Below the pieces are notes generated by a model. The model was not told where the DNA came from. It saw only the letters and a list, made by a program, of their open reading frames with translations, and made no database searches. Of a stretch of 64,000 nt of DNA, positions 1 through 64,000 are shown in pieces. Source of the stretch: Halomontanus rarus (GTDB taxonomy: Archaea > Halobacteriota > Halobacteria > Halobacteriales > Natrialbaceae); assembly GCF_017357405.1 (NCBI RefSeq), contig NZ_CP071597.1, positions 2,294,001 through 2,358,000 on the forward strand. Reading direction: 5' to 3'. Position 1 is the stretch's first letter, and each line of letters opens with the position of its first letter. The position numbers and the translations under genes are program-made.

Positions 1-464
1 ATCCGGACGCTGTCGGCTCGGCGATCGGAGACGTCGACGACGGTGAGCCGGTCCTCCGTCTCGCGGTCGAGAACCGCATCCCCCGGGTAGAGGGTGTGGT
101 CCTCGCAGTAGAACGGTCCCGGTGCGTCCTCGTCGACGAAGACCGACCTCTCGCAGTCGTGACAGACGACCGCGCGCCGTCCTGGTGGCGGCACCCGTCC
201 TTCGGTGATCTCGATCGCGATGCGGCGAATGTGCTTACAGCGAGCGTCCCGAAAGACGTGATCCGGACAGGTACAGCGGGCCGCGTCCATGTCGACGAGA
301 TACGTGTGTCCGGCGCCCGACTCGATCTCGTAGAGACTGTCGCCGAGTGGCAGGACGGACATCGGTTCGAGTCGCGCCCGCCGCGATCGATCGTCGAGGT
401 TCCGGTCGGCCGGCAACGAGAGCGATGCTTTCGGTGACGCGGGTGTGTTCAGTGAGTGCGTCAT
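1..464 (-). CDS. SWIM zinc-finger protein (3' end outside window)
   Basis: The reading frame opens at an ATG at 462-464 on the minus strand and runs off the left edge of the window, so the C-terminus is missing. Translation shows CTCPDH followed about ten residues later by CKH, the CxCx(n)CxH pattern of SWIM zinc fingers. A further CHDC / YCEDH cluster downstream may bind a second metal. SWIM proteins in haloarchaea are usually small DNA- or protein-binding proteins of unknown role. The N-terminus has no signal peptide or membrane segment. The specific partner cannot be deduced. Confidence 0.75.
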   Translation of the reverse strand, partial: MTHSLNTPASPKASLSLPADRNLDDRSRRARLEPMSVLPLGDSLYEIESGAGHTYLVDMDAARCTCPDHVFRDARCKHIRRIAIEITEGRVPPPGRRAVVCHDCERSVFVDEDAPGPFYCEDHTLYPGDAVLDRETEDRLTVVDVSDRRADSVR

Positions 465-670
465 GTGTGGTGTGCGATGTGCGATGTGATTCGGTAATCG
501 ATATTCGGTCGGCTATTCGGTAGAGGTAGGTGCCCAACGAACCTAACGGTCGCGCCTGCGTGATCCTGCACGGATCGAGACGCTCGAACCGCAACTCCCG
601 AACCGCGAACGACCGCTATCGATCGTCCGTTCGAAGCGCTTTTGTCCGGTCCGGAGAAAGCCGACACATA

Positions 671-946
671 ATGCTCGAGCGCGAGCGGATCATCGAAATC
701 GTCGCCGCCGTCAGTGCGGTCCTGATAATGCTGAGTACGATGTACTGGATCGGGATCACCTACAGCGACGGCAACGGCAGCGGCCTCGAGGCCGAAGGAG
801 GCGAGTTACTCGTCGGTGCGATCATCGGGTTCGTCGTTCTCATGACCATCGTCGGCGTCGCACTGGCCTACACGCTGAACGACCCCGAAGACGAACTGGA
901 AAGCGGAGACGGCGAAACGGACGTAGAGAACAAAAACGCAATCTGA
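671..946 (+). CDS. Small two-helix membrane protein
   Basis: A 91-residue protein starting at ATG 671. The frame is open further upstream, but that extension is arginine-rich and unlike haloarchaeal coding sequence, so the later ATG is preferred. Two hydrophobic stretches (about residues 7-27 and 43-66) are joined by a Gly/Glu-rich loop, and the tail after residue 70 is very acidic. This suggests a small integral membrane protein with the tail in the cytoplasm. I recognise it only as a conserved-looking haloarchaeal hypothetical. It stands alone, convergent with the primase gene. Confidence 0.7.
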   Translation: MLERERIIEIVAAVSAVLIMLSTMYWIGITYSDGNGSGLEAEGGELLVGAIIGFVVLMTIVGVALAYTLNDPEDELESGDGETDVENKNAI

Positions 947-1036
947 CCGGAGCCGGGTGTTTTCTCGACCGCTCGCGTTCTTCTTTTCGCTTCGTCCTCT
1001 CTCACTTGACACACTCACACCTACGCAGTCGCCCGC

Positions 1037-2122
1037 TCAGGCCTCACTCTCGCTCTCGCCCTCGCCTTCGGCCGCCTTGCGCCAGTCCTCGAGGTCGTCC
1101 TCGTCTTCGTCGTCCAGTCGGTTCTCGTAGTAGGCCATCGGGTGTGCGATGCGCTCGCAGAGATCGTCTTTGTTGACGCAATCGCCGTAGGACTGCATCG
1201 TCGCACACGACGGGGCCGAGTACTCCGTCGGCGAGCTATCGCCGCGGATGTGGTCGGTCTGGTAGCGGGTCATCTCCTCGCCGAAGGAGGAGTTCACCCG
1301 GTAGAGTTCGACGATCTCGTCCGTGCTCATCCCGATACTCGTCAGGAAGGCAGTGATGGCGAATCGGGAGTGGTGGGCCAGATGCTCACCTTTCTGAATA
1401 CTGTCGAGTAAGGCCTTCATACACGGCGGGAACAGATCCGGGACGACTGTGTCGATCTCGCGAGTCAGTTCCAGGTTCGCCAGCACCTCGTGGATGTCCT
1501 CGACTTCCTCCGTAAGCGCCTGCGCGATGGGGTCGGGGACGTCGAACGGCAATCCGTCCTCGACGCGCTCGCGGACGGCCTCCTGGACGAGGACGTGGAG
1601 TTCTCGCTCGTCGATCGGCACCTCGCCGTCTGCCAGCGCGCGGTTGACCAGCCGCCATTCGTCGCCCCAGCAGTCCGCCGCCAGTGGTAGGTACGTCCCG
1701 ACGTCGATCCGGTAGCCGTCCGAAACCTCGCGAACCGCGTTCTCGAGATCGAACTCCGAGAGCAACGTTTCGAGTGAGAGGCCGTCGTTGCTCGCGCTCT
1801 TGAGTTCGACCGTCTCCTCGAAGTCGCTCGTGAAGCGCTCGAAGGCGTCCTCCGCCTCGGCGCGGGCGTACTTGCGCACGAGGATTCGCTCGTTCACCAG
1901 CGAGACGAGCACGCGCGCGACGGGGTAGGAGAGCAACTCCGTGCGCGTGTCCCGGTGTGGCTCGCCCGTGTCCCCCGCCTCGAGTGCGGCTACGACCCGT
2001 TCGTGTGCGCGGTCGACGACCGCCTGGTCCTGTTCGACGACCGTGGCGAGATCGACCGTCTGAGAGGCGACGCTCTCGCGGGCGGCCTCGAGGAACGGGT
2101 AGCGAGCGTGCAGTCGCTGCAT
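1037..2122 (-). CDS. priL: DNA primase large subunit PriL
   Basis: A 361-residue protein matching the archaeal/eukaryotic primase large subunit. PriL pairs with catalytic PriS to make RNA primers for chromosome replication. Four cysteines typical of the C-terminal iron-sulfur domain are visible at about residues 234, 306, 315 and 322 (PPC, PSC, GDC and DLC contexts). The N-terminal part is helical and contains the HARYPFL segment seen at PriL N-termini. The length is normal for haloarchaea and the start is the first ATG of the frame. The tail after the Fe-S domain is a Glu/Ser/Ala-rich acidic extension. The priS gene is not adjacent. Confidence 0.93.
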   Translation of the reverse strand: MQRLHARYPFLEAARESVASQTVDLATVVEQDQAVVDRAHERVVAALEAGDTGEPHRDTRTELLSYPVARVLVSLVNERILVRKYARAEAEDAFERFTSDFEETVELKSASNDGLSLETLLSEFDLENAVREVSDGYRIDVGTYLPLAADCWGDEWRLVNRALADGEVPIDERELHVLVQEAVRERVEDGLPFDVPDPIAQALTEEVEDIHEVLANLELTREIDTVVPDLFPPCMKALLDSIQKGEHLAHHSRFAITAFLTSIGMSTDEIVELYRVNSSFGEEMTRYQTDHIRGDSSPTEYSAPSCATMQSYGDCVNKDDLCERIAHPMAYYENRLDDEDEDDLEDWRKAAEGEGESESEA

Positions 2123-2266
2123 CGCTCGGAGTATCCCGCTACTGTATGTTAAGCCCGATGGTTATATTGTGCAGATGCAGTCGAACTGACGGCTCCGTTT
2201 CACGACGCCGTCGGCACGACCGACGCCCGATTTCAAGTCCCTCCGCCCCGTTCATCGACACAGGAT

Positions 2267-3151
2267 ATGCCGTGGGCGACAAACGACGACGACGGTGTGA
2301 CGATCTACTACGAGCGCGACAGTGACGACGAAGGAGCCAGCGAGGCCGTCGTCCTCATCCAGGGCCTGGGCTACGGGCGGTGGATGTGGCGCTGGCAACG
2401 GGAGGCACTCGCGAACGAGTTCGACGTGATCGCGCCCGACAACCGCGGCACCGGCCGGTCTGACGTCGCCATCTCGGGACTCCTGCGAAAACTACCGAAG
2501 CGAGTCCGGTCGCCGCTGCTCACCGGCCGCTTTAGCTACACTATCGACGAGATGGCCGCCGACGTCGAGGCGGTCCTCGACGACGCCGGAATCCGCGAGG
2601 CCCACGTCGTCGGCGCGAGCATGGGCGGGATGATCGCCCAGCGGTACGCCCTCGAGTACACGCGCGCGAAATCGCTGACGCTTTGCTGTACGACCCACGG
2701 CGGACCCGACGCGGTCCCGCTTCCCGAAGAAACGCGTGAAACGCTCCTCGAGACGCCCGGCGGTTCGGAACGCCAACGACTCCGCCACCGGATGCGTCCC
2801 GTGTTCGACGACCGGTTTACCAATCGAAATCCGCACCTGATGGATCGTCTCATCGAGTGGCAACTCGAGCAGGACGCGAGCGAACCCGCACGCGAAGCGC
2901 AACTCGGAGCCGCCTCGACGTTCGACGTCAGCGACCGGCTCGGACGGCTCCGCGTCCCGACGTTGATCCTCCACGGAACCGACGACCGCATCGTCCCCGT
3001 CGAAAACGCGCGTCTGCTCCACGAGAGGATTCCCGACAGTCGCCTCGAGATCGTCGACGGCGGCTCGCACATGTTCTTCCTCGAGGACGCGGACATCGTG
3101 AACGACCATCTGCGGGAGTTTCTGCGAGCGGACGAACGGGTCGTTCAGTGA
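2267..3151 (+). CDS. Alpha/beta hydrolase
   Basis: A 294-residue cytosolic alpha/beta-hydrolase fold protein. The nucleophile elbow GASMGG places the catalytic serine near residue 118. HGTDDRIVP supplies the acid near 239 and GGSHMF the histidine near 268. An oxyanion-type LIQGLGYG motif lies near residue 31 and DNRGTGRSD follows near 58. These features fit the epoxide hydrolase / 3-oxoadipate enol-lactonase / esterase superfamily, and the substrate cannot be assigned from sequence. It is monocistronic, divergent from priL and convergent with the HalOD1 gene. Confidence 0.88.
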   Translation: MPWATNDDDGVTIYYERDSDDEGASEAVVLIQGLGYGRWMWRWQREALANEFDVIAPDNRGTGRSDVAISGLLRKLPKRVRSPLLTGRFSYTIDEMAADVEAVLDDAGIREAHVVGASMGGMIAQRYALEYTRAKSLTLCCTTHGGPDAVPLPEETRETLLETPGGSERQRLRHRMRPVFDDRFTNRNPHLMDRLIEWQLEQDASEPAREAQLGAASTFDVSDRLGRLRVPTLILHGTDDRIVPVENARLLHERIPDSRLEIVDGGSHMFFLEDADIVNDHLREFLRADERVVQ

Positions 3152-3253
3152 TTCGACTCTCGGGATCGGATTCGAGATCAGGATCGAATCCGAGTCCGAG
3201 TCTGAGTCCACGTCGAAATCGGAGGACAGACTCGAGTCCACAACGGCTTGCCC
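3152..3253. repeat. Hexamer-rich spacer between convergent genes
   Basis: The 102 bases between two convergent stop codons consist largely of near-repeats of GA(T/A)CxG/GAGTCC-like hexamers (for example GGATCG, GAATCC, GAGTCC). The same kind of hexamer encodes acidic linkers in several genes of this window, but here it is non-coding. It could serve as a termination region; no clear T-tract terminator is seen. Confidence 0.5.
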
Positions 3254-3598
3254 TCACTCGGAGTCGAGAGCCGTCGCCGCCGATGACGTAGTCCCATCGG
3301 GAAGAGTCTCGAGAACGACGAACCCGTCGCCGCGAACGAGGACGTCGTATCCCTCGTAAGTGAACCCCAGACGGTGTCTGGCTGGCGTCTCCGTGTGTCG
3401 AGCGTGAGCGACGAGTGTGTCAAGTGCGTCGGGTTCGACGACGTCGTACAGCGGTGACAGCGCCACGGAATCGACGCCGGAAGCCTCCGAAACGGCCAGT
3501 ACGACGGCCGCGCTCGCGTCTTCGTCCGGTTCGAACGTGGCTGTGTGGGTGGGACCGAACGCCTCTGGAGGATCGCCGGACCAGTTCGTATCAGACAT
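3254..3598 (-). CDS. HalOD1 output-domain protein
   Basis: A 114-residue single-domain protein starting at ATG 3598; a GTG two codons earlier is the alternative start. It shows HalOD1 hallmarks: a VxxAVSEASGVDSVALSPLYDVVEPDALD-like N-half (read in segments), then a (G)FTYEGYDVLVRGDGFVVL strand pair. HalOD1 is a haloarchaeal output domain of unknown biochemical activity associated with signal transduction. It lies 68 bp downstream of an HTH-10 regulator on the same strand, an arrangement repeated at 32.4-35.6 kb, so the two may act together. Confidence 0.85.
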   Translation of the reverse strand: MSDTNWSGDPPEAFGPTHTATFEPDEDASAAVVLAVSEASGVDSVALSPLYDVVEPDALDTLVAHARHTETPARHRLGFTYEGYDVLVRGDGFVVLETLPDGTTSSAATALDSE

Positions 3599-3666
3599 AG
3601 GCACACGGACGCTCGTCTCACTGGTAGCATCGATCCTGACTATGTAGTTCCTTTAAAGGGGGTCCG

Positions 3667-4512
3667 TTACTCGACCCCGACGAAGGGCTGACGTTCGGTC
3701 GCGAAGACGCGAGCGAGGACGTTCCGGTGGCCCCGACGGAGCCGTCCCGCGAACGACTGGCGGGTGATATCGAGTTCCGCCGCGAGTTCGTCGAGCGTCG
3801 CCCGACGCGGATCGTCGAAGTAACCGCGTTCGAACGCCAGTCCGAGCGCCTCGAGCTGGGGTGCCGTCAACTCGTCATCACGACCGTCCGCAGCGCCGAG
3901 GGGCAGGAGGCGAGTCAGTGAGATACTGACGCCGTTCTCGAGGCAGGTCTCGCGAAATCGCGATATATCCGCGTGATCGTCGACGCGCAGCCGGAAGGTC
4001 CAGGTACGGTTCCGACACGAGGCCGAGAGGAGCGTCACTGGCGACGCCGTGATCGCGGTCACGATGCCGTCGAGGTCGGTGCCCCAGGCGACTCGAAAGA
4101 GCAGGCCACGCTCCTGAAGGTCCTCGAGAAGTGTGAACGAGCAGGTGGATGCGGTGTCCGTGCGAGTGTGCGTATTCGTAGACGAACTCGAACTCGAACT
4201 CGAACTCGAATTCCGACCCTCCCCCTCATCTACAAGCGCACTCGCCGCCGAATCGTTGGACGACCCGGCTTTCGGATCACCCCGTTCACAACCGGTTTCT
4301 CGCCGGGCGACGATTACATCCACCCCCGACTTCTCGAGTGCACGCTCGACCGCTCGCACGGAACTGTCACGGATCCAAACGTAGGGAAACAGCGTCTCGC
4401 CCGTCGGGACGATTCGGTCGAGTTCGACCGTCGTCCCCGTCGGCAGCGCTTCGAAGGCTCGCCCGAGTGGAAACGCGTCGGTCGGAACGGAGAACTCGAC
4501 GATCAGAGCCAT
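3667..4512 (-). CDS. Bat-type HTH-10 transcriptional regulator
   Basis: About 281 residues from ATG 4512. The C-terminal 55 residues (LTAPQLEALGLAFERGYFDD... then RRATLDELAAELDI) are the bacterio-opsin-activator helix-turn-helix (HTH-10), preceded by the usual alpha/beta sensor-like region. A serine-rich insertion of about 50 residues interrupts the middle; it is encoded partly by a GAACTC hexamer tract that gives ten consecutive serines. An AT-rich element (GATTTTATAA on the minus strand, about 25 nt upstream) suggests a leaderless transcript. The target genes are unknown; the HalOD1 gene immediately downstream is the likely partner. Confidence 0.88.
   Translation of the reverse strand: MALIVEFSVPTDAFPLGRAFEALPTGTTVELDRIVPTGETLFPYVWIRDSSVRAVERALEKSGVDVIVARRETGCERGDPKAGSSNDSAASALVDEGEGRNSSSSSSSSSSTNTHTRTDTASTCSFTLLEDLQERGLLFRVAWGTDLDGIVTAITASPVTLLSASCRNRTWTFRLRVDDHADISRFRETCLENGVSISLTRLLPLGAADGRDDELTAPQLEALGLAFERGYFDDPRRATLDELAAELDITRQSFAGRLRRGHRNVLARVFATERQPFVGVE
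4184..4213. repeat. (GAACTC)n hexanucleotide microsatellite
   Basis: Five tandem hexamers (four GAACTC, then GAATTC) lie inside the HTH-10 gene. On the coding strand they read as a polyserine run. A hexamer tract preserves the frame, so length changes would only alter the linker. Confidence 0.8.
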
Positions 4513-4607
4513 CACCGGCAGTAACGATCGGTGCCATTATAAAATCACGGACAATAGACTGTGGAAAATATAACCGGGTGACGATGAACGTCGAAACGGT
4601 CGACCGA

Positions 4608-5351
4608 TCAGTCGCTCTGGATCCGCGGCGCCAGCATGTACGTTACCCGCCCCTGTCCTTCAGCGAAGCTGAAGTGCATCTTGATTGGGAACTCCTCACC
4701 GAGCTCGAGGGTGACCTCGGCGTCGGCGGGAATCGCCTTGTTCATGTCTTTGAGATAGTCGAGCGAGAACAGCGAGTGAGCCGGGCCGACCTGCAGATCG
4801 ATGAGATCCTCGAGCGTGAGCTCGAGGTGGACGTCGTCGGTGTCGCCCTCCGCGTTGACGTAGAAGAACTCGTCGGCGTCGTCGACGCCCAGCGCGATGT
4901 GGTCGCTGACCATGTCGGCGGCTTTCACCGAGCGGTTGATGTCTTTGCCCTCGAGGATGACCTCGGCGGGGAGGTCCAGGTCCGGGATGTCCGGTTCCTG
5001 TCGGATCGAGTCGGGATCGATCAACGCGAGCGTGTACTCGAGGCCGTCGATCTGGATGTGCAGTTTGCGGGTCTCTTCGTCGAGTTCGAGCTGGACGAGC
5101 TGGCCGGATTCGGCCATGCCGGCGATGTCTTCGAGTCGCGAGAGGTCGACGCCGATGAGCCCGCCGTCGGCCTCGTAGGACTCGAAGGCGGCCGCCTCGA
5201 GCGAGAGGTCGACCATCCCGACGTTCGCGGGGTCGACGGCGCGAATCTGGAGGCCGTCCTCCTCGAGATGGATCTTGCACTCGTCGACCAGAACGCTCAC
5301 CGAATCGAGCGTGCTGGAGAGCGTTTCCGCACTCACGATGGCCTTGAACAT
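4608..5351 (-). CDS. pcn: DNA polymerase sliding clamp PCNA
   Basis: A 247-residue protein beginning [11 protein letters not shown] at ATG 5351, the normal archaeal PCNA length. The open frame continues upstream but the extension is not PCNA-like. The two tandem clamp domains, the interdomain region and the acidic C-terminal beta-strands ([16 protein letters not shown]) are recognisable. PCNA forms the trimeric ring that tethers polymerases, FEN1, ligase and other enzymes to DNA. It is divergent from rlmE, with about 190 bp between the starts. Confidence 0.96.
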
Positions 5352-5543
5352 ATAGGTCGGGCTACGAACGGTCGGTACAAAAAGCCACCCTTTGTGGGGC
5401 GAAAGTGAACCGGCCCGAAGAATAGACGGCGTACTCGAACCCGATCGAACCGTCGCTCGAACCCGGAGCCGCTCGAGCGGTACGGCCCGGCCCGAACGAA
5501 GACCGTATACGCCTCCTGCCCGTAGCTCGACCCAATTGAATCG

Positions 5544-6398
5544 ATGTCCCGGAAAGACCACTACTACAACAAAGCGAAACAGGAGGGCTACCGGAGTCGG
5601 GCGGCCTACAAGCTCCAGCAGCTCGACGACCTCGAGAACGTCATCTCCAGTGGCGACACCGTCGTCGACCTCGGGGCCGCCCCCGGCGGCTGGCTGCAGG
5701 TCGCCGCCGAGCGCGTCGGGCCCCAGGGGAGAGTCATCGGCGTCGACCTCCAGCGGATCAAAGACCTCGAGGACGACACCCTCGCCGACCGCGTCGAGAC
5801 GATCCGCGGCGACATGACTGAAGAACGAACCCGCGAACGCGTCATCGAGGCCGCCGACGGGAAAGTCGACTGCGTGCTCTCGGACATGGCCCCGAACATG
5901 TCCGGCGAGTACTCGCTGGATCAGGCCCGTTCGCTGTACCTCGCGCGAATGGCCTTCGAGACCGCGGTCGAACTCCTCGACACCGACGGCGACTTTCTCG
6001 TGAAGGTCTTCCAGGGGCCGGACGTCGAGGACCTCCGGTCGGACGTCGAGGCGGAGTTCCAGTACGTCCGCGCCACCAGCCCGAAGGCCTCCCGTCAGGA
6101 GTCCTCCGAGATCTACTTCATCGCGAAGGGGCGACTGACCACTCCCGTCAGAGCCGGAGACGAACTCGAGGTCGAGATCGTCGACGTCGGAAACGAGGGC
6201 GACGGGATCGCCTCAGTCGATGGCTACCGGCTGTTCGTCCCCTCGACCGAGGAAGGCGAGATCGTGTCGGTCCGCGTCGAGGACGTCAAACCGCGGTTCG
6301 GGTTCGCCCAGCGGATCGACCGTGATGACGACGTCGATACGGGTGGGGAGACGAACATGAACGCGGACGCGGACACGGACACGGACACGAACGCCTGA
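5544..6398 (+). CDS. rlmE: 23S rRNA 2'-O-methyltransferase RlmE (FtsJ) with TRAM domain
   Basis: A 284-residue protein. The N-terminal about 200 residues are the FtsJ/RrmJ fold, with the SAM-binding motif [11 protein letters not shown] near residue 42 and the DMAPNMSG motif near 113. The family methylates the 2'-O of a uridine in the 23S A-loop. The C-terminal about 60 residues form a TRAM RNA-binding domain ([20 protein letters not shown]), a fusion common in archaea. The protein ends in a hexamer-encoded acidic tail ([10 protein letters not shown]). The start matches the family's [13 protein letters not shown]-terminus. Confidence 0.95.
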
Positions 6399-6529
6399 TC
6401 GATACAGATTTCGACGGCGGACTCGAGGTGCATCGCCGTCTATTCTATCTCTATTTCGATCCCTGTCTCTGTCTCCGCCCCCGTCCCCGTCTCACCCTCT
6501 CCCATCCATCATCGTCCACGCTCGCGTGC

Positions 6530-6982
6530 TCACCCCTCGAGATCGAGATCGAACTCGCGATCGTCGGTTCGGTCGGACCGAGGCCGATCGGCGGTGGGTG
6601 AACGAGTGCGCTGCGGACTCGAGTCTCGGTTTCGGCTTCGACCCCGACTCTCCTCCCGGTTCCGACCCCCGCGACCCTGCTCGACGGCTTCGGACGACTC
6701 CATGATCCGATCGAGCCGGTGTTCGAACTCCGCCTCGTCGATTTCGCCGTTGGCGTAGCGCATCTGGAGCGTCTCGAGGGGGTCCAGTTGTGAGTCGTCC
6801 GTCGATCGGTCGGTGCGTCGCTCGGAATCGTCCTCGAAGACACCGATCTGGACGAGCAGCCAGCCGACGAAGAGGAATCCGCCGAAGACGGCCAATAGCG
6901 CCGGCGACTGACCGGCGAGGATGACCGCGAGAATAAAGCCGAGTATCGCGACGAGATCGGAATCGACGTCAGTAAACCCCAT
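6530..6982 (-). CDS. SHOCT-domain membrane protein
   Basis: A 150-residue protein. Two hydrophobic segments (about residues 9-28 and 29-48) are followed by a short helical SHOCT-like motif: DPLETLQMRYANGEIDEAEFEHRLDRI, read as a tandem of short helices. The C-terminal third is a low-complexity Arg/Ser/Asp tail. SHOCT motifs occur at the ends of many small membrane proteins and are thought to mediate oligomerisation; no enzymatic role is evident. Confidence 0.78.
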   Translation of the reverse strand: MGFTDVDSDLVAILGFILAVILAGQSPALLAVFGGFLFVGWLLVQIGVFEDDSERRTDRSTDDSQLDPLETLQMRYANGEIDEAEFEHRLDRIMESSEAVEQGRGGRNREESRGRSRNRDSSPQRTRSPTADRPRSDRTDDREFDLDLEG

Positions 6983-7086
6983 ACCGACGGTTTCGGGGGT
7001 GGGTTCGAAAACCGTTATGGTATTTCGCTAAGGTTTGGGTGGGACTCGTTCAATTGTACGTTGACCCATCTATCGATTGAGAGGCG

Positions 7087-7263
7087 CTACTCGTCGCTCT
7101 CGAGGCGGTCGTGTCGCTGGTCGATCTCGTCCAAGATATCGAGGTTCTTCCGGATCGAGGAGCGAATCGCGTCGCTGCGGTTGACGAACTTGCCGTCGTC
7201 GCCGACGTGGTCGTCGAGGTCGTCGAGCAGTTCCTGCGGGATTTCGACGCTAATCTTTGGCAT
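7087..7263 (-). CDS. CopG-type ribbon-helix-helix protein
   Basis: A 58-residue ORF, ATG 7263 to TAG 7087. The N-terminus MPKISVEIPQELLDDLDD is the beta-strand plus first helix of a ribbon-helix-helix fold, and FVNRSDAIRSSIRK is the second helix. Such proteins bind DNA as dimers and often act as metal-responsive or antitoxin-type regulators. No toxin gene is adjacent: the neighbours are the SHOCT membrane protein and the fused TatC, both on the same strand, so co-transcription with either is possible. Confidence 0.82.
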   Translation of the reverse strand: MPKISVEIPQELLDDLDDHVGDDGKFVNRSDAIRSSIRKNLDILDEIDQRHDRLESDE

Positions 7264-7358
7264 GCGGGTGCGTTCGAAGGCGGCGTTCTTAAGGGATTGG
7301 CTGTGGCTGCGGTCGCGGATCGTCTCGGTTCAGAAATCCCAACGGCCGAAGCGAGCGG

Positions 7359-9701
7359 TTACTCGGCGACCGCGTCCGTCTCGGGTTCGGGAACGGGTTC
7401 GGTGCCCCCGCCACCACCACCGAGCCGACCGCCGGCCGTGAACACGTACAGGATCGCGAGCCCCAGCAAGTAGGTGAACGCGATCGGGAACGCGAGGACG
7501 AGCATCGTCAGAATGCCCGACGGGCTGGCGAACGCAGCGAACGTGAAGATGGCGATGACGACGACCCGCCAGCGCGCGAGCATCGACCGGTAGGAGACGA
7601 GTCCGCCGACGTGGAACAGCCCCATCGTGACGATGATGTTCATCAGGAAGCCGATCCCGATCGTCGTGAAGATCACCATCCAGATGAAGTGCTTGATCCG
7701 GTAGGAGATGATCATCCCGGCGTTGATCGCGTCCGCGATCAGGTAGGAGATCACCGCGGGTGCGATCCAGAAGAACCCGAGGTAGGTTCCGAGAGCGAAC
7801 CCGCCTATCAACGAGCCGCCCCAGACGATGAACAGGCGACGGTCTCCGCGGACCAGGCCGCGCTCTTTCATCGCCGGCCAGGCGTAGTAGAGAACCATCG
7901 GCAGGACCGCGACGATCGCCGCGAGCGTGCTCACTTTCACCTCGAAGATCAGGACCTCGACGGGGTGGATCGCGATGACGAAGTCACCTTCCACGATGAG
8001 TTCCCTGAGGTCGGGGTCGCTGCTCAGATTGGCGTCGTTCAACTCGGCGAGTTGAACGAGCAAGTCCTGTGGAACGTTTGCGACGAACTGCTCGAGAACG
8101 TCCCTGAGGCCCCCGCTGTAGAGCCACATGAACGTCCCGCCCATGACGAGCATGAAGACGCCGACGATGCGAAACATCTTCGAGGTCAGACTCTGGAAGA
8201 TGAAAGCCAGGTCGTAGGCGTAGCCGCCGATGTCCTCCTCGGTGGTCTCCTCCTCGGTGAAGGAATCGAGGATGCCGGCGGCGGTACTCGAGAAGACACT
8301 GGAGTCGTCGTCACCTGCAGCTTCCCCGCCGGCGTCACCACCGGTCGTCGCGGCAGCCGCTTCAGTGGCACCGTCACCCGCGCCGTCACCGTCATTGGAC
8401 GTGGTCAACGTGTCGTAGCGGTCGAGGATCGCCTGTGCCTTCTCGCGGTCGTTGTCGTACATCGCCTTCCGGGCGTGCTCGAGGGCCTCCTCTTCTTCCA
8501 TCGCCAGGAAGGCCTGAGGCGGGACGGCCTCGATCGCGTCGGCGTCGAGGATGTCGATGTCGATCTCCTCGGGATCGCCGGTTCGGATCTGGTCGATCCG
8601 CGGGTGCACTGGCGTCTGGAGGACTTTGACCGTGTAGCCGAGCAAGACGAGGAAGCCGACGCCGAGCCCGAACAGCAGGCCGACGATGACCGGCCCGAAC
8701 GCGCCGTACTCGGCCGCCATCGTCTCGAAGGCCGTCGGCCCGCCGGGCTGGATCGACTCGGGCAGGAACGGATAGACCTCGTCCTCGAGGATGTCGAAGC
8801 CGCCGATCGAGATGAACGAGGCGGTGGCGACCCAGACGAGGGCGATCGCGCCGGCGAACTGGAGGAGTCGCTGTTTCACGAAATTCGTTCCCGTCGCGGC
8901 TTCGGCGGCGCCTTTTCGGCGGATGTTGGCCAGCACTTTCGCGAGGCCGAGGCTGAAGACGTAGAGGACGACGAGCGGGATCGCCCACATGATGAGCGTG
9001 AACGGATCCGGCGGCGAGAAGAACGCGCCGAAGACGGTGATTCCGACGACGGAGTGTCGCCAGTAGTCGACGAACGTCTCGTACGGAACGATCTCGCTGT
9101 AGGAGAGCGCACCCATGAACAGCGGCAACTGCGCTGCGAGTCCGAACGAGATCGTCAGCAGCGCCATGAACTCGGTGAACTCCGTGATCCCGAAGCTCGG
9201 TTTGACGCCGGCGCTGTCCGCGTTTCCGGCGAGGAACTCGAAGGCGAAGGGGAAGAAGACACCGTACGCGTAGACGATCCCGACGAGAAACAGCGACAGG
9301 GACGTAACGACGAAGCCGGCGATGTGGAACTTTGAGATCGGAACCGCCGATTCGAAGCCGCGTTCCTTCAGCGGTTCGCGGGCGTAGTAGAGGACGGCGG
9401 GAATCGAGATGATCGCCCCGACGATGACCCCGATTTTCGCCTGTAACAGGATCACCTCGAACGGCGTTCGGGTGATGACCTCCGTCGTCTGGGCGAGGTT
9501 GGCGTCCATCTGCGCTTTCGCCGTGGCCTTGAGGAAGTCCCAGACGTAGAGTCTGAGGGCGTAAAACGAGCCGAGAAAGCCGATGACGAAGACGATGAAG
9601 ATCTTCTGGAGATGCGTCTGTGCGCTCGAGAGAATATCGCCGATCGTTTCCCGTCCGCTATTGATCGCCTGGACGGTGTCTTCGTCAACGGCGGAGCTCA
9701 T
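7359..9701 (-). CDS. Fused double TatC translocase subunit (TatCt type)
   Basis: A 780-residue polytopic membrane protein containing two TatC-like halves. The first spans about residues 25-330, with FxxxxREPLKERGFE and LPLFMGALSYSEIVPYE. The second spans about 460-750, with YAWPAMKERGLV. A long acidic, Ala/Gly/Asp-rich cytoplasmic linker lies between them, and about 14 membrane spans are expected. TatC recognises twin-arginine signal peptides. The double form (TatCt) is characteristic of haloarchaea, which send many secreted proteins through Tat. It is divergent from the single TatC gene. Confidence 0.93.
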   Translation of the reverse strand: MSSAVDEDTVQAINSGRETIGDILSSAQTHLQKIFIVFVIGFLGSFYALRLYVWDFLKATAKAQMDANLAQTTEVITRTPFEVILLQAKIGVIVGAIISIPAVLYYAREPLKERGFESAVPISKFHIAGFVVTSLSLFLVGIVYAYGVFFPFAFEFLAGNADSAGVKPSFGITEFTEFMALLTISFGLAAQLPLFMGALSYSEIVPYETFVDYWRHSVVGITVFGAFFSPPDPFTLIMWAIPLVVLYVFSLGLAKVLANIRRKGAAEAATGTNFVKQRLLQFAGAIALVWVATASFISIGGFDILEDEVYPFLPESIQPGGPTAFETMAAEYGAFGPVIVGLLFGLGVGFLVLLGYTVKVLQTPVHPRIDQIRTGDPEEIDIDILDADAIEAVPPQAFLAMEEEEALEHARKAMYDNDREKAQAILDRYDTLTTSNDGDGAGDGATEAAAATTGGDAGGEAAGDDDSSVFSSTAAGILDSFTEEETTEEDIGGYAYDLAFIFQSLTSKMFRIVGVFMLVMGGTFMWLYSGGLRDVLEQFVANVPQDLLVQLAELNDANLSSDPDLRELIVEGDFVIAIHPVEVLIFEVKVSTLAAIVAVLPMVLYYAWPAMKERGLVRGDRRLFIVWGGSLIGGFALGTYLGFFWIAPAVISYLIADAINAGMIISYRIKHFIWMVIFTTIGIGFLMNIIVTMGLFHVGGLVSYRSMLARWRVVVIAIFTFAAFASPSGILTMLVLAFPIAFTYLLGLAILYVFTAGGRLGGGGGGTEPVPEPETDAVAE

Positions 9702-9785
9702 TCGGTGCCCGTGGGTAGCTTACATTCAGTTATCAACCTTTCGAGTGAATAGGGCACCCGAGACGCTGTGCTGTCAGTCAGTGAG

Positions 9786-9817
9786 GTGGATTCGCCGGAC
9801 GGCCTCGGCGAATCCAC
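9786..9817. promoter_or_regulatory. Perfect 12-bp inverted repeat between the tatC genes
   Basis: Arms GTGGATTCGCCG (9786-9797) and CGGCGAATCCAC (9806-9817) are exact reverse complements around an 8-nt loop. The repeat lies in the 246-bp space between divergent tatC starts, 85 bp from one start codon and 131 bp from the other. It could be an operator shared by both promoters or an mRNA hairpin. It is not placed as a terminator for either gene. Confidence 0.6.
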
Positions 9818-9947
9818 GAACGGCGAGAGCCGGCGGTACGAGTCCGAATTCCGTCCCGCGGTGACTCGAGGCGAGAACGATTCTCCCTGTCGAGAGCTGA
9901 CCGTAAGAAAAAGGCCTATAACGAGCGGCCTATCTATAACTGGATAG

Positions 9948-10910
9948 ATGCCGGACGAGTCGGACGAAGGTGCGGACGTCGACGGCTCCGAAGAGCCGCG
10001 GGAAGACGCCGGTGAGCAGCCCCCAGAAGGCCACACCGGTGAATCGCCCGACTCGTCGCGCGGGCGAGAGGACACCATCGAGACCGACGGCGAAGGCTAC
10101 GTTCACGATCGCCCGGACTCTAGCACGGGCGACTCGGAGTACCCCGAGCCGGATCCCGACGACGACATTGGTGGGATCTCGACACCGCCAGACGACGAGG
10201 AGATGCCGCTGGCCGACCACATCGAGGAGATGATCCTGCGGTTGGCGCGAGTCATCCTCGTCGGCTCGGCCGCGACCGCGATCGGTCTCTTCTGGGCGTC
10301 CGAAGCCATCGAATTCATCTGGTTCAACGTCTTCCCGGGTCCGGTCGACGAGGTGCCGCCGCCGCACGTCTACCACCCGCTCGAGTTGTGGCTCTCCCGG
10401 ATCAAGGTCGCCGCGCTGGCGGGAGTTCTGGTCGCGCTCCCGATGTTCGTCTACGAGTGTTACGCGTTCATGCGACCGGGACTGTACCCGAACGAGCGGA
10501 AGTACTACATCTCGGCAGTGCCGATGAGCCTCGTTCTTGCGGCGTTCGGGATGTTCGTCTCCTACATTCTCGTCTTGCCGATTCTCTTCCGATACTTCAC
10601 GTACTACTCCGACGCGAGCGCGAACATCGCGTACGGACTCGGGAATACGTTCGACATGATCATCACGCTCACCGGGTTCCTCGCGGTCGTCTTCCAGATC
10701 CCGCTGTTCATCATGCTCGCGATCATGATGGGCGTCACGACCCGGAAGTGGCTCGCCGACAAGCGACTCTACTTCTGGGCGGCCTTCCTCGGACTCTCCT
10801 TTATGTTCACGCTCGACCCGACGGGGATGGCTCCGATCATCGTCGCGATCATCATGATCGTACTGTTCGAGGGGACACTGCTCGTCCTGAAGTGGGTCGG
10901 ACGGGAGTAG
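9948..10910 (+). CDS. tatC: Twin-arginine translocase subunit TatC (TatCo type)
   Basis: A 320-residue protein. The first about 90 residues are a hydrophilic acidic extension, then MPLADHIEEMILRLARV begins the TatC core with six membrane helices. Conserved TatC signatures include FVYECYAFMRPGLYPNERK in the first cytoplasmic loop and FxxxFQIPLFI. This is the single-domain haloarchaeal TatC, the subunit that together with TatA forms the signal-recognition core. No tatA is in the window. A TATA-like CTATAAC lies just upstream of the ATG region. Confidence 0.94.
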   Translation: MPDESDEGADVDGSEEPREDAGEQPPEGHTGESPDSSRGREDTIETDGEGYVHDRPDSSTGDSEYPEPDPDDDIGGISTPPDDEEMPLADHIEEMILRLARVILVGSAATAIGLFWASEAIEFIWFNVFPGPVDEVPPPHVYHPLELWLSRIKVAALAGVLVALPMFVYECYAFMRPGLYPNERKYYISAVPMSLVLAAFGMFVSYILVLPILFRYFTYYSDASANIAYGLGNTFDMIITLTGFLAVVFQIPLFIMLAIMMGVTTRKWLADKRLYFWAAFLGLSFMFTLDPTGMAPIIVAIIMIVLFEGTLLVLKWVGRE

Positions 10911-11050
10911 CGACCTTCGGTTCCCTTTCTGCGAACGTTGACGCTCGTTTGGTCAGCCGCCGCTCTCGGCACACTATACGTCCTAATATTCTCCCTATCC
11001 ATCCCTACATTGCGGGAAGATGAGTAGACCGGGGACATAATTGTGTGTTT

Positions 11051-11069
11051 TTAAACGGATAGGGTTTTA
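11051..11069 (+). promoter_or_regulatory. Putative nasA promoter element
   Basis: TTAAACGGATAGGGTTTTA resembles GTAAACGATTAGGATTATA upstream of nirA (14256-14274): both contain AAACG, then TAGG, then TT. The similarity, upstream of two nitrate-assimilation genes, suggests a shared promoter or operator. Confidence 0.4.
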
Positions 11070-11192
11070 GTAGTGGAAGATATCACCCACACACGTGAAA
11101 ACCTGTATGAATTCTCCCCTCTGTCGACGACTGACGGACATCCGTCGACCCGCGACTGTCGATCGAGTCCCGATCGTGATCGGGTGGTCCCC

Positions 11193-13307
11193 GTGAGCGA
11201 GTTCGTCCCGACGACCTGCGTGCGATGTGCGGTCGGCTGCGGTCACGTCCAGCGAGCCGTCGACAGCGGCTACGGGCTGGACGTAGTCCGCGGAAACCCC
11301 GAACACCCCGTCAACCAGGGCCTCGCCTGCCAGCGCGGCGTCCGAGAGACTGCCGACCCCGACGGCGAGTGGCTCACCCGTCCGCTCGTCCGTCGCGACG
11401 GCGAGCTCGTCCCGACGACGCTCGAAAACGCTCTCGACGCGGCCGCGAACGGACTCTCGACGGCCCTCGAATCGAGTTCGGACTCGGTCGCCGTCCTGGG
11501 AAGCGGCCAGCAGACCAACGAAGCGGCCTACGCCCTCGGGAAACTCGCCCGCGGCGGCTTCGGCACGCGGTACTACGACGCGAACACGACCCTGTGCATG
11601 GCGAGCGCCGTGACGGCCTACTACGACGCCTTCGGCAGCGACGCACCGCCGCCGACCTACGACGACATTCCGGACGCTCGAACGCATCTCGTCTGGGGTG
11701 CGAACCCCGCGGCCGCCCACCCGGTCATGTTCCGGTGGATTCGCCAGAGTGCGGCCGAAGACGGCTCCGAGATGATCGTCGTCGATCCGGTCCGCAGCGA
11801 GACCGCCGAAGTCGCCGACCACCACGTCGCACCCGACCCCGGCACGGATCTCACGCTCACGCGGGCGGTTCTCGCTCGCCTGCTCGAGACCGATTCCATC
11901 GACGAGGAGTTCGTCGATGACGAGACGGAGGGATTCGACGAGCTTCGTGAATCGCTGCCCGACGCGGCGACCGCAGCGGCGACCGCCGGCGTTTCGATGG
12001 ACGACGTCGATCGACTCGCCGACGCCTTCGGTCTCCCGACGCTGGTCTACTGGGGGATGGGCGTCAACCAGAGCGCCAACGGGACCGACACGGCGGGTGC
12101 GCTAATCGACCTCTGTCTGGCGACCGGCAACCTCGGGCCCGGCACCGGCCCGTTCTCGCTGACCGGGCAGGCGAACTCGATGGGAACCCGCGTCTGCTCC
12201 TCGAAGGGATCCTGGCCCGGTCACCGGCCGTTCGACGACCCCCTTCACCGTGACGCGGTCGCCGAAGCGTGGGGCGTCTCGCCCTCGAGGTTACCCGACG
12301 ACCCCGGACCCGGACCCGTTGGAATCGTCGAGGCGACCGACGACGAAATCGACGCGGTGTACGCCGTCGCGACGAATCCCGCCGTCGGACTCCCGGACGC
12401 CTCCGCCGCCCGAAAGCGCCTCGAGGACACCTTCCTCGTGGTTCAGGATGCCTTCCGGAGCGAGACGGTCGAACTCGCCGACGTCGTCCTGCCGGCTGCG
12501 ACCTGGGGCGAGTCCGAAGGGACCGTGATGAACATGGAGCGGACCGTCTCGCGGGTTCGCGCGGCCACGGAGACGCCCTCTGGGATCGAGACGGACCTCT
12601 CGCTGATCGGCGAGATCGGCAACCGAGTGGTTCCCGGCCTCTTCGAGGAACGGCCGGAGCCGAAACCGGTCTTCGAGGAGTTCGTCGAACTCACCGCGGG
12701 GACGCCCGCGGATTGCTCGGGGATCGGCTACGAACGCCTCGAGGCCGAAGTCGCCGTGCGGTGGCCCGCGCCGTCGCCGACCGACGAGGGTGGGTATCGG
12801 TACTACGTGGCCGCCGACTCCGAGGCCGACTCCGAAGTGGACGACGACCGCTGGCAGTTCCCCACCCCCTCCGGCCGCGCCCGGTTCTCCGAGAGCGTCG
12901 CCGGAACGGTTCCGGAACCGCCGTCCGAGTCCTACCCGCTGACCCTGACGACAGCACGACGCTCGGACGCGTACAATACGGGCGTTCGAACGCGGGACGA
13001 CGAGCCGCCGATCGCACGGGTCAGCCCGGCGACGGCTGCCTCGCTGACACCCGAACTCGACGACCGCGAGGACGGAACCTACGCGACTGTCGCTTCCCGG
13101 CGCGCGTCGGTCCTCGCCCGCATCGAGGTCGACGAGGCTATTCCCGACGGCGTCGTCTGGCTGCCGATCCACCACCCCGCAGTGAACGACCTCACGCTAC
13201 CGGAGGTCGACCCGCGCTCGAACGAACCCAATTTCAAACAGTGTGCGGTTCGTCTCGAGTCGCCCCGCGAACGCGACGTCAAGCCGATCGCGGAGGCCAG
13301 CGCCTGA
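11193..13307 (+). CDS. nasA: Assimilatory nitrate reductase NasA (molybdopterin oxidoreductase)
   Basis: A molybdopterin-dinucleotide oxidoreductase of about 704 residues. A 4Fe-4S ligand set lies at the N-terminus (VPTTCVRCAVGC, then LACQRG; cysteines 9, 12, 16 and 46), followed by the catalytic domain and a C-terminal MopB dinucleotide-binding region. It reduces nitrate to nitrite in the cytoplasm. I chose GTG 11193 because it gives the family's short N-terminus; the frame is open to GTG 11073, which would add 40 unmatched residues. The next genes are mobA and nirA, completing a nitrate-assimilation cluster. No nitrate transporter is present nearby. Confidence 0.92.
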   Translation: MSEFVPTTCVRCAVGCGHVQRAVDSGYGLDVVRGNPEHPVNQGLACQRGVRETADPDGEWLTRPLVRRDGELVPTTLENALDAAANGLSTALESSSDSVAVLGSGQQTNEAAYALGKLARGGFGTRYYDANTTLCMASAVTAYYDAFGSDAPPPTYDDIPDARTHLVWGANPAAAHPVMFRWIRQSAAEDGSEMIVVDPVRSETAEVADHHVAPDPGTDLTLTRAVLARLLETDSIDEEFVDDETEGFDELRESLPDAATAAATAGVSMDDVDRLADAFGLPTLVYWGMGVNQSANGTDTAGALIDLCLATGNLGPGTGPFSLTGQANSMGTRVCSSKGSWPGHRPFDDPLHRDAVAEAWGVSPSRLPDDPGPGPVGIVEATDDEIDAVYAVATNPAVGLPDASAARKRLEDTFLVVQDAFRSETVELADVVLPAATWGESEGTVMNMERTVSRVRAATETPSGIETDLSLIGEIGNRVVPGLFEERPEPKPVFEEFVELTAGTPADCSGIGYERLEAEVAVRWPAPSPTDEGGYRYYVAADSEADSEVDDDRWQFPTPSGRARFSESVAGTVPEPPSESYPLTLTTARRSDAYNTGVRTRDDEPPIARVSPATAASLTPELDDREDGTYATVASRRASVLARIEVDEAIPDGVVWLPIHHPAVNDLTLPEVDPRSNEPNFKQCAVRLESPRERDVKPIAEASA

Positions 13308-13389
13308 GTCCGATGGACGTGGTGCGATCGAATACCGGATTTTGGGACCTCGAGTCGACTCCACAATCGTCGATTCGAGAGGGACGTCG

Positions 13390-14025
13390 ATGACGACGAG
13401 GAGTGCGATTATCGTCGCCGGCGGCTACTCGCGACGGTTCGGTGACCGGGAGAAGGCTCTCGCCGCGCTCGAGGGAACGCCGATGCTCGTTCGCGTCGCC
13501 CGTGCCGTCGCGCCGGCGGTCGGCGAACTCGTCTGTAACTGTCGGGCCGATCAGCGTCCCGGCTTCGAACGCGCGCTCGAGGCCGCCGATCTGGAACTCC
13601 GGTTCGCGATCGATCGCCGTCCCGATCGGGGACCCGTCGCCGGATTCGCACGGGCACTCCAGACGGCGACTGGCGAATCGGCCGTCGTCGTCCCCTGCGA
13701 TCTGCCGCTGCTCGAGACGGCGTTCGTCGATCGGTTGTTCGCCGGTCACCGGCAGTCCGACGCGGCCGCGTTCGTCCCCCGCGTCGACGACTACCTGCAA
13801 CCGCTCTGTGCGGTCTACACCGTCTCCGCAGCGCTCGAGGCGTGTACGACGGCCCTCGAGGCGGACCGACGGCGACTGTTCGACGTTCTGGACGAACTCG
13901 ATATCGCCGTCCTCGAGGAGGAGCGTCTCGAGGAGTGGACGGACCCGGTTCGACTCGAAGCGATCGATACGCCGGCGTCGCTTCAGCGGCTCCGCGAGAG
14001 GCCGAAACCGCGGCTTCGAGGGTGA
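13390..14025 (+). CDS. mobA: Molybdenum cofactor guanylyltransferase MobA-like
   Basis: A 211-residue protein starting MTTRSAIIVAGGYSRRFG at ATG 13390. The nucleotide-binding signature AGG...RRFGDREKAL lies at residues 10-24, and VVVPCDLPLL near residue 100 binds the metal/nucleotide. MobA converts molybdopterin to the guanine-dinucleotide cofactor used by DMSO-reductase-family enzymes such as NasA. It lies 82 bp downstream of nasA on the same strand, consistent with a dedicated cofactor maturase. Longer upstream frames are not supported. Confidence 0.9.
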   Translation: MTTRSAIIVAGGYSRRFGDREKALAALEGTPMLVRVARAVAPAVGELVCNCRADQRPGFERALEAADLELRFAIDRRPDRGPVAGFARALQTATGESAVVVPCDLPLLETAFVDRLFAGHRQSDAAAFVPRVDDYLQPLCAVYTVSAALEACTTALEADRRRLFDVLDELDIAVLEEERLEEWTDPVRLEAIDTPASLQRLRERPKPRLRG

Positions 14026-14255
14026 CGACGGGGACTCGAACGGTAGTTTTCGTATTCAGTTTTCGTACGCGGGTGCTCGATATCTCGACGGCGAGTACCG
14101 ACTACTCGACCGCGTTCACGGATCGACACCCGTCGAGAAGTGTACAAAACCGGAGACGAGTTCTCGGTCGTTCTCACCGAACGAATCCTAATAGACATTA
14201 TATGTCCATGTACATCGGACGACTCTGTTCGAATAGGGTTCAAAAACACACATTT

Positions 14256-14274
14256 GTAAACGATTAGGATTATA
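14256..14274 (+). promoter_or_regulatory. Putative nirA promoter element
   Basis: GTAAACGATTAGGATTATA includes a TATA-like GATTATATT centred about 27-30 nt before the ATG at 14300, the spacing expected for a leaderless start there. Upstream lie GACATTATATGTC (14194-14206, inverted arms) and the palindrome ATGTACAT (14208-14215), candidate operators. Confidence 0.5.
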
Positions 14275-14299
14275 TTGTCCACTCTCGTGACCCTGTAAC

Positions 14300-14386
14300 A
14301 TGAATTGCGCTATGTCCGGAGAGGATTTCGCTGATTGGGAAGACGATTGTCCAGACGAACTCGAGGTGAGTGGAGATGGTGCATAA
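14300..14386 (+). CDS. 28-residue leader ORF overlapping nirA
   Basis: ATG 14300 opens a 28-codon frame (MNCAMSGEDFADWEDDCPDE...) that ends at TAA 14384-14386, inside nirA whose ATG is at 14376. The peptide is acidic, with two cysteines (3 and 17), as expected for haloarchaeal coding sequence. The promoter-like element upstream would start the transcript near this ATG, so translation of nirA may depend on it. Whether the peptide has a function or only couples translation is unknown. No family is recognised. Confidence 0.5.
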   Translation: MNCAMSGEDFADWEDDCPDELEVSGDGA

Positions 14387-16136
14387 GAAAGAGGACTACA
14401 AGGAGGGCTGCTACGGCGACGAGGTTCGCGAACACATTCTCGAGTTCGCCGAGAAGGGGTTCGAGTCGATTCCCGAAGACGAGTACGACGAGTGGTTCAC
14501 TCGGTTCAAGTTCTGGGGCCTGTTCCACCAGCGCAGCGGTCAGGAATCGTACTTCATGATGCGGTTGACGAACGCGAGCGGCATCTTGGAGCCGGGCCAG
14601 CTCCGGGCGATCGCCGAGGTCGCCCGCGACTACGCGACGGGACCGGTCGAGAACCCCGAGTTCGGCAACGGCTGGATCGACCTGACGACGCGCCAGTCGA
14701 TCCAGTTGCACTGGCTCGAACTCGAGGACGTCCCGGAGATCTGGGAAAAATTAGAGAGCGCCGGCGTCTCCTCTCGCTCCGCGGGCGGTGACACGATGCG
14801 CAACATCTCGGGCTCCGCACTCCACGGCAAAGTCGAGGAGTACGTCGAGTCCGGGCCGCTACTCGAGCGCTTTCAGGAGGAGCTTCGCGGGGACGACGCG
14901 CTCGCGAACATGCCTCGGAAGTTCAACATCAGCGTCACCGGCACCAAATCCGGTTGCGCGCAGGATTCACTCAACGATATCGGGTTCGAACCGGCGCGCA
15001 AGGAGCTCGACGGCGAGACAGTCAAGGGCTTCAACGTTCGAATTGGCGGCGGTCTCGGCGGTCGCCAACCCCGTGCTGCGACGCCCCTGGACGTCTTCGT
15101 CCGCCCCGAGAACGCCTACGAGGTCGGTCGCGGCTTCGTCGAACTCTACCACGACTACGGCGGCCGGACGAACCGCTCGAAGAACCGCGCACGGTTCTTC
15201 GCCGAGGATTGGGGCATGGAGAAGATCCGCGAGACGCTCCAGGAGGAGTACGTCGACTTCGAGATGCTCCGCGCGGGCGAGGATTTCCGCGAGGAGTACA
15301 CCTACAACGCCGGCAAGTCTCCCGACGAGGGGAAACACGACCACGTCGGCGACCACGATCAGAAACAGGACGGCCTGAAGTACGTCGGACTGAACGTCCC
15401 GGTCGGCCGCCTGCCCGCGGAGGACGCAATCGAACTGGCGGATCTGGCCGACGAGTACGGCTCCGGCGAACTCCGCCTCACCCGTCGACAGAACCCCGTC
15501 GTCGTCGACGTCCACGAGGACGACCTCGAGGAGCTGCTGGCGGAACCGCTCCTCTCCGAGTACCAGCCCGAACCGAGCCCGTTCGAACGCGGGGCGATGG
15601 CCTGTACCGGCACCGAGTTCTGCTCGATCGCGCTGACCGAGACGAAAGGCCGGATGGCCCGGATGCTGCGCTGGCTCAACAAGAACGTCGACCTGCCCGA
15701 GGACGTCGGCAAGATCAAGATGCACTACTCGGGGTGTACCGCGGACTGTGGGCAGGCTATGACCGCCGACATCGGCCTGCAGGGCATGCGCGCCCGCAAG
15801 AACGACCAGATGGTCGAAGCCTTCGACATCGGAGTCGGGGGCGGCGTCGGTGAGAACCCCTCGTTCATCGAGTGGGTCCGCCAGCGCGTCCCAGCCGACG
15901 AGGCCCCCGGTGCGATCAGGAGCCTGCTCGAGGCGTTCGCCGCCCATCGGGAGGAGGGCCAGACCTTCCGCGAGTGGGTCGAGTCGACGGGTACCGAAGC
16001 ACTCGTCGAGTTCTGCGAACCCGAGGAAACCGACTTCGAGGCGCCGTACATGGACGACGCCAAGCAGTCGTGGTACCCGTTCGCCAACGGTGACGAGCCG
16101 ACGGCCGGCGGCGAGGCGGTCGTCTCCGACGACTGA
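14376..16136 (+). CDS. nirA: Ferredoxin-nitrite reductase
   Basis: About 586 residues. Siroheme/4Fe-4S ligands appear as CTGTEFC and, 38 residues later, CTADC (cysteines about 410, 416, 454 and 458). The duplicated nitrite/sulfite reductase ferredoxin-like half-domains are clear (for example LTTRQSIQLHWL and LRLTRRQNPVVV). The enzyme reduces nitrite to ammonium with ferredoxin electrons. An insert with His/Asp-rich sequence (KHDHVGDHDQK) sits around residue 320. GTG 14370 is an alternative start two codons earlier. It follows mobA after a 270-bp gap that holds its own promoter. Known haloarchaeal literature also uses nasD for this gene. Confidence 0.94.
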   Translation: MVHKKEDYKEGCYGDEVREHILEFAEKGFESIPEDEYDEWFTRFKFWGLFHQRSGQESYFMMRLTNASGILEPGQLRAIAEVARDYATGPVENPEFGNGWIDLTTRQSIQLHWLELEDVPEIWEKLESAGVSSRSAGGDTMRNISGSALHGKVEEYVESGPLLERFQEELRGDDALANMPRKFNISVTGTKSGCAQDSLNDIGFEPARKELDGETVKGFNVRIGGGLGGRQPRAATPLDVFVRPENAYEVGRGFVELYHDYGGRTNRSKNRARFFAEDWGMEKIRETLQEEYVDFEMLRAGEDFREEYTYNAGKSPDEGKHDHVGDHDQKQDGLKYVGLNVPVGRLPAEDAIELADLADEYGSGELRLTRRQNPVVVDVHEDDLEELLAEPLLSEYQPEPSPFERGAMACTGTEFCSIALTETKGRMARMLRWLNKNVDLPEDVGKIKMHYSGCTADCGQAMTADIGLQGMRARKNDQMVEAFDIGVGGGVGENPSFIEWVRQRVPADEAPGAIRSLLEAFAAHREEGQTFREWVESTGTEALVEFCEPEETDFEAPYMDDAKQSWYPFANGDEPTAGGEAVVSDD

Positions 16137-16334
16137 GGATCCGAATGCGTTCGTCGCGGTCTCTCAGGACCGTCCGGCGTGAGGAAAAGAGCGGATCGAA
16201 TCAGCGGCCGAGACGCTTCGCATTCGATCGAGCGGGGATACCGTCATCCCCAACGCACCGATTTTGACGTCACTGTTACGTTTGGTATCGATTACAGTCG
16301 GTCGGAACTGAGAGCGATACCGAAACGGCCCCGA

Positions 16335-16745
16335 TCAATCCCGCCGGTCGTCGATTCCCTCAGTTCCGACGCCGGGCGGAGGGTTCTGCGCACCGGCTGC
16401 TTTGGTTCGGTCGAACGCGTACTCCAGTCCTTCCTCGAGGCTCCCGGGCCCGTCGTAGGCGGCTGCGAAGAGGTCCATGAACCGTTCGGCGAGCGAGAGA
16501 CACCGGTCGAACGTCAACACCTGTCTGATCCGGATCGACTCGGAGAACTCGAGGCCGGGATAGGTGGTCGCCTGGAGCGTGTATCCCGGTGTATCGTCGC
16601 CGTCGAGCGATGCGGGCGCGATCCGCAGACGTAGATCACCCGAGTCGTGGATGTACGTCGCGTACTGGAGTTCGTGCTCGCTGTCGGCGGGGGTGTAGGT
16701 TCGGCGCTGGTCCTGTTGCCACTCGTCGGGGGCGTCCTCGGCCAT
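16335..16745 (-). CDS. Conserved hypothetical protein
   Basis: A 136-residue soluble acidic protein from ATG 16745. No family recognised. The middle contains LQYATYIHDSGDLRLRIAPA and YTLQATTYPGLEFSESI, alternating strands that suggest a small beta-rich domain, followed by a helix (LSLAERFMDLFAAAYDG). It is convergent with nirA, so a link to nitrate metabolism is not implied. The frame continues upstream but the added residues are atypical. Confidence 0.7.
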   Translation of the reverse strand: MAEDAPDEWQQDQRRTYTPADSEHELQYATYIHDSGDLRLRIAPASLDGDDTPGYTLQATTYPGLEFSESIRIRQVLTFDRCLSLAERFMDLFAAAYDGPGSLEEGLEYAFDRTKAAGAQNPPPGVGTEGIDDRRD

Positions 16746-17052
16746 CGTTACTACGTACTGGTTCGAGCACGACGAACGTATTGTCTCGCGCAATATTTCT
16801 CCACGGTTCCCATATTTCTGGACTACCGGTGAGTTATCTAGGTACTTGGTGGGTCCTAATATGGAAATCGTTCGCTTATCGCGGTGTCAATCGCGGTCTC
16901 CGTACTCCCGGTGGAGATCGTCGTCGAACGACTGTCGAGTGTTCGGTTCCCGTCCGACGCGGACGGTCACATCCTTCGATGCGGGGTGGTAACACACGTA
17001 TCAATAGAGAAAACAAATTTATGTTCGACGACATCGCAGCGAGTACACAACC
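16746..17052. other. Intergenic region with divergent promoters
   Basis: These 307 bases contain no convincing gene. They are more AT-rich than their surroundings, with TCCTAATATGG at 16854 and AAACAAATTTATG at 17011, the latter being a plausible promoter for the HAD gene starting at 17053. TCCTAATA also occurs upstream of nasA (10981) and nirA (14186). Confidence 0.5.
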
Positions 17053-17703
17053 ATGTCGTACGACGCTGTCCTGTTCGACTTCGACGGCGTTCTCGTCGAA
17101 CCTCCCTCTTCGAGAACCCTGCAGGACACACTTCAGCGGGTGTACGATTCGTTCGACCTCTCCCGGCCGACGCCGGACGAGGTGTCGGCGTTCTTCAAAG
17201 GGAATCTCGAGGCGATCTCGAGTCGGTGCCGACAACTCGGCGTCGATACCGACCGGTTCTGCGCGCAGGCGGCCAAAGAGGCGATCCGCGTCCAGCGCGA
17301 GGAGATCGAAGCCGGAATGCGCTCTGCCTACGACGATATCGCCGCGCTGTTCTCGCTGGAGGCCTCCCTCGGCGTCGTCAGCGACAACCACCCGTCCGTC
17401 CTCTCGATGCTGTTACAGCGCTTCGGTATCGTCACCTGTTTCGAGACGGTCCACGGCTGTCCGCTCACGCCGACCGGGTTCGAGCGTCGAAAACCGAACC
17501 CGCACAACCTCGAGACGGCGATGGTCGCGCTCGACGTCGACCCGGAGCGGGTCCTGTACGTGGGTGATCGAGCCGTCGATATCGACGCGGCCGACAACGC
17601 GGGCGTGGACTCGGCGCACCTCTCGCGCGATGGGTCGTCGGTCGATCGGTCGCCGACCCACCGGATATCCTCGCTGCGCGAGCTGACCGTGATCGTCGCG
17701 TAG
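17053..17703 (+). CDS. HAD-family hydrolase
   Basis: A 216-residue haloacid-dehalogenase phosphatase. Motif I is LFDFDGVLVEP (residues 7-17). Motif II lies around VVSDNHPS near 113. Motif III/IV is the RRKPNPHN lysine region followed by LYVGDRAVDIDAADNAG near 175. The helical cap lies between motifs I and II, as in phosphoglycolate-phosphatase-like HADs. The substrate is not predictable. It is convergent with larE. Confidence 0.9.
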   Translation: MSYDAVLFDFDGVLVEPPSSRTLQDTLQRVYDSFDLSRPTPDEVSAFFKGNLEAISSRCRQLGVDTDRFCAQAAKEAIRVQREEIEAGMRSAYDDIAALFSLEASLGVVSDNHPSVLSMLLQRFGIVTCFETVHGCPLTPTGFERRKPNPHNLETAMVALDVDPERVLYVGDRAVDIDAADNAGVDSAHLSRDGSSVDRSPTHRISSLRELTVIVA

Positions 17704-17772
17704 CGACTCGAGGACGAACGCGACCGCTCGAGAAGTAATCGATTAGCGACAGGAAGGAGCGAAACTCGAAAC

Positions 17773-18651
17773 TCAGGAACCGTCGGCCGTCGGATACTCC
17801 GCGCTGAACACGTCCTCGACCAGCGGCTGGTCGTCCGTCTCTTCGCTCGCGGGACTCACGCTTCCGGTTCGGTAGCCGTGGAGGTCGAGCGTGACGTGCT
17901 CGAATCCGAGCTCGGAGAGGGCGTCGCGAGCCGCCTCGACGAAGTCGCGATCGAGCGCGCCCTCGAGTTCCTCGGGGGCGATCTCGATCCGGGCGAGGCC
18001 GTCGTGGTCGCGCACGCGGAACTGGGTGAATCCCCACGCCCTGACGAACTCCTCCGCGCGTTCGACGCGGGTGAGTCGCTCCTCGGTGACCGAGAGGCCG
18101 GTCGGGATGCGCGAGGAGAGACAGGCCATCGCCGGCTTGTCCGCGACCGAGAGGTCGTACCGGTCGGCGATCTCGCGGACCTCGTCTTTGGTCACGTCGT
18201 GTGCGAGCAGCGGCGAGAGGATGTCGAGTTCCTCGACCGCCTGGAGTCCCGGCCGGTGGCCCGCACCGGGATCGTCGGCGTTGGTGCCGTCGCAGACCGT
18301 CTCGATGTCGAGTTCTCGCGCGCGGTCGAGCATCTTCCCGAGACGCATCGTCCGGCAGTGATAGCACCGATCCCCGTCGTTGGCGACGAAGTCGTCGCTC
18401 TCGAGTTCGGAGAACTCGACGACCTCGTGGCGGATCCCGATCTCCTCGGCGACGCGTCTGGCGTCCTCGAGTTCGGCTTCGGGGAGGGTCTCGCTCTTTG
18501 CGGTACAGGCGACGGCGTCGTCGCCGAGTGCGTCGTGGGCGAGGGCGGCGACGACGCTCGAGTCGACGCCGCCGGAGAAGGCGACGAGGACGCCGTCGTG
18601 TGTCGCGAGGTCGTCGCGGGCCGCCTCGAGTTTCGCCTCGACCGTTGTCAT
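17773..18651 (-). CDS. larE: LarE-type ATP-dependent sulfur transferase
   Basis: A 292-residue PP-loop enzyme starting MTTVEAKLEAARDDL at ATG 18651. The pyrophosphatase loop FSGGVDSS is at residues 25-32; RCYHCR near 104 and ACLSSRIPTG near 170 are family landmarks. LarE donates sulfur to the nickel-pincer nucleotide cofactor precursor. LarB and LarC are not in the window, so the cofactor pathway must be completed elsewhere, or this homologue serves another thiolation. The C-terminal tail is acidic and divergent. Confidence 0.9.
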   Translation of the reverse strand: MTTVEAKLEAARDDLATHDGVLVAFSGGVDSSVVAALAHDALGDDAVACTAKSETLPEAELEDARRVAEEIGIRHEVVEFSELESDDFVANDGDRCYHCRTMRLGKMLDRARELDIETVCDGTNADDPGAGHRPGLQAVEELDILSPLLAHDVTKDEVREIADRYDLSVADKPAMACLSSRIPTGLSVTEERLTRVERAEEFVRAWGFTQFRVRDHDGLARIEIAPEELEGALDRDFVEAARDALSELGFEHVTLDLHGYRTGSVSPASEETDDQPLVEDVFSAEYPTADGS

Positions 18652-18739
18652 GGTCACCCCTTTGGAGCGCGAGGGCAAAAGGTCGTTGTCCCCGGAAGGC
18701 GACGGCGGAATCCGTCCGGAACCGATCTCGGGCTTCCGA

Positions 18740-20062
18740 TCACCGACGCACGCGAAGCCACACCGGTCCCTCGGGGCGGGCAGTCAACGCGGGCGTCGGC
18801 GCGAACTCGGTGGAAGACGTCGCCTCGAGACGGACCGATCGCAGAACGGTCGCGAGCGCTAGGCGAAGCTCCAGCAGGGCGAAGCGGCGTCCGATACACT
18901 GGCGGGGCCCGCCGCCGAACGGAAAGTAGGCGAAGTCGGGCAGTTCCGCGCGCAACTCGGCGGTCCAGCGATCGGGTCGGAACTCGAGGGGGTCGTCGTA
19001 GTAGCGGTCGTCGCGGTGGATGCCCCACTGCGGGAGGACGATCCGCGTCCCTTCGGGGACTTCGTAGCCAGCGACGGTGTCGGCGGTCGTCGTCTGCCGA
19101 AAGAGCATGTACGCCGGCGGGTAGAGCCGGAGCGTCTCACGGACGACGCGGTCGGTGTGGGGAAGCGGCGTGTCCGGCGAGAGGTCGCCGTCGACCTCGC
19201 GGACTTCGTCCAGCACGCGCTCCTGTTCGTCGGGGTGCGTGGCGAGCAACGCCAGTGCGTACGTGAGCGCGATCGCCGTCGTCTCGTGGCCGGCCAGCAG
19301 CATCGTCACGAGTTGATCGCGCACGTCCTGTTCCGTGAGCGCCCCCGCCTCGGCCGCCGACCGGAGCGTCGAGAGCAGGTCGGGGTCGTCGGTCTCGCTT
19401 CGACCGCCGGCCTCGCCCGCCCGCCGCTCGAGCACCCGATCGATCACGGCCTCGAGATCGCCGACCGCCCGCTCGAACCGCCGGTTGGTTGGCGTCGGCA
19501 CCCACAGCGGTACGTCGACGGGAATCCGGGAGGGTTCGAACCGGCCGGTTATCGCGTCGGCGGCGCGGGCGACCACCGCGGTCTCGTCGACGCGCTCGAT
19601 CCCGAACATCGTCGACGCGACGATCGAGAGCGTCAGGTCCCTCGCTTCCGCGTGGATATCGACGTGTTCGCCGGCGTGCCAGCCGTCGACGGTCCGCTCG
19701 GTCTCCGCGACCATCACGTTCGCGTACTCACGCAATCGTCCCGGGTAGAACGCCGGCTGAACCTGCTCGCGACCCCGTTCCCAGCTCTCTCCGCGAGCGG
19801 TGAGCAGCCCGTCGCCGAGGAGGGTCCCCAACAGGTCGAGTTCGCGCGGGTCCTTGCGGTAGCGGTCTCGCTCGGTGACCAGTGCCCGCTCGACCAGTTC
19901 GGGGTCGGCGTAGCAGACGAACGAGAGGCCGGGAATCGAGACGCGAAACACCGGCCCGTGTTCGCGCGTCGCCGCTTCGATGTACGAGAACGGATCGCGA
20001 CCGACCGCGAGCGCGTTCCCGAGCACCGGCAGTCCGTCGGGCGTCGGTATCGACTGGCTCAT
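18740..20062 (-). CDS. Cytochrome P450
   Basis: A 440-residue soluble P450. The I-helix oxygen-binding motif AGHETTA is near residue 254, the K-helix ETLRL (ExxR) near 309, and the haem-ligand loop FPFGGGPRQCIGRRFA has Cys near 388. There is no membrane anchor: the protein begins MSQSIPTPDGLPVLGN, typical of CYP proteins that carry the proline-rich lead-in. Substrate unknown; haloarchaeal P450s are mostly uncharacterised. It is divergent from an HTH-10 regulator with only about 88 bp between starts, which suggests local control. Confidence 0.94.
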   Translation of the reverse strand: MSQSIPTPDGLPVLGNALAVGRDPFSYIEAATREHGPVFRVSIPGLSFVCYADPELVERALVTERDRYRKDPRELDLLGTLLGDGLLTARGESWERGREQVQPAFYPGRLREYANVMVAETERTVDGWHAGEHVDIHAEARDLTLSIVASTMFGIERVDETAVVARAADAITGRFEPSRIPVDVPLWVPTPTNRRFERAVGDLEAVIDRVLERRAGEAGGRSETDDPDLLSTLRSAAEAGALTEQDVRDQLVTMLLAGHETTAIALTYALALLATHPDEQERVLDEVREVDGDLSPDTPLPHTDRVVRETLRLYPPAYMLFRQTTTADTVAGYEVPEGTRIVLPQWGIHRDDRYYDDPLEFRPDRWTAELRAELPDFAYFPFGGGPRQCIGRRFALLELRLALATVLRSVRLEATSSTEFAPTPALTARPEGPVWLRVRR

Positions 20063-20113
20063 AGGGTATCCTTCGGCCGTCCGGCGGTGGGTTTGCTGCC
20101 GGTTCAGACCGGC

Positions 20114-20126
20114 CCTTTATATTTAT
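20114..20126 (+). promoter_or_regulatory. TATA-like promoter of the HTH-10 gene
   Basis: CTTTATATTTATA lies 25-37 nt upstream of ATG 20151, the spacing expected for a leaderless archaeal transcript. It is in the short gap shared with the divergent P450 gene. Confidence 0.55.
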
Positions 20127-20150
20127 ACGCTCGAGTTCGTGGTCTCGCGT

Positions 20151-20816
20151 ATGCAGTACGCTCGCGTTCGAATCGTCGCGTCGACGTCGGTATCGCGTCC
20201 GATCGAGGAGACGCCGGTGACGGCGCTGGCAGCCGCCGACGGCGTCGACGGGGTCCACCTGCTGGCCGGCGGCGTCGCGGACACCGACGCGCCGACGTAC
20301 ACGCTCTCGATCACGGGCAGTGAGGACGCCGTGCGAACCACCCTCGTGGACGACCCGAACGTCCTCGAGTGGGATATCTCGAGCGCCGAGGCGGGGACGG
20401 TGTACGCCTACGTTCGATTCCGCGCGCCGCCCGCCGTCGGCGCGCTCCGCGAACACCTGACCCGCGACAGTCTGGTCGTGCTCCTCCCGGCGACGTTCCA
20501 CCCCGACGGGGCCGTCGAACTCGCCGTCGTCGGGAGCCAGTCGGACCTCTCGGCGGCGTTCGGCGACCTTCCCGAGGGGTTGTCGGCGACCGTTCTCGAG
20601 GTCGGGCCCTACCGCGGCGGGCGGCTCCACCGCGGGACCGGGCTGACCGACCGCCAGCGCGAGACGTTGCGAACCGCTCACGAACTCGGCTATTACGAGA
20701 CGCCGAGGCGCGCGAGCCACGAGGACATCGCCGCCGAGCTCGACTGTGCGTCCAGTACTGTGGGCGAACACCTGCGAAAGGCCGAGGCGCGGTTGGTCGC
20801 CGAGGTGTTCGGCTGA
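20151..20816 (+). CDS. Bat-type HTH-10 transcriptional regulator
   Basis: A 221-residue protein from ATG 20151. An alpha/beta N-terminal region of about 160 residues is followed by the HTH-10 domain LTDRQRETLRTAHELGYYE, then RRASHEDIAAELDCASSTVG, which contains the recognition helix. No kinase, PAS or GAF domain is present. Divergence from the P450 gene with a short shared promoter region makes it a candidate regulator of that gene. Upstream in-frame sequence belongs to the P450 antisense strand and is not included. Confidence 0.9.
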   Translation: MQYARVRIVASTSVSRPIEETPVTALAAADGVDGVHLLAGGVADTDAPTYTLSITGSEDAVRTTLVDDPNVLEWDISSAEAGTVYAYVRFRAPPAVGALREHLTRDSLVVLLPATFHPDGAVELAVVGSQSDLSAAFGDLPEGLSATVLEVGPYRGGRLHRGTGLTDRQRETLRTAHELGYYETPRRASHEDIAAELDCASSTVGEHLRKAEARLVAEVFG

Positions 20817-20884
20817 CGGCCGACTTCGTGTCGTCGCACATGCAGGGCCTACGCACAGTTTCCCGAGGGGCGAACGCTGACACG

Positions 20885-21226
20885 ATGCCCGACTACGAGA
20901 TGCACGACCCCGAGTTCTCGGGGACGACGACCGACGAGTGGGCGGAACCGCGACTCGAGGATTTTAGTACGGACGACCTCTCCGAGGCCGCAGATCACTT
21001 CGTCCTCTCCGCGTCCGGATTTCCGCCGGAGAACTTCACGGACCTGAAGCTACCGGTCGTCGAACCGAGCGGCGAGTTGAACAGGAACGCCTTACAGACC
21101 GCGAAGAGCGGCGGTCACGGCGTCGGCGCGGTCGAGGGACTGGACGACGAAAAACGGGAGGCGGTCGACGAGCTGATCGATCGGCTCGCTAACGAACACT
21201 TCGAAGAAGCGGATTTCGGTGATTGA
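20885..21226 (+). CDS. Conserved hypothetical protein
   Basis: A 113-residue soluble, very acidic protein from ATG 20885, 68 bp after the HTH-10 gene on the same strand. It contains HFVLSASGFPPENFTDLKLP and a Gly-rich KSGGHGVGAVEGL segment followed by a C-terminal helix. I do not recognise a named family. Its composition fits haloarchaeal coding sequence. Confidence 0.72.
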   Translation: MPDYEMHDPEFSGTTTDEWAEPRLEDFSTDDLSEAADHFVLSASGFPPENFTDLKLPVVEPSGELNRNALQTAKSGGHGVGAVEGLDDEKREAVDELIDRLANEHFEEADFGD

Positions 21227-21253
21227 AGGGGCGGCGACGCGCTCCGATGGCCA

Positions 21254-21478
21254 CTACGCGCTCGGCGTGGCCGAGCCACCCGCCCGCCGGAGGAGTCTGA
21301 CGATTCCCTGGGCGACCATCCCGGCCAGCGTCCACTTCCAGGCGACGACGGCGAGGACTCCGAGCGCGAGCGCCCGCGTTCTGTTCCCGTCGTCGAAGGC
21401 GCGTTTCGCGTCTCGAGCGATCGACAACGTCGTCAACGCGCGCGTCGCCCTCGAGCCGAGGAACTTCTTGAGTACCAT
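21254..21478 (-). CDS. Small hydrophobic protein
   Basis: A 74-residue frame from ATG 21478 (MVLKKFLGSRATRALTTLS) with one or two hydrophobic segments (LALGVLAVVAWKWTLAGMV). It is probably membrane-associated. It has basic residues at the N-terminus and an Arg-rich turn near the C-terminus. It is 71 bp downstream of the SagB-type gene on the same strand. Function unknown; coding status rests on composition and a plausible start. Confidence 0.6.
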   Translation of the reverse strand: MVLKKFLGSRATRALTTLSIARDAKRAFDDGNRTRALALGVLAVVAWKWTLAGMVAQGIVRLLRRAGGSATPSA

Positions 21479-21549
21479 GCGTTTCGTTGATTCCGCGGGG
21501 ACATAACCGGGGAGCTTTTGTCCGCAAGCCCGGAGAACGCCCGGGAACG

Positions 21550-23193
21550 CTACGCTGGGCGACCCATCGTGTACAGGAACATCGGCGTCCGACCCTCGGC
21601 CCGCGGCGCGAAGAAATCCGTCACGAGGTCGTCGTAGAAGGTCAGCCCCGTCCCGCCGAGCGCGCGGTGGGCGTAGGTCGCCAGATAGAGCCGACCGGCC
21701 GTCAGCGCCGCCTCGAGTTGCGCGACGCGGTAGCCGCGGTCCCCGAACGCGTCGGTGATCGCCTCGAGGTCGGTCAGGAAGTACAGACAGACGGCGGCGT
21801 CCGCACCCAGTCGCTGGTCGAGCGCGAGGTGGCCCGCTTCGCGTCGGTACTCCCCGAGGCGAAGGGGCTCGAGGTGTCCCTCTTTTCTCTCCACGCTCGC
21901 GTGGTACTGATATGCACCTGATTCCAGACCCTCGACGGCGTTGACGATCAGATAGCAATCCACGAACGCGAGCGGCGGATCGTCCTCGCGGCGGACGTCG
22001 AGCGGCGCTCCCCGGGTCGCACGGTCGAGCACCGTCGAGAATGTACGGAAACTGATCGGCTCGCGCTCGTATTCCCGGCAGGAACCCCGCCGCCGGATCG
22101 TCGTCGAAAGCGGGCGACTCGAGGCCGTCTCGTGGTCGACCGGCTCGAGGGGAATGCGGTCTTCGTCAGCGCTAGTCGTGTCGGAATCGCCGTCGGCGTC
22201 CGCGAGCGCACCCCCTTCGCCGACCCCACCTCGGGTCCCGATCGGTCCCGTCGGTCTCCCGGTTCGCCAATCCGCGGCGGCCGCACCGTCCTCCAGCACC
22301 CCCGCCCGCCACGCCTCGTGGATCAGCGGGTACGCCCGCTCCTCGGGCGAGAGCGGGGCCGTCTCGGGGTCGATCGGGTCGACCGCCGGCGACTCGGTCG
22401 TCGCCTCCCCACCTCCGCGTCCGACCGGGACGAGCTCCAGCGGCGCTTCGCGCTCGGGATCGACGCCCAGCAGGTCGGCGACCGCGTCGTCCGCGAACCC
22501 GGTCACGACCTCGGCACGGTGGTCCAGCGCGTGGGCCACGGCGAGCAGGTTCGCGAGCACCGTCCCCGAGTCCCAGAACGCGTGGCGGAAGGTTCGCTCG
22601 CGGTACTTCCAGGCGTTTCGCCACCAGGTCGAGGTCGTGACGACCGTCAGCGGGGCCTCGGCGACTCCGTCGCGGGCGCTCGCCGACGCGAGCGTCCCCC
22701 GGAAGTCGCCCTCGCGGAGCACGTCGAGGGCGTTCGACCGCGGATCGTAGTGGTAGACCCCCGCCTCGAGACCGTCCTCGCCGATCCCGAGGTCGCTGCA
22801 GACGAGGTACAGATCGACGTGGTAGAGCGCGCCCGTCGCGGCCGCCGCCCGAAACTGGTGTTCGCGGTCGCCGCGTTCGACAGTCGTCGTGATCCCCGCC
22901 GCGTAGTGACACAGCGCCGCGAGCGTCTCGCGGTCGAGGTCGGTGCTCGTTCCGTCGCCGGACCGACGCTCGAGCGCGCCGTCCGCCGTCGGTTCTGCGA
23001 CCGCGGCGAGCGCGGGGTAGTCGACCGGAGGAACGTCGTCGGCGAGCCACCGCGTCGGCAGCTCCCGGTACACCTTGTAAGGCGCGGGTTTGTTGTCGAA
23101 ATCGAGACGGTGGTCATTCTGACGGATGCTCTGGGGGGAGTGTTTCGTCCGCTCGTGGTACTCGAGGGCGTCAACGCGAGCGCGGTCGGCCAT
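21550..23193 (-). CDS. SagB/ThcOx-type nitroreductase-family dehydrogenase
   Basis: A protein of about 547 residues starting MADRARVDALEYHERTKHS at ATG 23193; GTG 23208 is possible. It contains two tandem nitroreductase-like FMN domains, the N-half about residues 20-270 and the C-half about 350-545 (RRRGSCREYEREPISFRTF). In azol(in)e peptide pathways SagB oxidises azolines to azoles. No cyclodehydratase (YcaO) or precursor peptide is visible here, so another flavin-dependent oxidation is equally possible. An acidic linker with repeats separates the halves. Confidence 0.86.
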   Translation of the reverse strand: MADRARVDALEYHERTKHSPQSIRQNDHRLDFDNKPAPYKVYRELPTRWLADDVPPVDYPALAAVAEPTADGALERRSGDGTSTDLDRETLAALCHYAAGITTTVERGDREHQFRAAAATGALYHVDLYLVCSDLGIGEDGLEAGVYHYDPRSNALDVLREGDFRGTLASASARDGVAEAPLTVVTTSTWWRNAWKYRERTFRHAFWDSGTVLANLLAVAHALDHRAEVVTGFADDAVADLLGVDPEREAPLELVPVGRGGGEATTESPAVDPIDPETAPLSPEERAYPLIHEAWRAGVLEDGAAAADWRTGRPTGPIGTRGGVGEGGALADADGDSDTTSADEDRIPLEPVDHETASSRPLSTTIRRRGSCREYEREPISFRTFSTVLDRATRGAPLDVRREDDPPLAFVDCYLIVNAVEGLESGAYQYHASVERKEGHLEPLRLGEYRREAGHLALDQRLGADAAVCLYFLTDLEAITDAFGDRGYRVAQLEAALTAGRLYLATYAHRALGGTGLTFYDDLVTDFFAPRAEGRTPMFLYTMGRPA

Positions 23194-23262
23194 GCGTGTC
23201 GGTACCACGAGCGGACCGAAAAGGGAGGGGGGATAGCGGCCGGTGGTCGCGTCAGTGACCGA

Positions 23263-23300
23263 GATTCACGACGCGTCTTCGGGATTCACGACGCGTCTTC
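23263..23300. repeat. 20-bp tandem duplication over a stop codon
   Basis: GATTCACGACGCGTCTTC occurs at 23263-23280 and again at 23283-23300. The second copy contains the last codons and the TGA of the DUF192 gene; the first is a duplicate just after the stop. Confidence 0.85.
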
Positions 23301-23927
23301 AACCTCGAGTTCGTCGTGGAAGACGACCTCCGTCCCCGGTTCGACGCCGTGTTCCTCGGCGAACCCTCGCTCGAGTTCGATGACGTACTGGGCCGGGCCG
23401 TCGCTCGGATAGCGCTCGAGGTCGTCGTCCGAGGCGTTGGGCTGTGGCTCGGCTTCGGCGACGTTCAGCACCGTCCCCTCGCTATCGATGTAGATGATAT
23501 CGAGGGGAATCAGGGTGTTTTTCATCCAGAACGTGCGCTGGCCCTCGTCGGGATAGACGAACACCATGCCGTGATTTTCGGGGAGCGACTCGCGGTACAT
23601 GAGCCCCTCCGCACGCTCCGTGCCGTTCGCAGCGATCTCGAGGGAGACGGTGACGTTCTCGGTCGGACCCGTCGACTCGAGGAACGTGGCGGTGGCGTTC
23701 CCGTCGTCGCGAGATTCGTTCGCAGACTCGCTCTCGGTTTCCGTCGTGTTCGCTTCCTCGTCGTCTTCGGTCGCGTTCTCGGCTTCGGTTTCGGTGTCCG
23801 TTTCAGTTTCAGTGACGGTCTCGTTCCCCTCGAGTCCGTCGTCATCGGCACCCAACTGGAGACAGCCCGCGAACGCCGCCACGAGCACGACTGCGACGAA
23901 GAGGGACAGCACGGTCGACCGTTTCAT
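23286..23927 (-). CDS. DUF192 lipoprotein
   Basis: A 213-residue secreted protein from ATG 23927. It has a signal peptide with lipobox AFAGC (Cys near residue 21), then an acidic Thr/Glu repeat linker of about 55 residues (TETETDTETE), then a DUF192 domain. Family motifs include RAEGLMYRESLPENHGMVF, FWMKNTLIPLDIIYID and a closing VIELERGFAEEHGV. DUF192 proteins are small, widespread and functionally uncharacterised; here the domain would sit outside the membrane. It is divergent from the MutS-family gene. Confidence 0.9.
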   Translation of the reverse strand: MKRSTVLSLFVAVVLVAAFAGCLQLGADDDGLEGNETVTETETDTETEAENATEDDEEANTTETESESANESRDDGNATATFLESTGPTENVTVSLEIAANGTERAEGLMYRESLPENHGMVFVYPDEGQRTFWMKNTLIPLDIIYIDSEGTVLNVAEAEPQPNASDDDLERYPSDGPAQYVIELERGFAEEHGVEPGTEVVFHDELEVEDAS

Positions 23928-24129
23928 GAAAATAACCAATGGTGTGCGAGTAGAAATAGGTGCGGATCGATCTCCTCGAGCGGGGAGCGCGGTCTTCACC
24001 ACGACTGTCCACCGCGAGGCCGTCGCGAGACGGGATTCGCTCGAACTGAAACTCGATCGACGTCCGACGTCCGACGCCCGGCGGGCGAGAGCTTTTTCTC
24101 GTCTCGGCGGAATATCCCGGTCGATAGCG

Positions 24130-26130
24130 ATGGCACTGGACCTCGAGACGATCCCGGGAGTCGGCGAGAAGACGGCGAGCGCGCTCACCGAACTCGACGA
24201 CCCCGAGCGCGCCCTCCGCGACGGCGACGTCGCGGCGCTCGCGCGGGCGCCGGGGATCACGCACGGACGGGCCGCGAGAATCGCCCGCGGCGCGATTCGG
24301 CGCGAACACGACGATCCCGGCGGGTTTCTGGCAACCGACCGCGCCCGCGAGGTCTACCGAGAGGTCCTCTCCTTGCTCAAGGATCGAACCGTCACCCGCT
24401 ACGGCGCCCAGCGCCTCGAGACCATCTACCCCAGTCCGTGTCGCTCTCGTATCGAGGAAGTCCAAGCGTTCGCGCGAGAAGCCATCGAACACGAGCCGAC
24501 TGAGGCGGTTCTCGAGGCTCTCGAAGGCGTGGAGCCGCTCGACCGCGCCAGCGACGTTCGCGTCCGCGACCGCTGTCTCGCCACGCGAGACGCCGAACGA
24601 TACAGCGAGGCCCGCGACGCGCTCCCCGAACTCTCCGTGGAGGTCGTCGAGGACGCCCGCGGGCTCGCGGAACTCGCGCGGGGCTACGCCACGGTGGTCG
24701 CGCTCGACGAGTCGTTCGCGGGCGTCGACGTCGACGGCGACGTGCAGGTGCGCCCGGACGCCCTCGAGAACCCCGCGGAGGTCGTTCCCGAGCGCCCGCT
24801 GGCTTTCTTCGCGCGCAACCGGACGTCGCTGCGGGCGGCCGTCGCGGTCCACCGGGCCGCCGACCTCGAGGCCCCCTGCGATCTCGCGGCGCTCGAGGAC
24901 GGCCTCGAGCGGCTGGCCGACGACGGGACCGTGGCGGGCGACGACGAGTTGGACCGGCTGACGGTGGCGGTCGACGATCTGGACGCCGCCGCGTCGACGG
25001 CCGAGAGCGTCGCGAACGACCACCTGCGGGAGGCGATCCGCGAACAGGACGTCACCATCGAGGGCGCGGACCTGCTCTCGCTGGTCGAACGCGGCGCGGG
25101 CGTCGACTCGCTGCTCTCGCGGGAACTCGCCGACGAGTACGCCGCGGCGGTCGAGGCCGCCCGCGAGGAACTGGTCGACTCGCTCGACTTGGACGCCGGC
25201 GAGGCCGAGATCGCCCGCCGGGCCTTCGGCGACGAGCCCACGTTCCCCGTCGAGCGAGAGGAGGCCGTGGTCTCCCGGCTGCGCGAGGAGCTGACCGCCG
25301 CGAAGGAGCGACGCGCGGCGCGACTGAAACGGGAGCTGGCGGCCGATCTGGCCGACCAGCGCGAGGGGGCCCGGCAGCTGGTTCGGAACGCCCTCGAGCT
25401 GGACGTCGAACTCGCGATCGCACAGTTCGCCCGGGATTTCGAGTGTACGATGCCCGCGTTCGGCGCGGACGACGGAGAACGGGGCGAAGCGGGCTTCGCC
25501 ATCGACGGCGGCCGCTCGCCCCTGCTCGACGAACCGCTCGAGGAGATCGACCCGGTCGACTACGCGGTCTCGGGAGTCGCTCTGCTCTCGGGGGTCAACA
25601 GCGGCGGGAAGACGTCGACGCTCGACCTCGTCGCGAGCGTGGTCGTGCTGGCGCACATGGGACTGCCCGTCCCCGCCGAGGACGTCCGACTGCAGCGGTT
25701 CGACGACCTCCACTACCACGCCAAGACCCAGGGCACGCTGGACGCGGGCGCGTTCGAATCGACGGTCCGGGAGTTCGCCGACCTCGCGACGGGCGGCGAC
25801 GGCTCGCTGGTGCTGGTCGACGAACTCGAAAGCATCACCGAGCCCGGGGCGAGCGCGAAGATCATCGCGGGCATCCTCGAGGCGCTCGACGACAACGGGG
25901 CGACGGCGGTGTTCGTCTCCCACCTCGCCGGCGAGATCCGCGAGATGGCCGCGTTCGACGTGACCATCGACGGGATCGAAGCGGTCGGGCTGGTCGACGG
26001 CGAGTTGCAGGTGAACCGCTCGCCGGTCAAAGAGCACCTCGCGCGGTCGACGCCGGAGTTGATCGTCGAGAAATTGGCCGGCGAGAGCCAGGCGGTGTTC
26101 TACGATCGGTTGCTCGAGAAGTTCGACTGA
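24130..26130 (+). CDS. MutS-family ATPase with N-terminal HhH
   Basis: A 666-residue protein from ATG 24130. Residues 4-55 carry helix-hairpin-helix DNA-binding motifs (LETIPGVGEKTASAL and ARAPGITHGRAARI). A helical clamp/lever region follows. The C-terminal MutS ATPase has Walker A SGVNSGGKTST near residue 486 and Walker B LVLVDELES near 559. It lacks the mismatch-recognition domain of MutS1 and the Smr nuclease of MutS2, so it belongs to the archaeal MutS5/MutS2-like branch. A role in recombination or DNA repair is inferred from the family. The longer upstream frame is antisense to DUF192. Confidence 0.9.
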   Translation: MALDLETIPGVGEKTASALTELDDPERALRDGDVAALARAPGITHGRAARIARGAIRREHDDPGGFLATDRAREVYREVLSLLKDRTVTRYGAQRLETIYPSPCRSRIEEVQAFAREAIEHEPTEAVLEALEGVEPLDRASDVRVRDRCLATRDAERYSEARDALPELSVEVVEDARGLAELARGYATVVALDESFAGVDVDGDVQVRPDALENPAEVVPERPLAFFARNRTSLRAAVAVHRAADLEAPCDLAALEDGLERLADDGTVAGDDELDRLTVAVDDLDAAASTAESVANDHLREAIREQDVTIEGADLLSLVERGAGVDSLLSRELADEYAAAVEAAREELVDSLDLDAGEAEIARRAFGDEPTFPVEREEAVVSRLREELTAAKERRAARLKRELAADLADQREGARQLVRNALELDVELAIAQFARDFECTMPAFGADDGERGEAGFAIDGGRSPLLDEPLEEIDPVDYAVSGVALLSGVNSGGKTSTLDLVASVVVLAHMGLPVPAEDVRLQRFDDLHYHAKTQGTLDAGAFESTVREFADLATGGDGSLVLVDELESITEPGASAKIIAGILEALDDNGATAVFVSHLAGEIREMAAFDVTIDGIEAVGLVDGELQVNRSPVKEHLARSTPELIVEKLAGESQAVFYDRLLEKFD

Positions 26131-26208
26131 TCGGCGACGGGATCGAGGGATGAGGGGGCGTAATGTGCAAGTAGCGGTTCTACTATCGTCGGGAACGATC
26201 GTGTAGGT

Positions 26209-26376
26209 ATGCCCTATCAGTTCGAGTGCGAACGAGCCGACTGCGAGTTCGTGGTCCGCTCGAACGCCGACGACGAGGTCGCCAAACTCGCTCGAGCGCA
26301 CGCACGGGTCGGTCACCGCGGCCGGTTCGCGCAGGTCGACATCGAGCGCGGGATCGAACGAGTCGACGCGTCGTGA
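26209..26376 (+). CDS. DUF1059-like small zinc-binding protein (copy 1)
   Basis: A 55-residue frame, ATG 26209 to TGA 26376. MPYQFECERADCEFVVRS provides CxxxxC and ARAHARVGH provides histidines, a CCHH-type pattern typical of DUF1059-like proteins. A close paralogue lies at 28210. Function unknown. Confidence 0.8.
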   Translation: MPYQFECERADCEFVVRSNADDEVAKLARAHARVGHRGRFAQVDIERGIERVDAS

Positions 26377-26387
26377 GTGCGCTCGAG

Positions 26388-26819
26388 TCAGGTCGGCGCC
26401 GACTCGTCGGATCGGAACACGGCCCGCCAGTCGCTCCGAAACGCGACCGCAGCTGCGAGGGAAGCGGCCCCGACGAAGAGTGCGAACTCGCGACCGATCG
26501 CCAGCCACGAGGATTCGACGTGGAAGGACCCGAAGACGAACTCGACGGCGAGGGATCCGGCGAACGTCAACACGCAGAACACGGTGAGGTCGTCGATCGA
26601 ACCGCGGTAGCCGACGGTAACGACGGCGGCGACGACGGCGTATCCGACGAGCGTCGCCCAGTCGGGGAACAGGAATCCCCAGCGGACGGCGACCGTCTCG
26701 AGGATCTGCAGTGCTTGACCGAAGGCGAAGGTGACCAGGATGAAGACGCCAACGAACCAGCCAGCCAGTGCGATTCCGTTCCCGAGCGATTCGTAATTCA
26801 GCTTCGTGCTCGTGCTCAT
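26388..26819 (-). CDS. Four-helix membrane protein
   Basis: A 143-residue protein with four predicted membrane helices (about residues 15-38, 52-72, 80-102 and 112-130) and no recognised family. Its ATG (26817-26819) overlaps the TGA of the upstream PQQ-repeat gene (26816-26818) in the ATGA arrangement, so translation is probably coupled. Partnership with that exported beta-propeller protein is inferred from the overlap. Confidence 0.78.
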   Translation of the reverse strand: MSTSTKLNYESLGNGIALAGWFVGVFILVTFAFGQALQILETVAVRWGFLFPDWATLVGYAVVAAVVTVGYRGSIDDLTVFCVLTFAGSLAVEFVFGSFHVESSWLAIGREFALFVGAASLAAAVAFRSDWRAVFRSDESAPT

Positions 26820-28048
26820 GTTCGTTGCCCCTCCAGCGCGTAGACGCGATCACCGACCGACTGATACAGACGGTCGGTCGTCGGGATCACCGGACCGCTC
26901 GCGGTCGGATTCGTAGTCGTGTCCGAGTTTGCGGTCGAGGCACCGTCGAATCGGAACCGTTCCTCTCCAGTCGTGACCTCGAGCGCTCGGAACCCGTCGG
27001 TCGTAGAAACGTAAACGGTGTCGGCGTCGACGCTGAGTCCGCCGGGTCGGGCCAGCGTCGAAACGCTCGTCGTCCACCGTGGGTCACCCGTCGCCGCCTC
27101 GAGGGCGACGACCTCGCTCGCGTCGACGTCGGTCGCGAACACGAGGTCGTGCGCGACGGCGAGCGCGCGGCCGAATTCGGTCCCGAACTCCGCTTGCCAC
27201 CGTTGCGTGCCGTCGCGATCGAGCGCGACGAGTGACTCCGCACCGGCGTACAGGCCGTCGGCGGTGACCGCGGCTCGCGGTCCGGAGGCGAGTAGCCGCC
27301 CCTCGAGGGTCTCCCGCCAGTCGACCGCGCCCGTCTCGAGGTTGTGGGAAGCGACGGTCCAGCGGTCGCCGTATCGGAATCGGACTGTGTACAACCGGTC
27401 GTCGATCGCGGCGATCGGCAGCCTGCGGTCGCCGTCCACGGCGTACGTCCAGCGTTCGACGCCTGTCTCCGTATCCAGCGCCCACAGAGCGTTCGTCCCG
27501 GAGAGACGACCGTCGAACGTCACCGTATTGCCGGCCGCAAGCGCGGAATCGATGCTCGAGTTCGTCCGAACTCGCCACTGCAGACGACCGCTCGAGAGCG
27601 AGAGCGCACAGACGTTCGTGTCGAAGACGGCGAGGACTCGGTCGTCGACGACCCACAGTGGGTGTCGGACGATATTTCGCTGCGAGAAGTTCGAATCCGC
27701 GAACGGATGAGGCAGCGCGTACGCCCACCGCTGGGAGCCGTCGGTCGGCTCGAGTGCGCGCACTGCGTCTCGATCACCGACGATCAGCGTCCCGTTCGCG
27801 AGCGCCAGCGGAACGGCGGACACCGACGACGTCTGATACTCGCGTTCCCAGGCGACGGTGACGTCGGTCGGTGTCGTCGTCGACGGGACGGCCGACGTTC
27901 CCCGATGGTCACCGTGGGGACCGGGCCAGACGTGCGTTCCAGCGTCCAACCGCTGCGTGGAACGGACCACCGACGGACGGACGGCCGCGCCCGTCGCGAA
28001 CGAACCGCCGGCGACCGCAAGTAATCGGCGTCTGGTAAAAAGGGACAT
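26816..28048 (-). CDS. PQQ-like beta-propeller protein, Tat-exported
   Basis: A protein of about 410 residues. The start is MSLFTRRRLLAVAGGSFATG, with a twin-arginine-type signal (TRRRLLAV). The mature part has repeated blades of the form ALEPTDGSQRWAYAL, ALDTETGVERWTYAV and ALEAATGDPRWTTSV, typical of PQQ-enzyme-like/BamB-type propellers. The repeats bind no obvious cofactor, and the function is likely a scaffold or sensor on the outer membrane surface. It is followed by a four-helix membrane protein with overlapping codons. Confidence 0.88.
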   Translation of the reverse strand: MSLFTRRRLLAVAGGSFATGAAVRPSVVRSTQRLDAGTHVWPGPHGDHRGTSAVPSTTTPTDVTVAWEREYQTSSVSAVPLALANGTLIVGDRDAVRALEPTDGSQRWAYALPHPFADSNFSQRNIVRHPLWVVDDRVLAVFDTNVCALSLSSGRLQWRVRTNSSIDSALAAGNTVTFDGRLSGTNALWALDTETGVERWTYAVDGDRRLPIAAIDDRLYTVRFRYGDRWTVASHNLETGAVDWRETLEGRLLASGPRAAVTADGLYAGAESLVALDRDGTQRWQAEFGTEFGRALAVAHDLVFATDVDASEVVALEAATGDPRWTTSVSTLARPGGLSVDADTVYVSTTDGFRALEVTTGEERFRFDGASTANSDTTTNPTASGPVIPTTDRLYQSVGDRVYALEGQRT

Positions 28049-28140
28049 TGCGATTCTATTATCATACTGAGTAATATTCGTTGGAAATATGAGCGTCTGA
28101 ACCAGTGGACGCTCGAGGTCGCCGCCGAGACCGAGACCTC

Positions 28141-28161
28141 CACGCCCTCGTTTCGACTCCG
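28141..28161 (-). other. ORB-like sequence upstream of second orc gene
   Basis: Read on the minus strand this is GGAGTCGAAACGAGGGCGTG, close to the ORB-like CCACACGAAACGAGGGGGT at 57162 near orc1. It lies in the non-coding gap between the divergent PQQ gene and the DUF1059-orc pair, beside an AT-rich stretch (28050-28090). Confidence 0.3.
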
Positions 28162-28209
28162 CTGCTGCAACGCGAATCCTTTCCTCGCCGCGGATCGTAG
28201 TGGTACCAT

Positions 28210-28401
28210 ATGGCACACCAGTTCGAGTGTGAGGAATCGGACTGCGAGTTCCTCGTCCGCTCGAGTTCGAACGAGGAGGTGATCCAGTTCGCTCGAGCCC
28301 ACCTCCGCGACGTTCACGGTGGACGGGTCGAGTCGGGCGACATCGACGGCGAAATCGAGCGGAGCGACACCGCGAACGGACAGTATCGCGCAAACAACTA
28401 A
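28210..28401 (+). CDS. DUF1059-like small zinc-binding protein (copy 2)
   Basis: A 63-residue paralogue of the 26209 gene: MAHQFECEESDCEFLVRS matches MPYQFECERADCEFVVRS, and FARAHLRDVH gives the histidines. The tail is longer and acidic. It is 26 bp upstream of the orc/cdc6 start and probably co-transcribed with it. Function unknown. Confidence 0.85.
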   Translation: MAHQFECEESDCEFLVRSSSNEEVIQFARAHLRDVHGGRVESGDIDGEIERSDTANGQYRANN

Positions 28402-28427
28402 GTAGCTCCGAGAGCGTGGTGAAAGTG

Positions 28428-29564
28428 ATGCCAGACGACCCCGACGGAGACGGGGGAATGTTGTCGTGGGACGAGTCCGTATTCAAGAACGAACACGTCT
28501 TCGAAATCGACTACGTTCCCGAGACGTTCAAGCACCGCGAAGGGCAGATGCAGAGCCTGACGTACGCCCTTCGCCCCGCCGTTCGAGGGTCGCGTCCGCT
28601 GAACGTCATGGTTCGCGGCCCGCCCGGCACCGGGAAGACCACCGCGATCCAGAAGCTGTTCTCCGAGGTGACCGCCCAGACCCGGGAGGTCCAGACGATC
28701 CGGGTCAACTGTCAGGTCAACGCCACCCGCTACTCGGTCTTCTCGAGGCTGTTCGAGGGGAGTTTCGACTACGAACCGCCCTCCTCGGGCATCTCGTTCA
28801 AGAAGCTCTTCGGACAGATCGCCGAGAAGTTAGTCGAGGAAGATCGCGTCCTGGTGGTCGCACTCGACGACGTCAACTACCTGTTCTACGAGAACGAGGC
28901 CTCGGACACGCTGTACTCGCTCCTTCGGGCCCACGAGGAACACCCCGGCGCGAAGATCGGCGTCATCGTCGTCTCCTCCGATCCGACCCTGGACGTGATC
29001 GACGAACTCGACTCGCGGGTCCAGAGCGTCTTCCGCCCCGAGGACGTCTACTTCCCCGTCTACGACCAGCCCGAAATCGTCACGATCCTCCGCGAGCGGA
29101 TCAAACGCGGCTTCCACGAGGACGTCGTCTCGAACGACGTTCTCGAGCACGTCGCGTCGCTGACCGCCGACAGCGGCGATCTCCGCGTCGGAATCGACCT
29201 GCTCCGGCGGGCGGGACTGAACGCCGAGATGCGCGCCAGTCGCGTCGTCGAGATGCAAGACGTCGAGAAGGCCTACGAGACCTCGAAGTACATCAACCTC
29301 TCGCGGAGCCTCTCGGGACTCAGCGAGAACGAACGCGCCCTCCTCGAGGTGATCGCCACTCACGACGGGAAACAAGCCGGCGACGTCTACGAGGCGTTTC
29401 GTGAGGAAACCGACCTCGGCTACACCCGGTACTCCGAGATCGTCAACAAACTCGACCAGCTCGGCCTGATCGACGCCGACTACGCCGACATCGAGGGACG
29501 GGGTCGCTCGCGATCGCTCTCGCTGTCCTACGAGAAGGAGGCGGTTCTGGACCGCCTCGAGTGA
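28428..29564 (+). CDS. Orc1/Cdc6-family replication initiator (paralogue)
   Basis: A protein of about 378 residues from ATG 28428; GTG starts four codons earlier are possible. It is an AAA+ ATPase with Walker A GPPGTGKTT near residue 63, Walker B VVALDDVN near 142 and sensor-2 region DLRVGIDLLRRAG. The C-terminal winged helix contains YTRYSEIVNKLDQLGLID. Haloarchaea encode many Orc1/Cdc6 copies, some bound to their own origins. This gene is not next to an obvious full origin, only a single ORB-like sequence at 28141. It is shorter than the orc1 at 57196 and lacks that gene's acidic insert. Confidence 0.93.
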   Translation: MPDDPDGDGGMLSWDESVFKNEHVFEIDYVPETFKHREGQMQSLTYALRPAVRGSRPLNVMVRGPPGTGKTTAIQKLFSEVTAQTREVQTIRVNCQVNATRYSVFSRLFEGSFDYEPPSSGISFKKLFGQIAEKLVEEDRVLVVALDDVNYLFYENEASDTLYSLLRAHEEHPGAKIGVIVVSSDPTLDVIDELDSRVQSVFRPEDVYFPVYDQPEIVTILRERIKRGFHEDVVSNDVLEHVASLTADSGDLRVGIDLLRRAGLNAEMRASRVVEMQDVEKAYETSKYINLSRSLSGLSENERALLEVIATHDGKQAGDVYEAFREETDLGYTRYSEIVNKLDQLGLIDADYADIEGRGRSRSLSLSYEKEAVLDRLE

Positions 29565-29711
29565 GAGCGCGGATTTGGGTGATCTCGGCTGCGCTCCGCC
29601 CGTCCGGGGGAACGAGACGGGGAGATTCGAAGAGAGGCTCGACGGAGATACCCATCAGTCTGGAGAAGTAAGAAGATATTTAACACGTCTCTCGAACGAT
29701 CCGCTGTATCT

Positions 29712-31025
29712 ATGCGCCGCCGGACACTCCTCGCGGCAGCCAGCGGAGCCGCACTCGGCGGGCTCGCCGGCTGCCTCTCGGACAGTTGCCCTCCCCGATC
29801 CGATCCGACGGAGCCGCCCGACGGCTGGCCGATGGCCGGCTTCGACGCGGCTAACACCGGCCGCGCCGGATCGATCGCACCGCCGCCGGCGAGTGAGCCC
29901 GTCTGGCAGTTCCACACCGACGACGACGACGCGCGAGGTGCGGCGAGTACGCCCGTCGTCGACGACGAACGGGTATTCGTCGTCACGGGACTGCCGGCCA
30001 GGTTCGCCGAGGACGGCGGCCGTCTCTACGCGCTCGAGCGGGCGACCGGCGAGGTCGACTGGGACTACGAACTGCCCGGCGGCGCCGGCGGCGGGCCGGC
30101 GCTGGTCGGCGACGCCGTGCTCGTCGGGAGCGGTGACGGAACGCTGCTGGCGCTCGAGCGGGCGACGGGCGACGTACACTGGCGGACCGACCTCGGCGGG
30201 GCGGTCAGAACGCCCGCAATCGCCGACGGCTGGTGTTACGTCCAGACCGATACGGGTCGTGTCTCCGCGGTCGACGTCGAGACGGGCGAGGGCTGCTGGG
30301 ACGCGCGGATCGCCGGGGCCCTCGACCGGCTCGGCTTCGGGTCGGACTATCACGCCGAGGGACGACCCGCCGTAACCGAGGACACCGTCTACGTGACCAC
30401 CGGCGAGCGCGAGGACGACGAGTCGTCGACCGACCGAGCGATCGTCCGCGCACTCGAGCGCGAGTCGGGCGACGAGCGGTGGGCGAAAACGTTTCCGTCC
30501 AGACGGCTTCCACGGTCGCCGGTCGTCGCCGACGGGGTGGTCTCCGTCGCGGTCGAGGACCGGGTGGTCGCGCTCGCCGACGGCGAGACCGGAAACGCCG
30601 AGCCGGGCGAGAAACTGTGGACGTTCGTCACCGGCTACCGCGAGACGAGCGCACCCGCGATCGTCGGCGACACCGCCTACATCAGCGCCAAGAACGTCTA
30701 CGCGATCGACCTCGAGACGGGCCGCGAGCGGTGGCGCCACGTCAACGAAGCGCCGGCGCACCGGGTGCTCCGTTCCGGCGGCGACCGGGTCGGGATGACG
30801 GGACACCCGATCGTCGGGGAGGACGCGGTGTACGTCGGGGCCGGCGCCTTAGATCGCGAGACGGGCGACCGCCGCTGGGGGGAGGTGGGCAACCGCGAGG
30901 ACAGCGACTTCTTCTCGGGCGTCTCGACGGAAGCGGTCTCGTCGGGAGGCGTCGCGATTACGGACGACGCGCTGTACGTGAGTACGACCCACGGGATCGT
31001 CACGAAGGTGGGAGCCGATGCGTAG
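29712..31025 (+). CDS. PQQ-like beta-propeller lipoprotein (first of pair)
   Basis: 437 residues. The N-terminus MRRRTLLAAASGAALGGLAGC is a twin-arginine signal ending in a lipobox, so a Tat-exported lipoprotein is expected. Propeller blades recur as ALERATGEVDWDYEL, ALERATGDVHWRTDL and AIDLETGRERWRHV. The conserved opening GWPMAGFDAANTG is typical of haloarchaeal PQQ-repeat lipoproteins. The stop overlaps the start of the next PQQ lipoprotein by eight bases, indicating an operon. The ligand is unknown. Confidence 0.88.
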   Translation: MRRRTLLAAASGAALGGLAGCLSDSCPPRSDPTEPPDGWPMAGFDAANTGRAGSIAPPPASEPVWQFHTDDDDARGAASTPVVDDERVFVVTGLPARFAEDGGRLYALERATGEVDWDYELPGGAGGGPALVGDAVLVGSGDGTLLALERATGDVHWRTDLGGAVRTPAIADGWCYVQTDTGRVSAVDVETGEGCWDARIAGALDRLGFGSDYHAEGRPAVTEDTVYVTTGEREDDESSTDRAIVRALERESGDERWAKTFPSRRLPRSPVVADGVVSVAVEDRVVALADGETGNAEPGEKLWTFVTGYRETSAPAIVGDTAYISAKNVYAIDLETGRERWRHVNEAPAHRVLRSGGDRVGMTGHPIVGEDAVYVGAGALDRETGDRRWGEVGNREDSDFFSGVSTEAVSSGGVAITDDALYVSTTHGIVTKVGADA

Positions 31026-32289
31026 GGCGAGTTCGGATTCGAACCGACGAACGAGACGGGCCGTCCTCGCGACGGTCGCCGCCGGGGCCGTCGGGTCGAT
31101 CGCCGGCTGTCAGGGGCTGGACATCGACGGCAACGAGGACGCGCTCGAGCGCCTCGAGGGCGAGGCGGAGCTCGATCCGACGGCGGCCGGGCCCGACGGC
31201 TGGCCCGTCGAACACGGCGACCTCGCGAACACTCGCTCGGCGCCGGCCGACGCGGTGCCCGAGCCGCCCCTGTCGGTGACGTGGACCGCCCCCTTCGAGA
31301 CCCACATGGGTCTCCCGCAGCCGGTCGTCGACGGCGACGTCGCCGTCGCCTCGAACTGGGACGACGAGACGTTCGGCGTCGACGTCGGGAGCGGCGACCG
31401 GCGCTGGACCGCTTCGATGCACGGTTTCGAGCCCCGGACGACCGCAGCGGTCGCCGACGATGCGGTCCTGATCGGCTCCCGATCGGAGATTCGGTGCGTC
31501 GAGCGCGGGGACGGCGGACGACGCTGGCGGGCGGAGCGATACGCGAGCGGCGTCAACGGCGGGACGCCGACGGTCGACGGCGACCTCGTCCTGACGGCGA
31601 CGGCGCTGGGCGTCGCGGCGTTCGACCTCGCCGACGGGAGCAGGCGGTGGGAGACACGGTTCGGACTCGCCGGCACGACGACGCCGGCGGTCGTCGACGG
31701 TGCAGTCTTCGTGGGCGGCAACGACGCCTGTTTACACGTCCTCGACCGTGAGACCGGCGACCTCGAGTGGCGCAGGAACGTCGACGGCGGCGTCGACGCC
31801 GGACCGGCCGTCGTGGACGAAACCGTCTACATCGGAACGGACGCGGGGAGCGTCTACGCGTTCGATCGCGACGACGGGAGCGAACGGTGGCACTCGTCGG
31901 TGGCCGGCAGCGGAATCGAGTCGCTCGCGGTCGGCAACGGACTCGTCTGTGCGGGTGCCAACGGCGACTCGCTGACCGCTCTCGACTCGGAGACCGGAAC
32001 GCCGATCTGGCGGTCGGGGTCGTATCGGTCGACCTACGCCAACGGGCCGGTCGTCGGCGACGGACTGGTCTTCGCGACTGTCGGGCTTGGTGCCGGATTC
32101 GGGAGCGGGATCAGCAGACACCGCGATCGAACGCTCGGTGCGTTCGACGCCGCCAACGGCGAGGTCGTCTGGCGGTTCGACGACGCCCCGATCAGGTTCG
32201 AGAACGGACCGGCCGTCGCGGACGGGTCCGTCTACGCGACCGGAACCCACACCGGGGACAACGAGCGAGTGCTCGCGTGTCTGCGATAG
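31018..32289 (+). CDS. PQQ-like beta-propeller lipoprotein (second of pair)
   Basis: 423 residues from ATG 31018 inside the previous gene. The signal has NRRTRRAVLATVAAGAVG and lipobox SIAGC. Blades include FDLADGSRRWETRF, LDRETGDLEWRRNV and FDRDDGSERWHSSV. It is paralogous to its upstream neighbour but has shorter inserts, suggesting an old tandem duplication. Like the other it should be anchored to the outer face of the membrane. Confidence 0.88.
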   Translation: MRRASSDSNRRTRRAVLATVAAGAVGSIAGCQGLDIDGNEDALERLEGEAELDPTAAGPDGWPVEHGDLANTRSAPADAVPEPPLSVTWTAPFETHMGLPQPVVDGDVAVASNWDDETFGVDVGSGDRRWTASMHGFEPRTTAAVADDAVLIGSRSEIRCVERGDGGRRWRAERYASGVNGGTPTVDGDLVLTATALGVAAFDLADGSRRWETRFGLAGTTTPAVVDGAVFVGGNDACLHVLDRETGDLEWRRNVDGGVDAGPAVVDETVYIGTDAGSVYAFDRDDGSERWHSSVAGSGIESLAVGNGLVCAGANGDSLTALDSETGTPIWRSGSYRSTYANGPVVGDGLVFATVGLGAGFGSGISRHRDRTLGAFDAANGEVVWRFDDAPIRFENGPAVADGSVYATGTHTGDNERVLACLR

Positions 32290-32423
32290 GTCCGCTCGTC
32301 CGATTCGAGTGGTTGTCGCGAGGGGACGGGGCGACGCGGACAGGTCGACTCGAGTCGGCGAACTCGCGGACCCGATGTAACTCTTTGCGGACGACGACCG
32401 AAACCCGAACTGCGAGAAAACCG

Positions 32424-32756
32424 TTACCGGGAAACGACCGAGTCGGATTCGACGAGTTCGACACCGTCTGATTCCGTTCTCTCGGGCACCGAACCCGTCT
32501 CGGCTACTTTCGCGACGACCATCCCGTCGCTCGAGACGGAGACGTCACACCCCGCCATAGAGAACGTGACGTCGACCGACGGACTCCCGACCGTGGTTCG
32601 TCGAGGGCCGAAGAGCCGGTTCAGCGCGTCGGGATCGATAACGTCGTACAGTCGAACGTCCAACTCGAGCGGATCGACGTCGTTCGCTTCGGCGACGGCT
32701 TCGACGACGGTGACGGCCGGGTTATCGGTGAAACGACGACGGACCTTCGTGTTCAT
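32424..32756 (-). CDS. HalOD1 output-domain protein
   Basis: 110 residues from ATG 32756. The HalOD1 pattern is VVEAVAEANDVDPLELDVRL and YDVIDPDALNRLF, followed by VDVTFSMAGCDVSVSSDG. It lies 107 bp downstream of a MEDS-GAF-HTH-10 regulator on the same strand, the same order as the pair at 3.25-4.5 kb. The gap holds a 14-bp palindrome and a hairpin. Role inferred as a signalling output partner. Confidence 0.85.
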   Translation of the reverse strand: MNTKVRRRFTDNPAVTVVEAVAEANDVDPLELDVRLYDVIDPDALNRLFGPRRTTVGSPSVDVTFSMAGCDVSVSSDGMVVAKVAETGSVPERTESDGVELVESDSVVSR

Positions 32757-32796
32757 TACACTCCTCGATAGGAACGCTCGCCGGAAGTGCGTACCA

Positions 32797-32843
32797 GCTA
32801 GATATCTAGCCGTCAGCCAGCGCGGGGCTAGTTGTATAGCCCC
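32797..32843. promoter_or_regulatory. Palindrome and hairpin upstream of HalOD1 gene
   Basis: GCTAGATATCTAGC (32797-32810) is a perfect 14-bp palindrome. GGGGCTA (32824-32830) and TAGCCCC (32837-32843) form a 7-bp stem with a 6-nt loop, 20 nt after the stop codon of the upstream regulator. The hairpin could terminate that gene and the palindrome could be the operator of the HalOD1 gene. Confidence 0.5.
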
Positions 32844-32863
32844 CTGCGAGAAACCGGTCGTCG

Positions 32864-35596
32864 TTATCGGGACTCGTCGACGCAGTCGTACTCGTCGAAG
32901 AGCAACTCGAACAGCTTGCGTTCGCCCGCTCGAATGTGGCCGCTGGCCGTTGGCTGGGAGATGCCGATCGTCTCCGCGACCTCCTGTGCGGTCGTCACCC
33001 GCGGTGACTCGAAGAAGCCACTGAAGTACGCGGTGTGGAGGACCTCCCGCTGGCGCTCGGTGAGCCGATTCATCAGCGTCGACTTGAGATCTCGAGTCGT
33101 CTGGAGCGGTCGGTCGTGTTCGCGTCGGGCGACCAGTTCGGCGTCGTCGTACCCCTCCATGAAGGTCTCGACGAACGTCCGGACGTTCGCCCGTTTCGGG
33201 AGTTCGACGACGACCGTCGCCTCGTCCCGATCGGCGTCGATCGCCTGCGGCACGCCACCGTGCTCGACGAGCGTCGCGATTGCGTTGGTCGCCGTCAACC
33301 GACACTCGAAGAAACACTCGTCGCCTCCCTCGTCCCCGGTCTCGGCTTCGGCCCCGTCGAGACACGTTATCTCGGCGATCCCCTCGTCGTCCTTCGCGGC
33401 CTCGAGGACGGTCTCCGCCGACGCCCCAGTCGTCGTGAAGAACACGAGCGAGGACCCGTCGGACTGGGGAACGGTGCCGGTAAACTCGACCGTACAGTCC
33501 GCACGCGACGCGAGCCGGATCGGTCGGAACGCTCGATCGGTCACGTGGAACTCGAGTTCGACGGCGGAGTCGGCGACCAGCGCGCGCTTGCTCTCGACGG
33601 CGTTGATCGCGTGGCCGATCGTCTCGCCGAGTTCCGCGAACACCTCGCGCTCGGTCTCGTCGAAGACGGCAGGACGGTCGGCGTACATCGTGAGCGCGCC
33701 GTAGGTCGACGACTCGTAGCGGATCGGGACGGAGAGCACCGAGTGAAACTCGTTGGCGAGTGCGGATCCGCGCCACGGTTCGTACGACGGTTCGCGGAGC
33801 GTGTTTTCGACGATCTGCGGTGTTCCGCTCCGAATGGCCGCACACGGCGGGTGCTCGAACTCGTCTCGACCCTCGTCACACTCGATCGACGACATCGTCT
33901 GCAGGTAGTCGGCCCCCTCGCCGGCCCACGCCCGGGGACGGACCTGATCGCTTCGCGTATCGTAGCCGCCGATCCAGACGAACGTACACGGATCGGCGTC
34001 GGCTAACCGTTCGCAGACCTCGCGTTCGATCTGTCCGCGACCCGCCGCCCGGACGAGCACCTGGTCGATGTCCCGGATCACGTCGTTGATCCGACCGAGT
34101 CGCTGGAGTTGGTCGTTCTGTGCGGCGAGTTCCCGTTCGCGGTCGTGTAACGACGCCTCGCGTTCCGCCCGATCGAGCGCCGTGCGGGCGCTCTGGGCGA
34201 TCGCGCTCGCGAAGTCGACCGTCACGTCGTCGATCCGCGTGCGTGCGGACGCGTCGGCGAGCCACCTGACGGCGAGGACCCCGTGTCGACCGAGCGGGAG
34301 GACGAGTACGGGTTCAGTCGTGTTTTCGAGTTCAGTCGACTCCGAGCGTGATCTCGTCCCCGAACTCGAACTCGAACTCGAGCGGCCGTCACGGTCACTC
34401 CCGGATCGATCCCTCGTCACGCCGGGAGTGACGGGATCACCGGTCACGAACGAATTCCACGCGAGTTCCACGACGGAATCGTCGGCGAGTGCGTTGGGTC
34501 GATCGTCGTGTTCGTCACCGTCTCCGACCCCGTTCGGACCCGCGCCGTCACCGTTCTCGGCTTCTTCGTCCCCGTCTTCGACAACGCCGTGCCGACGAAG
34601 CCCGCCGCGCTCCTCGTCGTACCACCACACCGACGACAGCGGCGCGCCGAGGATCGTTCGCGTCGCCTCGAGGAGGTGATCCCCGATCGCTTCGGCGTCG
34701 GCGTCGATCAGCGCTCGAGAGAGGTCGTTCAATCCCTCGAGTCCGCGCTCACGTTCGCGAAGCGTCTCTTTCGCCAGCGTTCGACCGCGAAGCGTCTCGA
34801 GCATCCGGTCGACGTCGTGAGAGGGCTGTTCGGGACCGAAGAACTCCGCCGGCGGCGTATAGTAGAAGTTCTGGCAGACGGCGCCGCCGTAGATAAGGTG
34901 CGGGTGAGTCCGAAGGATGTCGCGGATGACGTTAGGGTCGAATCGCTCGCGGTTGTACTGACAGAGCGCGATACACTCCTTTTCGGGGATGAAGTCGTTG
35001 AGCCGGCCCTCGTACTCGATCAGGGAGGAACTGTCGACGTCGGTGCCGAGGATCCAGGTCATCTCCCCGGTGATCCGCAGGCCGGGATAGCCGTCGAGTT
35101 CAGTGGCCTCGGTGATAACCCCGTCGATGAACTCGATCATGTTCTGGGGGTCGAACGACCCGTCTCGCACGTAGGTGTCCCGTTTCGTGTGGATCGAAAG
35201 CGCCCCCGACTCGAGGGCGGCGTCGGCGTCGATTCCCGCCGCGGACATGGCCGTGAGGATCTCCGCTTTCGTGTTGTCGTCGGCGATGTAGAGACAGCGT
35301 TCACCGTTCTCGAGGCCGTCGCGGACGAACGGGATCGCGACCGCGAGCTGTTCGTCCCGCGACTCGTAGATCAACGCGAGGTGGTCGGTCGACTCGTGAC
35401 CGTCCAGTCCTTCGACGGGACCCTCGAACTCCTCGCTCGAGCGGAGGGCCTCGAGGCTGGACTCGAGGGAGAGCGGACGCGATCGAGAGCTGGCCCGAGC
35501 GCTCGTACGCGGTCGTGAGTGCGAGTCCGCGTGTGAGCGCGATCGAGCGCTCACCGGAGACTCGTCGTTTACCGAGTCGAAGGAACCGTTACTCAT
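32864..35596 (-). CDS. MEDS-GAF-HTH-10 sensor regulator
   Basis: 910 residues from ATG 35596 (MSNGSFDSVNDE). Order: a disordered N-terminus (1-60); a MEDS/DcmR-like sensory domain (about 68-240: DHLALIYESRDEQLAVAIPF, GERCLYIADD); a GAF-like region with a hexamer-encoded Ser-rich insert (about 290-480); a second GAF domain (about 520-690); a bacterio-opsin-activator region; and the HTH-10 domain (LTERQREVLHTAYFSGFFES, then VAETIGISQPTASGH). The protein combines ligand or redox sensing with DNA binding. The HalOD1 gene follows. Confidence 0.9.
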   Translation of the reverse strand: MSNGSFDSVNDESPVSARSRSHADSHSRPRTSARASSRSRPLSLESSLEALRSSEEFEGPVEGLDGHESTDHLALIYESRDEQLAVAIPFVRDGLENGERCLYIADDNTKAEILTAMSAAGIDADAALESGALSIHTKRDTYVRDGSFDPQNMIEFIDGVITEATELDGYPGLRITGEMTWILGTDVDSSSLIEYEGRLNDFIPEKECIALCQYNRERFDPNVIRDILRTHPHLIYGGAVCQNFYYTPPAEFFGPEQPSHDVDRMLETLRGRTLAKETLRERERGLEGLNDLSRALIDADAEAIGDHLLEATRTILGAPLSSVWWYDEERGGLRRHGVVEDGDEEAENGDGAGPNGVGDGDEHDDRPNALADDSVVELAWNSFVTGDPVTPGVTRDRSGSDRDGRSSSSSSSGTRSRSESTELENTTEPVLVLPLGRHGVLAVRWLADASARTRIDDVTVDFASAIAQSARTALDRAEREASLHDRERELAAQNDQLQRLGRINDVIRDIDQVLVRAAGRGQIEREVCERLADADPCTFVWIGGYDTRSDQVRPRAWAGEGADYLQTMSSIECDEGRDEFEHPPCAAIRSGTPQIVENTLREPSYEPWRGSALANEFHSVLSVPIRYESSTYGALTMYADRPAVFDETEREVFAELGETIGHAINAVESKRALVADSAVELEFHVTDRAFRPIRLASRADCTVEFTGTVPQSDGSSLVFFTTTGASAETVLEAAKDDEGIAEITCLDGAEAETGDEGGDECFFECRLTATNAIATLVEHGGVPQAIDADRDEATVVVELPKRANVRTFVETFMEGYDDAELVARREHDRPLQTTRDLKSTLMNRLTERQREVLHTAYFSGFFESPRVTTAQEVAETIGISQPTASGHIRAGERKLFELLFDEYDCVDESR

Positions 35597-35800
35597 CTGC
35601 ACCCGATAAGAGAGACGGTGATTTAACGTCTCGTTCGCCGAGAAGTGACGGTTCACGCGGAGAGAGTGACCGGAGAATCGGTTACTCGCGTCGAGGATAC
35701 CGTCGACTTGAACGGGGAGATCGGGGCGAACTATCGACGCTGATCGGGGTCGGCCGCTCGTCTTCGACGGTCCGACGCAGTCTTCGACCGTCGGTACCCC

Positions 35801-36262
35801 TTACCGACGGCGGTCACGCGGCTCCTCGATGCGAGTCGCGTCGTACCGCGGACTCGAGTCGTCGTCGACCGAGATGCCGATCGTCCGGCAGAAGTCGGCT
35901 CGCTGTCGGGGGTACTCACGTGCGATCACCGCGCCGATGTAGCCGCCGAGCGCGGAAAATCCCACCGTGTAGACGACGAACGCCGCGACGAGCGCGCCGA
36001 AGAAGACGACCGCGATGGCGACGCCCCCGGGCGGTGCGCCGAGCCCGAGCCCGATCCCGAGCAGACTGAGGACGAGTGCGCCGACGGCCGCCAGCGGAAG
36101 CAGCGTGATCAGGCCGGACAGCGCACCTGCGAGGGTCCCGTCAGTGCCGTCGGCCCCCTCGAGAAAGCCGGCGATCGCGCCGCCGAGGAGCGTCGAGAAC
36201 GGGAGGGCGGCCAGTACGACCGCGACGATGGCGCCGAGGAGCGCGTTGACGAATGTTCCCAT
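35801..36262 (-). CDS. DUF5518-type membrane protein
   Basis: A 153-residue Gly/Ala-rich membrane protein with four hydrophobic segments (about residues 5-34, 46-75, 78-102) and a short C-terminal cytoplasmic tail. The GGAIAGFLEG motif after the first helix is typical of the haloarchaeal DUF5518 family, which has no assigned function. It is downstream of the AI-2E-family gene on the same strand. Confidence 0.78.
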   Translation of the reverse strand: MGTFVNALLGAIVAVVLAALPFSTLLGGAIAGFLEGADGTDGTLAGALSGLITLLPLAAVGALVLSLLGIGLGLGAPPGGVAIAVVFFGALVAAFVVYTVGFSALGGYIGAVIAREYPRQRADFCRTIGISVDDDSSPRYDATRIEEPRDRRR

Positions 36263-36349
36263 ACCCGAGAGACAGGGGTCGAATCCCCAAAAGAACGAGG
36301 GTCAGCGGTCGATAGCAGCGAGCGGCGGTCGGCGAACGGGAGCCGACGA

Positions 36350-37558
36350 TCAGTCGGACGACGGCGGTACGTCGTCCGACGATCCGGGGTCGATATCGGG
36401 TTCGGAACCGCTCCGTTCTCTCTCTGATTCCATCTCTATCCCTGCGCCTGTCCCTGTCCCTGTCTCTGTCTCCCTCCCCTTATCCCTCCTAGCCTCCGGA
36501 CCGACATCCGATTCAGATCCCGACCCTCGCCCACCCTCGACACCGGCAGCTTCGAGCAGTTCCTCGAGCGGTCGGTCGCCGTTGACCTCGTCGGCGAGGA
36601 GTTCGACCGCTTCGACGAAGACGGCGACGATGAGCGGGCCGACCACGATCCCGATCGCGCCGAGGGTGAACAGGCCGCCGGTGAAGCCGACGAAGTAGAG
36701 GCTCCCGGGTAATCCGGCGGACCGTTGTGCCAACCGGGGCCTGACGGTAATGTCGGGCAACCACGCGATGAGTGCGAGACCGAGGCCGCCGACCAGCGCG
36801 GCGGTCTCGAGGTCGCCGACGGCGAGGTGATAAAGCGCGATCGGGGCGATCAGGAGGCTCGGTCCGATGATCGGTACGAACTGGAGGATCGCCGCGATGA
36901 TCGCCAGAATGAACGCCGCATCGTAGCCGACCATCCAGAAGAACGGGTAGGCGACGACGAACGTCGCGACGCCCGTCGCCACCTGCAGGACGTAGATCGC
37001 GTACAGCGTCTCGCGGGCGCGGGCGGCGAGCGCGAAAACGATATCCCGGTACTCGCGCGGAACGGGTGCGACAGCCGCTCGAGCGGCGGCGTCGCCTCTC
37101 AACAGGAGGCCGAACAGCAGGAGGACGAACAGCGCGAACTTCACGGCGAGGGTGGGCAGCGCCGTCGCAGTATCGGCGGCGAGTCCCTGCAGCGTCGACG
37201 CGACGAACGACTGGATTTCCGTCGCTTCAAGCGTCATCGTCGTCTCGAGGACCGTCACCGAAAACTCGTCCGGAAGCCCGCGAACGATCGCGACGACGTC
37301 CTCGACGCGAAGGTAGAGCGTGAGGACGATCGGCGCCAGCACCGCGAGCACGCTGACGAAACCGACGAGCGTCGCGAGCACGCCGGCGGTCCACTCGGAG
37401 GCGCCGCGTCTGACGAGCCAGCGCTGAACCGGTGCGAGCACGTAGGCGATCGTGATCGCGAAGAGGATCGTCCCGAGCACCTCGAGGAGGATCGCGCCGG
37501 TGATCACGCCGAGTGCGGCGACGACCCCTGCGAGGACGTACGTACGGTCTCGACTCAC
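36350..37558 (-). CDS. AI-2E family transporter
   Basis: About 402 residues, starting at GTG 37558 (MSRDRTYVLAGVVAALG). The eight-helix AI-2E exporter/permease family pattern is clear: APVQRWLVRRGASEW after the second helix, then FVPIIGPSLLIAPIALY, then GLFTLGAIGIVVGPLIVA near the C-terminus. Substrates of archaeal members are unknown; bacterial relatives include the TqsA and Na+/H+ antiporter types. A long hydrophilic acidic tail of about 75 residues contains hexamer-encoded repeats (ETETGTGTGAG). It is divergent from thiB. Confidence 0.9.
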   Translation of the reverse strand: MSRDRTYVLAGVVAALGVITGAILLEVLGTILFAITIAYVLAPVQRWLVRRGASEWTAGVLATLVGFVSVLAVLAPIVLTLYLRVEDVVAIVRGLPDEFSVTVLETTMTLEATEIQSFVASTLQGLAADTATALPTLAVKFALFVLLLFGLLLRGDAAARAAVAPVPREYRDIVFALAARARETLYAIYVLQVATGVATFVVAYPFFWMVGYDAAFILAIIAAILQFVPIIGPSLLIAPIALYHLAVGDLETAALVGGLGLALIAWLPDITVRPRLAQRSAGLPGSLYFVGFTGGLFTLGAIGIVVGPLIVAVFVEAVELLADEVNGDRPLEELLEAAGVEGGRGSGSESDVGPEARRDKGRETETGTGTGAGIEMESERERSGSEPDIDPGSSDDVPPSSD

Positions 37559-37679
37559 GTATCCGTCACAGGTGTGGCTCTCACGCCACCGGCAAAACTG
37601 TTCGCTTCGCGTGACAGACCGACTCGAGAACCGATTACGGGGTACAGTGACGACGGGAACGGGGAAAACGGATTCACGG

Positions 37680-37688
37680 TGCTTAAGA
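37680..37688 (+). promoter_or_regulatory. TATA-like promoter of thiBPQ
   Basis: GTGCTTAAGAC around 37679-37690 contains a CTTAAG box about 27 nt before ATG 37712, fitting a leaderless start. No TPP riboswitch is seen in the 150 bp upstream. Confidence 0.5.
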
Positions 37689-37711
37689 CTACTCAGTGTA
37701 ACAACCGTGTA

Positions 37712-38911
37712 ATGAACCGACGAACCCTTATTCGAACCCTGAGCGGAGGAACGGCCGGGATTGCGCTCGCCGGCTGTCTCACTCAGGACGACGACGAGAA
37801 CGGGAACGGGAATGGGAACGACACCGGCAACGGCGAGGAGAACGGAACCGACGGAGAGAACGACACCGGCAACGGCGAGGAGAACGAAACCGACGGCGAC
37901 GACGAGACTACCGAACCCAACCTCGAGGGAACGCTCCGGATCGCGACCTACACCTCGATGGTCGACGGCGAGGAGGCCGCCGGAACGTGGCTCAAAGACG
38001 CGTTCGAGGAGGAATACCCCGACGCAGAGATCGACTGGACGGTTCCGGAATCGGGGGTCAACCACTACATCCAGCAAGCCAACCAGGGCGTCGACATCGA
38101 CGCCGACCTCTTCTTCGGACTCAACGTCGACGACCTCGTGCTGGTCGACGGCAGAGCCGACGAATCGCTGTTTCGATCGGTCGACCGCGATGCCCTCGAG
38201 CACGTCGACCGCATCCGGGACGATCCCGCAGTCGAATTCGACGACCCCGACGACCGCGTTCTGCCGTACGACACGGGCTACATCAGTCTCGTCTACGACG
38301 AGAACGAGGTCGACGATCCGGAGACCTTCGACGCGCTCACCGAGGAGGAGTACGAGGGAACCCTGATCACCCAGAACGCCCAGCAGTCCGATCCCGGACA
38401 GGCGTTCTTGCTGTGGACGATCGACGCCTACGGCGAGGACGGCTACCTCGACTACTGGGAGGAGTTGCTCGACAACGACGTCCGCATCATCGACGACTGG
38501 TCGAGCGCCTACAGCGCCTACGAGAACGAAGAACGGCCGATGGTCGTCTCCTACTCGACCGATCAGGTCTACACCAACCGGTTCGACGGCGACATGTCCC
38601 GCAGCCAGATCGGCTTCCTCGAGGAGCAAGGATACGCAAACCCCGAAGGAATGGCGGTATTCGAGGACAGCGAACAGGTGGACCTCGCCAACGCCTTCGT
38701 GGACTTCGTCCTCTCGAACGAGGCGCAGGCCGAGATCGCCGTCCGGAACGTCCAGTTCCCCGCCGTCGCCGACGAGCACGTCGACCTCGACGAGAGCTAC
38801 GCCGAGTACGCACACGAGCCTCCGGAAGCGGTCTCGCTCACCTACGATCAACTCAGCGGCAACCTCGACGGCTGGCTCGACGACTGGGGTCAACTGGTCG
38901 CGAGTCGGTGA
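37712..38911 (+). CDS. thiB: Thiamine-type ABC transporter substrate-binding lipoprotein
   Basis: 399 residues. The signal MNRRTLIRTLSGGTAGIALAGC is a twin-arginine lipobox signal. A repetitive Asn/Gly/Glu/Asp linker (residues 24-68) is followed by a periplasmic-binding-protein domain with LRIATYTSMVDGEEAAGTW, the WTVPESG segment and DTGYISLVYD, which resemble thiamine-binding ThiB/TbpA. It is encoded first in a three-gene ABC operon. The ligand assignment rests on this similarity and the operon, and an iron- or spermidine-type ligand is not excluded. Confidence 0.85.
   Translation: MNRRTLIRTLSGGTAGIALAGCLTQDDDENGNGNGNDTGNGEENGTDGENDTGNGEENETDGDDETTEPNLEGTLRIATYTSMVDGEEAAGTWLKDAFEEEYPDAEIDWTVPESGVNHYIQQANQGVDIDADLFFGLNVDDLVLVDGRADESLFRSVDRDALEHVDRIRDDPAVEFDDPDDRVLPYDTGYISLVYDENEVDDPETFDALTEEEYEGTLITQNAQQSDPGQAFLLWTIDAYGEDGYLDYWEELLDNDVRIIDDWSSAYSAYENEERPMVVSYSTDQVYTNRFDGDMSRSQIGFLEEQGYANPEGMAVFEDSEQVDLANAFVDFVLSNEAQAEIAVRNVQFPAVADEHVDLDESYAEYAHEPPEAVSLTYDQLSGNLDGWLDDWGQLVASR
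37817..37900 (+). repeat. 42-bp tandem duplication in thiB linker
   Basis: Two 42-bp units (37817-37858 and 37859-37900) encode near-identical linkers NDTGNGEENGTDGE and NDTGNGEENETDGD. The copies differ at only a few positions, indicating a recent in-frame duplication in the linker. Confidence 0.85.
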
Positions 38912-38920
38912 TCCGCACTC

Positions 38921-40801
38921 GTGACGACGGGTCGGCCAGACGGCGGTTCCGCCCGCGACCGGGGCCGCGTTCGCGTTCACGTCCGCGTTCGTGACTGGCT
39001 CGAGCGCCACGCGCTCGGACTGATCGCACTCCTGACGGCCGTCGTCCTCGGCGTGATGCTCTACCTGCCGGTGGGCGTCGTCTTCGCCGAGGCCGTGTTC
39101 GTCGACGGCCGACTCTCGCTCGCACACTTCCGAGAGGTGCTCACCGATCCCTTCTACGTCGGCGTCCTGTCACAGGTTTTCACCGATCCGCTCGCGATCG
39201 GGAGTCACCTCGCCGCGCTCGGCGGCTGGATCCTCGCCGGTTTCCCGTCCTTTCCGCTGGGACTGTTCGGATTCACCGCCTACCAGGCCGCCCTCTCGAC
39301 GGTCGCGAGCCTCGCGCTCGGCCTCCCGGCGGCGTACGTCCTCGCGAACTACGAGTTCCGCGGGCGGCGGACGATCCGCTCGCTGACCATCCTCCCGTTC
39401 GTCCTCCCGGGGATCATGGTCGCCGTCGGCTTCTACGCGATGTTCGGCCAAGCCGGCACGCTGAACGCGATCCTCGGCGTCGTCGGGCTCGGCCCCTACC
39501 CGTTCATCGAGCGCAACCCGCTCGCGATCGTGATCGTCGCCCACGCCTTCTACAACGCACCCCTGGTCGCCCGCATCACCGTCGCTGCCTGGGAGTCCGT
39601 TGACGTCCGCGCCCTCGAGACCGCCCGCTCGCTGGGGGCGAGTCCCCGTCGAGCGTTCGTCGACGTCGTCGTCCCGCAGCTCCTGCCGGCGGTCACGACC
39701 GGCGCCTTGCTCACCTTCATCTTCACGTTCATGACGTTCCCGATCGTCCTCGCGCTGGGCGGACTCCAGCTGGCGACCGTCGAAGTCTGGGTCTACGCCC
39801 GGATTCAACGGCTCGCCTTCGCCGAAGCCGCCACGCTCGCGATCCTCGAGACGATCGTCTCGCTGGCGCTGACCTACGCCTACCTCCGCTACGAGTCCGC
39901 GCAGGCGGGGATGAGCCGCGCCGCCGCCCCGCCGCCGCGCGAGCGGCTGTTTCCCGACCTCCGAACGGCCCTCGAGCCGTGGCGGCTCGCGATCGTCGGC
40001 TACGGCGTCCTCACGCTCGTGGTGTTCGTCGGGCCGATGGTGAGCATGGTGATCGGCGGTTTCACGGACGGCGGCGGGTTCACGTTGCGCCACTACGAGT
40101 TCCTGATCCGGCGACAGACCGAGGGAGCGTCCTACCAGACGCTGCCGTGGCCGGCGATCCGCAACTCGCTGCTGTTCGGCGTCGCCACGCTGTTCGTCGC
40201 GATGCCGATGGGCGTCGTCATCTCGGTGGTGACGACCCGGTCGGGACGAGAGGGCGGACACCACAGTGGGCGGTGGGCGACGATCATCGACACCCTCGCA
40301 ATGGTGCCGCTGGCGGTCAGCGGCATCGTCTTCGGGATCGGCCTCCTCCGCGGACTGGTCTTCGGCATCCCGCTGATCGGCGGCTGGCGGCTCCAGATCA
40401 CCGGCGTCGTCGCCATCGTCGCCGCCCACGCCGTCGCCGCCTACCCGTTCGTCACTCGCAACGTCTCGCCGCTGCTCGCGGATCTCGATCCCGCGCTGGT
40501 CGAGTCGGCCCGTTCGCTCGGCGCCTCCCGATACCGGGCGTTGCTGGACGTCGAACTCCCGCTGGTGGCGAGCGGCATCGTCGCCGGCGCCGCCTTCACC
40601 TTCGCCATCTCGATCGGCGAGTTCTCTTCGACGGTAATTTTGGCCAGCGGCGGCGAGACCTACACCATGCCCGTGGCCGTCGAACGATACCTCGGTCGTC
40701 GGAACGGGCCGGCGATCGCCATGGGAACCGTCCTCCTCGCGATCACCGGCCTGAGCTTCGTCGTCGTCGACCGCGTCGGCGGGAGGTTCGAACGTGACTG
40801 A
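38921..40801 (+). CDS. thiP: ABC transporter permease (ThiP type)
   Basis: 626 residues from GTG 38921, ten bases after thiB. It is a fused permease with two BPD_transp_1 units and about 12 membrane helices. EAA loops appear in both halves (VDVRALETARSLGASPRRAF and DPALVESARSLGASRYRAL), each ending in a Gly-containing coupling motif. The fused form is usual for ThiP and the iron permease FbpB. The stop overlaps the thiQ start by eight bases. Confidence 0.9.
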   Translation: MTTGRPDGGSARDRGRVRVHVRVRDWLERHALGLIALLTAVVLGVMLYLPVGVVFAEAVFVDGRLSLAHFREVLTDPFYVGVLSQVFTDPLAIGSHLAALGGWILAGFPSFPLGLFGFTAYQAALSTVASLALGLPAAYVLANYEFRGRRTIRSLTILPFVLPGIMVAVGFYAMFGQAGTLNAILGVVGLGPYPFIERNPLAIVIVAHAFYNAPLVARITVAAWESVDVRALETARSLGASPRRAFVDVVVPQLLPAVTTGALLTFIFTFMTFPIVLALGGLQLATVEVWVYARIQRLAFAEAATLAILETIVSLALTYAYLRYESAQAGMSRAAAPPPRERLFPDLRTALEPWRLAIVGYGVLTLVVFVGPMVSMVIGGFTDGGGFTLRHYEFLIRRQTEGASYQTLPWPAIRNSLLFGVATLFVAMPMGVVISVVTTRSGREGGHHSGRWATIIDTLAMVPLAVSGIVFGIGLLRGLVFGIPLIGGWRLQITGVVAIVAAHAVAAYPFVTRNVSPLLADLDPALVESARSLGASRYRALLDVELPLVASGIVAGAAFTFAISIGEFSSTVILASGGETYTMPVAVERYLGRRNGPAIAMGTVLLAITGLSFVVVDRVGGRFERD

Positions 40802-41879
40802 TCTCACGCTCGAGGGCGTCTCGAAGGTCTACGGCGAGACGACCGCGCTCCGTGGGATCGACCTCGCGGTCGAGGACGGCGAGTTCTTCACGCTCGTCGG
40901 CCCCTCCGGCTGTGGCAAGACTACCACGCTGCGGACGATCGCCGGCTTCGAGGAACCCACCGCCGGCAGCGTCCGCTTCGACGACCGGGAGATGACCGGC
41001 GTTCCACCCGAGGACCGCGACGTCGGCGTCGTCTTCCAGAACTACGCGCTGTTCCCGCACATGACCGTCGCCGAGAACGTCGGCTACGGACTGCGGTTTC
41101 GCGACCCGCCCGCGGGGACGACCCGCGAGGAGCGGATCTTGGAACTGCTCGAGCTCGTCGACCTCGCCGGAATGGGCGAGCGTCGGCCGAGTCAGCTCTC
41201 GGGCGGTCAACGACAGCGCGTCTCGCTGGCCCGCGCGCTCGCACCCGAACCCGGTCTGTTACTGCTCGACGAGCCAATGAGCGCGCTCGACGCCCGCCTG
41301 CGAGAGACGCTTCGCCGACAGGTAAAACGCATCCAGTCGGAACTCGAGATCACGACGATCTACGTCACCCACGACCAGGAAGAGGCGCTGGCGATCTCCG
41401 ACCGCGTCGCCGTCGTGCGCGCCGGAACCGTCGAACAGGTCGGCACCCCGAAGGAGATCTATCGCCGGCCCGCGACGCGCTTCGTCGCCGAGTTTATCGG
41501 CGACAACAACGTCTTCGAGGGTGAAGTGAGAACCCGCTCGAGCGACGAGCTCCGCGTCCGGGTCTCGGGCAGGGAGTTCGACATCGTCCCCGCCGATTCC
41601 CTCGCAGAAGCCGGAACAGGCCTCGAGTCGGGCGACCGACTCGCGTTCTGCGTCCGCCCGGAGGCGCTCACGCCGACGGTCGAAACCAACCGCCTCTCGG
41701 TGACCGTCGAAACCAGCGAGTTCCTCGGCGAGACCGTTCGCGTCCACGGTCGGTGGAACGGCACGCCGATCGTTCTCCGACTCGCGGAGCCGCCGGACGC
41801 CGACGAATTGACTGTGGGGTTCGCGCCGGACGGTGCTCACGTCGTCGAACTCGAGTCCGACGCTCGAGGAAACGACTGA
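40794..41879 (+). CDS. thiQ: ABC transporter ATPase (ThiQ/PotA type)
   Basis: 361 residues from GTG 40794 overlapping thiP. The nucleotide-binding domain has Walker A GPSGCGKTTT near residue 36, signature LSGGQRQR near 134 and Walker B LLLLDEP near 155, plus the H-loop THDQEEAL. The C-terminal about 120 residues form a TOBE-type regulatory domain. Bacterial ThiQ usually lacks this extension, so the protein resembles PotA/FbpC ATPases; it is named by operon context. Confidence 0.88.
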   Translation: MTDLTLEGVSKVYGETTALRGIDLAVEDGEFFTLVGPSGCGKTTTLRTIAGFEEPTAGSVRFDDREMTGVPPEDRDVGVVFQNYALFPHMTVAENVGYGLRFRDPPAGTTREERILELLELVDLAGMGERRPSQLSGGQRQRVSLARALAPEPGLLLLDEPMSALDARLRETLRRQVKRIQSELEITTIYVTHDQEEALAISDRVAVVRAGTVEQVGTPKEIYRRPATRFVAEFIGDNNVFEGEVRTRSSDELRVRVSGREFDIVPADSLAEAGTGLESGDRLAFCVRPEALTPTVETNRLSVTVETSEFLGETVRVHGRWNGTPIVLRLAEPPDADELTVGFAPDGAHVVELESDARGND

Positions 41880-42027
41880 CCGGACCGAACGACGCCGACC
41901 AAACGTGTTCGCATCCGTTCTATCCGCGCGGGAATCGTCGCTGCGACTGACTACCGATGCGGACGTATTGGCGAGTACGACTGGTGGCCGCCCTCGATCG
42001 ATCACGCGCACCACCTCGAGATCAACC

Positions 42028-42336
42028 ATGTACGACTACACCACCATCATCGCACTCGCGAACACCGCCACGCTCGTCACCGGCGGACTCGTGATGTTGT
42101 TCGCCTACCGCGCCTTCAGGCGAACTGGAGCGACCCCGCTCCGGGCCGTCGCGATCGGCTTCGGCTTCATCGTCGCGGGAACCGTCCTCGGCGGAATCGC
42201 CCACTTCGCGGGTGACGTCGCCCTCGGAATCGTCGTCCAGAGTTCGTTCACCGCCGTCGGATTCGCGGCGCTCCTCTACTCGCTGTACAGCGAACCGCCG
42301 CGAACGACGACCGTCACCGTGGGCGTCTCGAAGTGA
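42028..42336 (+). CDS. Three-helix membrane protein (DUF7521-like)
   Basis: 102 residues from ATG 42028 with three hydrophobic helices (residues 6-26, 41-66 and 69-86). TATLVTGGLVMLFAYRAFRRTGA followed by LRAVAIGFGFI, seen in two segments, is the pattern of a small haloarchaeal membrane family often found beside regulators. Here it is alone, after thiBPQ. Function unknown. Confidence 0.75.
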   Translation: MYDYTTIIALANTATLVTGGLVMLFAYRAFRRTGATPLRAVAIGFGFIVAGTVLGGIAHFAGDVALGIVVQSSFTAVGFAALLYSLYSEPPRTTTVTVGVSK

Positions 42337-42439
42337 CCGCGACGTGCACCGAGACGCCTCGCGCTCCGTCGTGCCACCTTCGGGCGAGAAGGATGCAAGG
42401 CCGCGGGACCGACACCGGCCGACTCGAGCGAACGTACGC

Positions 42440-43273
42440 TTATCGGCGGCCGAGCGCGCCGAGGACGAACGCCGCAATGACGAGGAGTGTTGATCCGACT
42501 CCGAATCCGGGCACCGTCTCGTCGCCGTCGGAGTCCGTTTCCTCTGTCTCCGGGACCGGTGTCTCGTCGGATTCCGTCGCGTCGGTGTTGCGTTCGTCGC
42601 CGTCGCCGTCGACATCGTCGTCAGTGTCCGTCGCCGTGTCATCCGGGGCCTCCCCGTCGGCAGCGTCGGTTTCTGACTCGGCCTCGGTCTCTGACTCGGT
42701 CTCGGGCCCAGTACCGCCTTCGTCGCCGTCATCACCGACCTCGGTCCCGCTACCGTCGGGGACGCCACCGCCGGGGACGCCACCGGACCCGTCGGAATCA
42801 CTCTCGGCGGTGAGCTCGAGTTCCGTCGACGACCCGGAACGCCAACTGGCGGTCTGATCGGCGTCGACGCCGTCGACCTCGAACGAGACGGTCGCGCCCT
42901 CGTCGTCTCCGAACCCGTCGACGGTCAGTTTCCCGTCGTAGGCACCCGGTCCGCCGTAGGTCCCGGGTTCGTCGACGACGATCGATCCGCGCTCGTCACC
43001 GTCGACGACCGCGGTGATTTCGGTTCCCTCGGGTGCCGGTTCCCCGTCGACGGTCACGGTTCCGTAGTAGGACGCGGGAATCGGCGGTGGGCCCTCGCTC
43101 TCGACTTCGCCTTCGCTCTCGCTCTCGCTTTCGTGGTTTCCTTCACCCTCGCCCTCGTGGTCGACTGCGAACGCCACCGCCGGACCGCTCACGACCGTTC
43201 CGATTACGACGACGACCAAAACGACGACTGCAGCACGCGGTCTCCGCTCGAGGATCGAACCCCTCTCCATCAT
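42440..43273 (-). CDS. PGF-CTERM surface protein
   Basis: 277 residues with an N-terminal signal segment (AAVVVLVVVVIGTVVSGPA), an acidic Glu/Ser spacer, then a beta domain (ASYYGTVTVDGEPAPEGTEI to SSTELELTAESDSDG). A long Thr/Asp/Glu-rich stalk ends in VPGFGVGSTLLVIAAFVLG, a PGF-CTERM sorting signal processed by archaeosortase A and lipid-anchored. Its start overlaps the stop of the beta-helix protein gene (ATGA), so the two form an operon. Role inferred as cell-surface. Confidence 0.85.
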   Translation of the reverse strand: MMERGSILERRPRAAVVVLVVVVIGTVVSGPAVAFAVDHEGEGEGNHESESESEGEVESEGPPPIPASYYGTVTVDGEPAPEGTEITAVVDGDERGSIVVDEPGTYGGPGAYDGKLTVDGFGDDEGATVSFEVDGVDADQTASWRSGSSTELELTAESDSDGSGGVPGGGVPDGSGTEVGDDGDEGGTGPETESETEAESETDAADGEAPDDTATDTDDDVDGDGDERNTDATESDETPVPETEETDSDGDETVPGFGVGSTLLVIAAFVLGALGRR

Positions 43274-45600
43274 GAGGACGCGTTCACCGCCGTCGACGAG
43301 TGCTGTGTCTCGGAGCGCTGCGCCGCCGACGTCTCGTCGGAGACGTCGGGCGGGGCCCCGTCGAAGCCGAGCAGTTCGTCGACCTCCCCGAGCGTGATTC
43401 CGGGATAGGCGTTCGTACCGACGGTGCCGTCCCGGTTCGCGTACACGAAGTACCCCGCGTGCGGAGAGACGGTCGGTTCGTTGGTCTCCGAGCCGAACGT
43501 GTAGCTCAGCCAGTCGTCGCCGCGTTCGGTCTCGACCGGCTGGCCGCCGGGGGCCCCGATCGGGTGTAGAATCCTCGAGGGGGCCGCCGACGTGGCAGCG
43601 TAGGCGTCCTCGACGCCGTCGGCCGTCGGCGAGCCGATCAGGTTCCAGCCGGCGTCCACGTCGGCTTCGCCGGGGATCCCAGGCTCGGACTCGTCGCTCG
43701 TCTCGAACTCGACGAGGGCAGTGACGTTCTCCTCGGGAACGACGACGTACGCGTCGAGTGCGTTCGGCGTGACGCGTCCATCGTCGACGGGCACCCACTC
43801 GTCGTGCTCACCGTCGAACTCGTAGATCGTCCCATCGAACTCGCCGAACGTCGACTCGAGGTCGTTCGCCATCGGCCCCGGGAACGACACGGCCGTCGGT
43901 TCGTCGGCCGGAAGCTCGAGGTGGTAGCCGAACTGCTGGACCTCGGCCGGATCGTCGGGGAGTTCCGTCGGCGGGGCCGTCGCGAACGGTTCGGACTCGA
44001 CGGACCCGACGAGCTCGTCCGGTTCGGGGCCCCGTTCACCGAAGTAATCGAGCGTCGAGACGAACCCGTCGCCCGCCGCGCTGATCGCGGTCGTGTCGAC
44101 CGCAGCGAAGTCGTTGTACGCAGAATAGGTGACGTTACCGAACGCGTCCACGCCGGTCTCACCGGCAAATCGGTTGCCCGAGACGACCGCCGCGGACCCG
44201 TCGAAGTCGACACTGATACCGGTTCCAGTACCCACGAACTCGTTATCGCTGACGGTCCGGACGTCGGCTTCGGACGCGACCGAAAGGTCGACGATTTCGC
44301 TCTCGAGTCGATTTTCGAGAACCGTATCCGCGGTTCCCCACACGTCGACGGCCGTACTGACGCCGGTAATATCGTTCCCGACCAGTTCGACGCTCGAGCC
44401 CCTGCTGACCCACACACCGTACACACCACCGCCGACGGTGGTGTTGACGACCCGAACGTTCTCGGGTCCACCGACGATCGAGATGCCGTCGGTGGTACCG
44501 TTGGCGTCGATCGTGATCCCCGAGACGGTCGCGTCGTCGGCCGTGACGAAAAGCGGGGCGTCGAACGTACTCGCCGCGTCGCCGGTGACCGAGAGAACCG
44601 GGTCGACGCCGTCGGCTGCGGTGAGCGTCACCGGCGCGTCGAGGACGACCGGTCCGTCGGTCGCGTCGAGCTCGTACTCGTCGTCGATCAACCGGACCGT
44701 CGCCCCGGGACGGGCGAGTTCGAGGGCTTCCTGAACGGACTCGACGTCTCCGTCCGTTCCGACGGTGAGCGAGTCGGACACCACGGACGACGTCCCCGTC
44801 GTCACGGTGATCGACTCGTCGGACTCGGACTCGAACTCGAACTCGAACGCGACCGAGAGCGTCCCGACCTCCGCGGGGTCGGTGACGACCGTCGCAGTCA
44901 CGAGATCACCTCGCTCGAGGTCGCTCACGTTCGTCTCCGTACCGAAGTCGTCACCGCCCGCGACCGTGGCGTTCGAGAGCGTCCCGTTTCGGGTTATCCC
45001 GAGTCGATCGACCGCCGAGACGCGAACCTCGACGTCGTATGACTCGCCGGGACGGACCTGCGACGGCGCGTCGGAGACGAGTTCGGCGTCGGGGACCGTC
45101 TCGACGACGACGTCGTGCTCGAGTTCGCCGTCGGACACGTCGACTGTGGTCTCGGTCGATTCGACACCGAATCCCGAGACGCCGATCGTTCGCTCGCCGG
45201 CCGGAACGACGAGCGAGTACGCGCCGTCGTCGTCCGTCACCGACGTGTCGCCGAGGTCGGACGCGACCGTGACGCCCTCGAGGGGGTCGCCGTCGGCGTC
45301 CGTCACCGTCCCGGACACGGCCGTGGCGTTCGACGCGAGTGCCATCGCGCCGTCGGCGTCGACGACGGGCGACGACGAGTCGGAGACACTGACGACCACC
45401 TCGAGTTCGCTCTCAGGGCCCTCGAGTGGCAGATCGGCCGCCGTTTCAGTATCGGTCGCTGGAGACGCACTCGCGCGCTCGTCGGTAGCCGCGATCGGGA
45501 CCGCGAACGCGGCGGTTCCGAGAATCGACGCGATCAGTATCGCAAGTACCACCGTACCCGATGTCGGACGGAGTTCCATCACCTCTTCAGACATTATCAT
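43270..45600 (-). CDS. Secreted beta-helix surface protein
   Basis: 776 residues. A signal/anchor segment (VVLAILIASILGTAAFAVPI) is followed by a carboxypeptidase-regulatory-like domain (GTVTDADGDPLEGVTVAS), an Ig-like region, and a right-handed parallel beta-helix of about 230 residues (VESVQEALELARPGATVRL, then repeated NDITGVSTA / NEFVGTGTG turns). The C-terminal part contains VDAGWNLIGSPTADGV, a module found in archaeal surface proteins. There is no PGF-CTERM of its own; the neighbouring co-expressed protein has one. Possible adhesin or carbohydrate-active protein. Confidence 0.83.
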   Translation of the reverse strand: MIMSEEVMELRPTSGTVVLAILIASILGTAAFAVPIAATDERASASPATDTETAADLPLEGPESELEVVVSVSDSSSPVVDADGAMALASNATAVSGTVTDADGDPLEGVTVASDLGDTSVTDDDGAYSLVVPAGERTIGVSGFGVESTETTVDVSDGELEHDVVVETVPDAELVSDAPSQVRPGESYDVEVRVSAVDRLGITRNGTLSNATVAGGDDFGTETNVSDLERGDLVTATVVTDPAEVGTLSVAFEFEFESESDESITVTTGTSSVVSDSLTVGTDGDVESVQEALELARPGATVRLIDDEYELDATDGPVVLDAPVTLTAADGVDPVLSVTGDAASTFDAPLFVTADDATVSGITIDANGTTDGISIVGGPENVRVVNTTVGGGVYGVWVSRGSSVELVGNDITGVSTAVDVWGTADTVLENRLESEIVDLSVASEADVRTVSDNEFVGTGTGISVDFDGSAAVVSGNRFAGETGVDAFGNVTYSAYNDFAAVDTTAISAAGDGFVSTLDYFGERGPEPDELVGSVESEPFATAPPTELPDDPAEVQQFGYHLELPADEPTAVSFPGPMANDLESTFGEFDGTIYEFDGEHDEWVPVDDGRVTPNALDAYVVVPEENVTALVEFETSDESEPGIPGEADVDAGWNLIGSPTADGVEDAYAATSAAPSRILHPIGAPGGQPVETERGDDWLSYTFGSETNEPTVSPHAGYFVYANRDGTVGTNAYPGITLGEVDELLGFDGAPPDVSDETSAAQRSETQHSSTAVNASS

Positions 45601-45728
45601 ATAACAAATTAGGAGAATAGAAAAATATTCCGTTAGGTATTAGTTTAACTAATTTCTTCGAGAATCGGTCGGAATACATACAGAGAGGAAATGTCGATGA
45701 TCCGTCAGAAGGGGTGGAATCCCGTCGG

Positions 45729-48131
45729 TTATCGAGACTCGAGGCGTCCACGAAACCGCTCGAGGCCGAACTCGAGCATGTCGGGACTCACCGGCTGAAA
45801 CTCCTCGCGTTCGCCGTCGGGGAGGTAGCCACGGACGGAGTCCCACGACTCTCGAGCGTAGCGCTCGTCGAGCAGGACGCGGATACCGACGTCCTCGGGA
45901 CTCCGAATGACGCGGCCGACGGCCTGTCTGGCCTTCCGGACGGCGGGGACCGTGAGCGCGTAGGCGAACCCGTCGCCGAACTCGTCGTCGTAGGCTCGCC
46001 GGACGGCTTTCGTCCGCGGACTCGAGGTGTTGACGATCGGAACGCCGCAGATCACGGCCGCAGACAGTCGGTCGCCGCTGTAGTCGACGCCCTCGGTCAG
46101 CGTCCCGCGGAGGCTGGTCACGAGGACCTTCCCTTCACCCGCGAAGAACTCGTCTTTCAGCGACTCGGTGACGTCGTCGCCGCTGCTCTCGTCGAGCAAG
46201 ACCGGCTTGGAGAGGCGGTCCTCGAGCGCGCCCGCGGCCCACTCGGCTTCGCCGTAACTGGGCATCCCGACGAGGACGTTCCCCGGAACCCGCCCGATCT
46301 GGGCGAGCGCGTCGGCGTACTGTCGGCGCGTCGGATTCTCCTCGCCGGGACGACCGCGGTTGTCGTAGGTGAACTTGGGCACGGCGACGGCGAAGCTCTC
46401 GCGGTTGTCTTCCGGAAAGTGCAACCCGTAGCGGCGTTCGACGACCGGCCGACCCTCGCTCTCTAAGTACTCCAGGCCCGTTACCTCGGTGAACGCCTCG
46501 ATCGGCTCGAGGGTGGCGCTCATCAGAATGCCGCCGCCGAACGCGGCGAGTCGCGAGCCGATCGCGTCGCTGGGCACGCAGTTGTGCAGGGCGAGTCGGG
46601 CGGTGTAGGCCCGTCGCCAACTGTCGGCGGGTTCGGTCTCGTCCCAGGTCCGCTCGAGTTCGATCTCGCGAAAGTAGTCGGTGTGGTTCTGGCGGTACCA
46701 CTCGCCGAGGACGCGGCCCACCGCAGGCGAAGCCCTGGTCTTCTCCTCGTCCTCGGCCTCGTTGAGGATCCGCTCGACGACCGCACCGACCGACTCCGCC
46801 CGGACCCAGATCGCGTCGCTGTAGCCCTCGCGGGCGGCCCACTCGGAGATTTCGTCCTCGCCGGGGACGCCCGGATCGCGGAGGGGAATCTCCTCGTCCG
46901 AGAGTTCGGTGAGGTCGGACTGCCACCCCCTGTAGTTCCGGTCGAGATGCACGCGCACCCGTCGGTCGAGTTCCTCACGAAGCGCCCGCAGGAAGTCTCG
47001 AACCTGCTCGAGTTCGTCGTACGAGACGTCCGTTTCGTTCAGTTCCGCGCGTACGAGGTCCGCGTCCGCGGTCTTCGAACCGCCCTCGGCCCGCCGACCC
47101 TCCCGTTCGAACTTGATCGGCTGGATCACGCGGGAGAGTTCCGTCTCGGCGTCCCGGAGCGTCCCGTCGGCGATCCCCTCGCTGACCAGATCGCGCACGC
47201 GGGGCTCGAGCATGTGCGCCTCGTCGCAGACGACGAACGTCGAGTCGTCGAGGAGCGCGCCGGTGAAGGCACCGGTCGTCGTCGGATCGAAGGCGTGGTA
47301 GTAGTTTCCGATGACGACTTCCGTCTGGCCCAGTAGCGCACCCATCACCGAGTGCGGGCAGGTGCCGTGTTTCACCGACATGGAGACGAGATCCTCGGGC
47401 GTGACGAGGCCGGTTTCGGTGAAGTCGAACGGAACCGCCTCGGAGGCGTCGCCGTCGCTCCCCTCCTCCGGCAGGTCCTCGAGGTACTGGGCGTAGAACG
47501 GACAGTACTCGATCTCGCTGCCGGCGGGGCCGCCGTCGTCGTACTCGGGCAGTTCCGGCGGATACGGTGCCGGCTCGCCGGCGGTCTCGAGAAAGCGCGC
47601 GCCGCTGCCCCGACTCCCGCTGTCCGCGAGGCCGATCTGCTGGCTGCGAGCGCGGGCGGCGAGGTTCGCGGCGGTGGTCGACCCGCCCTCGCCCGTCAGA
47701 TCCCGGGTTCGATCTCGAAGGGTTTCGCAGCGGTCGTAGACGTTACTATCGTCGATCCCGCCCGCTCCCTCGCGGTTGTACGGACAGACGTCTGCCTTCC
47801 CGACGAGCGTGAGACCCGACACGGGGTTCCAGTCGGTCGGGAGGTTCGCGTTGATTGTCTCGAGGTCCATCTCGAACTGGCGCAGTTGCTGTTTGACGCT
47901 CGTGAGCACGAACACCCGCTCGTAGTCGGTGTCGGGGTCGCGCACGAGGTCGATGCCCGCGGTGAGGGCGATCATCGTCTTGCCGGTCCCGCAGGCGCCC
48001 TCGAGTGCGACGAAGCCGCCGTCTCGAGCGGTGTCGAGAGTCGTCTCGATGCCGTCGACCTGCTCGTCGTAGGGCTCGTCGTGGCCGAACACCGCACGCC
48101 AGTTCGAATCCGCCATTCTTGCCTTACTCAT
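45729..48131 (-). CDS. XPD/Rad3-like superfamily 2 DNA helicase
   Basis: About 800 residues from ATG 48131 (MSKARMADSNW); ATG 48116 is possible. Motif I is LEGACGTGKTMIALT. Iron-sulfur cysteines typical of DEAD_2/XPD/DinG helicases are probably those in ADVCPYNREG, YDRCETL, EYCPFY and HGTCPH. Motif II is VCDEAHML, and motif VI is RQAVGRVIRSPED near the C-terminus. Family members unwind 5'-3' in excision repair and related processes. The protein is longer than plain XPD because of charged inserts. It is monocistronic. Confidence 0.9.
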   Translation of the reverse strand: MSKARMADSNWRAVFGHDEPYDEQVDGIETTLDTARDGGFVALEGACGTGKTMIALTAGIDLVRDPDTDYERVFVLTSVKQQLRQFEMDLETINANLPTDWNPVSGLTLVGKADVCPYNREGAGGIDDSNVYDRCETLRDRTRDLTGEGGSTTAANLAARARSQQIGLADSGSRGSGARFLETAGEPAPYPPELPEYDDGGPAGSEIEYCPFYAQYLEDLPEEGSDGDASEAVPFDFTETGLVTPEDLVSMSVKHGTCPHSVMGALLGQTEVVIGNYYHAFDPTTTGAFTGALLDDSTFVVCDEAHMLEPRVRDLVSEGIADGTLRDAETELSRVIQPIKFEREGRRAEGGSKTADADLVRAELNETDVSYDELEQVRDFLRALREELDRRVRVHLDRNYRGWQSDLTELSDEEIPLRDPGVPGEDEISEWAAREGYSDAIWVRAESVGAVVERILNEAEDEEKTRASPAVGRVLGEWYRQNHTDYFREIELERTWDETEPADSWRRAYTARLALHNCVPSDAIGSRLAAFGGGILMSATLEPIEAFTEVTGLEYLESEGRPVVERRYGLHFPEDNRESFAVAVPKFTYDNRGRPGEENPTRRQYADALAQIGRVPGNVLVGMPSYGEAEWAAGALEDRLSKPVLLDESSGDDVTESLKDEFFAGEGKVLVTSLRGTLTEGVDYSGDRLSAAVICGVPIVNTSSPRTKAVRRAYDDEFGDGFAYALTVPAVRKARQAVGRVIRSPEDVGIRVLLDERYARESWDSVRGYLPDGEREEFQPVSPDMLEFGLERFRGRLESR

Positions 48132-48311
48132 CGTCGGTCGTCCATAGCGTTGACGGACCGAACTGGTCGCGCGACGATATATAAAGATTCGGCAGCGGCG
48201 TCGCTCGCGGTCGAGGTGCTCGAGCGCCGACCAGATGTTCACCCCGATTCGAGAGCGTACGCTCGTCGCGATCACTCGAGGGGAGAACGCGGCCTCGAGC
48301 GGAGAATTCGA

Positions 48312-48641
48312 TCAGGGACGATCGAGGGTCGCGACGAACGCTCTCGAGGTGACCACGAGCGGTGCACACCACAGTTTCGCCGAGGTAAGGAGCACTCGCG
48401 CGGAGGCGGCGATCGCCCAGACGCCCGGGTGGTGGCGGATCGTCGCGTCGTCGCGAGGAGGCGACGCCGGTCGCTCGTCGATCGTGGTCCCGCAGTCCGG
48501 ACAGACGGTCACGGTTCGATCGCCGCGCGTCCGGACTCGCCAATCACCCCCGACGGGGCTCTCGTGGTCGCACGCCGTGCAGAACAGGGTCGACTTCGGG
48601 CGGTCTGACCGCTCGTCGTCACGGTGTCGGGGGAGCGTCAT
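48312..48641 (-). CDS. Zinc-ribbon protein with hydrophobic tail
   Basis: 109 residues from ATG 48641. A zinc ribbon is formed by FCTACDHE and, 23 residues on, VCPDCG. The C-terminal part (WAIAASARVLLTSAKLWCAPLVV) is moderately hydrophobic. Haloarchaea have many small zinc ribbons of unknown function. An upstream extension to 48701 exists but is not zinc-ribbon-like. Confidence 0.72.
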   Translation of the reverse strand: MTLPRHRDDERSDRPKSTLFCTACDHESPVGGDWRVRTRGDRTVTVCPDCGTTIDERPASPPRDDATIRHHPGVWAIAASARVLLTSAKLWCAPLVVTSRAFVATLDRP

Positions 48642-48861
48642 CGTCGCGTCTACAGTCACGACAGGTATAAACCGTTCATGAGATTCGATACCATAGGACA
48701 CTCATCTCGCAGCAGGCACGCGATTCGGTTCGAATTACTTCGGTTACTCGAGTCGGAAGCGGACTCGAGCGGTGTCTCGGCCGAGTCCGAGCAGACTCGA
48801 ACGAACCGCCCCGAACCGACTGAAACGCAACACATTCCAGTCGGGGCCGGTAAAGAGGGCT

Positions 48862-49455
48862 ATGACCGACGACACAGGCACGGACTTCGACGTCGACGTC
48901 GACCGCTGGCGCGACGAACTCGAGTCGAAACGACGGGAGAAAGACGAATTCTTCGCCGACCACCCCCAGTCGCCGATCCCGCCCGAAGAACGCGAGGAGT
49001 TCGACGGTCTCGAGTACTTCGAACCGAATCCAGACTACCGTGTGAGTGCGACGGTCGAGGTCCACGACGACCCGGAGCCCGTCTCGATGGAGACGACGGC
49101 CGACCGGGAGATGCGGTACCTTCGCGTCGCAACGCTCCGATTCTCGCTGGAGCCCGACGGCGACGAGCTCGCGAGCGGCGAGTTCGAACTCGCGGCCTAC
49201 CAGCAAGAGGGGACCCGCGAGGGGGCGCTGTTCGTCCCGTTCCGGGACAAGACGACCGGCCAGCAGACCTACCGCGGTGGACGGTACATGGAACTCGAGG
49301 CCGACCGAAGCCTCGAGACCGGCGACGAGATCGGTCTCGACTTCAACCTGGCGTACACCCCCTTCTGCGCCTACAGCGAGACGTTCGACTGTCCGCTCCC
49401 GCCGGAGGAAAACTGGCTCGAGGTCGTGATTCCGGCGGGCGAACGCTTCGAGTGA
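48862..49455 (+). CDS. DUF1684 protein
   Basis: 197 residues from ATG 48862. The family pattern is complete: the RWRDELESKRREKDEFFADH helix, SPIPPEEREEFDGLEYFEPN, then LFVPFRDKTTGQQTYRGGRY and the end block DFNLAYTPFCAYSETFDCP. DUF1684 proteins are small beta-barrel-like proteins of unknown biochemical function found in bacteria and archaea. It is monocistronic. No signal peptide. Confidence 0.9.
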   Translation: MTDDTGTDFDVDVDRWRDELESKRREKDEFFADHPQSPIPPEEREEFDGLEYFEPNPDYRVSATVEVHDDPEPVSMETTADREMRYLRVATLRFSLEPDGDELASGEFELAAYQQEGTREGALFVPFRDKTTGQQTYRGGRYMELEADRSLETGDEIGLDFNLAYTPFCAYSETFDCPLPPEENWLEVVIPAGERFE

Positions 49456-49667
49456 GTCGGCGGGCTGGGTCGTCCGAACTGCTGTCCGTCATTTCCGGTG
49501 CAACCGCGACCGGTCTGCGAGTAGACCGGTACCCAGTCACGGCAATCCGTATGAGTGATCGATCGGATATCGCCGGTCACGATACCTTATATCGATACTA
49601 ACACACTAACGTATTCCGGGGTCGATTGGAGGACAGCTTAATATACGACGATGGCCAGCAACGGAAC

Positions 49668-49796
49668 ATGGCAACCAGACACGAGACGGCGGCGCAGGTG
49701 TACACCTGTCCTCGATGCGCAGGGAAACTGATCGCGGCGAACCACTCGACGGAGTGTACGGATTGTGAGTACGTCCCAGGTCACGGCGCGGACTGA
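49668..49796 (+). CDS. Small CPxCG-type zinc-finger protein
   Basis: A 42-residue frame, ATG 49668 to TGA 49796. VYTCPRCAGKL and ECTDCEYVPG give two CxxC knuckles, the pattern of haloarchaeal rubrerythrin-like/CPxCG microproteins. AT-rich AGCTTAATATACG lies about 25-30 bp upstream as a promoter. An overlapping out-of-frame ATG (49651) is not supported. Confidence 0.8.
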   Translation: MATRHETAAQVYTCPRCAGKLIAANHSTECTDCEYVPGHGAD

Positions 49797-49893
49797 TCTC
49801 GAGTCGGAGACGACGCACGAGCACGAATCGGAGACGACGAACTCGGCCGTACGATGAGACCGTCGTGGAACCGGCCTCGAGTATCGAACCGAA

Positions 49894-50574
49894 TCAGGGT
49901 GCGACGCCGACGGTCAGCAGCGTCCCCAACTCGCGGTAGCGCTCGACCATCTCCCCGCGGGTGTCCCAGTCGTCGGTCGGAAACTCGGCTTCTGCGGGGA
50001 TCGTGACCTCCCGATCCGGAATGGTGTCCTGTTCGGCGACGTAGAGCCCCGCTTCGCGAAACGCCTCGCGATACTGCTCGTGACTCCAGCGAGTCATCTC
50101 GACGTCGATGAACTCCTGCCACTCGTGGGAGTGGACGTTCTCCTCGTAGTAGTTGACGGCGCAGTAGAACGTCCCGCCGGGACGGAGCACGCGGGCGACC
50201 TCCTCGAGGGTGCGCCCCGGATCGGCAGCGTAATAGAAGGCCTCCATCGACCAGACGTGGTCGATCGAGTCGTCCGCGAACGGGAGTGAGTCGAAGTCGC
50301 CGACGACGTAGCCGACGTTCGGGTCGTCGGTGTAGGAGGTCGCGTTGCGGACCATTTCGGGTGCCCCGTCGAGACCGTACACCCGGCCGGCATCCTTCGT
50401 CTCTCGAAGTGCACGACCGGCGTAGCCGCTCCCGCAACCGAGGTCGAGGATCGTCTCGCCCGATTCGACCGGCAGTCGCGCGAGCGCGTGTTTCGCGGTG
50501 TGCCAGTGACGTTCTTCCATCCCCTTGTCACGACCGTCCGCCGCCCACGCGTCGAATTCCTCGCGTACGCTCAT
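49894..50574 (-). CDS. Class I SAM-dependent methyltransferase
   Basis: 226 residues. SAM motif I is ILDLGCGSGYAG (residues 42-53), motif II VYGLDGAPEMV and motif III VGDFDSLPFADDSIDHV, matching the Methyltransf_11 type. The C-terminal part carries an aromatic cluster (FYYAADPGRTLEEVARV). Substrate unknown. It is monocistronic and divergent from the RecA-like gene. Confidence 0.9.
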   Translation of the reverse strand: MSVREEFDAWAADGRDKGMEERHWHTAKHALARLPVESGETILDLGCGSGYAGRALRETKDAGRVYGLDGAPEMVRNATSYTDDPNVGYVVGDFDSLPFADDSIDHVWSMEAFYYAADPGRTLEEVARVLRPGGTFYCAVNYYEENVHSHEWQEFIDVEMTRWSHEQYREAFREAGLYVAEQDTIPDREVTIPAEAEFPTDDWDTRGEMVERYRELGTLLTVGVAP

Positions 50575-50799
50575 GTACGATACGTCGCGCGTACTCGCCT
50601 AAACGCGTGTCGCATGTCGCGTGCGTTCGCTCCCCACACGTATCGTCCGAACGCACCATAGGCGATCGACGTGTCCGCACGACAGAAGAATCGATATCCG
50701 TCTCCGATAAGAGAACGAACGTGTGATAGACACCCCCAAAATCGCCCGCCAGCGAACAACCGCACTCTTAAGTCGATGCCGAAAGTTGTTCACGCCAAT

Positions 50800-51378
50800 A
50801 TGGAGTATTCGCTCGAAATCGATGGCACACCGAACACCGTCCCAGGGGGAACAGGAATACTCCTCTTGCATCCGAGCACGGGTGAAACCGACCGGATGGA
50901 CACCGAATTCCTGAAAGCGGACACCGATCACTTTCTCGTCATCTCCACTCGAACCACCGCCCGCGAAGTCAAACAAAAACTCGAGTACTACGACGTCGAC
51001 GAACGCCGAGCCGACATTCTCGACACGCTCAGCATCGAACGCGGCTACTCGCGACGTTCGAGCGAGAACGTCCACTACGTCGCAGCGCCCGACGACGTCG
51101 ACGGAATCGTCGAACAGGTCCGGGAGTTCCTCGACGACCACGACGGCAAGCTCCGAGTGAGTTTCGACTCGATCACCGAACTCGCCTACTACGCCGGCGA
51201 AGACGCCGCGCTCGAGGCCGTCGAACGGATTCTCGCCGAACTCGTCGACCATGACGCGGTCGGACTCTTCCACCTCTCCGAGGAAGTTCACGACGACGAC
51301 GTCGTCGACGAGTTCCGGGCGCTGTTCGACGGCATCGTCGACCTCGACGAGGACGGCTCCGCGACCGCCGAGTTCTGA
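50800..51378 (+). CDS. RecA/KaiC-superfamily HTR-like protein with degenerate P-loop
   Basis: 192 residues from ATG 50800 (MEYSLEIDGTP). ATG 50776 is in frame, but a CTTAAG box at 50766-50771 fits a leaderless start near 50800. The region GGTGILLLHPSTGE resembles a KaiC/RecA core in which the Walker A glycines and lysine are lost. The rest (FLVISTRTTAREVKQKL and LRVSFDSITELAYYAGED) follows the RecA fold. Probably a non-ATP-hydrolysing haloarchaeal signalling protein. Confidence 0.72.
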   Translation: MEYSLEIDGTPNTVPGGTGILLLHPSTGETDRMDTEFLKADTDHFLVISTRTTAREVKQKLEYYDVDERRADILDTLSIERGYSRRSSENVHYVAAPDDVDGIVEQVREFLDDHDGKLRVSFDSITELAYYAGEDAALEAVERILAELVDHDAVGLFHLSEEVHDDDVVDEFRALFDGIVDLDEDGSATAEF

Positions 51379-51467
51379 GCCGACACAGTCGGCGGTCAAC
51401 GGTTGACAGACGGCAGTCGACGAACGACGGTCGGGCGTCGAATTCCGAGCGCCGACCGAGAACACGC

Positions 51468-51806
51468 ATGACCGACTCAACCACGTACGACAAACTCGTT
51501 CGCGATCGAATACCCGAGCTCGTCGACGCCAGCGGCGACCGGCCCGTGACACACGTCGCCGACGAGGCGGAGTACGAACGCCGACTCCGGGACAAACTCC
51601 TCGAGGAAGCCGCGGAGTTCGACGAAAGTGGCGAGCTGGCGGAACTGGCCGACGTTCTCGAGGTGATCGACGCGATTCTGGCGTTCGACGATACCTCGCG
51701 TGACGAACTCGACGAGCGGCGTCGGGAGAAACGTGCGGACCGCGGCGGATTCGACGAGCGGATCGTTCTCGAGCGAGTCGAACACTTCGAATCCGACTCC
51801 GAGTAG
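51468..51806 (+). CDS. MazG-like nucleotide pyrophosphohydrolase
   Basis: 112 residues from ATG 51468. YDKLVRDRIPELV and LRDKLLEEAAEFDES, followed by ELADVLEVIDAIL, give the ExxxE...ExxD magnesium-binding pattern of the all-alpha NTP-PPase family. Haloarchaeal homologues are often annotated phosphoribosyl-ATP pyrophosphohydrolase, but this one is short and not with his genes. A house-cleaning pyrophosphatase role is likely. Confidence 0.82.
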   Translation: MTDSTTYDKLVRDRIPELVDASGDRPVTHVADEAEYERRLRDKLLEEAAEFDESGELAELADVLEVIDAILAFDDTSRDELDERRREKRADRGGFDERIVLERVEHFESDSE

Positions 51807-52003
51807 CGGCGGTCGTCCGTGTCCGAGTCGTAACAGCCGACCCGGCTACTGTTTCTCTGCGAACCGCTCTCGAGTGAGGAGAGCTACTGTGACGAACACG
51901 AACGGGAGCGAACCGGAAACGGTCACGATCAGAGACGCGAAATAGAAGTTCGCCCTATCGGCTCGCTACCCCGTCTCGTTCCCTGAATCGTCGATGAGAG
52001 AGC

Positions 52004-52252
52004 TTACTCGATGGTGACGACGGGGTCGTCACCGTACTCGATCGTGATATCGTAATCCGCGTACGGAAACCAGATCTTTCCCCGTCGCTCCTCCCCGGTA
52101 GCCGTCGACGCAAACAGTGCCTCGAGTGCGTCGGGGTCGACCGAATCGAACAGCGGTGGAAGTTCGATCGGATCGGTCCCGTCACGAGCCGCGACTTCGG
52201 TGACGATCCGCTCGGATAACTCGTCTGCGTCTACCGTGAGGATCGGATCCAT
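52004..52252 (-). CDS. Short HalOD1-domain protein
   Basis: 82 residues from ATG 52252. It matches the HalOD1 pattern (ERIVTEVAARDGTDPIELPPL, then FDSVDPDALEALF, then IWFPYADYDITIEYGD). An AT-rich ATTATTAATC lies about 27 nt upstream on the minus strand, consistent with leaderless transcription. Unlike the other two HalOD1 genes it has no HTH-10 gene before it. Confidence 0.85.
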   Translation of the reverse strand: MDPILTVDADELSERIVTEVAARDGTDPIELPPLFDSVDPDALEALFASTATGEERRGKIWFPYADYDITIEYGDDPVVTIE

Positions 52253-52570
52253 TACCGCTAGTCCCCACAGCACGTGATTAATAATTTCCGGTATTTGAAT
52301 AGCCGGTAGTAATCCGTAATGGAGAGATAACAGTCTCGAAAAGCCGAATGTCGATTTCAGAAGAAGTCCAATCGTTCGGTCAATACAGTTCGACTGGAAA
52401 CAGCTCACACGACTGTCGTCCGGAATATCAAACGTCGGTCGACGGTCGGGAGATGATGCTCGATGTCGTCGATCGACCGATAGTCGAGAGACAATAGTCG
52501 ATAGACGATGGTCCGGAGACGATGGACGTCACCGCTGACTCGGTCGGCTTCGGTAGCGAGGACGGGACAC
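52253..52570. other. 318-bp intergenic region
   Basis: No convincing gene. It includes the likely HalOD1 promoter (52277-52290) and a run of short GA/TCG-rich near-repeats (52465-52520: GATCGACCGATAGTCGAGAG-like). The open frames through it have poor haloarchaeal composition. Confidence 0.5.
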
Positions 52571-53449
52571 TCACGTGGACTCGGCGAGCGCATCGAACGT
52601 CTTTTCGGCCCACTTGATCGCGTACTCGGGGCCGTGGTCGCGATAAGCGTCCGTCTCGAGCGCCGCGAACGGTGCTGGCAGCTCGAGGTCGTGTTTGATC
52701 GCCGCACAGGCCAGTTCCGTGGCGTCGGCGAAGTCCGTCTCACCACGAGCGACGGCCGACGGCAGTTCGGAGACTCGCTGCTCAAGTCGGTTACCGGCGT
52801 CCTGCCAGGCCGCAGCCAGTTCGGGTCGGGTCTGTACAGACGTCGGCATTGGTTCTGGTTTCGGTTCCGATTCCGTCTTCGGCTTCGATTCCGAAGCCGG
52901 TCCCGACTCGGACTCCGATTCCGAGACCCACCCGGCGAACACCCGGCGAGTGTGAAGCCCAACCCATCCGTCGTACAGCGCGGCCGCGACCTGATAGGTA
53001 TCGTTCGGGCCGAGCGGGATCGCACGGTCCAGATCGTGATACTCCTCCTCGAAGAACCCGAGAAAGTGTTCCGGCACCTCGAGTCCGAGTTCGACGAGTG
53101 CTTCGGCGAGCAGGAAGTCGACGAACGATTCGGGAGACCCCTGCACACGAGGTTTGACGATCACGGTCGGCGGAACGGTCTGGCGCGTCCAGACGATACT
53201 CCCGTCACCGGGCATCCCGACGGTAAACTCACTGCCAGCGTATTGCCGGAGCAACTCCGGCGCGTCGTCGGGAAGCCACGCTGTCGGTGCCGACGACGGC
53301 TCGAGGGAGTCGACGGCGAAGCCGAGGGCTTCGGCCTGGGACGGTGGCAGCGTCTCGAAGTCTCGATCGCACTCGAGGACGACCGCATCGGGCGCGTGCG
53401 CCTCGCGAACGTCCGCGACCGGTTGCGAGAGATCACGGCGCTCGAACAT
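52571..53449 (-). CDS. Conserved haloarchaeal protein of unknown function
   Basis: 292 residues from ATG 53449. A globular N-terminal part (about 1-170) includes PEHFLGFFEEEYHDLDRAI and NDTYQVAAALYDGW. A Glu/Ser/Lys/Pro linker coded by GAATCC-type hexamers (about 176-198) separates it from a C-terminal helical part. Conserved-looking but not recognised by a named family. The preceding 29-residue gene's stop overlaps its ATG by one base, so the two are coupled. It lies beside the origin gene set. Confidence 0.75.
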   Translation of the reverse strand: MFERRDLSQPVADVREAHAPDAVVLECDRDFETLPPSQAEALGFAVDSLEPSSAPTAWLPDDAPELLRQYAGSEFTVGMPGDGSIVWTRQTVPPTVIVKPRVQGSPESFVDFLLAEALVELGLEVPEHFLGFFEEEYHDLDRAIPLGPNDTYQVAAALYDGWVGLHTRRVFAGWVSESESESGPASESKPKTESEPKPEPMPTSVQTRPELAAAWQDAGNRLEQRVSELPSAVARGETDFADATELACAAIKHDLELPAPFAALETDAYRDHGPEYAIKWAEKTFDALAEST

Positions 53450-53538
53450 CAGACGTAGACGGTCTGGAAGACGAGCAGGATCGACAGCAGCGCCGCCAGG
53501 GCGACCGTCGTGAGGACGATCTTGGTTGCAGTGCTCAT
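53449..53538 (-). CDS. 29-residue single-helix membrane microprotein
   Basis: ATG 53538 to TGA 53451-53449, giving MSTATKIVLTTVALAALLSI plus LLVFQTVYV. It has a short N-terminus and one membrane helix, with nothing else. The TGA shares an A with the ATG of the next gene (TGATG), so translation of the downstream 292-residue protein is likely coupled to it. Microproteins of this kind are often missed by gene callers. Confidence 0.7.
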   Translation of the reverse strand: MSTATKIVLTTVALAALLSILLVFQTVYV

Positions 53539-53751
53539 ATGTGGATGGCTATCGGCCGGTTCGCTTAAATCCATCCTTCTCTCTGCCTCTCACGTCCGCA
53601 CGATGCCGTCTTCGAGGCGTTCAGTTAGCGGATCCGGCTACGCCATGGGTGAACGGCGACGAGCGTCGGTAACGAGGAGCCCGACCAGTACTTCGTGTCG
53701 AGATATAATACACTAATACCGGACAGTAAAGTCGATCTTTCCGTTTTTTTG

Positions 53752-53770
53752 CAGTGGAAACGAAGGAGTC
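53752..53770 (+). other. ORB-like sequence next to oapC
   Basis: CAGTGGAAACGAAGGAGTC differs by one base from the GAAACGAAGGGGT core of the origin boxes at 55990 and 56310. It lies just after the oapC stop, preceded by AT-rich sequence (AGATATAATACACTAATACC). Confidence 0.4.
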
Positions 53771-53777
53771 AGGAGCG

Positions 53778-54698
53778 TCAGTCGTCACTGTCTCGCCACG
53801 AATCGGGAACGTCGATCACGTATCGGCCGTCCTCCTGGAGTGAGACGATGTACTCCTCGCGGTCGTACAGTTCCATCAGATTGAGCTCGTACTGTCCGGG
53901 ATTGACGATCTTGATGCTCTCGAACTGGTCGTTGAGTTCCTCGCGTAATTCGTCCAGCGACGGCCGGTCTCCGCTCGGTTCACTGACGACGCGACCGTGG
54001 TCCGGTGGCGTCGTGTCCGTCGTCGGTTCGGTGTCGGGGACGGATTCAGTACCACCTTCACTCCCGGTATCGGATGACTCGGACACGGACGGCGGGAGGT
54101 CGTCAGGCGAGACGACTGCGCTTCTGGCGTCCGCCTGCGCCGTATCCTCGTCGTCCTCGATGGTCGCCGATCGACGGGGCGGTGACGCCCGTTCGGAGCC
54201 ACCTTCCGCGGTCGCATCCGAAGACGACGGTTGCGGCGGAGTTTCCTCTCGAGACGGTTCCGACTCCGATCCCGATCGATCGGCAGGAGGTCGAGCGGTA
54301 TCTGGCCACTCCTCGAACGTCGTGGAGTCGTCGGCATCGCCGGCTTCGGCGCTCGAACTCGAGACGGGACCGTCCCCGTCGGGCCACGATCGGTATCGGT
54401 TTGTGTCGGGTGAGTTCGTATCCGTGTCCGTTTTCGACTTCGAACTCGAACTGGATACCCAGTCACGAACTGTCTCGGTCGCACGCGAAACGGTACCGTT
54501 GTTCTCGTCGTCGCTCTCCTCGGCCATGATCGACTGTCGTTCGCGGCCACTGGATTCGGCCTCGCGGCCACCCGCCTCCGACATCGCGCTCGCGGGCGCG
54601 AACTGGAACTTGTTGCCGCCACAGTCGGGACACCCCGACAGCATCTCCTTGGAGCCATCGGGAAACGTGCGGTCGCAGTTCGTACACTGGTGGGGCAT
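53778..54698 (-). CDS. oapC: Origin-associated zinc-ribbon protein OapC
   Basis: 306 residues from ATG 54698. The N-terminal zinc ribbon is HQCTNCDRTF...SGCPDCGG. A long acidic Ser/Thr/Asp linker follows (residues 45-230), then a C-terminal domain (LNDQFESIKIVNPGQYELN, then LQEDGRYVIDVPDSW). It is the third gene of the conserved haloarchaeal oapA-oapB-oapC set next to the main origin. In the cell the three are linked to growth rather than strictly to replication. Its start overlaps the oapB stop by one base (TAATG). Confidence 0.9.
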   Translation of the reverse strand: MPHQCTNCDRTFPDGSKEMLSGCPDCGGNKFQFAPASAMSEAGGREAESSGRERQSIMAEESDDENNGTVSRATETVRDWVSSSSSKSKTDTDTNSPDTNRYRSWPDGDGPVSSSSAEAGDADDSTTFEEWPDTARPPADRSGSESEPSREETPPQPSSSDATAEGGSERASPPRRSATIEDDEDTAQADARSAVVSPDDLPPSVSESSDTGSEGGTESVPDTEPTTDTTPPDHGRVVSEPSGDRPSLDELREELNDQFESIKIVNPGQYELNLMELYDREEYIVSLQEDGRYVIDVPDSWRDSDD

Positions 54699-55105
54699 TA
54701 ATTTCGGGAGACGAGTGCGCTAATGAGCGTTTCGTCCTTGTGGAGCGTCTCGATCTGGTTCGCCGGACCGATCACGGTCAACTTGGCGGTCGAGTCGTCA
54801 GAACCCATAATCCGGCCGAGCAGCGACGAATCGCTCGGCCCCGACCTGGGATAGGTCTCGATCTCGATTCCGTTGAACTCGTCAGGGCTGATCTCGGCCA
54901 TCGTTACCTCGATGAGTTTGCTCTCCTCGTCGGGCGTGAGCCCCTCCTCGAGGATCACGATATTCCCGTCGTGAACGCCATCGAGGATCATTCGGATCTT
55001 CTCCATGCTGGCCATGCCCTCCATTCGCTGGCCGCTAATCAGATCGATCTGAACGCCATCGATGTCGTCCGTTCCTGTAGCTTCTGGCATTGGACTGGGA
55101 CTCAC
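54698..55105 (-). CDS. oapB: Origin-associated protein OapB (DUF2073)
   Basis: 135 residues from GTG 55105, overlapping the oapA TGA by four bases (GTGA); ATG 55090 would be an alternative. DUF2073 features include MEKIRMILDGVHDGNIVILE, the SPDEFNGIEIETYP segment and LLGRIMGSDDSTAKLTVIGP. It is always found with the OapA GTPase in haloarchaea. Function not biochemically established. Confidence 0.9.
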   Translation of the reverse strand: MSPSPMPEATGTDDIDGVQIDLISGQRMEGMASMEKIRMILDGVHDGNIVILEEGLTPDEESKLIEVTMAEISPDEFNGIEIETYPRSGPSDSSLLGRIMGSDDSTAKLTVIGPANQIETLHKDETLISALVSRN

Positions 55106-55740
55106 CCGAAGTACTCCGCGATGTTTTCGTACACTTCGTCCATGTTCTCGCCCTCTTTGGCCGAGAGCGGGACGGTTTTGTGCTGTGGGAAGGCGTCTTC
55201 GATGCGCTTGACACTCGAGTCGTCGAGGTCGATCTTGTTCGCGAAGATGAGAACGGGAAGATCACGAGATTCGATGATACCGATGAGCATGGTATTGACC
55301 TGCGTGATCGGGTCCTCGGCGCTGTCGAGAACGTAGATGACGCCGTCGACGTCTTCCCGAAGCCAGTGCATCGCCTCGGCGACGCCTTCGGTCGCCTCTC
55401 GAGAGCGACGGACGGCGTCGTCTTTGTCCATTTCGTCGGTGAACTCCTCGTAGTCGACTTTCGTCGTGACGCCGGGCGTGTCGACGATGTCGATGGTTAC
55501 CGTCTTTCCGTTGCGCTCGATCTCGACGTCTTCTTTTCGCCGGGCGCGGCGTGTTTCGTGTGGAATGTGACTCTCGGCGCCGACCGCGTCACCGGTCCAA
55601 TCGCGGGCGATACGGTTAGCAAGTGTTGTCTTTCCAGCATTAGGCGGTCCGTAGATTCCGATGCGCTTCGGTTCCTGTTCGGAGAACAGGCGATCCGTCA
55701 CGCGAGAGATGCTATCTTTGAGTTCTGTAAACAATCCCAT
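55102..55740 (-). CDS. oapA: Era-like GTPase OapA
   Basis: 212 residues from ATG 55740. It is a small GTPase with G1 GPPNAGKTT (residues 31-39), G3 DTPG (about 87), G4 ANKIDLDD (about 168) and G5 SAKEG near the C-terminus. Era-like by sequence but without a KH RNA-binding domain. It is the first gene of the oapABC operon, facing the origin. A TATA-like CTTAAGTATATT lies on the minus strand about 55 bp before its ATG. Confidence 0.93.
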   Translation of the reverse strand: MGLFTELKDSISRVTDRLFSEQEPKRIGIYGPPNAGKTTLANRIARDWTGDAVGAESHIPHETRRARRKEDVEIERNGKTVTIDIVDTPGVTTKVDYEEFTDEMDKDDAVRRSREATEGVAEAMHWLREDVDGVIYVLDSAEDPITQVNTMLIGIIESRDLPVLIFANKIDLDDSSVKRIEDAFPQHKTVPLSAKEGENMDEVYENIAEYFG

Positions 55741-55989
55741 CCTTGGGGGTCCTCCAGCACCAGCGGGGTGCGTCTGCGCGTAGTAGTGTACTCAATATAC
55801 TTAAGCCTACGTCAGACATGATTACTGAGCAACAATAGAGAGTATCAGGATCGATAATACGGTGTGGAAAACGTGTCTCTACGAAGGTGTTTGTGGGAAA
55901 GGTAGACGTGAGTTGTGATACCGTATCTCGTGACGGGAAATCGTGCAGATCGAGTGGTGTGGTAACAAGAAAAAGTGGGAGGTCGAACA

Positions 55990-56015
55990 CCCCCACCCCT
56001 TCGTTTCAACTGGAA
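55990..56015 (-). other. Origin recognition box (ORB) 1
   Basis: Read on the minus strand: TTCCAGTTGAAACGAAGGGG, followed by TGGGGG. This is the haloarchaeal ORB core GAAACGAAGGGGT with its G-string. It is inverted relative to the ORB at 56310. Confidence 0.88.
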
Positions 56016-56138
56016 CCGACCGGAGCCCTCCCCACCGATCGAGACGTATTCGTCGGAAGCTCGTCCGATCGCACCCCTGATTTCGACTCGAACGGGAGTG
56101 TGACGGGTTCAGACGGACGAATTAGACGAATAGAACGG

Positions 56139-56290
56139 ATCTAGTAACAAAACGTCCTCTAGAAACGGATTCTAGTAGGCTCTAGTAACAAAAACCGACT
56201 CACCTAGTAAAAACGCTATTTTGCTAGTGCTACGGACCAATCTCTCACCCACCCACATAAAAATTCCTCTTCTGAAAACACCCCTCCCCA
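56139..56290. other. Putative DNA-unwinding element with CTAGTA repeats
   Basis: An AT-rich stretch between the two ORBs with six CTAG sites in about 90 bp (near 56141, 56159, 56172, 56182, 56204 and 56224), several as CTAGTAACAAAA. It ends at a pyrimidine-rich string (CCCCTCCCCACCCCTCCCC). The location and composition fit an unwinding element. Confidence 0.65.
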
Positions 56291-56309
56291 CCCCTCCCCT
56301 CGGAGCACG

Positions 56310-56338
56310 TTCCACCTGAAACGAAGGGGTGGGGGGTT
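56310..56338 (+). other. Origin recognition box (ORB) 2
   Basis: GTTCCACCTGAAACGAAGGG followed by GTGGGGGG. Core identical to ORB 1, opposite orientation, about 300 bp away, with the AT-rich element between. Confidence 0.9.
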
Positions 56339-57161
56339 CCGCTACCCCATCCTAACAAACTCTAAACACTATTATCGTTTCTGCCGTCGGCTCCCTGACC
56401 CCGTCTTGCCTTCTCTTTGAACCTCTCATCTGGACGTTCAGTGCGGTCACGGTTCGAGTCGAAACAATTCCTCCCGTGGGTTCACTCTCACCATCTCCCG
56501 CCATCGAACGCGACAAACCGGACAGTAATCGCGGGACATCGTCGAAACAGTCGTGACGAAGAACGCTCGTATCGTATTCGACACGAAGCAACACACAGAC
56601 TCTTCAGCTCGTTCTCGGTCGGACACGAAAATGCGCAGCGAGAGTGCCACGCGCCTCTCGACCTGTGGTACGTTACACACTTTCTGTCGATCCGTAGCTC
56701 CCAGACGTACGATCGGCAACCGAGCGTGACGGCCGAGTTCGCTGTTCCGAACGAGTTCCATTCGAATCGATGGTCTTCGGGTTCGAACGGGAACCCGATT
56801 CGATTTTCACTCACGTCGATAGCTCTCGACTCGCTCACTCGTTTCCTTCGTTCTCGCCGCTTTACGTGCGTACGTAAACTAACATTATAATGGCTGAATG
56901 CCCGTCTCGAGTCCCCCTGTCGGACTATCTATCGAAATCGGCTCGTACAGAGACGGGAACGTCTCGTCGACAACTCTTATAGATCAAATGACTAATTTGG
57001 CACCGGTTAACCCGGATGCTGGATTGCTGAAGGGAAGAACTTAATACCTAGCTCTTCCTCTGGTTCGTCTGCATCAACTGGACCCGAAAGACGGATCGAT
57101 AATCGAATGTCGGCCCGTTTTACCCGTCTACAGCGCCATATTTGGCCTTTCGGGCCCGCAA

Positions 57162-57182
57162 CTCCACACGAAACGAGGGGGT
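57162..57182 (+). other. ORB-like box at the orc1 leader
   Basis: CTCCACACGAAACGAGGGGGT (split as CTCCACACGAAACGAGGGG + GT) lies 14 bp before the orc1 ATG at 57196. Orc1 bound here could repress its own promoter, as initiators often do. Confidence 0.6.
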
Positions 57183-57195
57183 ACGTGTACGACGA

Positions 57196-59064
57196 ATGTC
57201 CGAGGACAATTCAGAAGGTTCGGATCGAAACGTCGATCTCGGATCTACGCACGGGTTCGGATCGAATCTCGAGGAGTCCGACCTGTCCGAAGAGGAACCG
57301 AATCAGGGACTGTTCGACGATCTGCTCAGTGGCGAACCGATCTTCGAGAACAAGGAAGTCCTTCGGCCTTCGTATACGCCACACGAACTCCCGCATCGAA
57401 GCGATCAGATCAACAAGATGGCGACGATCCTCGTCGCCGCCTTGCGCGGGGAGACGCCGTCGAACATCCTCATCTACGGCAAGACTGGAACGGGGAAGAC
57501 GGCGAGTGCGAAGTTCGTCAGCAAAGAACTCGAGAGCACCTCGAAGAAGTACAGCGTTCCCTGTGAGGTCGAGTACATCAATTGCGAGGTAACCGACACC
57601 CAGTATCGGGTGCTGGCACAGCTCGCCAACAAGTTCATCGAGGAGAACGAACGAGTTATCGAAAATCGCATCGACTCGCTCGAGTCACTGCTCGACGACC
57701 TCGACGAGTACGACGAGATGCTCGCTGCCGACGATTCCGGCTCGGAGACGAAGACGACCACCGAGTCCGAGATGGGACCGAACGACCCGTTCGTCGAGAG
57801 CGATGTCGTCGACGCAGCCGAGTCCGATACCGGAGCCGATTCGCGTCTCGAACCCTCGTCTTCGTCTCCGTCTCCAGAGTCGAAAGCGGAGGATCAAGTC
57901 GAATTCTCTGACGAGGAAACAGTAGACCTCACGTCTTCTGATTCAGGTTCTCCAGTCGAAACAGAGGGGTCTTCGGATACCGTCGATGACGACTTCCCGA
58001 CGAACGGATCCGAAACGAAGGGTGGTCACGATATCGACGAGACCGATACCGACACTACCGACGGTCACGACCACGACCACGACCGCGATCGAGCCCATCC
58101 ACTCACTGATACACCGTTTTCCTCGGCTGCCGACGTCGAAACGCGGATCGAATCTCTCGAGGAAGACCGCGAATCCTTCGAGGAGGTCCCGATGACCGGG
58201 TGGCCGACCGATCGGGTCTACAGCGTCTTCTTCGACGCGGTCGACTACTCCGAGCGCGTCGTCGTCATCATGCTCGACGAGATCGACAAACTCGTCGAGA
58301 AGAGCGGGGACGACACGCTCTACAACCTCTCGCGGATGAACTCCGAACTTCAGAACTCCCGGGTGTCGATCATCGGCATCTCGAACGACCTGAAGTTCAC
58401 CGACTTCCTCGACCCGCGCGTCAAATCCTCGCTCGGCGAGGAGGAGATCGTCTTCCCGCCCTACGACGCGAACCAGCTCCGGGACATCCTCCAGCACCGA
58501 TCGGAGGTCGCGTTCAAAGGAGACGCCCTCTCGCCCGACGTGATTCCACTCTGTGCGGCCTTCGCGGCCCAGGAACACGGCGACGCCCGTCGGGCGCTCG
58601 ACTTGCTGCGGACGGCGGGCGAACTCGCAGAGCGCTCCCAGGCGGAGACGATCGTCGAAGAACACGTCCGGCAGGCCCAGGACAAGATCGAACTCGACCG
58701 CGTCGTCGAGGTCGTCCGCACGCTTCCGACGCAGTCGAAACTCGTCCTCTTCGCGATCATCCTCCTCGAGAAAAACGGCGTCCACAGCATCAACACCGGC
58801 GAAGTGTTCAACATCTACAAGCGCCTCTGTGAGGAGATCGATGCCGACGTCCTCACCCAACGTCGGGTGACGGATCTCATCAGCGAACTCGACATGCTCG
58901 GGATCGTCAACGCCGTCGTCGTCTCGAAGGGCCGGTACGGCCGGACCAAGGAGATCAGCCTCTCGGTTCCGATCGAAGAGACGGAGGCCGTCCTCCTCTC
59001 GGACTCGAGGCTCTCGAATATCGACGACGTGCAGCCGTTCGTGCAGGCGCGGTTCGACAACTGA
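57196..59064 (+). CDS. orc1: Orc1/Cdc6 initiator at the main origin
   Basis: 622 residues from ATG 57196 (MSEDNSEGSDRNVDLGS). Walker A is YGKTGTGKTAS near residue 94. A very long acidic, hexamer-rich insert (about 170-330) interrupts the AAA+ domain. Walker B is VVIMLDEIDKLV near 356, sensor 2 is DARRALDLLRTAGELA, and the winged-helix C-terminus starts near 520. It is far longer than the 378-residue paralogue at 28.4 kb because of the insert. It sits next to oriC1 and is the likely initiator there. The insert DNA contains ORB-like sequences. Confidence 0.95.
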   Translation: MSEDNSEGSDRNVDLGSTHGFGSNLEESDLSEEEPNQGLFDDLLSGEPIFENKEVLRPSYTPHELPHRSDQINKMATILVAALRGETPSNILIYGKTGTGKTASAKFVSKELESTSKKYSVPCEVEYINCEVTDTQYRVLAQLANKFIEENERVIENRIDSLESLLDDLDEYDEMLAADDSGSETKTTTESEMGPNDPFVESDVVDAAESDTGADSRLEPSSSSPSPESKAEDQVEFSDEETVDLTSSDSGSPVETEGSSDTVDDDFPTNGSETKGGHDIDETDTDTTDGHDHDHDRDRAHPLTDTPFSSAADVETRIESLEEDRESFEEVPMTGWPTDRVYSVFFDAVDYSERVVVIMLDEIDKLVEKSGDDTLYNLSRMNSELQNSRVSIIGISNDLKFTDFLDPRVKSSLGEEEIVFPPYDANQLRDILQHRSEVAFKGDALSPDVIPLCAAFAAQEHGDARRALDLLRTAGELAERSQAETIVEEHVRQAQDKIELDRVVEVVRTLPTQSKLVLFAIILLEKNGVHSINTGEVFNIYKRLCEEIDADVLTQRRVTDLISELDMLGIVNAVVVSKGRYGRTKEISLSVPIEETEAVLLSDSRLSNIDDVQPFVQARFDN

Positions 59065-59219
59065 GACTCGAGGCGACACAACGGGCCTGAATCCTCCGCT
59101 GTGAAATCACCGAAGAACGACTCGGGGTACTCACTCCCGTTCTCTCGAGAGACCAGTTCCGTCAGCGCAGTCGCTCGTGTTTCAGAGACGGTAAAATCAA
59201 TCGCCGAAACCCATACTCG

Positions 59220-59241
59220 ACCCCTTCGGTTCCACTCGAGT
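59220..59241 (-). other. Weak ORB-like sequence downstream of orc1
   Basis: In the 279-bp gap after orc1, the minus strand reads CTCGAGTGGAACCGAAGGGG then T, matching the ORB 3' half (CGAAGGGGT) but with a weaker 5' half. No gene is seen in this gap. Confidence 0.25.
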
Positions 59242-59343
59242 CGGTCGCGATACCGGTGTTTCGAGTCGGAGTCTCGGCTCGGTTTTCGGGATTTCGGATC
59301 GTCACTCGAGGCCGTCGTGCGATCCGGCCTCGCTCTCGAGTCT

Positions 59344-60597
59344 TCAATACCCGTATCGGCGGCGAACCGAGAACCTGAGAGCGCCCATACTCAGGCCGAG
59401 GACGCCCGTGGTCCCTGCCAGCCCGGACGGACTGTTCGGCAGTACCGGGGTCGTCTGCACGCCGGGTTCGGTCGCCGAGACGACGCCCGGTTCGGGTCCA
59501 GTCGAGAGGTACTTGTCGAACGTGAGTCTGACGTGGCCGAGCCACGGGATCCGGAACATGCCTTTGCCGGTGATCCACTCCGATCTGACGACGTCCGTGT
59601 CTGCGCCGCCGGCGACCTGATCGTACCCGTCGTTCCAGTCCCCCTTCGTAACGAAGCCGTCGTGGTTGGCCTCGCAGGTCGAGAGCCGCTCACAACTGGT
59701 TGCCCCGTTGAGGTAGTCCGGATTCGCCTGTTCTTCGACCCAGTTGTCGTCCTCGTTGACCCAGAAACGGGCTCGATGGATGACGGGTGTCTCGAACTCG
59801 TTTCCGTTGGGTGCGAAGATGATCACGTCTCCGGGTTCGCCGAACTTCTCGTGGCCGCTGTCGGCGCCGTCGGCGTACGTGACGACCCCGGTGTCGCCAG
59901 TCGGATCGTCGCCGACGAACCGACCTTCGTCGACGACGAAGATGAGATCGCCCGTCTTCATGTTCGGCTGCATACTCCCGCTCTCGACGGCGACCAGCGG
60001 CGGCCAGACGCCGCTGATCCCGAAGAGGACGAGGCCGATGAGTGCGACGACCGCGACGCTGCTCAGGACGTCGCGAATCGCGACGACCGTCCCGTCGTTG
60101 GTCTTGAAGAACCAGCGGACGATCCCGTCGTCTTCGATCGTGACCGGTTCCGCCCGTGCGGCCTCGCTGCCGGGTTCCGGTTTCGGTTCCGATTCTGGTT
60201 CCGGTTCCGGAGTCGACGCTCGAGCCGACTCGCTCTGTGCCGTCGCCGGACCTGCCACGCCGCGTTCGCCGCCGTTCGGTTCGGGGTCGGGCGAATCGTT
60301 CCGGGAAGGCAACTTCCCCTCTGCCTCGCCTCGAGTGGAAGTCGACGCTCCGTCGGTGATGGGATCGGAATCAGGGTCAGTCTCAGAACCGAGGCCGGGT
60401 TCGTGATCGGAATCCGAATCTGCCGACTCGACGCCGGAATCAGAATCTGGACCTGCCCCTGGGTCGGGTTCGGGCTCGGAATCTGAATCGGCGGGGTCGC
60501 TCGTCGAAGTATCCGATGGCACCTCGTCGTCCTCGGATCGATCCGCGTCTCGAGAATCGTCGGAGGAGCCACCGGAGCCGGGACCGCTCATTACCAT
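59344..60597 (-). CDS. Signal peptidase I (Sec11 type)
   Basis: About 417 residues from ATG 60597; ATG 60591 is possible. An unusually long acidic N-terminal region (about 185 residues, rich in Ser/Asp/Pro/Glu hexamer repeats) precedes a membrane helix (VVALIGLVLFGISGVWPPLV). The catalytic serine is in VESGSMQPNM near residue 204 and the probable histidine in PVIHRARFW near 271, the Ser-His arrangement of archaeal S26B enzymes. A second helix ends the protein. Conserved neighbour of orc1 in haloarchaea. Confidence 0.92.
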   Translation of the reverse strand: MVMSGPGSGGSSDDSRDADRSEDDEVPSDTSTSDPADSDSEPEPDPGAGPDSDSGVESADSDSDHEPGLGSETDPDSDPITDGASTSTRGEAEGKLPSRNDSPDPEPNGGERGVAGPATAQSESARASTPEPEPESEPKPEPGSEAARAEPVTIEDDGIVRWFFKTNDGTVVAIRDVLSSVAVVALIGLVLFGISGVWPPLVAVESGSMQPNMKTGDLIFVVDEGRFVGDDPTGDTGVVTYADGADSGHEKFGEPGDVIIFAPNGNEFETPVIHRARFWVNEDDNWVEEQANPDYLNGATSCERLSTCEANHDGFVTKGDWNDGYDQVAGGADTDVVRSEWITGKGMFRIPWLGHVRLTFDKYLSTGPEPGVVSATEPGVQTTPVLPNSPSGLAGTTGVLGLSMGALRFSVRRRYGY

Positions 60598-60728
60598 CCG
60601 TTTTGCTGGGGCCAGCAATCAACTTTCTGTTCCACGGTGTCTGGTAGCACGCTCGACCTACTCGAACCGACGTCCCATCGAACGCGACATTCGCCACGCT
60701 TTTCTCGTCACTCGCGAATACCAGCAGT

Positions 60729-62384
60729 GTGCCACTCGAGGGCTCCGCCCGAATCGTCGGTGAACTCACGAGCCACGGCTACAACGTCGAACGTGAGGCG
60801 GTGACGCTGATCGCCTCGGCCGACGACCCCCGAACCGTGCTGGAGGTCGTCCTCGAGGAGATGCCCGAGGACGCGCTGGTCGTCGAGACCGACCTCGTTC
60901 GCTCGGTTCGCGACGAGGTTCGAGCGGCCGGTCGCAACGGTGGATCCGCCGCCGATTCCGTGGAACACGACGTATCCGACTCGAACCCGCGACGGGCTGG
61001 GGACGCCGAACCCGAACCCGAATCCGAACCCGGATCCGGACCCGAACCCGAACACCCCTCTGTTTCAACTGGAGACTCCTCTCCCGAATCCGTCGATAAC
61101 GGTGGTGGATCTCCACTCGAAACGAAGGGGTCTGCGGACTCGTCCGATCGCTCCTTCGAACGTTCGGGCGACGCCACGAAGCGGGAACTCGAGATCGTCG
61201 GCGACATGACCGGCCAGAGTACGGGAACCGGCGAGTACCGGGACTTCGTGACGGTGTTTCGCGACCGACTCGACCGACTCGGCTCGAAGCTTCGCGGTCG
61301 GATCAACCACCGACCCGCGTCCGCGATCCAGAGCATGCCTGGCGGCAGCGAGGTCGGGATGGTCGGACTGGTCAACGACATCCGATCGACGGCCAGCGGC
61401 CACTGGCTGGTCGAACTCGAGGACGCGACCGGGACCTTCCCGTGGCTGGTGATGAAGGATCGGGAGTACGCCGATCTCGTCGAGGAGTTGCTGTGCGACG
61501 AGGCGCTGGCGATGGAGGGGACCCTCTCGGACGACGCGGGGATCGCGTTCGTCGATTCCATGTACTTCCCGGACGTGCCCCGGACCCACCAGCCCTCGAC
61601 CGCCGACCGTCACGTGCAGGCGGCGCTGATCAGCGACGTCCACGTCGGCAGCCAGGAGTTCATGGCGGACGCCTGGAACGGCTTCACTGACTGGCTGCAC
61701 ACCGAAGCGGCCCGGAACGTCGAGTACCTGTTGCTCGCCGGCGACATGGTCGAGGGCGTCGGCATCTACCCGAATCAGGACGAGGAACTCGACATCGTCG
61801 ACATCTACGAGCAGTACGAGGCCTTCAGCGAGTACCTCAAACAGGTTCCCGGGGACATGGAGATCGTCATGATTCCGGGCAACCACGACGCGGTTCGACT
61901 CGCCGAGCCCCAGCCGGGGTTCGACGAGGAACTCCGCGAGATAATGTCCGCCCACGACGCGCAGATCGTGAGCAATCCCTCGATGGTCACCGTCGAGGGC
62001 GTTTCCGTGCTCATGTACCACGGCGTCTCGCTGGACGAAGTCATCGCCGAACTCCCCGAGGAGAAAGCGAGCTACGAGGAACCGCACAAGGCGATGTACC
62101 AGCTGCTGAAGAAACGTCACGTCGCCCCGCAGTTCGGCGGTCACACCCGGCTCGCACCCGAAGAGAAGGACTATCTCGTCATCGACGAGGTACCCGACAT
62201 CTTCCACACCGGCCACGTCCACAAGCTCGGGTTCGGCAAGTACCACAACGTACTCGCGATCAACTCCGGCTGCTGGCAGTCCCAGACGGACTTCCAGAAG
62301 AGCGTCAACATCGATCCCGACGCGGGATACGCGCCGATCGTCGATCTCGACACGCTCGACGTGACGGTCCAGAAGTTCTCTTAA
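60729..62384 (+). CDS. polB: DNA polymerase D (II) small subunit
   Basis: 551 residues from GTG 60729. It is the archaeal PolD exonuclease subunit (DP1): an N-terminal helical domain, an acidic linker (about 85-155) and an OB-fold. The metallophosphatase domain has ISDVHVGS (about 299), LAGDMVEG (about 338), PGNHDAVR (about 383) and TGHVHKLG (about 497), which provide the catalytic metal ligands. It works with the large subunit DP2 (not in this window). The linker-coding DNA contains an inverted pair of ORB-like sequences. Confidence 0.95.
   Translation: MPLEGSARIVGELTSHGYNVEREAVTLIASADDPRTVLEVVLEEMPEDALVVETDLVRSVRDEVRAAGRNGGSAADSVEHDVSDSNPRRAGDAEPEPESEPGSGPEPEHPSVSTGDSSPESVDNGGGSPLETKGSADSSDRSFERSGDATKRELEIVGDMTGQSTGTGEYRDFVTVFRDRLDRLGSKLRGRINHRPASAIQSMPGGSEVGMVGLVNDIRSTASGHWLVELEDATGTFPWLVMKDREYADLVEELLCDEALAMEGTLSDDAGIAFVDSMYFPDVPRTHQPSTADRHVQAALISDVHVGSQEFMADAWNGFTDWLHTEAARNVEYLLLAGDMVEGVGIYPNQDEELDIVDIYEQYEAFSEYLKQVPGDMEIVMIPGNHDAVRLAEPQPGFDEELREIMSAHDAQIVSNPSMVTVEGVSVLMYHGVSLDEVIAELPEEKASYEEPHKAMYQLLKKRHVAPQFGGHTRLAPEEKDYLVIDEVPDIFHTGHVHKLGFGKYHNVLAINSGCWQSQTDFQKSVNIDPDAGYAPIVDLDTLDVTVQKFS
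61052..61076 (-). other. ORB-like sequence in polD gene, left
   Basis: Read on the minus strand: TCTCCAGTTGAAACAGAGGG then GTGTT. The first 12 bases of the core, TCCAGTTGAAAC, are identical to the first 12 of ORB 1. Confidence 0.5.
61110..61133 (+). other. ORB-like sequence in polD gene, right
   Basis: TCTCCACTCGAAACGAAGGG then GTCT contains the exact ORB core GAAACGAAGGGGT. It is inverted relative to the box at 61052, with about 33 bp between. Confidence 0.6.
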
Positions 62385-62915
62385 GGTCCTGCGGTCTTAC
62401 GGAAGTTCGAGGAGAAAGCCCCGTGCGTTAGCGCGGGGATGAATCCGACAACGAGGACGCCAATCACGAGTTTTTAGTATCCGTGACAGCATCTCGTAGC
62501 GTAAGTACATCGGGCGAAAACTGGAGTTGGGTTGGGGTCTCCGTCAACAAAAAGCAACCCTGCGTCGGATGTTCTACTCACCCATCGCGGGTGAGTTGGG
62601 TCGATGGCACGGCCTGTGAGGTGCAAGCGGATACACGAAGCACACCACGCCACCTCTGGTGGCCCGACGCACGACTCACAAACCACAGTCGAGACCCCTC
62701 TGGTCTCGATCAGGGTGCCTTCGGGGACGCACGACCGGCGTGCTGTCCCGCGAAGGAATCCTCGCGCTTCAGCGCGGGGAGGATGTCAAAACTCTGGGCT
62801 CCCGACGTTTTGATTGGCTCCGTCGCCACACCAGCCGTCTCTCGAGTTCCACTCTTTCAACCAACTTCCCTCGAGAAACAGACGCTATCGATTCGTCGGT
62901 GCGAGAAAGAGAGAG
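62385..62915. mobile_element. Structured non-coding region with IS200/IS605-like right ends
   Basis: 531 bp with no convincing gene. CCCCGTGCGTTAGCGCGGGG (62419-62438, then ATGAATCCGAC) and ATCCTCGCGCTTCAGCGCGG...AGGAT (62758-62784, then GTCAA) resemble the terminal hairpins at the right end of haloarchaeal IS200/IS605/IS1341 elements. Three more perfect stem-loops lie between: 62577-62595, 62649-62663 and 62690-62708. No TnpA or TnpB domain is recognisable, so this is either an eroded element or an orphan structured RNA such as an omega-RNA-like remnant. Confidence 0.6.
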
Positions 62916-63467
62916 CTACGGCTCGAGTCGAAATCGGACCGTTCGCCGTCCGTTGAACCGCGGGCCGGGTCCGCGGTCGTCGAAGCCCAGCCGTTCGGCG
63001 GCGTTCTCGAGAGACGGTTCGTCCTGTGGGATCAGCACCTCGACGGCCATCGATTCGCAGGTAGCGAAGCGAACCGGCTCGGCGAGCAGTTGCTCGTAGA
63101 CGTCGCTCGCGCCGTCGATCTGGGTGACGTGAACCGTCTGGTCTCTCGCGTCGAAGCTGACGAAGCCCAGGAGGTCCTCGGGATCGGAACCGCCGTACTG
63201 TGTGTCCGCGCTGTCGATATTCGGATCCGTTTCTGTTCCCGTCTTCGTCTCGGCCGCCGGTTCTGTTTTCGTCTCCGGATCCGTATCAGAATCGGGATCC
63301 GAATCCGTACCCGAATTCGTGTCCGCATCCAGATTCGGGTCGTGTCCTCCCGCTTCGGCCACGCGCACCGTCCGGTCGTGAACGAGGTTCCGCATCACGT
63401 CCGTCGGCGAGTCGGCGATCGCCGCTAGTGCGTCGGCGTCGGCCTCGAGTGCGTCCCGTACGTTCAT
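62916..63467 (-). CDS. GNAT-family acetyltransferase
   Basis: 183 residues from ATG 63467 (MNVRDALEADADALAAIADS). The N-terminus is the GNAT alpha1 region. A low-complexity Asp/Thr/Glu insert follows (about 47-92, coded by hexamers), then LLGFVSFDARDQTVHVTQID (beta strands 4 and 5) and a C-terminal AAERLGFDDRGPG. The standard Q/RxxGxG/A coenzyme A loop is weak, so activity is uncertain. Substrate unknown. Confidence 0.75.
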   Translation of the reverse strand: MNVRDALEADADALAAIADSPTDVMRNLVHDRTVRVAEAGGHDPNLDADTNSGTDSDPDSDTDPETKTEPAAETKTGTETDPNIDSADTQYGGSDPEDLLGFVSFDARDQTVHVTQIDGASDVYEQLLAEPVRFATCESMAVEVLIPQDEPSLENAAERLGFDDRGPGPRFNGRRTVRFRLEP

Positions 63468-63764
63468 CGATGTGTGGCAATGGCACGCATGAACATAAAT
63501 CCCGCCCGAACGGCCGCCGTGATTCGAGTTCACCGATCGTCTCGAGGTCGGTGTTTCGACCGCCTGTGACGTTCGTGGTGGAATCCACGCGTCCATTCTC
63601 TCGACTACCGGTCTCGCCGCTGAGTCTCGAGTTCCGGCCGCAGGATATGTACACGATTTTCCACGAGTATTGGTACCGAAGGGACACAGTTATCTTCTCG
63701 CTCTGGTAACGAAGTGGCACATGAGTGCATTCACCATCTTCCGACATATCTGCGAGGTGCGGCC

Positions 63765-64000
63765 ATGCGCGTCGTAGCGAAGTTCGGGGGGACGAGTCTC
63801 GGTAGCGGCGATCGGATCAACCGTGCGGCGGACTCGATCGCGGCCGCCGTCGAGGACGGCCACGAGATCGCGGTCGTCGCCAGTGCGATGGGATCGACCA
63901 CGGACGATCTCTTAGAGGAGATCACCTTCGAGGCCGACGAGGCCGACCGCTCCCAGATCGTCAGCATGGGCGAACGGACCTCCGTCCGGATGCTCAAAGC
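63765..64000 (+). CDS. Aspartate kinase (N-terminal part)
   Basis: The frame starts at ATG 63765 (MRVVAKFGGTSLGSGDRINR) and continues past the window end. KFGGTSLG is the amino-acid-kinase nucleotide/aspartate motif, and VASAMGSTTDDLL and SMGERTS fit aspartate kinase. It catalyses the first step of lysine, threonine and methionine synthesis. Only about 78 residues are visible, so regulatory ACT domains cannot be assessed. Confidence 0.9.
   Translation, partial: MRVVAKFGGTSLGSGDRINRAADSIAAAVEDGHEIAVVASAMGSTTDDLLEEITFEADEADRSQIVSMGERTSVRMLK

Follow-up and report, generated by a model that had tools for sequence, protein, structure and literature searches.

ORBs outside replication origins are already known from haloarchaea, where they have been proposed to serve negative control, according to the passages available from one study (PMC3936714). 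The same passages present oriC2D of Haloarcula hispanica as an intergenic cluster of 11 ORBs downstream of cdc6E, beside oriC2. In bacteria, E. coli datA and DnaA autoregulation likewise use initiator sites away from the origin for control (as outlined in PMC3936714), in this case with an unrelated initiator. Each ORB is described as the site of one Orc monomer that binds with a polarity (excerpts of PMC7776575). As far as its passages tell, a main survey of haloarchaeal ORBs covered only the intergenic DNA that flanks orc/cdc6 genes (PMC3528665), so that it would miss the site in DP1 described here. ORBs inside DP1 or any polymerase gene are not mentioned in the passages available from PMC3936714, PMC3528665, PMC7776575, PMC6063281, PMC4441112 and PMC12141716. 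Among the literature matches listed, no title points to Orc1 ChIP-seq in haloarchaea.

An inverted ORB pair inside the DP1 gene

We analysed a 64,000-nucleotide stretch of the Halomontanus rarus genome (the window), which holds oriC1, the initiator gene orc1 and the gene for DP1, the small subunit of DNA polymerase D (Table 1). An earlier note on this DNA had pointed to two ORB-like boxes in inverted orientation within the DP1 linker-coding sequence. Both were located, and each is perfect against the origin-type ORB core TCCANNNGAAACNNNGGGGT (14/14). The right box indeed has the exact GAAACGAAGGGGT core, and the TCCAGTTGAAAC that the left box was said to share with an origin ORB is found unchanged in the left oriC1 box at 56003-56014. 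The boxes are 58 bp apart from start to start, which leaves 38 bp between the 20-mers instead of the roughly 33 bp given earlier. Their G-rich ends face outwards, reverse then forward. The geometry of oriC1, to which the pair had been likened, is therefore the same in order and orientation but not in spacing, which is 316 bp at oriC1. Allowing up to three mismatches, no other inverted ORB pair at 58 bp was found in the 5.17-Mb genome.

Table 1. Positions in the window of the DP1 gene, orc1, oriC1 and the ORBs discussed in the text.
Feature	Position	Strand	Remarks
DP1 gene (DNA polymerase D small subunit)	60729..62384	+	holds ORB pair in acidic linker, about codons 109-135
Left ORB of DP1 pair, TCCAGTTGAAACAGAGGGGT	61054..61073	-	14/14 specified bases; plus strand codes P-S-V-S-T-G
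Spacer of DP1 pair, 38 bp	61074..61111	.	conserved in length but not in sequence; AT 42% in window
Right ORB of DP1 pair, TCCACTCGAAACGAAGGGGT	61112..61131	+	14/14 specified bases; codes S-P-L-E-T-K-G-S
Left ORB of oriC1	55995-56014	-	extended C/G-string present
Right ORB of oriC1	56311-56330	+	extended G-string present
ORB upstream of orc1	57163-57182	+	starts 33 bp before orc1 ATG
orc1 (Orc1/Cdc6 initiator, oriC1 type)	57196..59064	+	
ORB within orc1 acidic linker	57951-57970	+	reading frame same as right DP1 box
Weak ORB, 12/14	59220..59239	-	between convergent 3' ends of orc1 and sec11
Weak ORB, 12/14	53750..53769	+	intergenic, left of oriC1

Perfect matches to TCCANNNGAAACNNNGGGGT occur at nine places in the 5.17 Mb. 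OriC1 and DP1 account for two each, a fifth precedes orc1 and a sixth lies within that gene; of the remaining three, one is found about 14 kb past DP1 and the other two at a distance of about 186 kb. For TCCANNNGAAACNNAGGGGT there are six perfect matches, five of them within 55995-61131. The two remote boxes are identical ORBs in the same direction, 246 bp apart and about 186 kb from oriC1 (L164:8779-8798 and 9025-9044); the gene downstream of them is presumably an HtpX-like protease. The lone perfect ORB about 14 kb beyond DP1 (L163:13085-13104) precedes a small predicted gene and is near a gene that we take to encode a Hel308-like helicase.

The region of orc1 carries ORBs of its own in other genomes as well. 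Of 67 loci, 50 have a plus-strand ORB of at least 13/14 close to the start of orc1, most commonly 33 bp upstream of it, and this box may be an autoregulatory site. ORBs of at least 13/14 were also seen in the orc1 acidic linker (29/67 loci; the codon test of this linker was restricted to boxes preselected at this threshold). Seven loci have an inverted pair there, 49 bp apart, with boxes of at least 12/14 (L023, L028, L036, L054, L058, L061, L064).

Conservation of the pair and selection on the DNA

For comparison we assembled 81 DP1 sequences, namely the window and the best 80 of 176 haloarchaeal loci from a DP1 similarity search, whose best segments are 64-79% identical; L038 and L041 are two records of one genome. 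The distance between the best-scoring left and right boxes is 58 bp in 75 of the 81 sequences and 55 bp in three more. In these 78 the box order and reading frames are the same throughout, although some left boxes have decayed to as low as 9/14. Only L063, L085 and L097 are without boxes at these distances. Both boxes reach at least 12/14 in 65 of the 81 sequences, and 30 have 14/14 twice. The pairs of Haloarcula pellucida (L079) and Haloarcula rara (L082) are perfect; in Haloferax profundi (L087) each box scores 13/14. Among sequences with the pair, the left box begins 196-496 nt from the DP1 start; the pair is thus a nearly rigid unit within a variable linker. Considering boxes of at least 12/14 in 80 DP1 sequences, 64 pairs are inverted, one is tandem and none shows either of the other two arrangements. 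The spacings observed in DP1 are 55, 58, 70, 73 and 76 bp, and distances of 61, 64 and 67 bp are found neither among these nor among the class-sample matches listed. This hints at a limit set by the face of the helix, into which 73 bp fits badly. Outside DP1, two weak ORB pairs at 67 bp were seen (L059, L067).

The linker is repetitive and of low complexity, and the earlier note had allowed for a coincidence in it. This is refuted: 79 of 80 sequences have a box of at least 12/14 within the first 700 nt of DP1, whereas codon-shuffled DP1 gave a mean of 0.30 sequences with a box and a maximum of one in 20 rounds, and the pair is kept as DNA in many genera of haloarchaea. These counts include related and hence non-independent sequences, and the control codon columns used below share the same tree. 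We consider the chance of a coincidence negligible. Loss of the boxes in close relatives, which had been named as a finding that would speak against the site, was not the rule, as most relatives compared retain the pair.

Since the boxes encode PSVSTG and SPVETxGS-like peptides, selection on the protein needed testing. If these peptide motifs were the selected thing, the likeness to ORBs would be a by-product; the peptide is recognisable in most loci and each box keeps a single reading frame. The codons argue against this reading. With boxes located by DNA score in 77 sequences (leaving aside the duplicate L041 and L063, L085 and L097) and expected counts taken from the rest of the same genes, Val is encoded by GTT in 56 of 56 cases (3.8 expected), Thr by ACT in 71/71 (3.7), Gly by GGA in 71/71 (8.0), Pro by CCA in 73/73 (6.6), Glu by GAA in 77/77 (24.0) and another Gly by GGG in 71/74 (17.4). 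GTT, ACT, GGA and CCA are non-preferred codons, yet they are fixed in the boxes. At the GTT codon the commonest base is kept in 69/77 sequences at the first position, 58/77 at the second and 77/77 at the third, and the third base T is unchanged where Val becomes Ala, Thr, Pro, Ile, Asn or Gly. Where the ORB is degenerate, codons are not fixed (ACG in 56 of 72 Thr, 32.9 expected; TCG in 41 of 77 Ser, 32.6 expected), as selection at the DNA level predicts.

A protein-aligned version of the test with 80 sequences is free of the location bias of the DNA score. Over 119 control columns the median share of the commonest codon was 0.64, and the six columns that reached 0.95 are all Val with GTC or GTG. 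In the box columns the shares were 1.00 for CCA, 1.00 for GGA, 0.99 for ACT and 0.95 for GGG; for ACG, the fifth column, which ends in a base that the ORB leaves degenerate, the share was 0.78. Fixed non-preferred codons together with an invariant third base indicate that selection acts on the DNA. The same motif moreover recurs outside coding sequence, at oriC1, and ahead of orc1, and the reading frames in use are presumably those that suit an acidic linker. The codon fixation largely refutes a peptide motif as the main target, and we regard this explanation as very improbable overall. Purifying selection maintains the pair as DNA, and its motif, orientation and spacing are conserved in many genera of Halobacteria.

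Because a single motif is repeated here in opposite orientations, the boxes could also pair as an RNA hairpin in the DP1 message. However, Watson-Crick pairs at the six variable positions numbered 280 of 450, against a mean of 270.0 when boxes were reshuffled between loci, a level reached by 0.087 of 2000 shuffles. A hairpin was rejected for lack of clear covariation at these positions, and its probability appears even slightly smaller than that of the peptide.

Taxonomic spread and linkage to orc1

An exact pair with a gap of 20-50 bp is present in 138 of 391 class genomes sampled, covering 41 of 86 genera, and the backwards control pattern gave no matches among the class-sample rows listed. 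With a gap of 51-80 bp the exact pair occurs in two of the 391 genomes, in both inside DP1. A phylum-wide sample gave the exact pair in 26 of the 81 genomes that belong to the order and in none of the 311 from outside the order; viral contigs gave none. The exact pair is absent from 253 of the 391 class genomes. Thirty DP1 loci from genomes of this kind were inspected: in 22 the boxes, though often decayed, are still 55, 58 or 70 bp apart with their reading frames unchanged, and the other eight keep only the right box (at least 13/14; three loci), only the left box (one) or neither (four). The element is probably ancestral in the order and decaying in some lineages, and the decayed or lost boxes imply that it is dispensable or weakened there. 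One genome, G116 (L171), has an identical DP1 pair twice, on two contigs, perhaps through duplication or as an assembly artefact.

The position of orc1 was checked in 49 pair-positive genomes, chosen from the listed places of the 138 with large contigs favoured. In 43 of them no more than about 5 kb separates orc1 from the pair, and in six orc1 is 14-193 kb away (G045, 193 kb; G343, 77 kb; G229, 72 kb; G219, 30 kb; G036, 15 kb; G352, 14 kb). For five of these six (G045, G219, G229, G343 and G036) we confirmed the pair inside DP1. In Halorarius litoreus (L098), orc1 and DP1 are 131 kb apart and both boxes are 14/14. The pair is perfect in the genomes where DP1 sits 72-193 kb from orc1 (193, 131, 77 and 72 kb). 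Orc1 genes more than 10 kb away were found in two of 31 genomes lacking the exact pair (G008, G123) versus six of 49 with it, so that decay does not follow unlinking. In the far-orc1 genomes the element stays with DP1 and not with orc1, which may reflect evolutionary inertia. The proximity in 43 of 49 genomes would also suit an oriC-related role.

G045 (L172, L178, L127) amounts to a natural experiment on how initiator and origin are linked, with an oriC-type pair, orc1 and DP1 separated by hundreds of kb on one contig. Six perfect ORBs are present in its 3.8 Mb: those of the DP1 pair, one immediately upstream of orc1, those of the oriC-type pair and one more. The boxes of the oriC-type pair, at 1.78 Mb, are 318 bp from each other, with G-strings and an AT-richer interior (0.54 vs 0.41). 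From this pair it is about 1.5 Mb to DP1 and 1.3 Mb to orc1; the DP1 pair is still 14/14 twice. We did not find the genes that normally adjoin oriC1 next to the distant pair, so that descent of this pair from oriC1 is putative and relies on the assembly as deposited.

Possible roles and relation to known systems

Motif identity and the ORB literature (PMC7776575, in the passages available) argue that two Orc1 molecules bind the pair, and we consider binding of Orc1 very likely. The fixed spacing suggests that they touch or act together, and the retention of the pair in relocated DP1 genes suggests that DP1 is the target. We tentatively propose that the pair is a spacing-locked Orc1-binding regulatory element that would act on DP1 expression; that bound Orc1 affects the DP1 gene itself is a good deal less certain than binding, at somewhat below an even chance. 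Two Orc1 molecules of the oriC1 type would bind the intragenic pair in a fixed geometry without starting replication and, most simply as a road-block or intragenic operator, would lower or time DP1 transcription according to free Orc1. The varying distance from the DP1 start argues against a classical promoter operator. The ORB upstream of orc1 could be the matching autoregulatory site, which fits a wider Orc1 circuit, and the supply of initiator and that of polymerase would thereby be coupled. An ancestral feedback, in which Orc1 directly controls the replicative polymerase through a spacing-locked ORB pair written partly into synonymous positions of the disordered linker, is conceivable, though we hold it with slightly less confidence than an effect on DP1. 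We rank an operator or road-block first, titration or handcuffing second and a dormant replication start third; other DNA-bound roles fill the remaining probability.

Regulation and titration had both been offered by the earlier note, and both still stand. As a means of titration or handcuffing, the pair would be a high-affinity sink for Orc1 or a looping partner of oriC1 that limits initiation, comparable to oriC2D or to datA of E. coli. It comprises two of the nine perfect ORBs in H. rarus and two of the six in G045, mostly lies close to orc1, and ORB-based negative control has a haloarchaeal precedent as cited above. On the other hand, DP1 holds two boxes rather than a many-box cluster, few for a sink when compared with the 11 of oriC2D. 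For a plain sink, neither the spacing nor the host gene would have to be fixed, yet the pair remains in the moved DP1, and looping to oriC1 is hard to reconcile with distances that range from 72 kb up to 1.5 Mb. We regard titration, the main rival, as rather unlikely.

A secondary or dormant start, likewise raised before, would have Orc1 recruit MCM between the boxes, as at ORB3-DUE-ORB2 of Sulfolobus. The ORBs are inverted as in an origin and have the polarity of oriC1, and the ORB2/ORB3 unit of Sulfolobus islandicus is described as compact too, at 130 bp with its DUE (passages of PMC12141716). However, an AT-rich core is absent: the spacer has a mean AT of 0.35, equal to the DP1 mean of 0.35 (75 sequences), and in the window the 0.42 of the spacer compares with 0.48 in the whole oriC1 interior, a small gap. 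The extended halophile G-string, reported as essential for oriC1 of H. hispanica (in the part of PMC3936714 available), is also absent: over 77 sequences the stretch following the right box has a mean of 2.7/8 G, compared with 6.5/8 at oriC1. By anatomy the pair is disfavoured as an origin, and we deem a dormant start improbable.

The spacing-locked regulatory element favoured here would bear on a poorly known matter, namely how initiation in archaea is kept in step with the availability of replication proteins. Polymerase D is essential in Haloferax volcanii (according to passages of PMC7776575), and a conserved, precisely spaced element links a putative initiator-binding code to the gene of this polymerase. 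Many box bases could be altered by synonymous changes, which makes the proposal directly testable in genetically tractable haloarchaea. The locus also illustrates that ORB surveys confined to intergenic regions can miss conserved sites. We know of no bacterial initiator site that is conserved inside a polymerase gene.

Among known systems, haloarchaeal oriC1 resembles the DP1 pair in its ORB core, its reverse-then-forward polarity and often the same 5-kb neighbourhood. It differs in spacing (182-385 bp over the 67 loci measured, against mostly 55-58 bp), and the pair is intragenic and has neither an AT-rich core nor an extended G-string. The ORB3-DUE-ORB2 unit of Sulfolobus oriC1 consists of compact inverted Orc1-1 sites, as the DP1 pair does of compact inverted ORBs, but it is an active origin with an AT-rich DUE and ucm motif, as described in passages of PMC12141716. 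With oriC2D the pair shares ORBs outside an origin, for which initiator binding without initiation has been proposed (passages of PMC3936714); unlike oriC2D, it is a single spaced pair inside a gene, mostly in the neighbourhood of oriC1.
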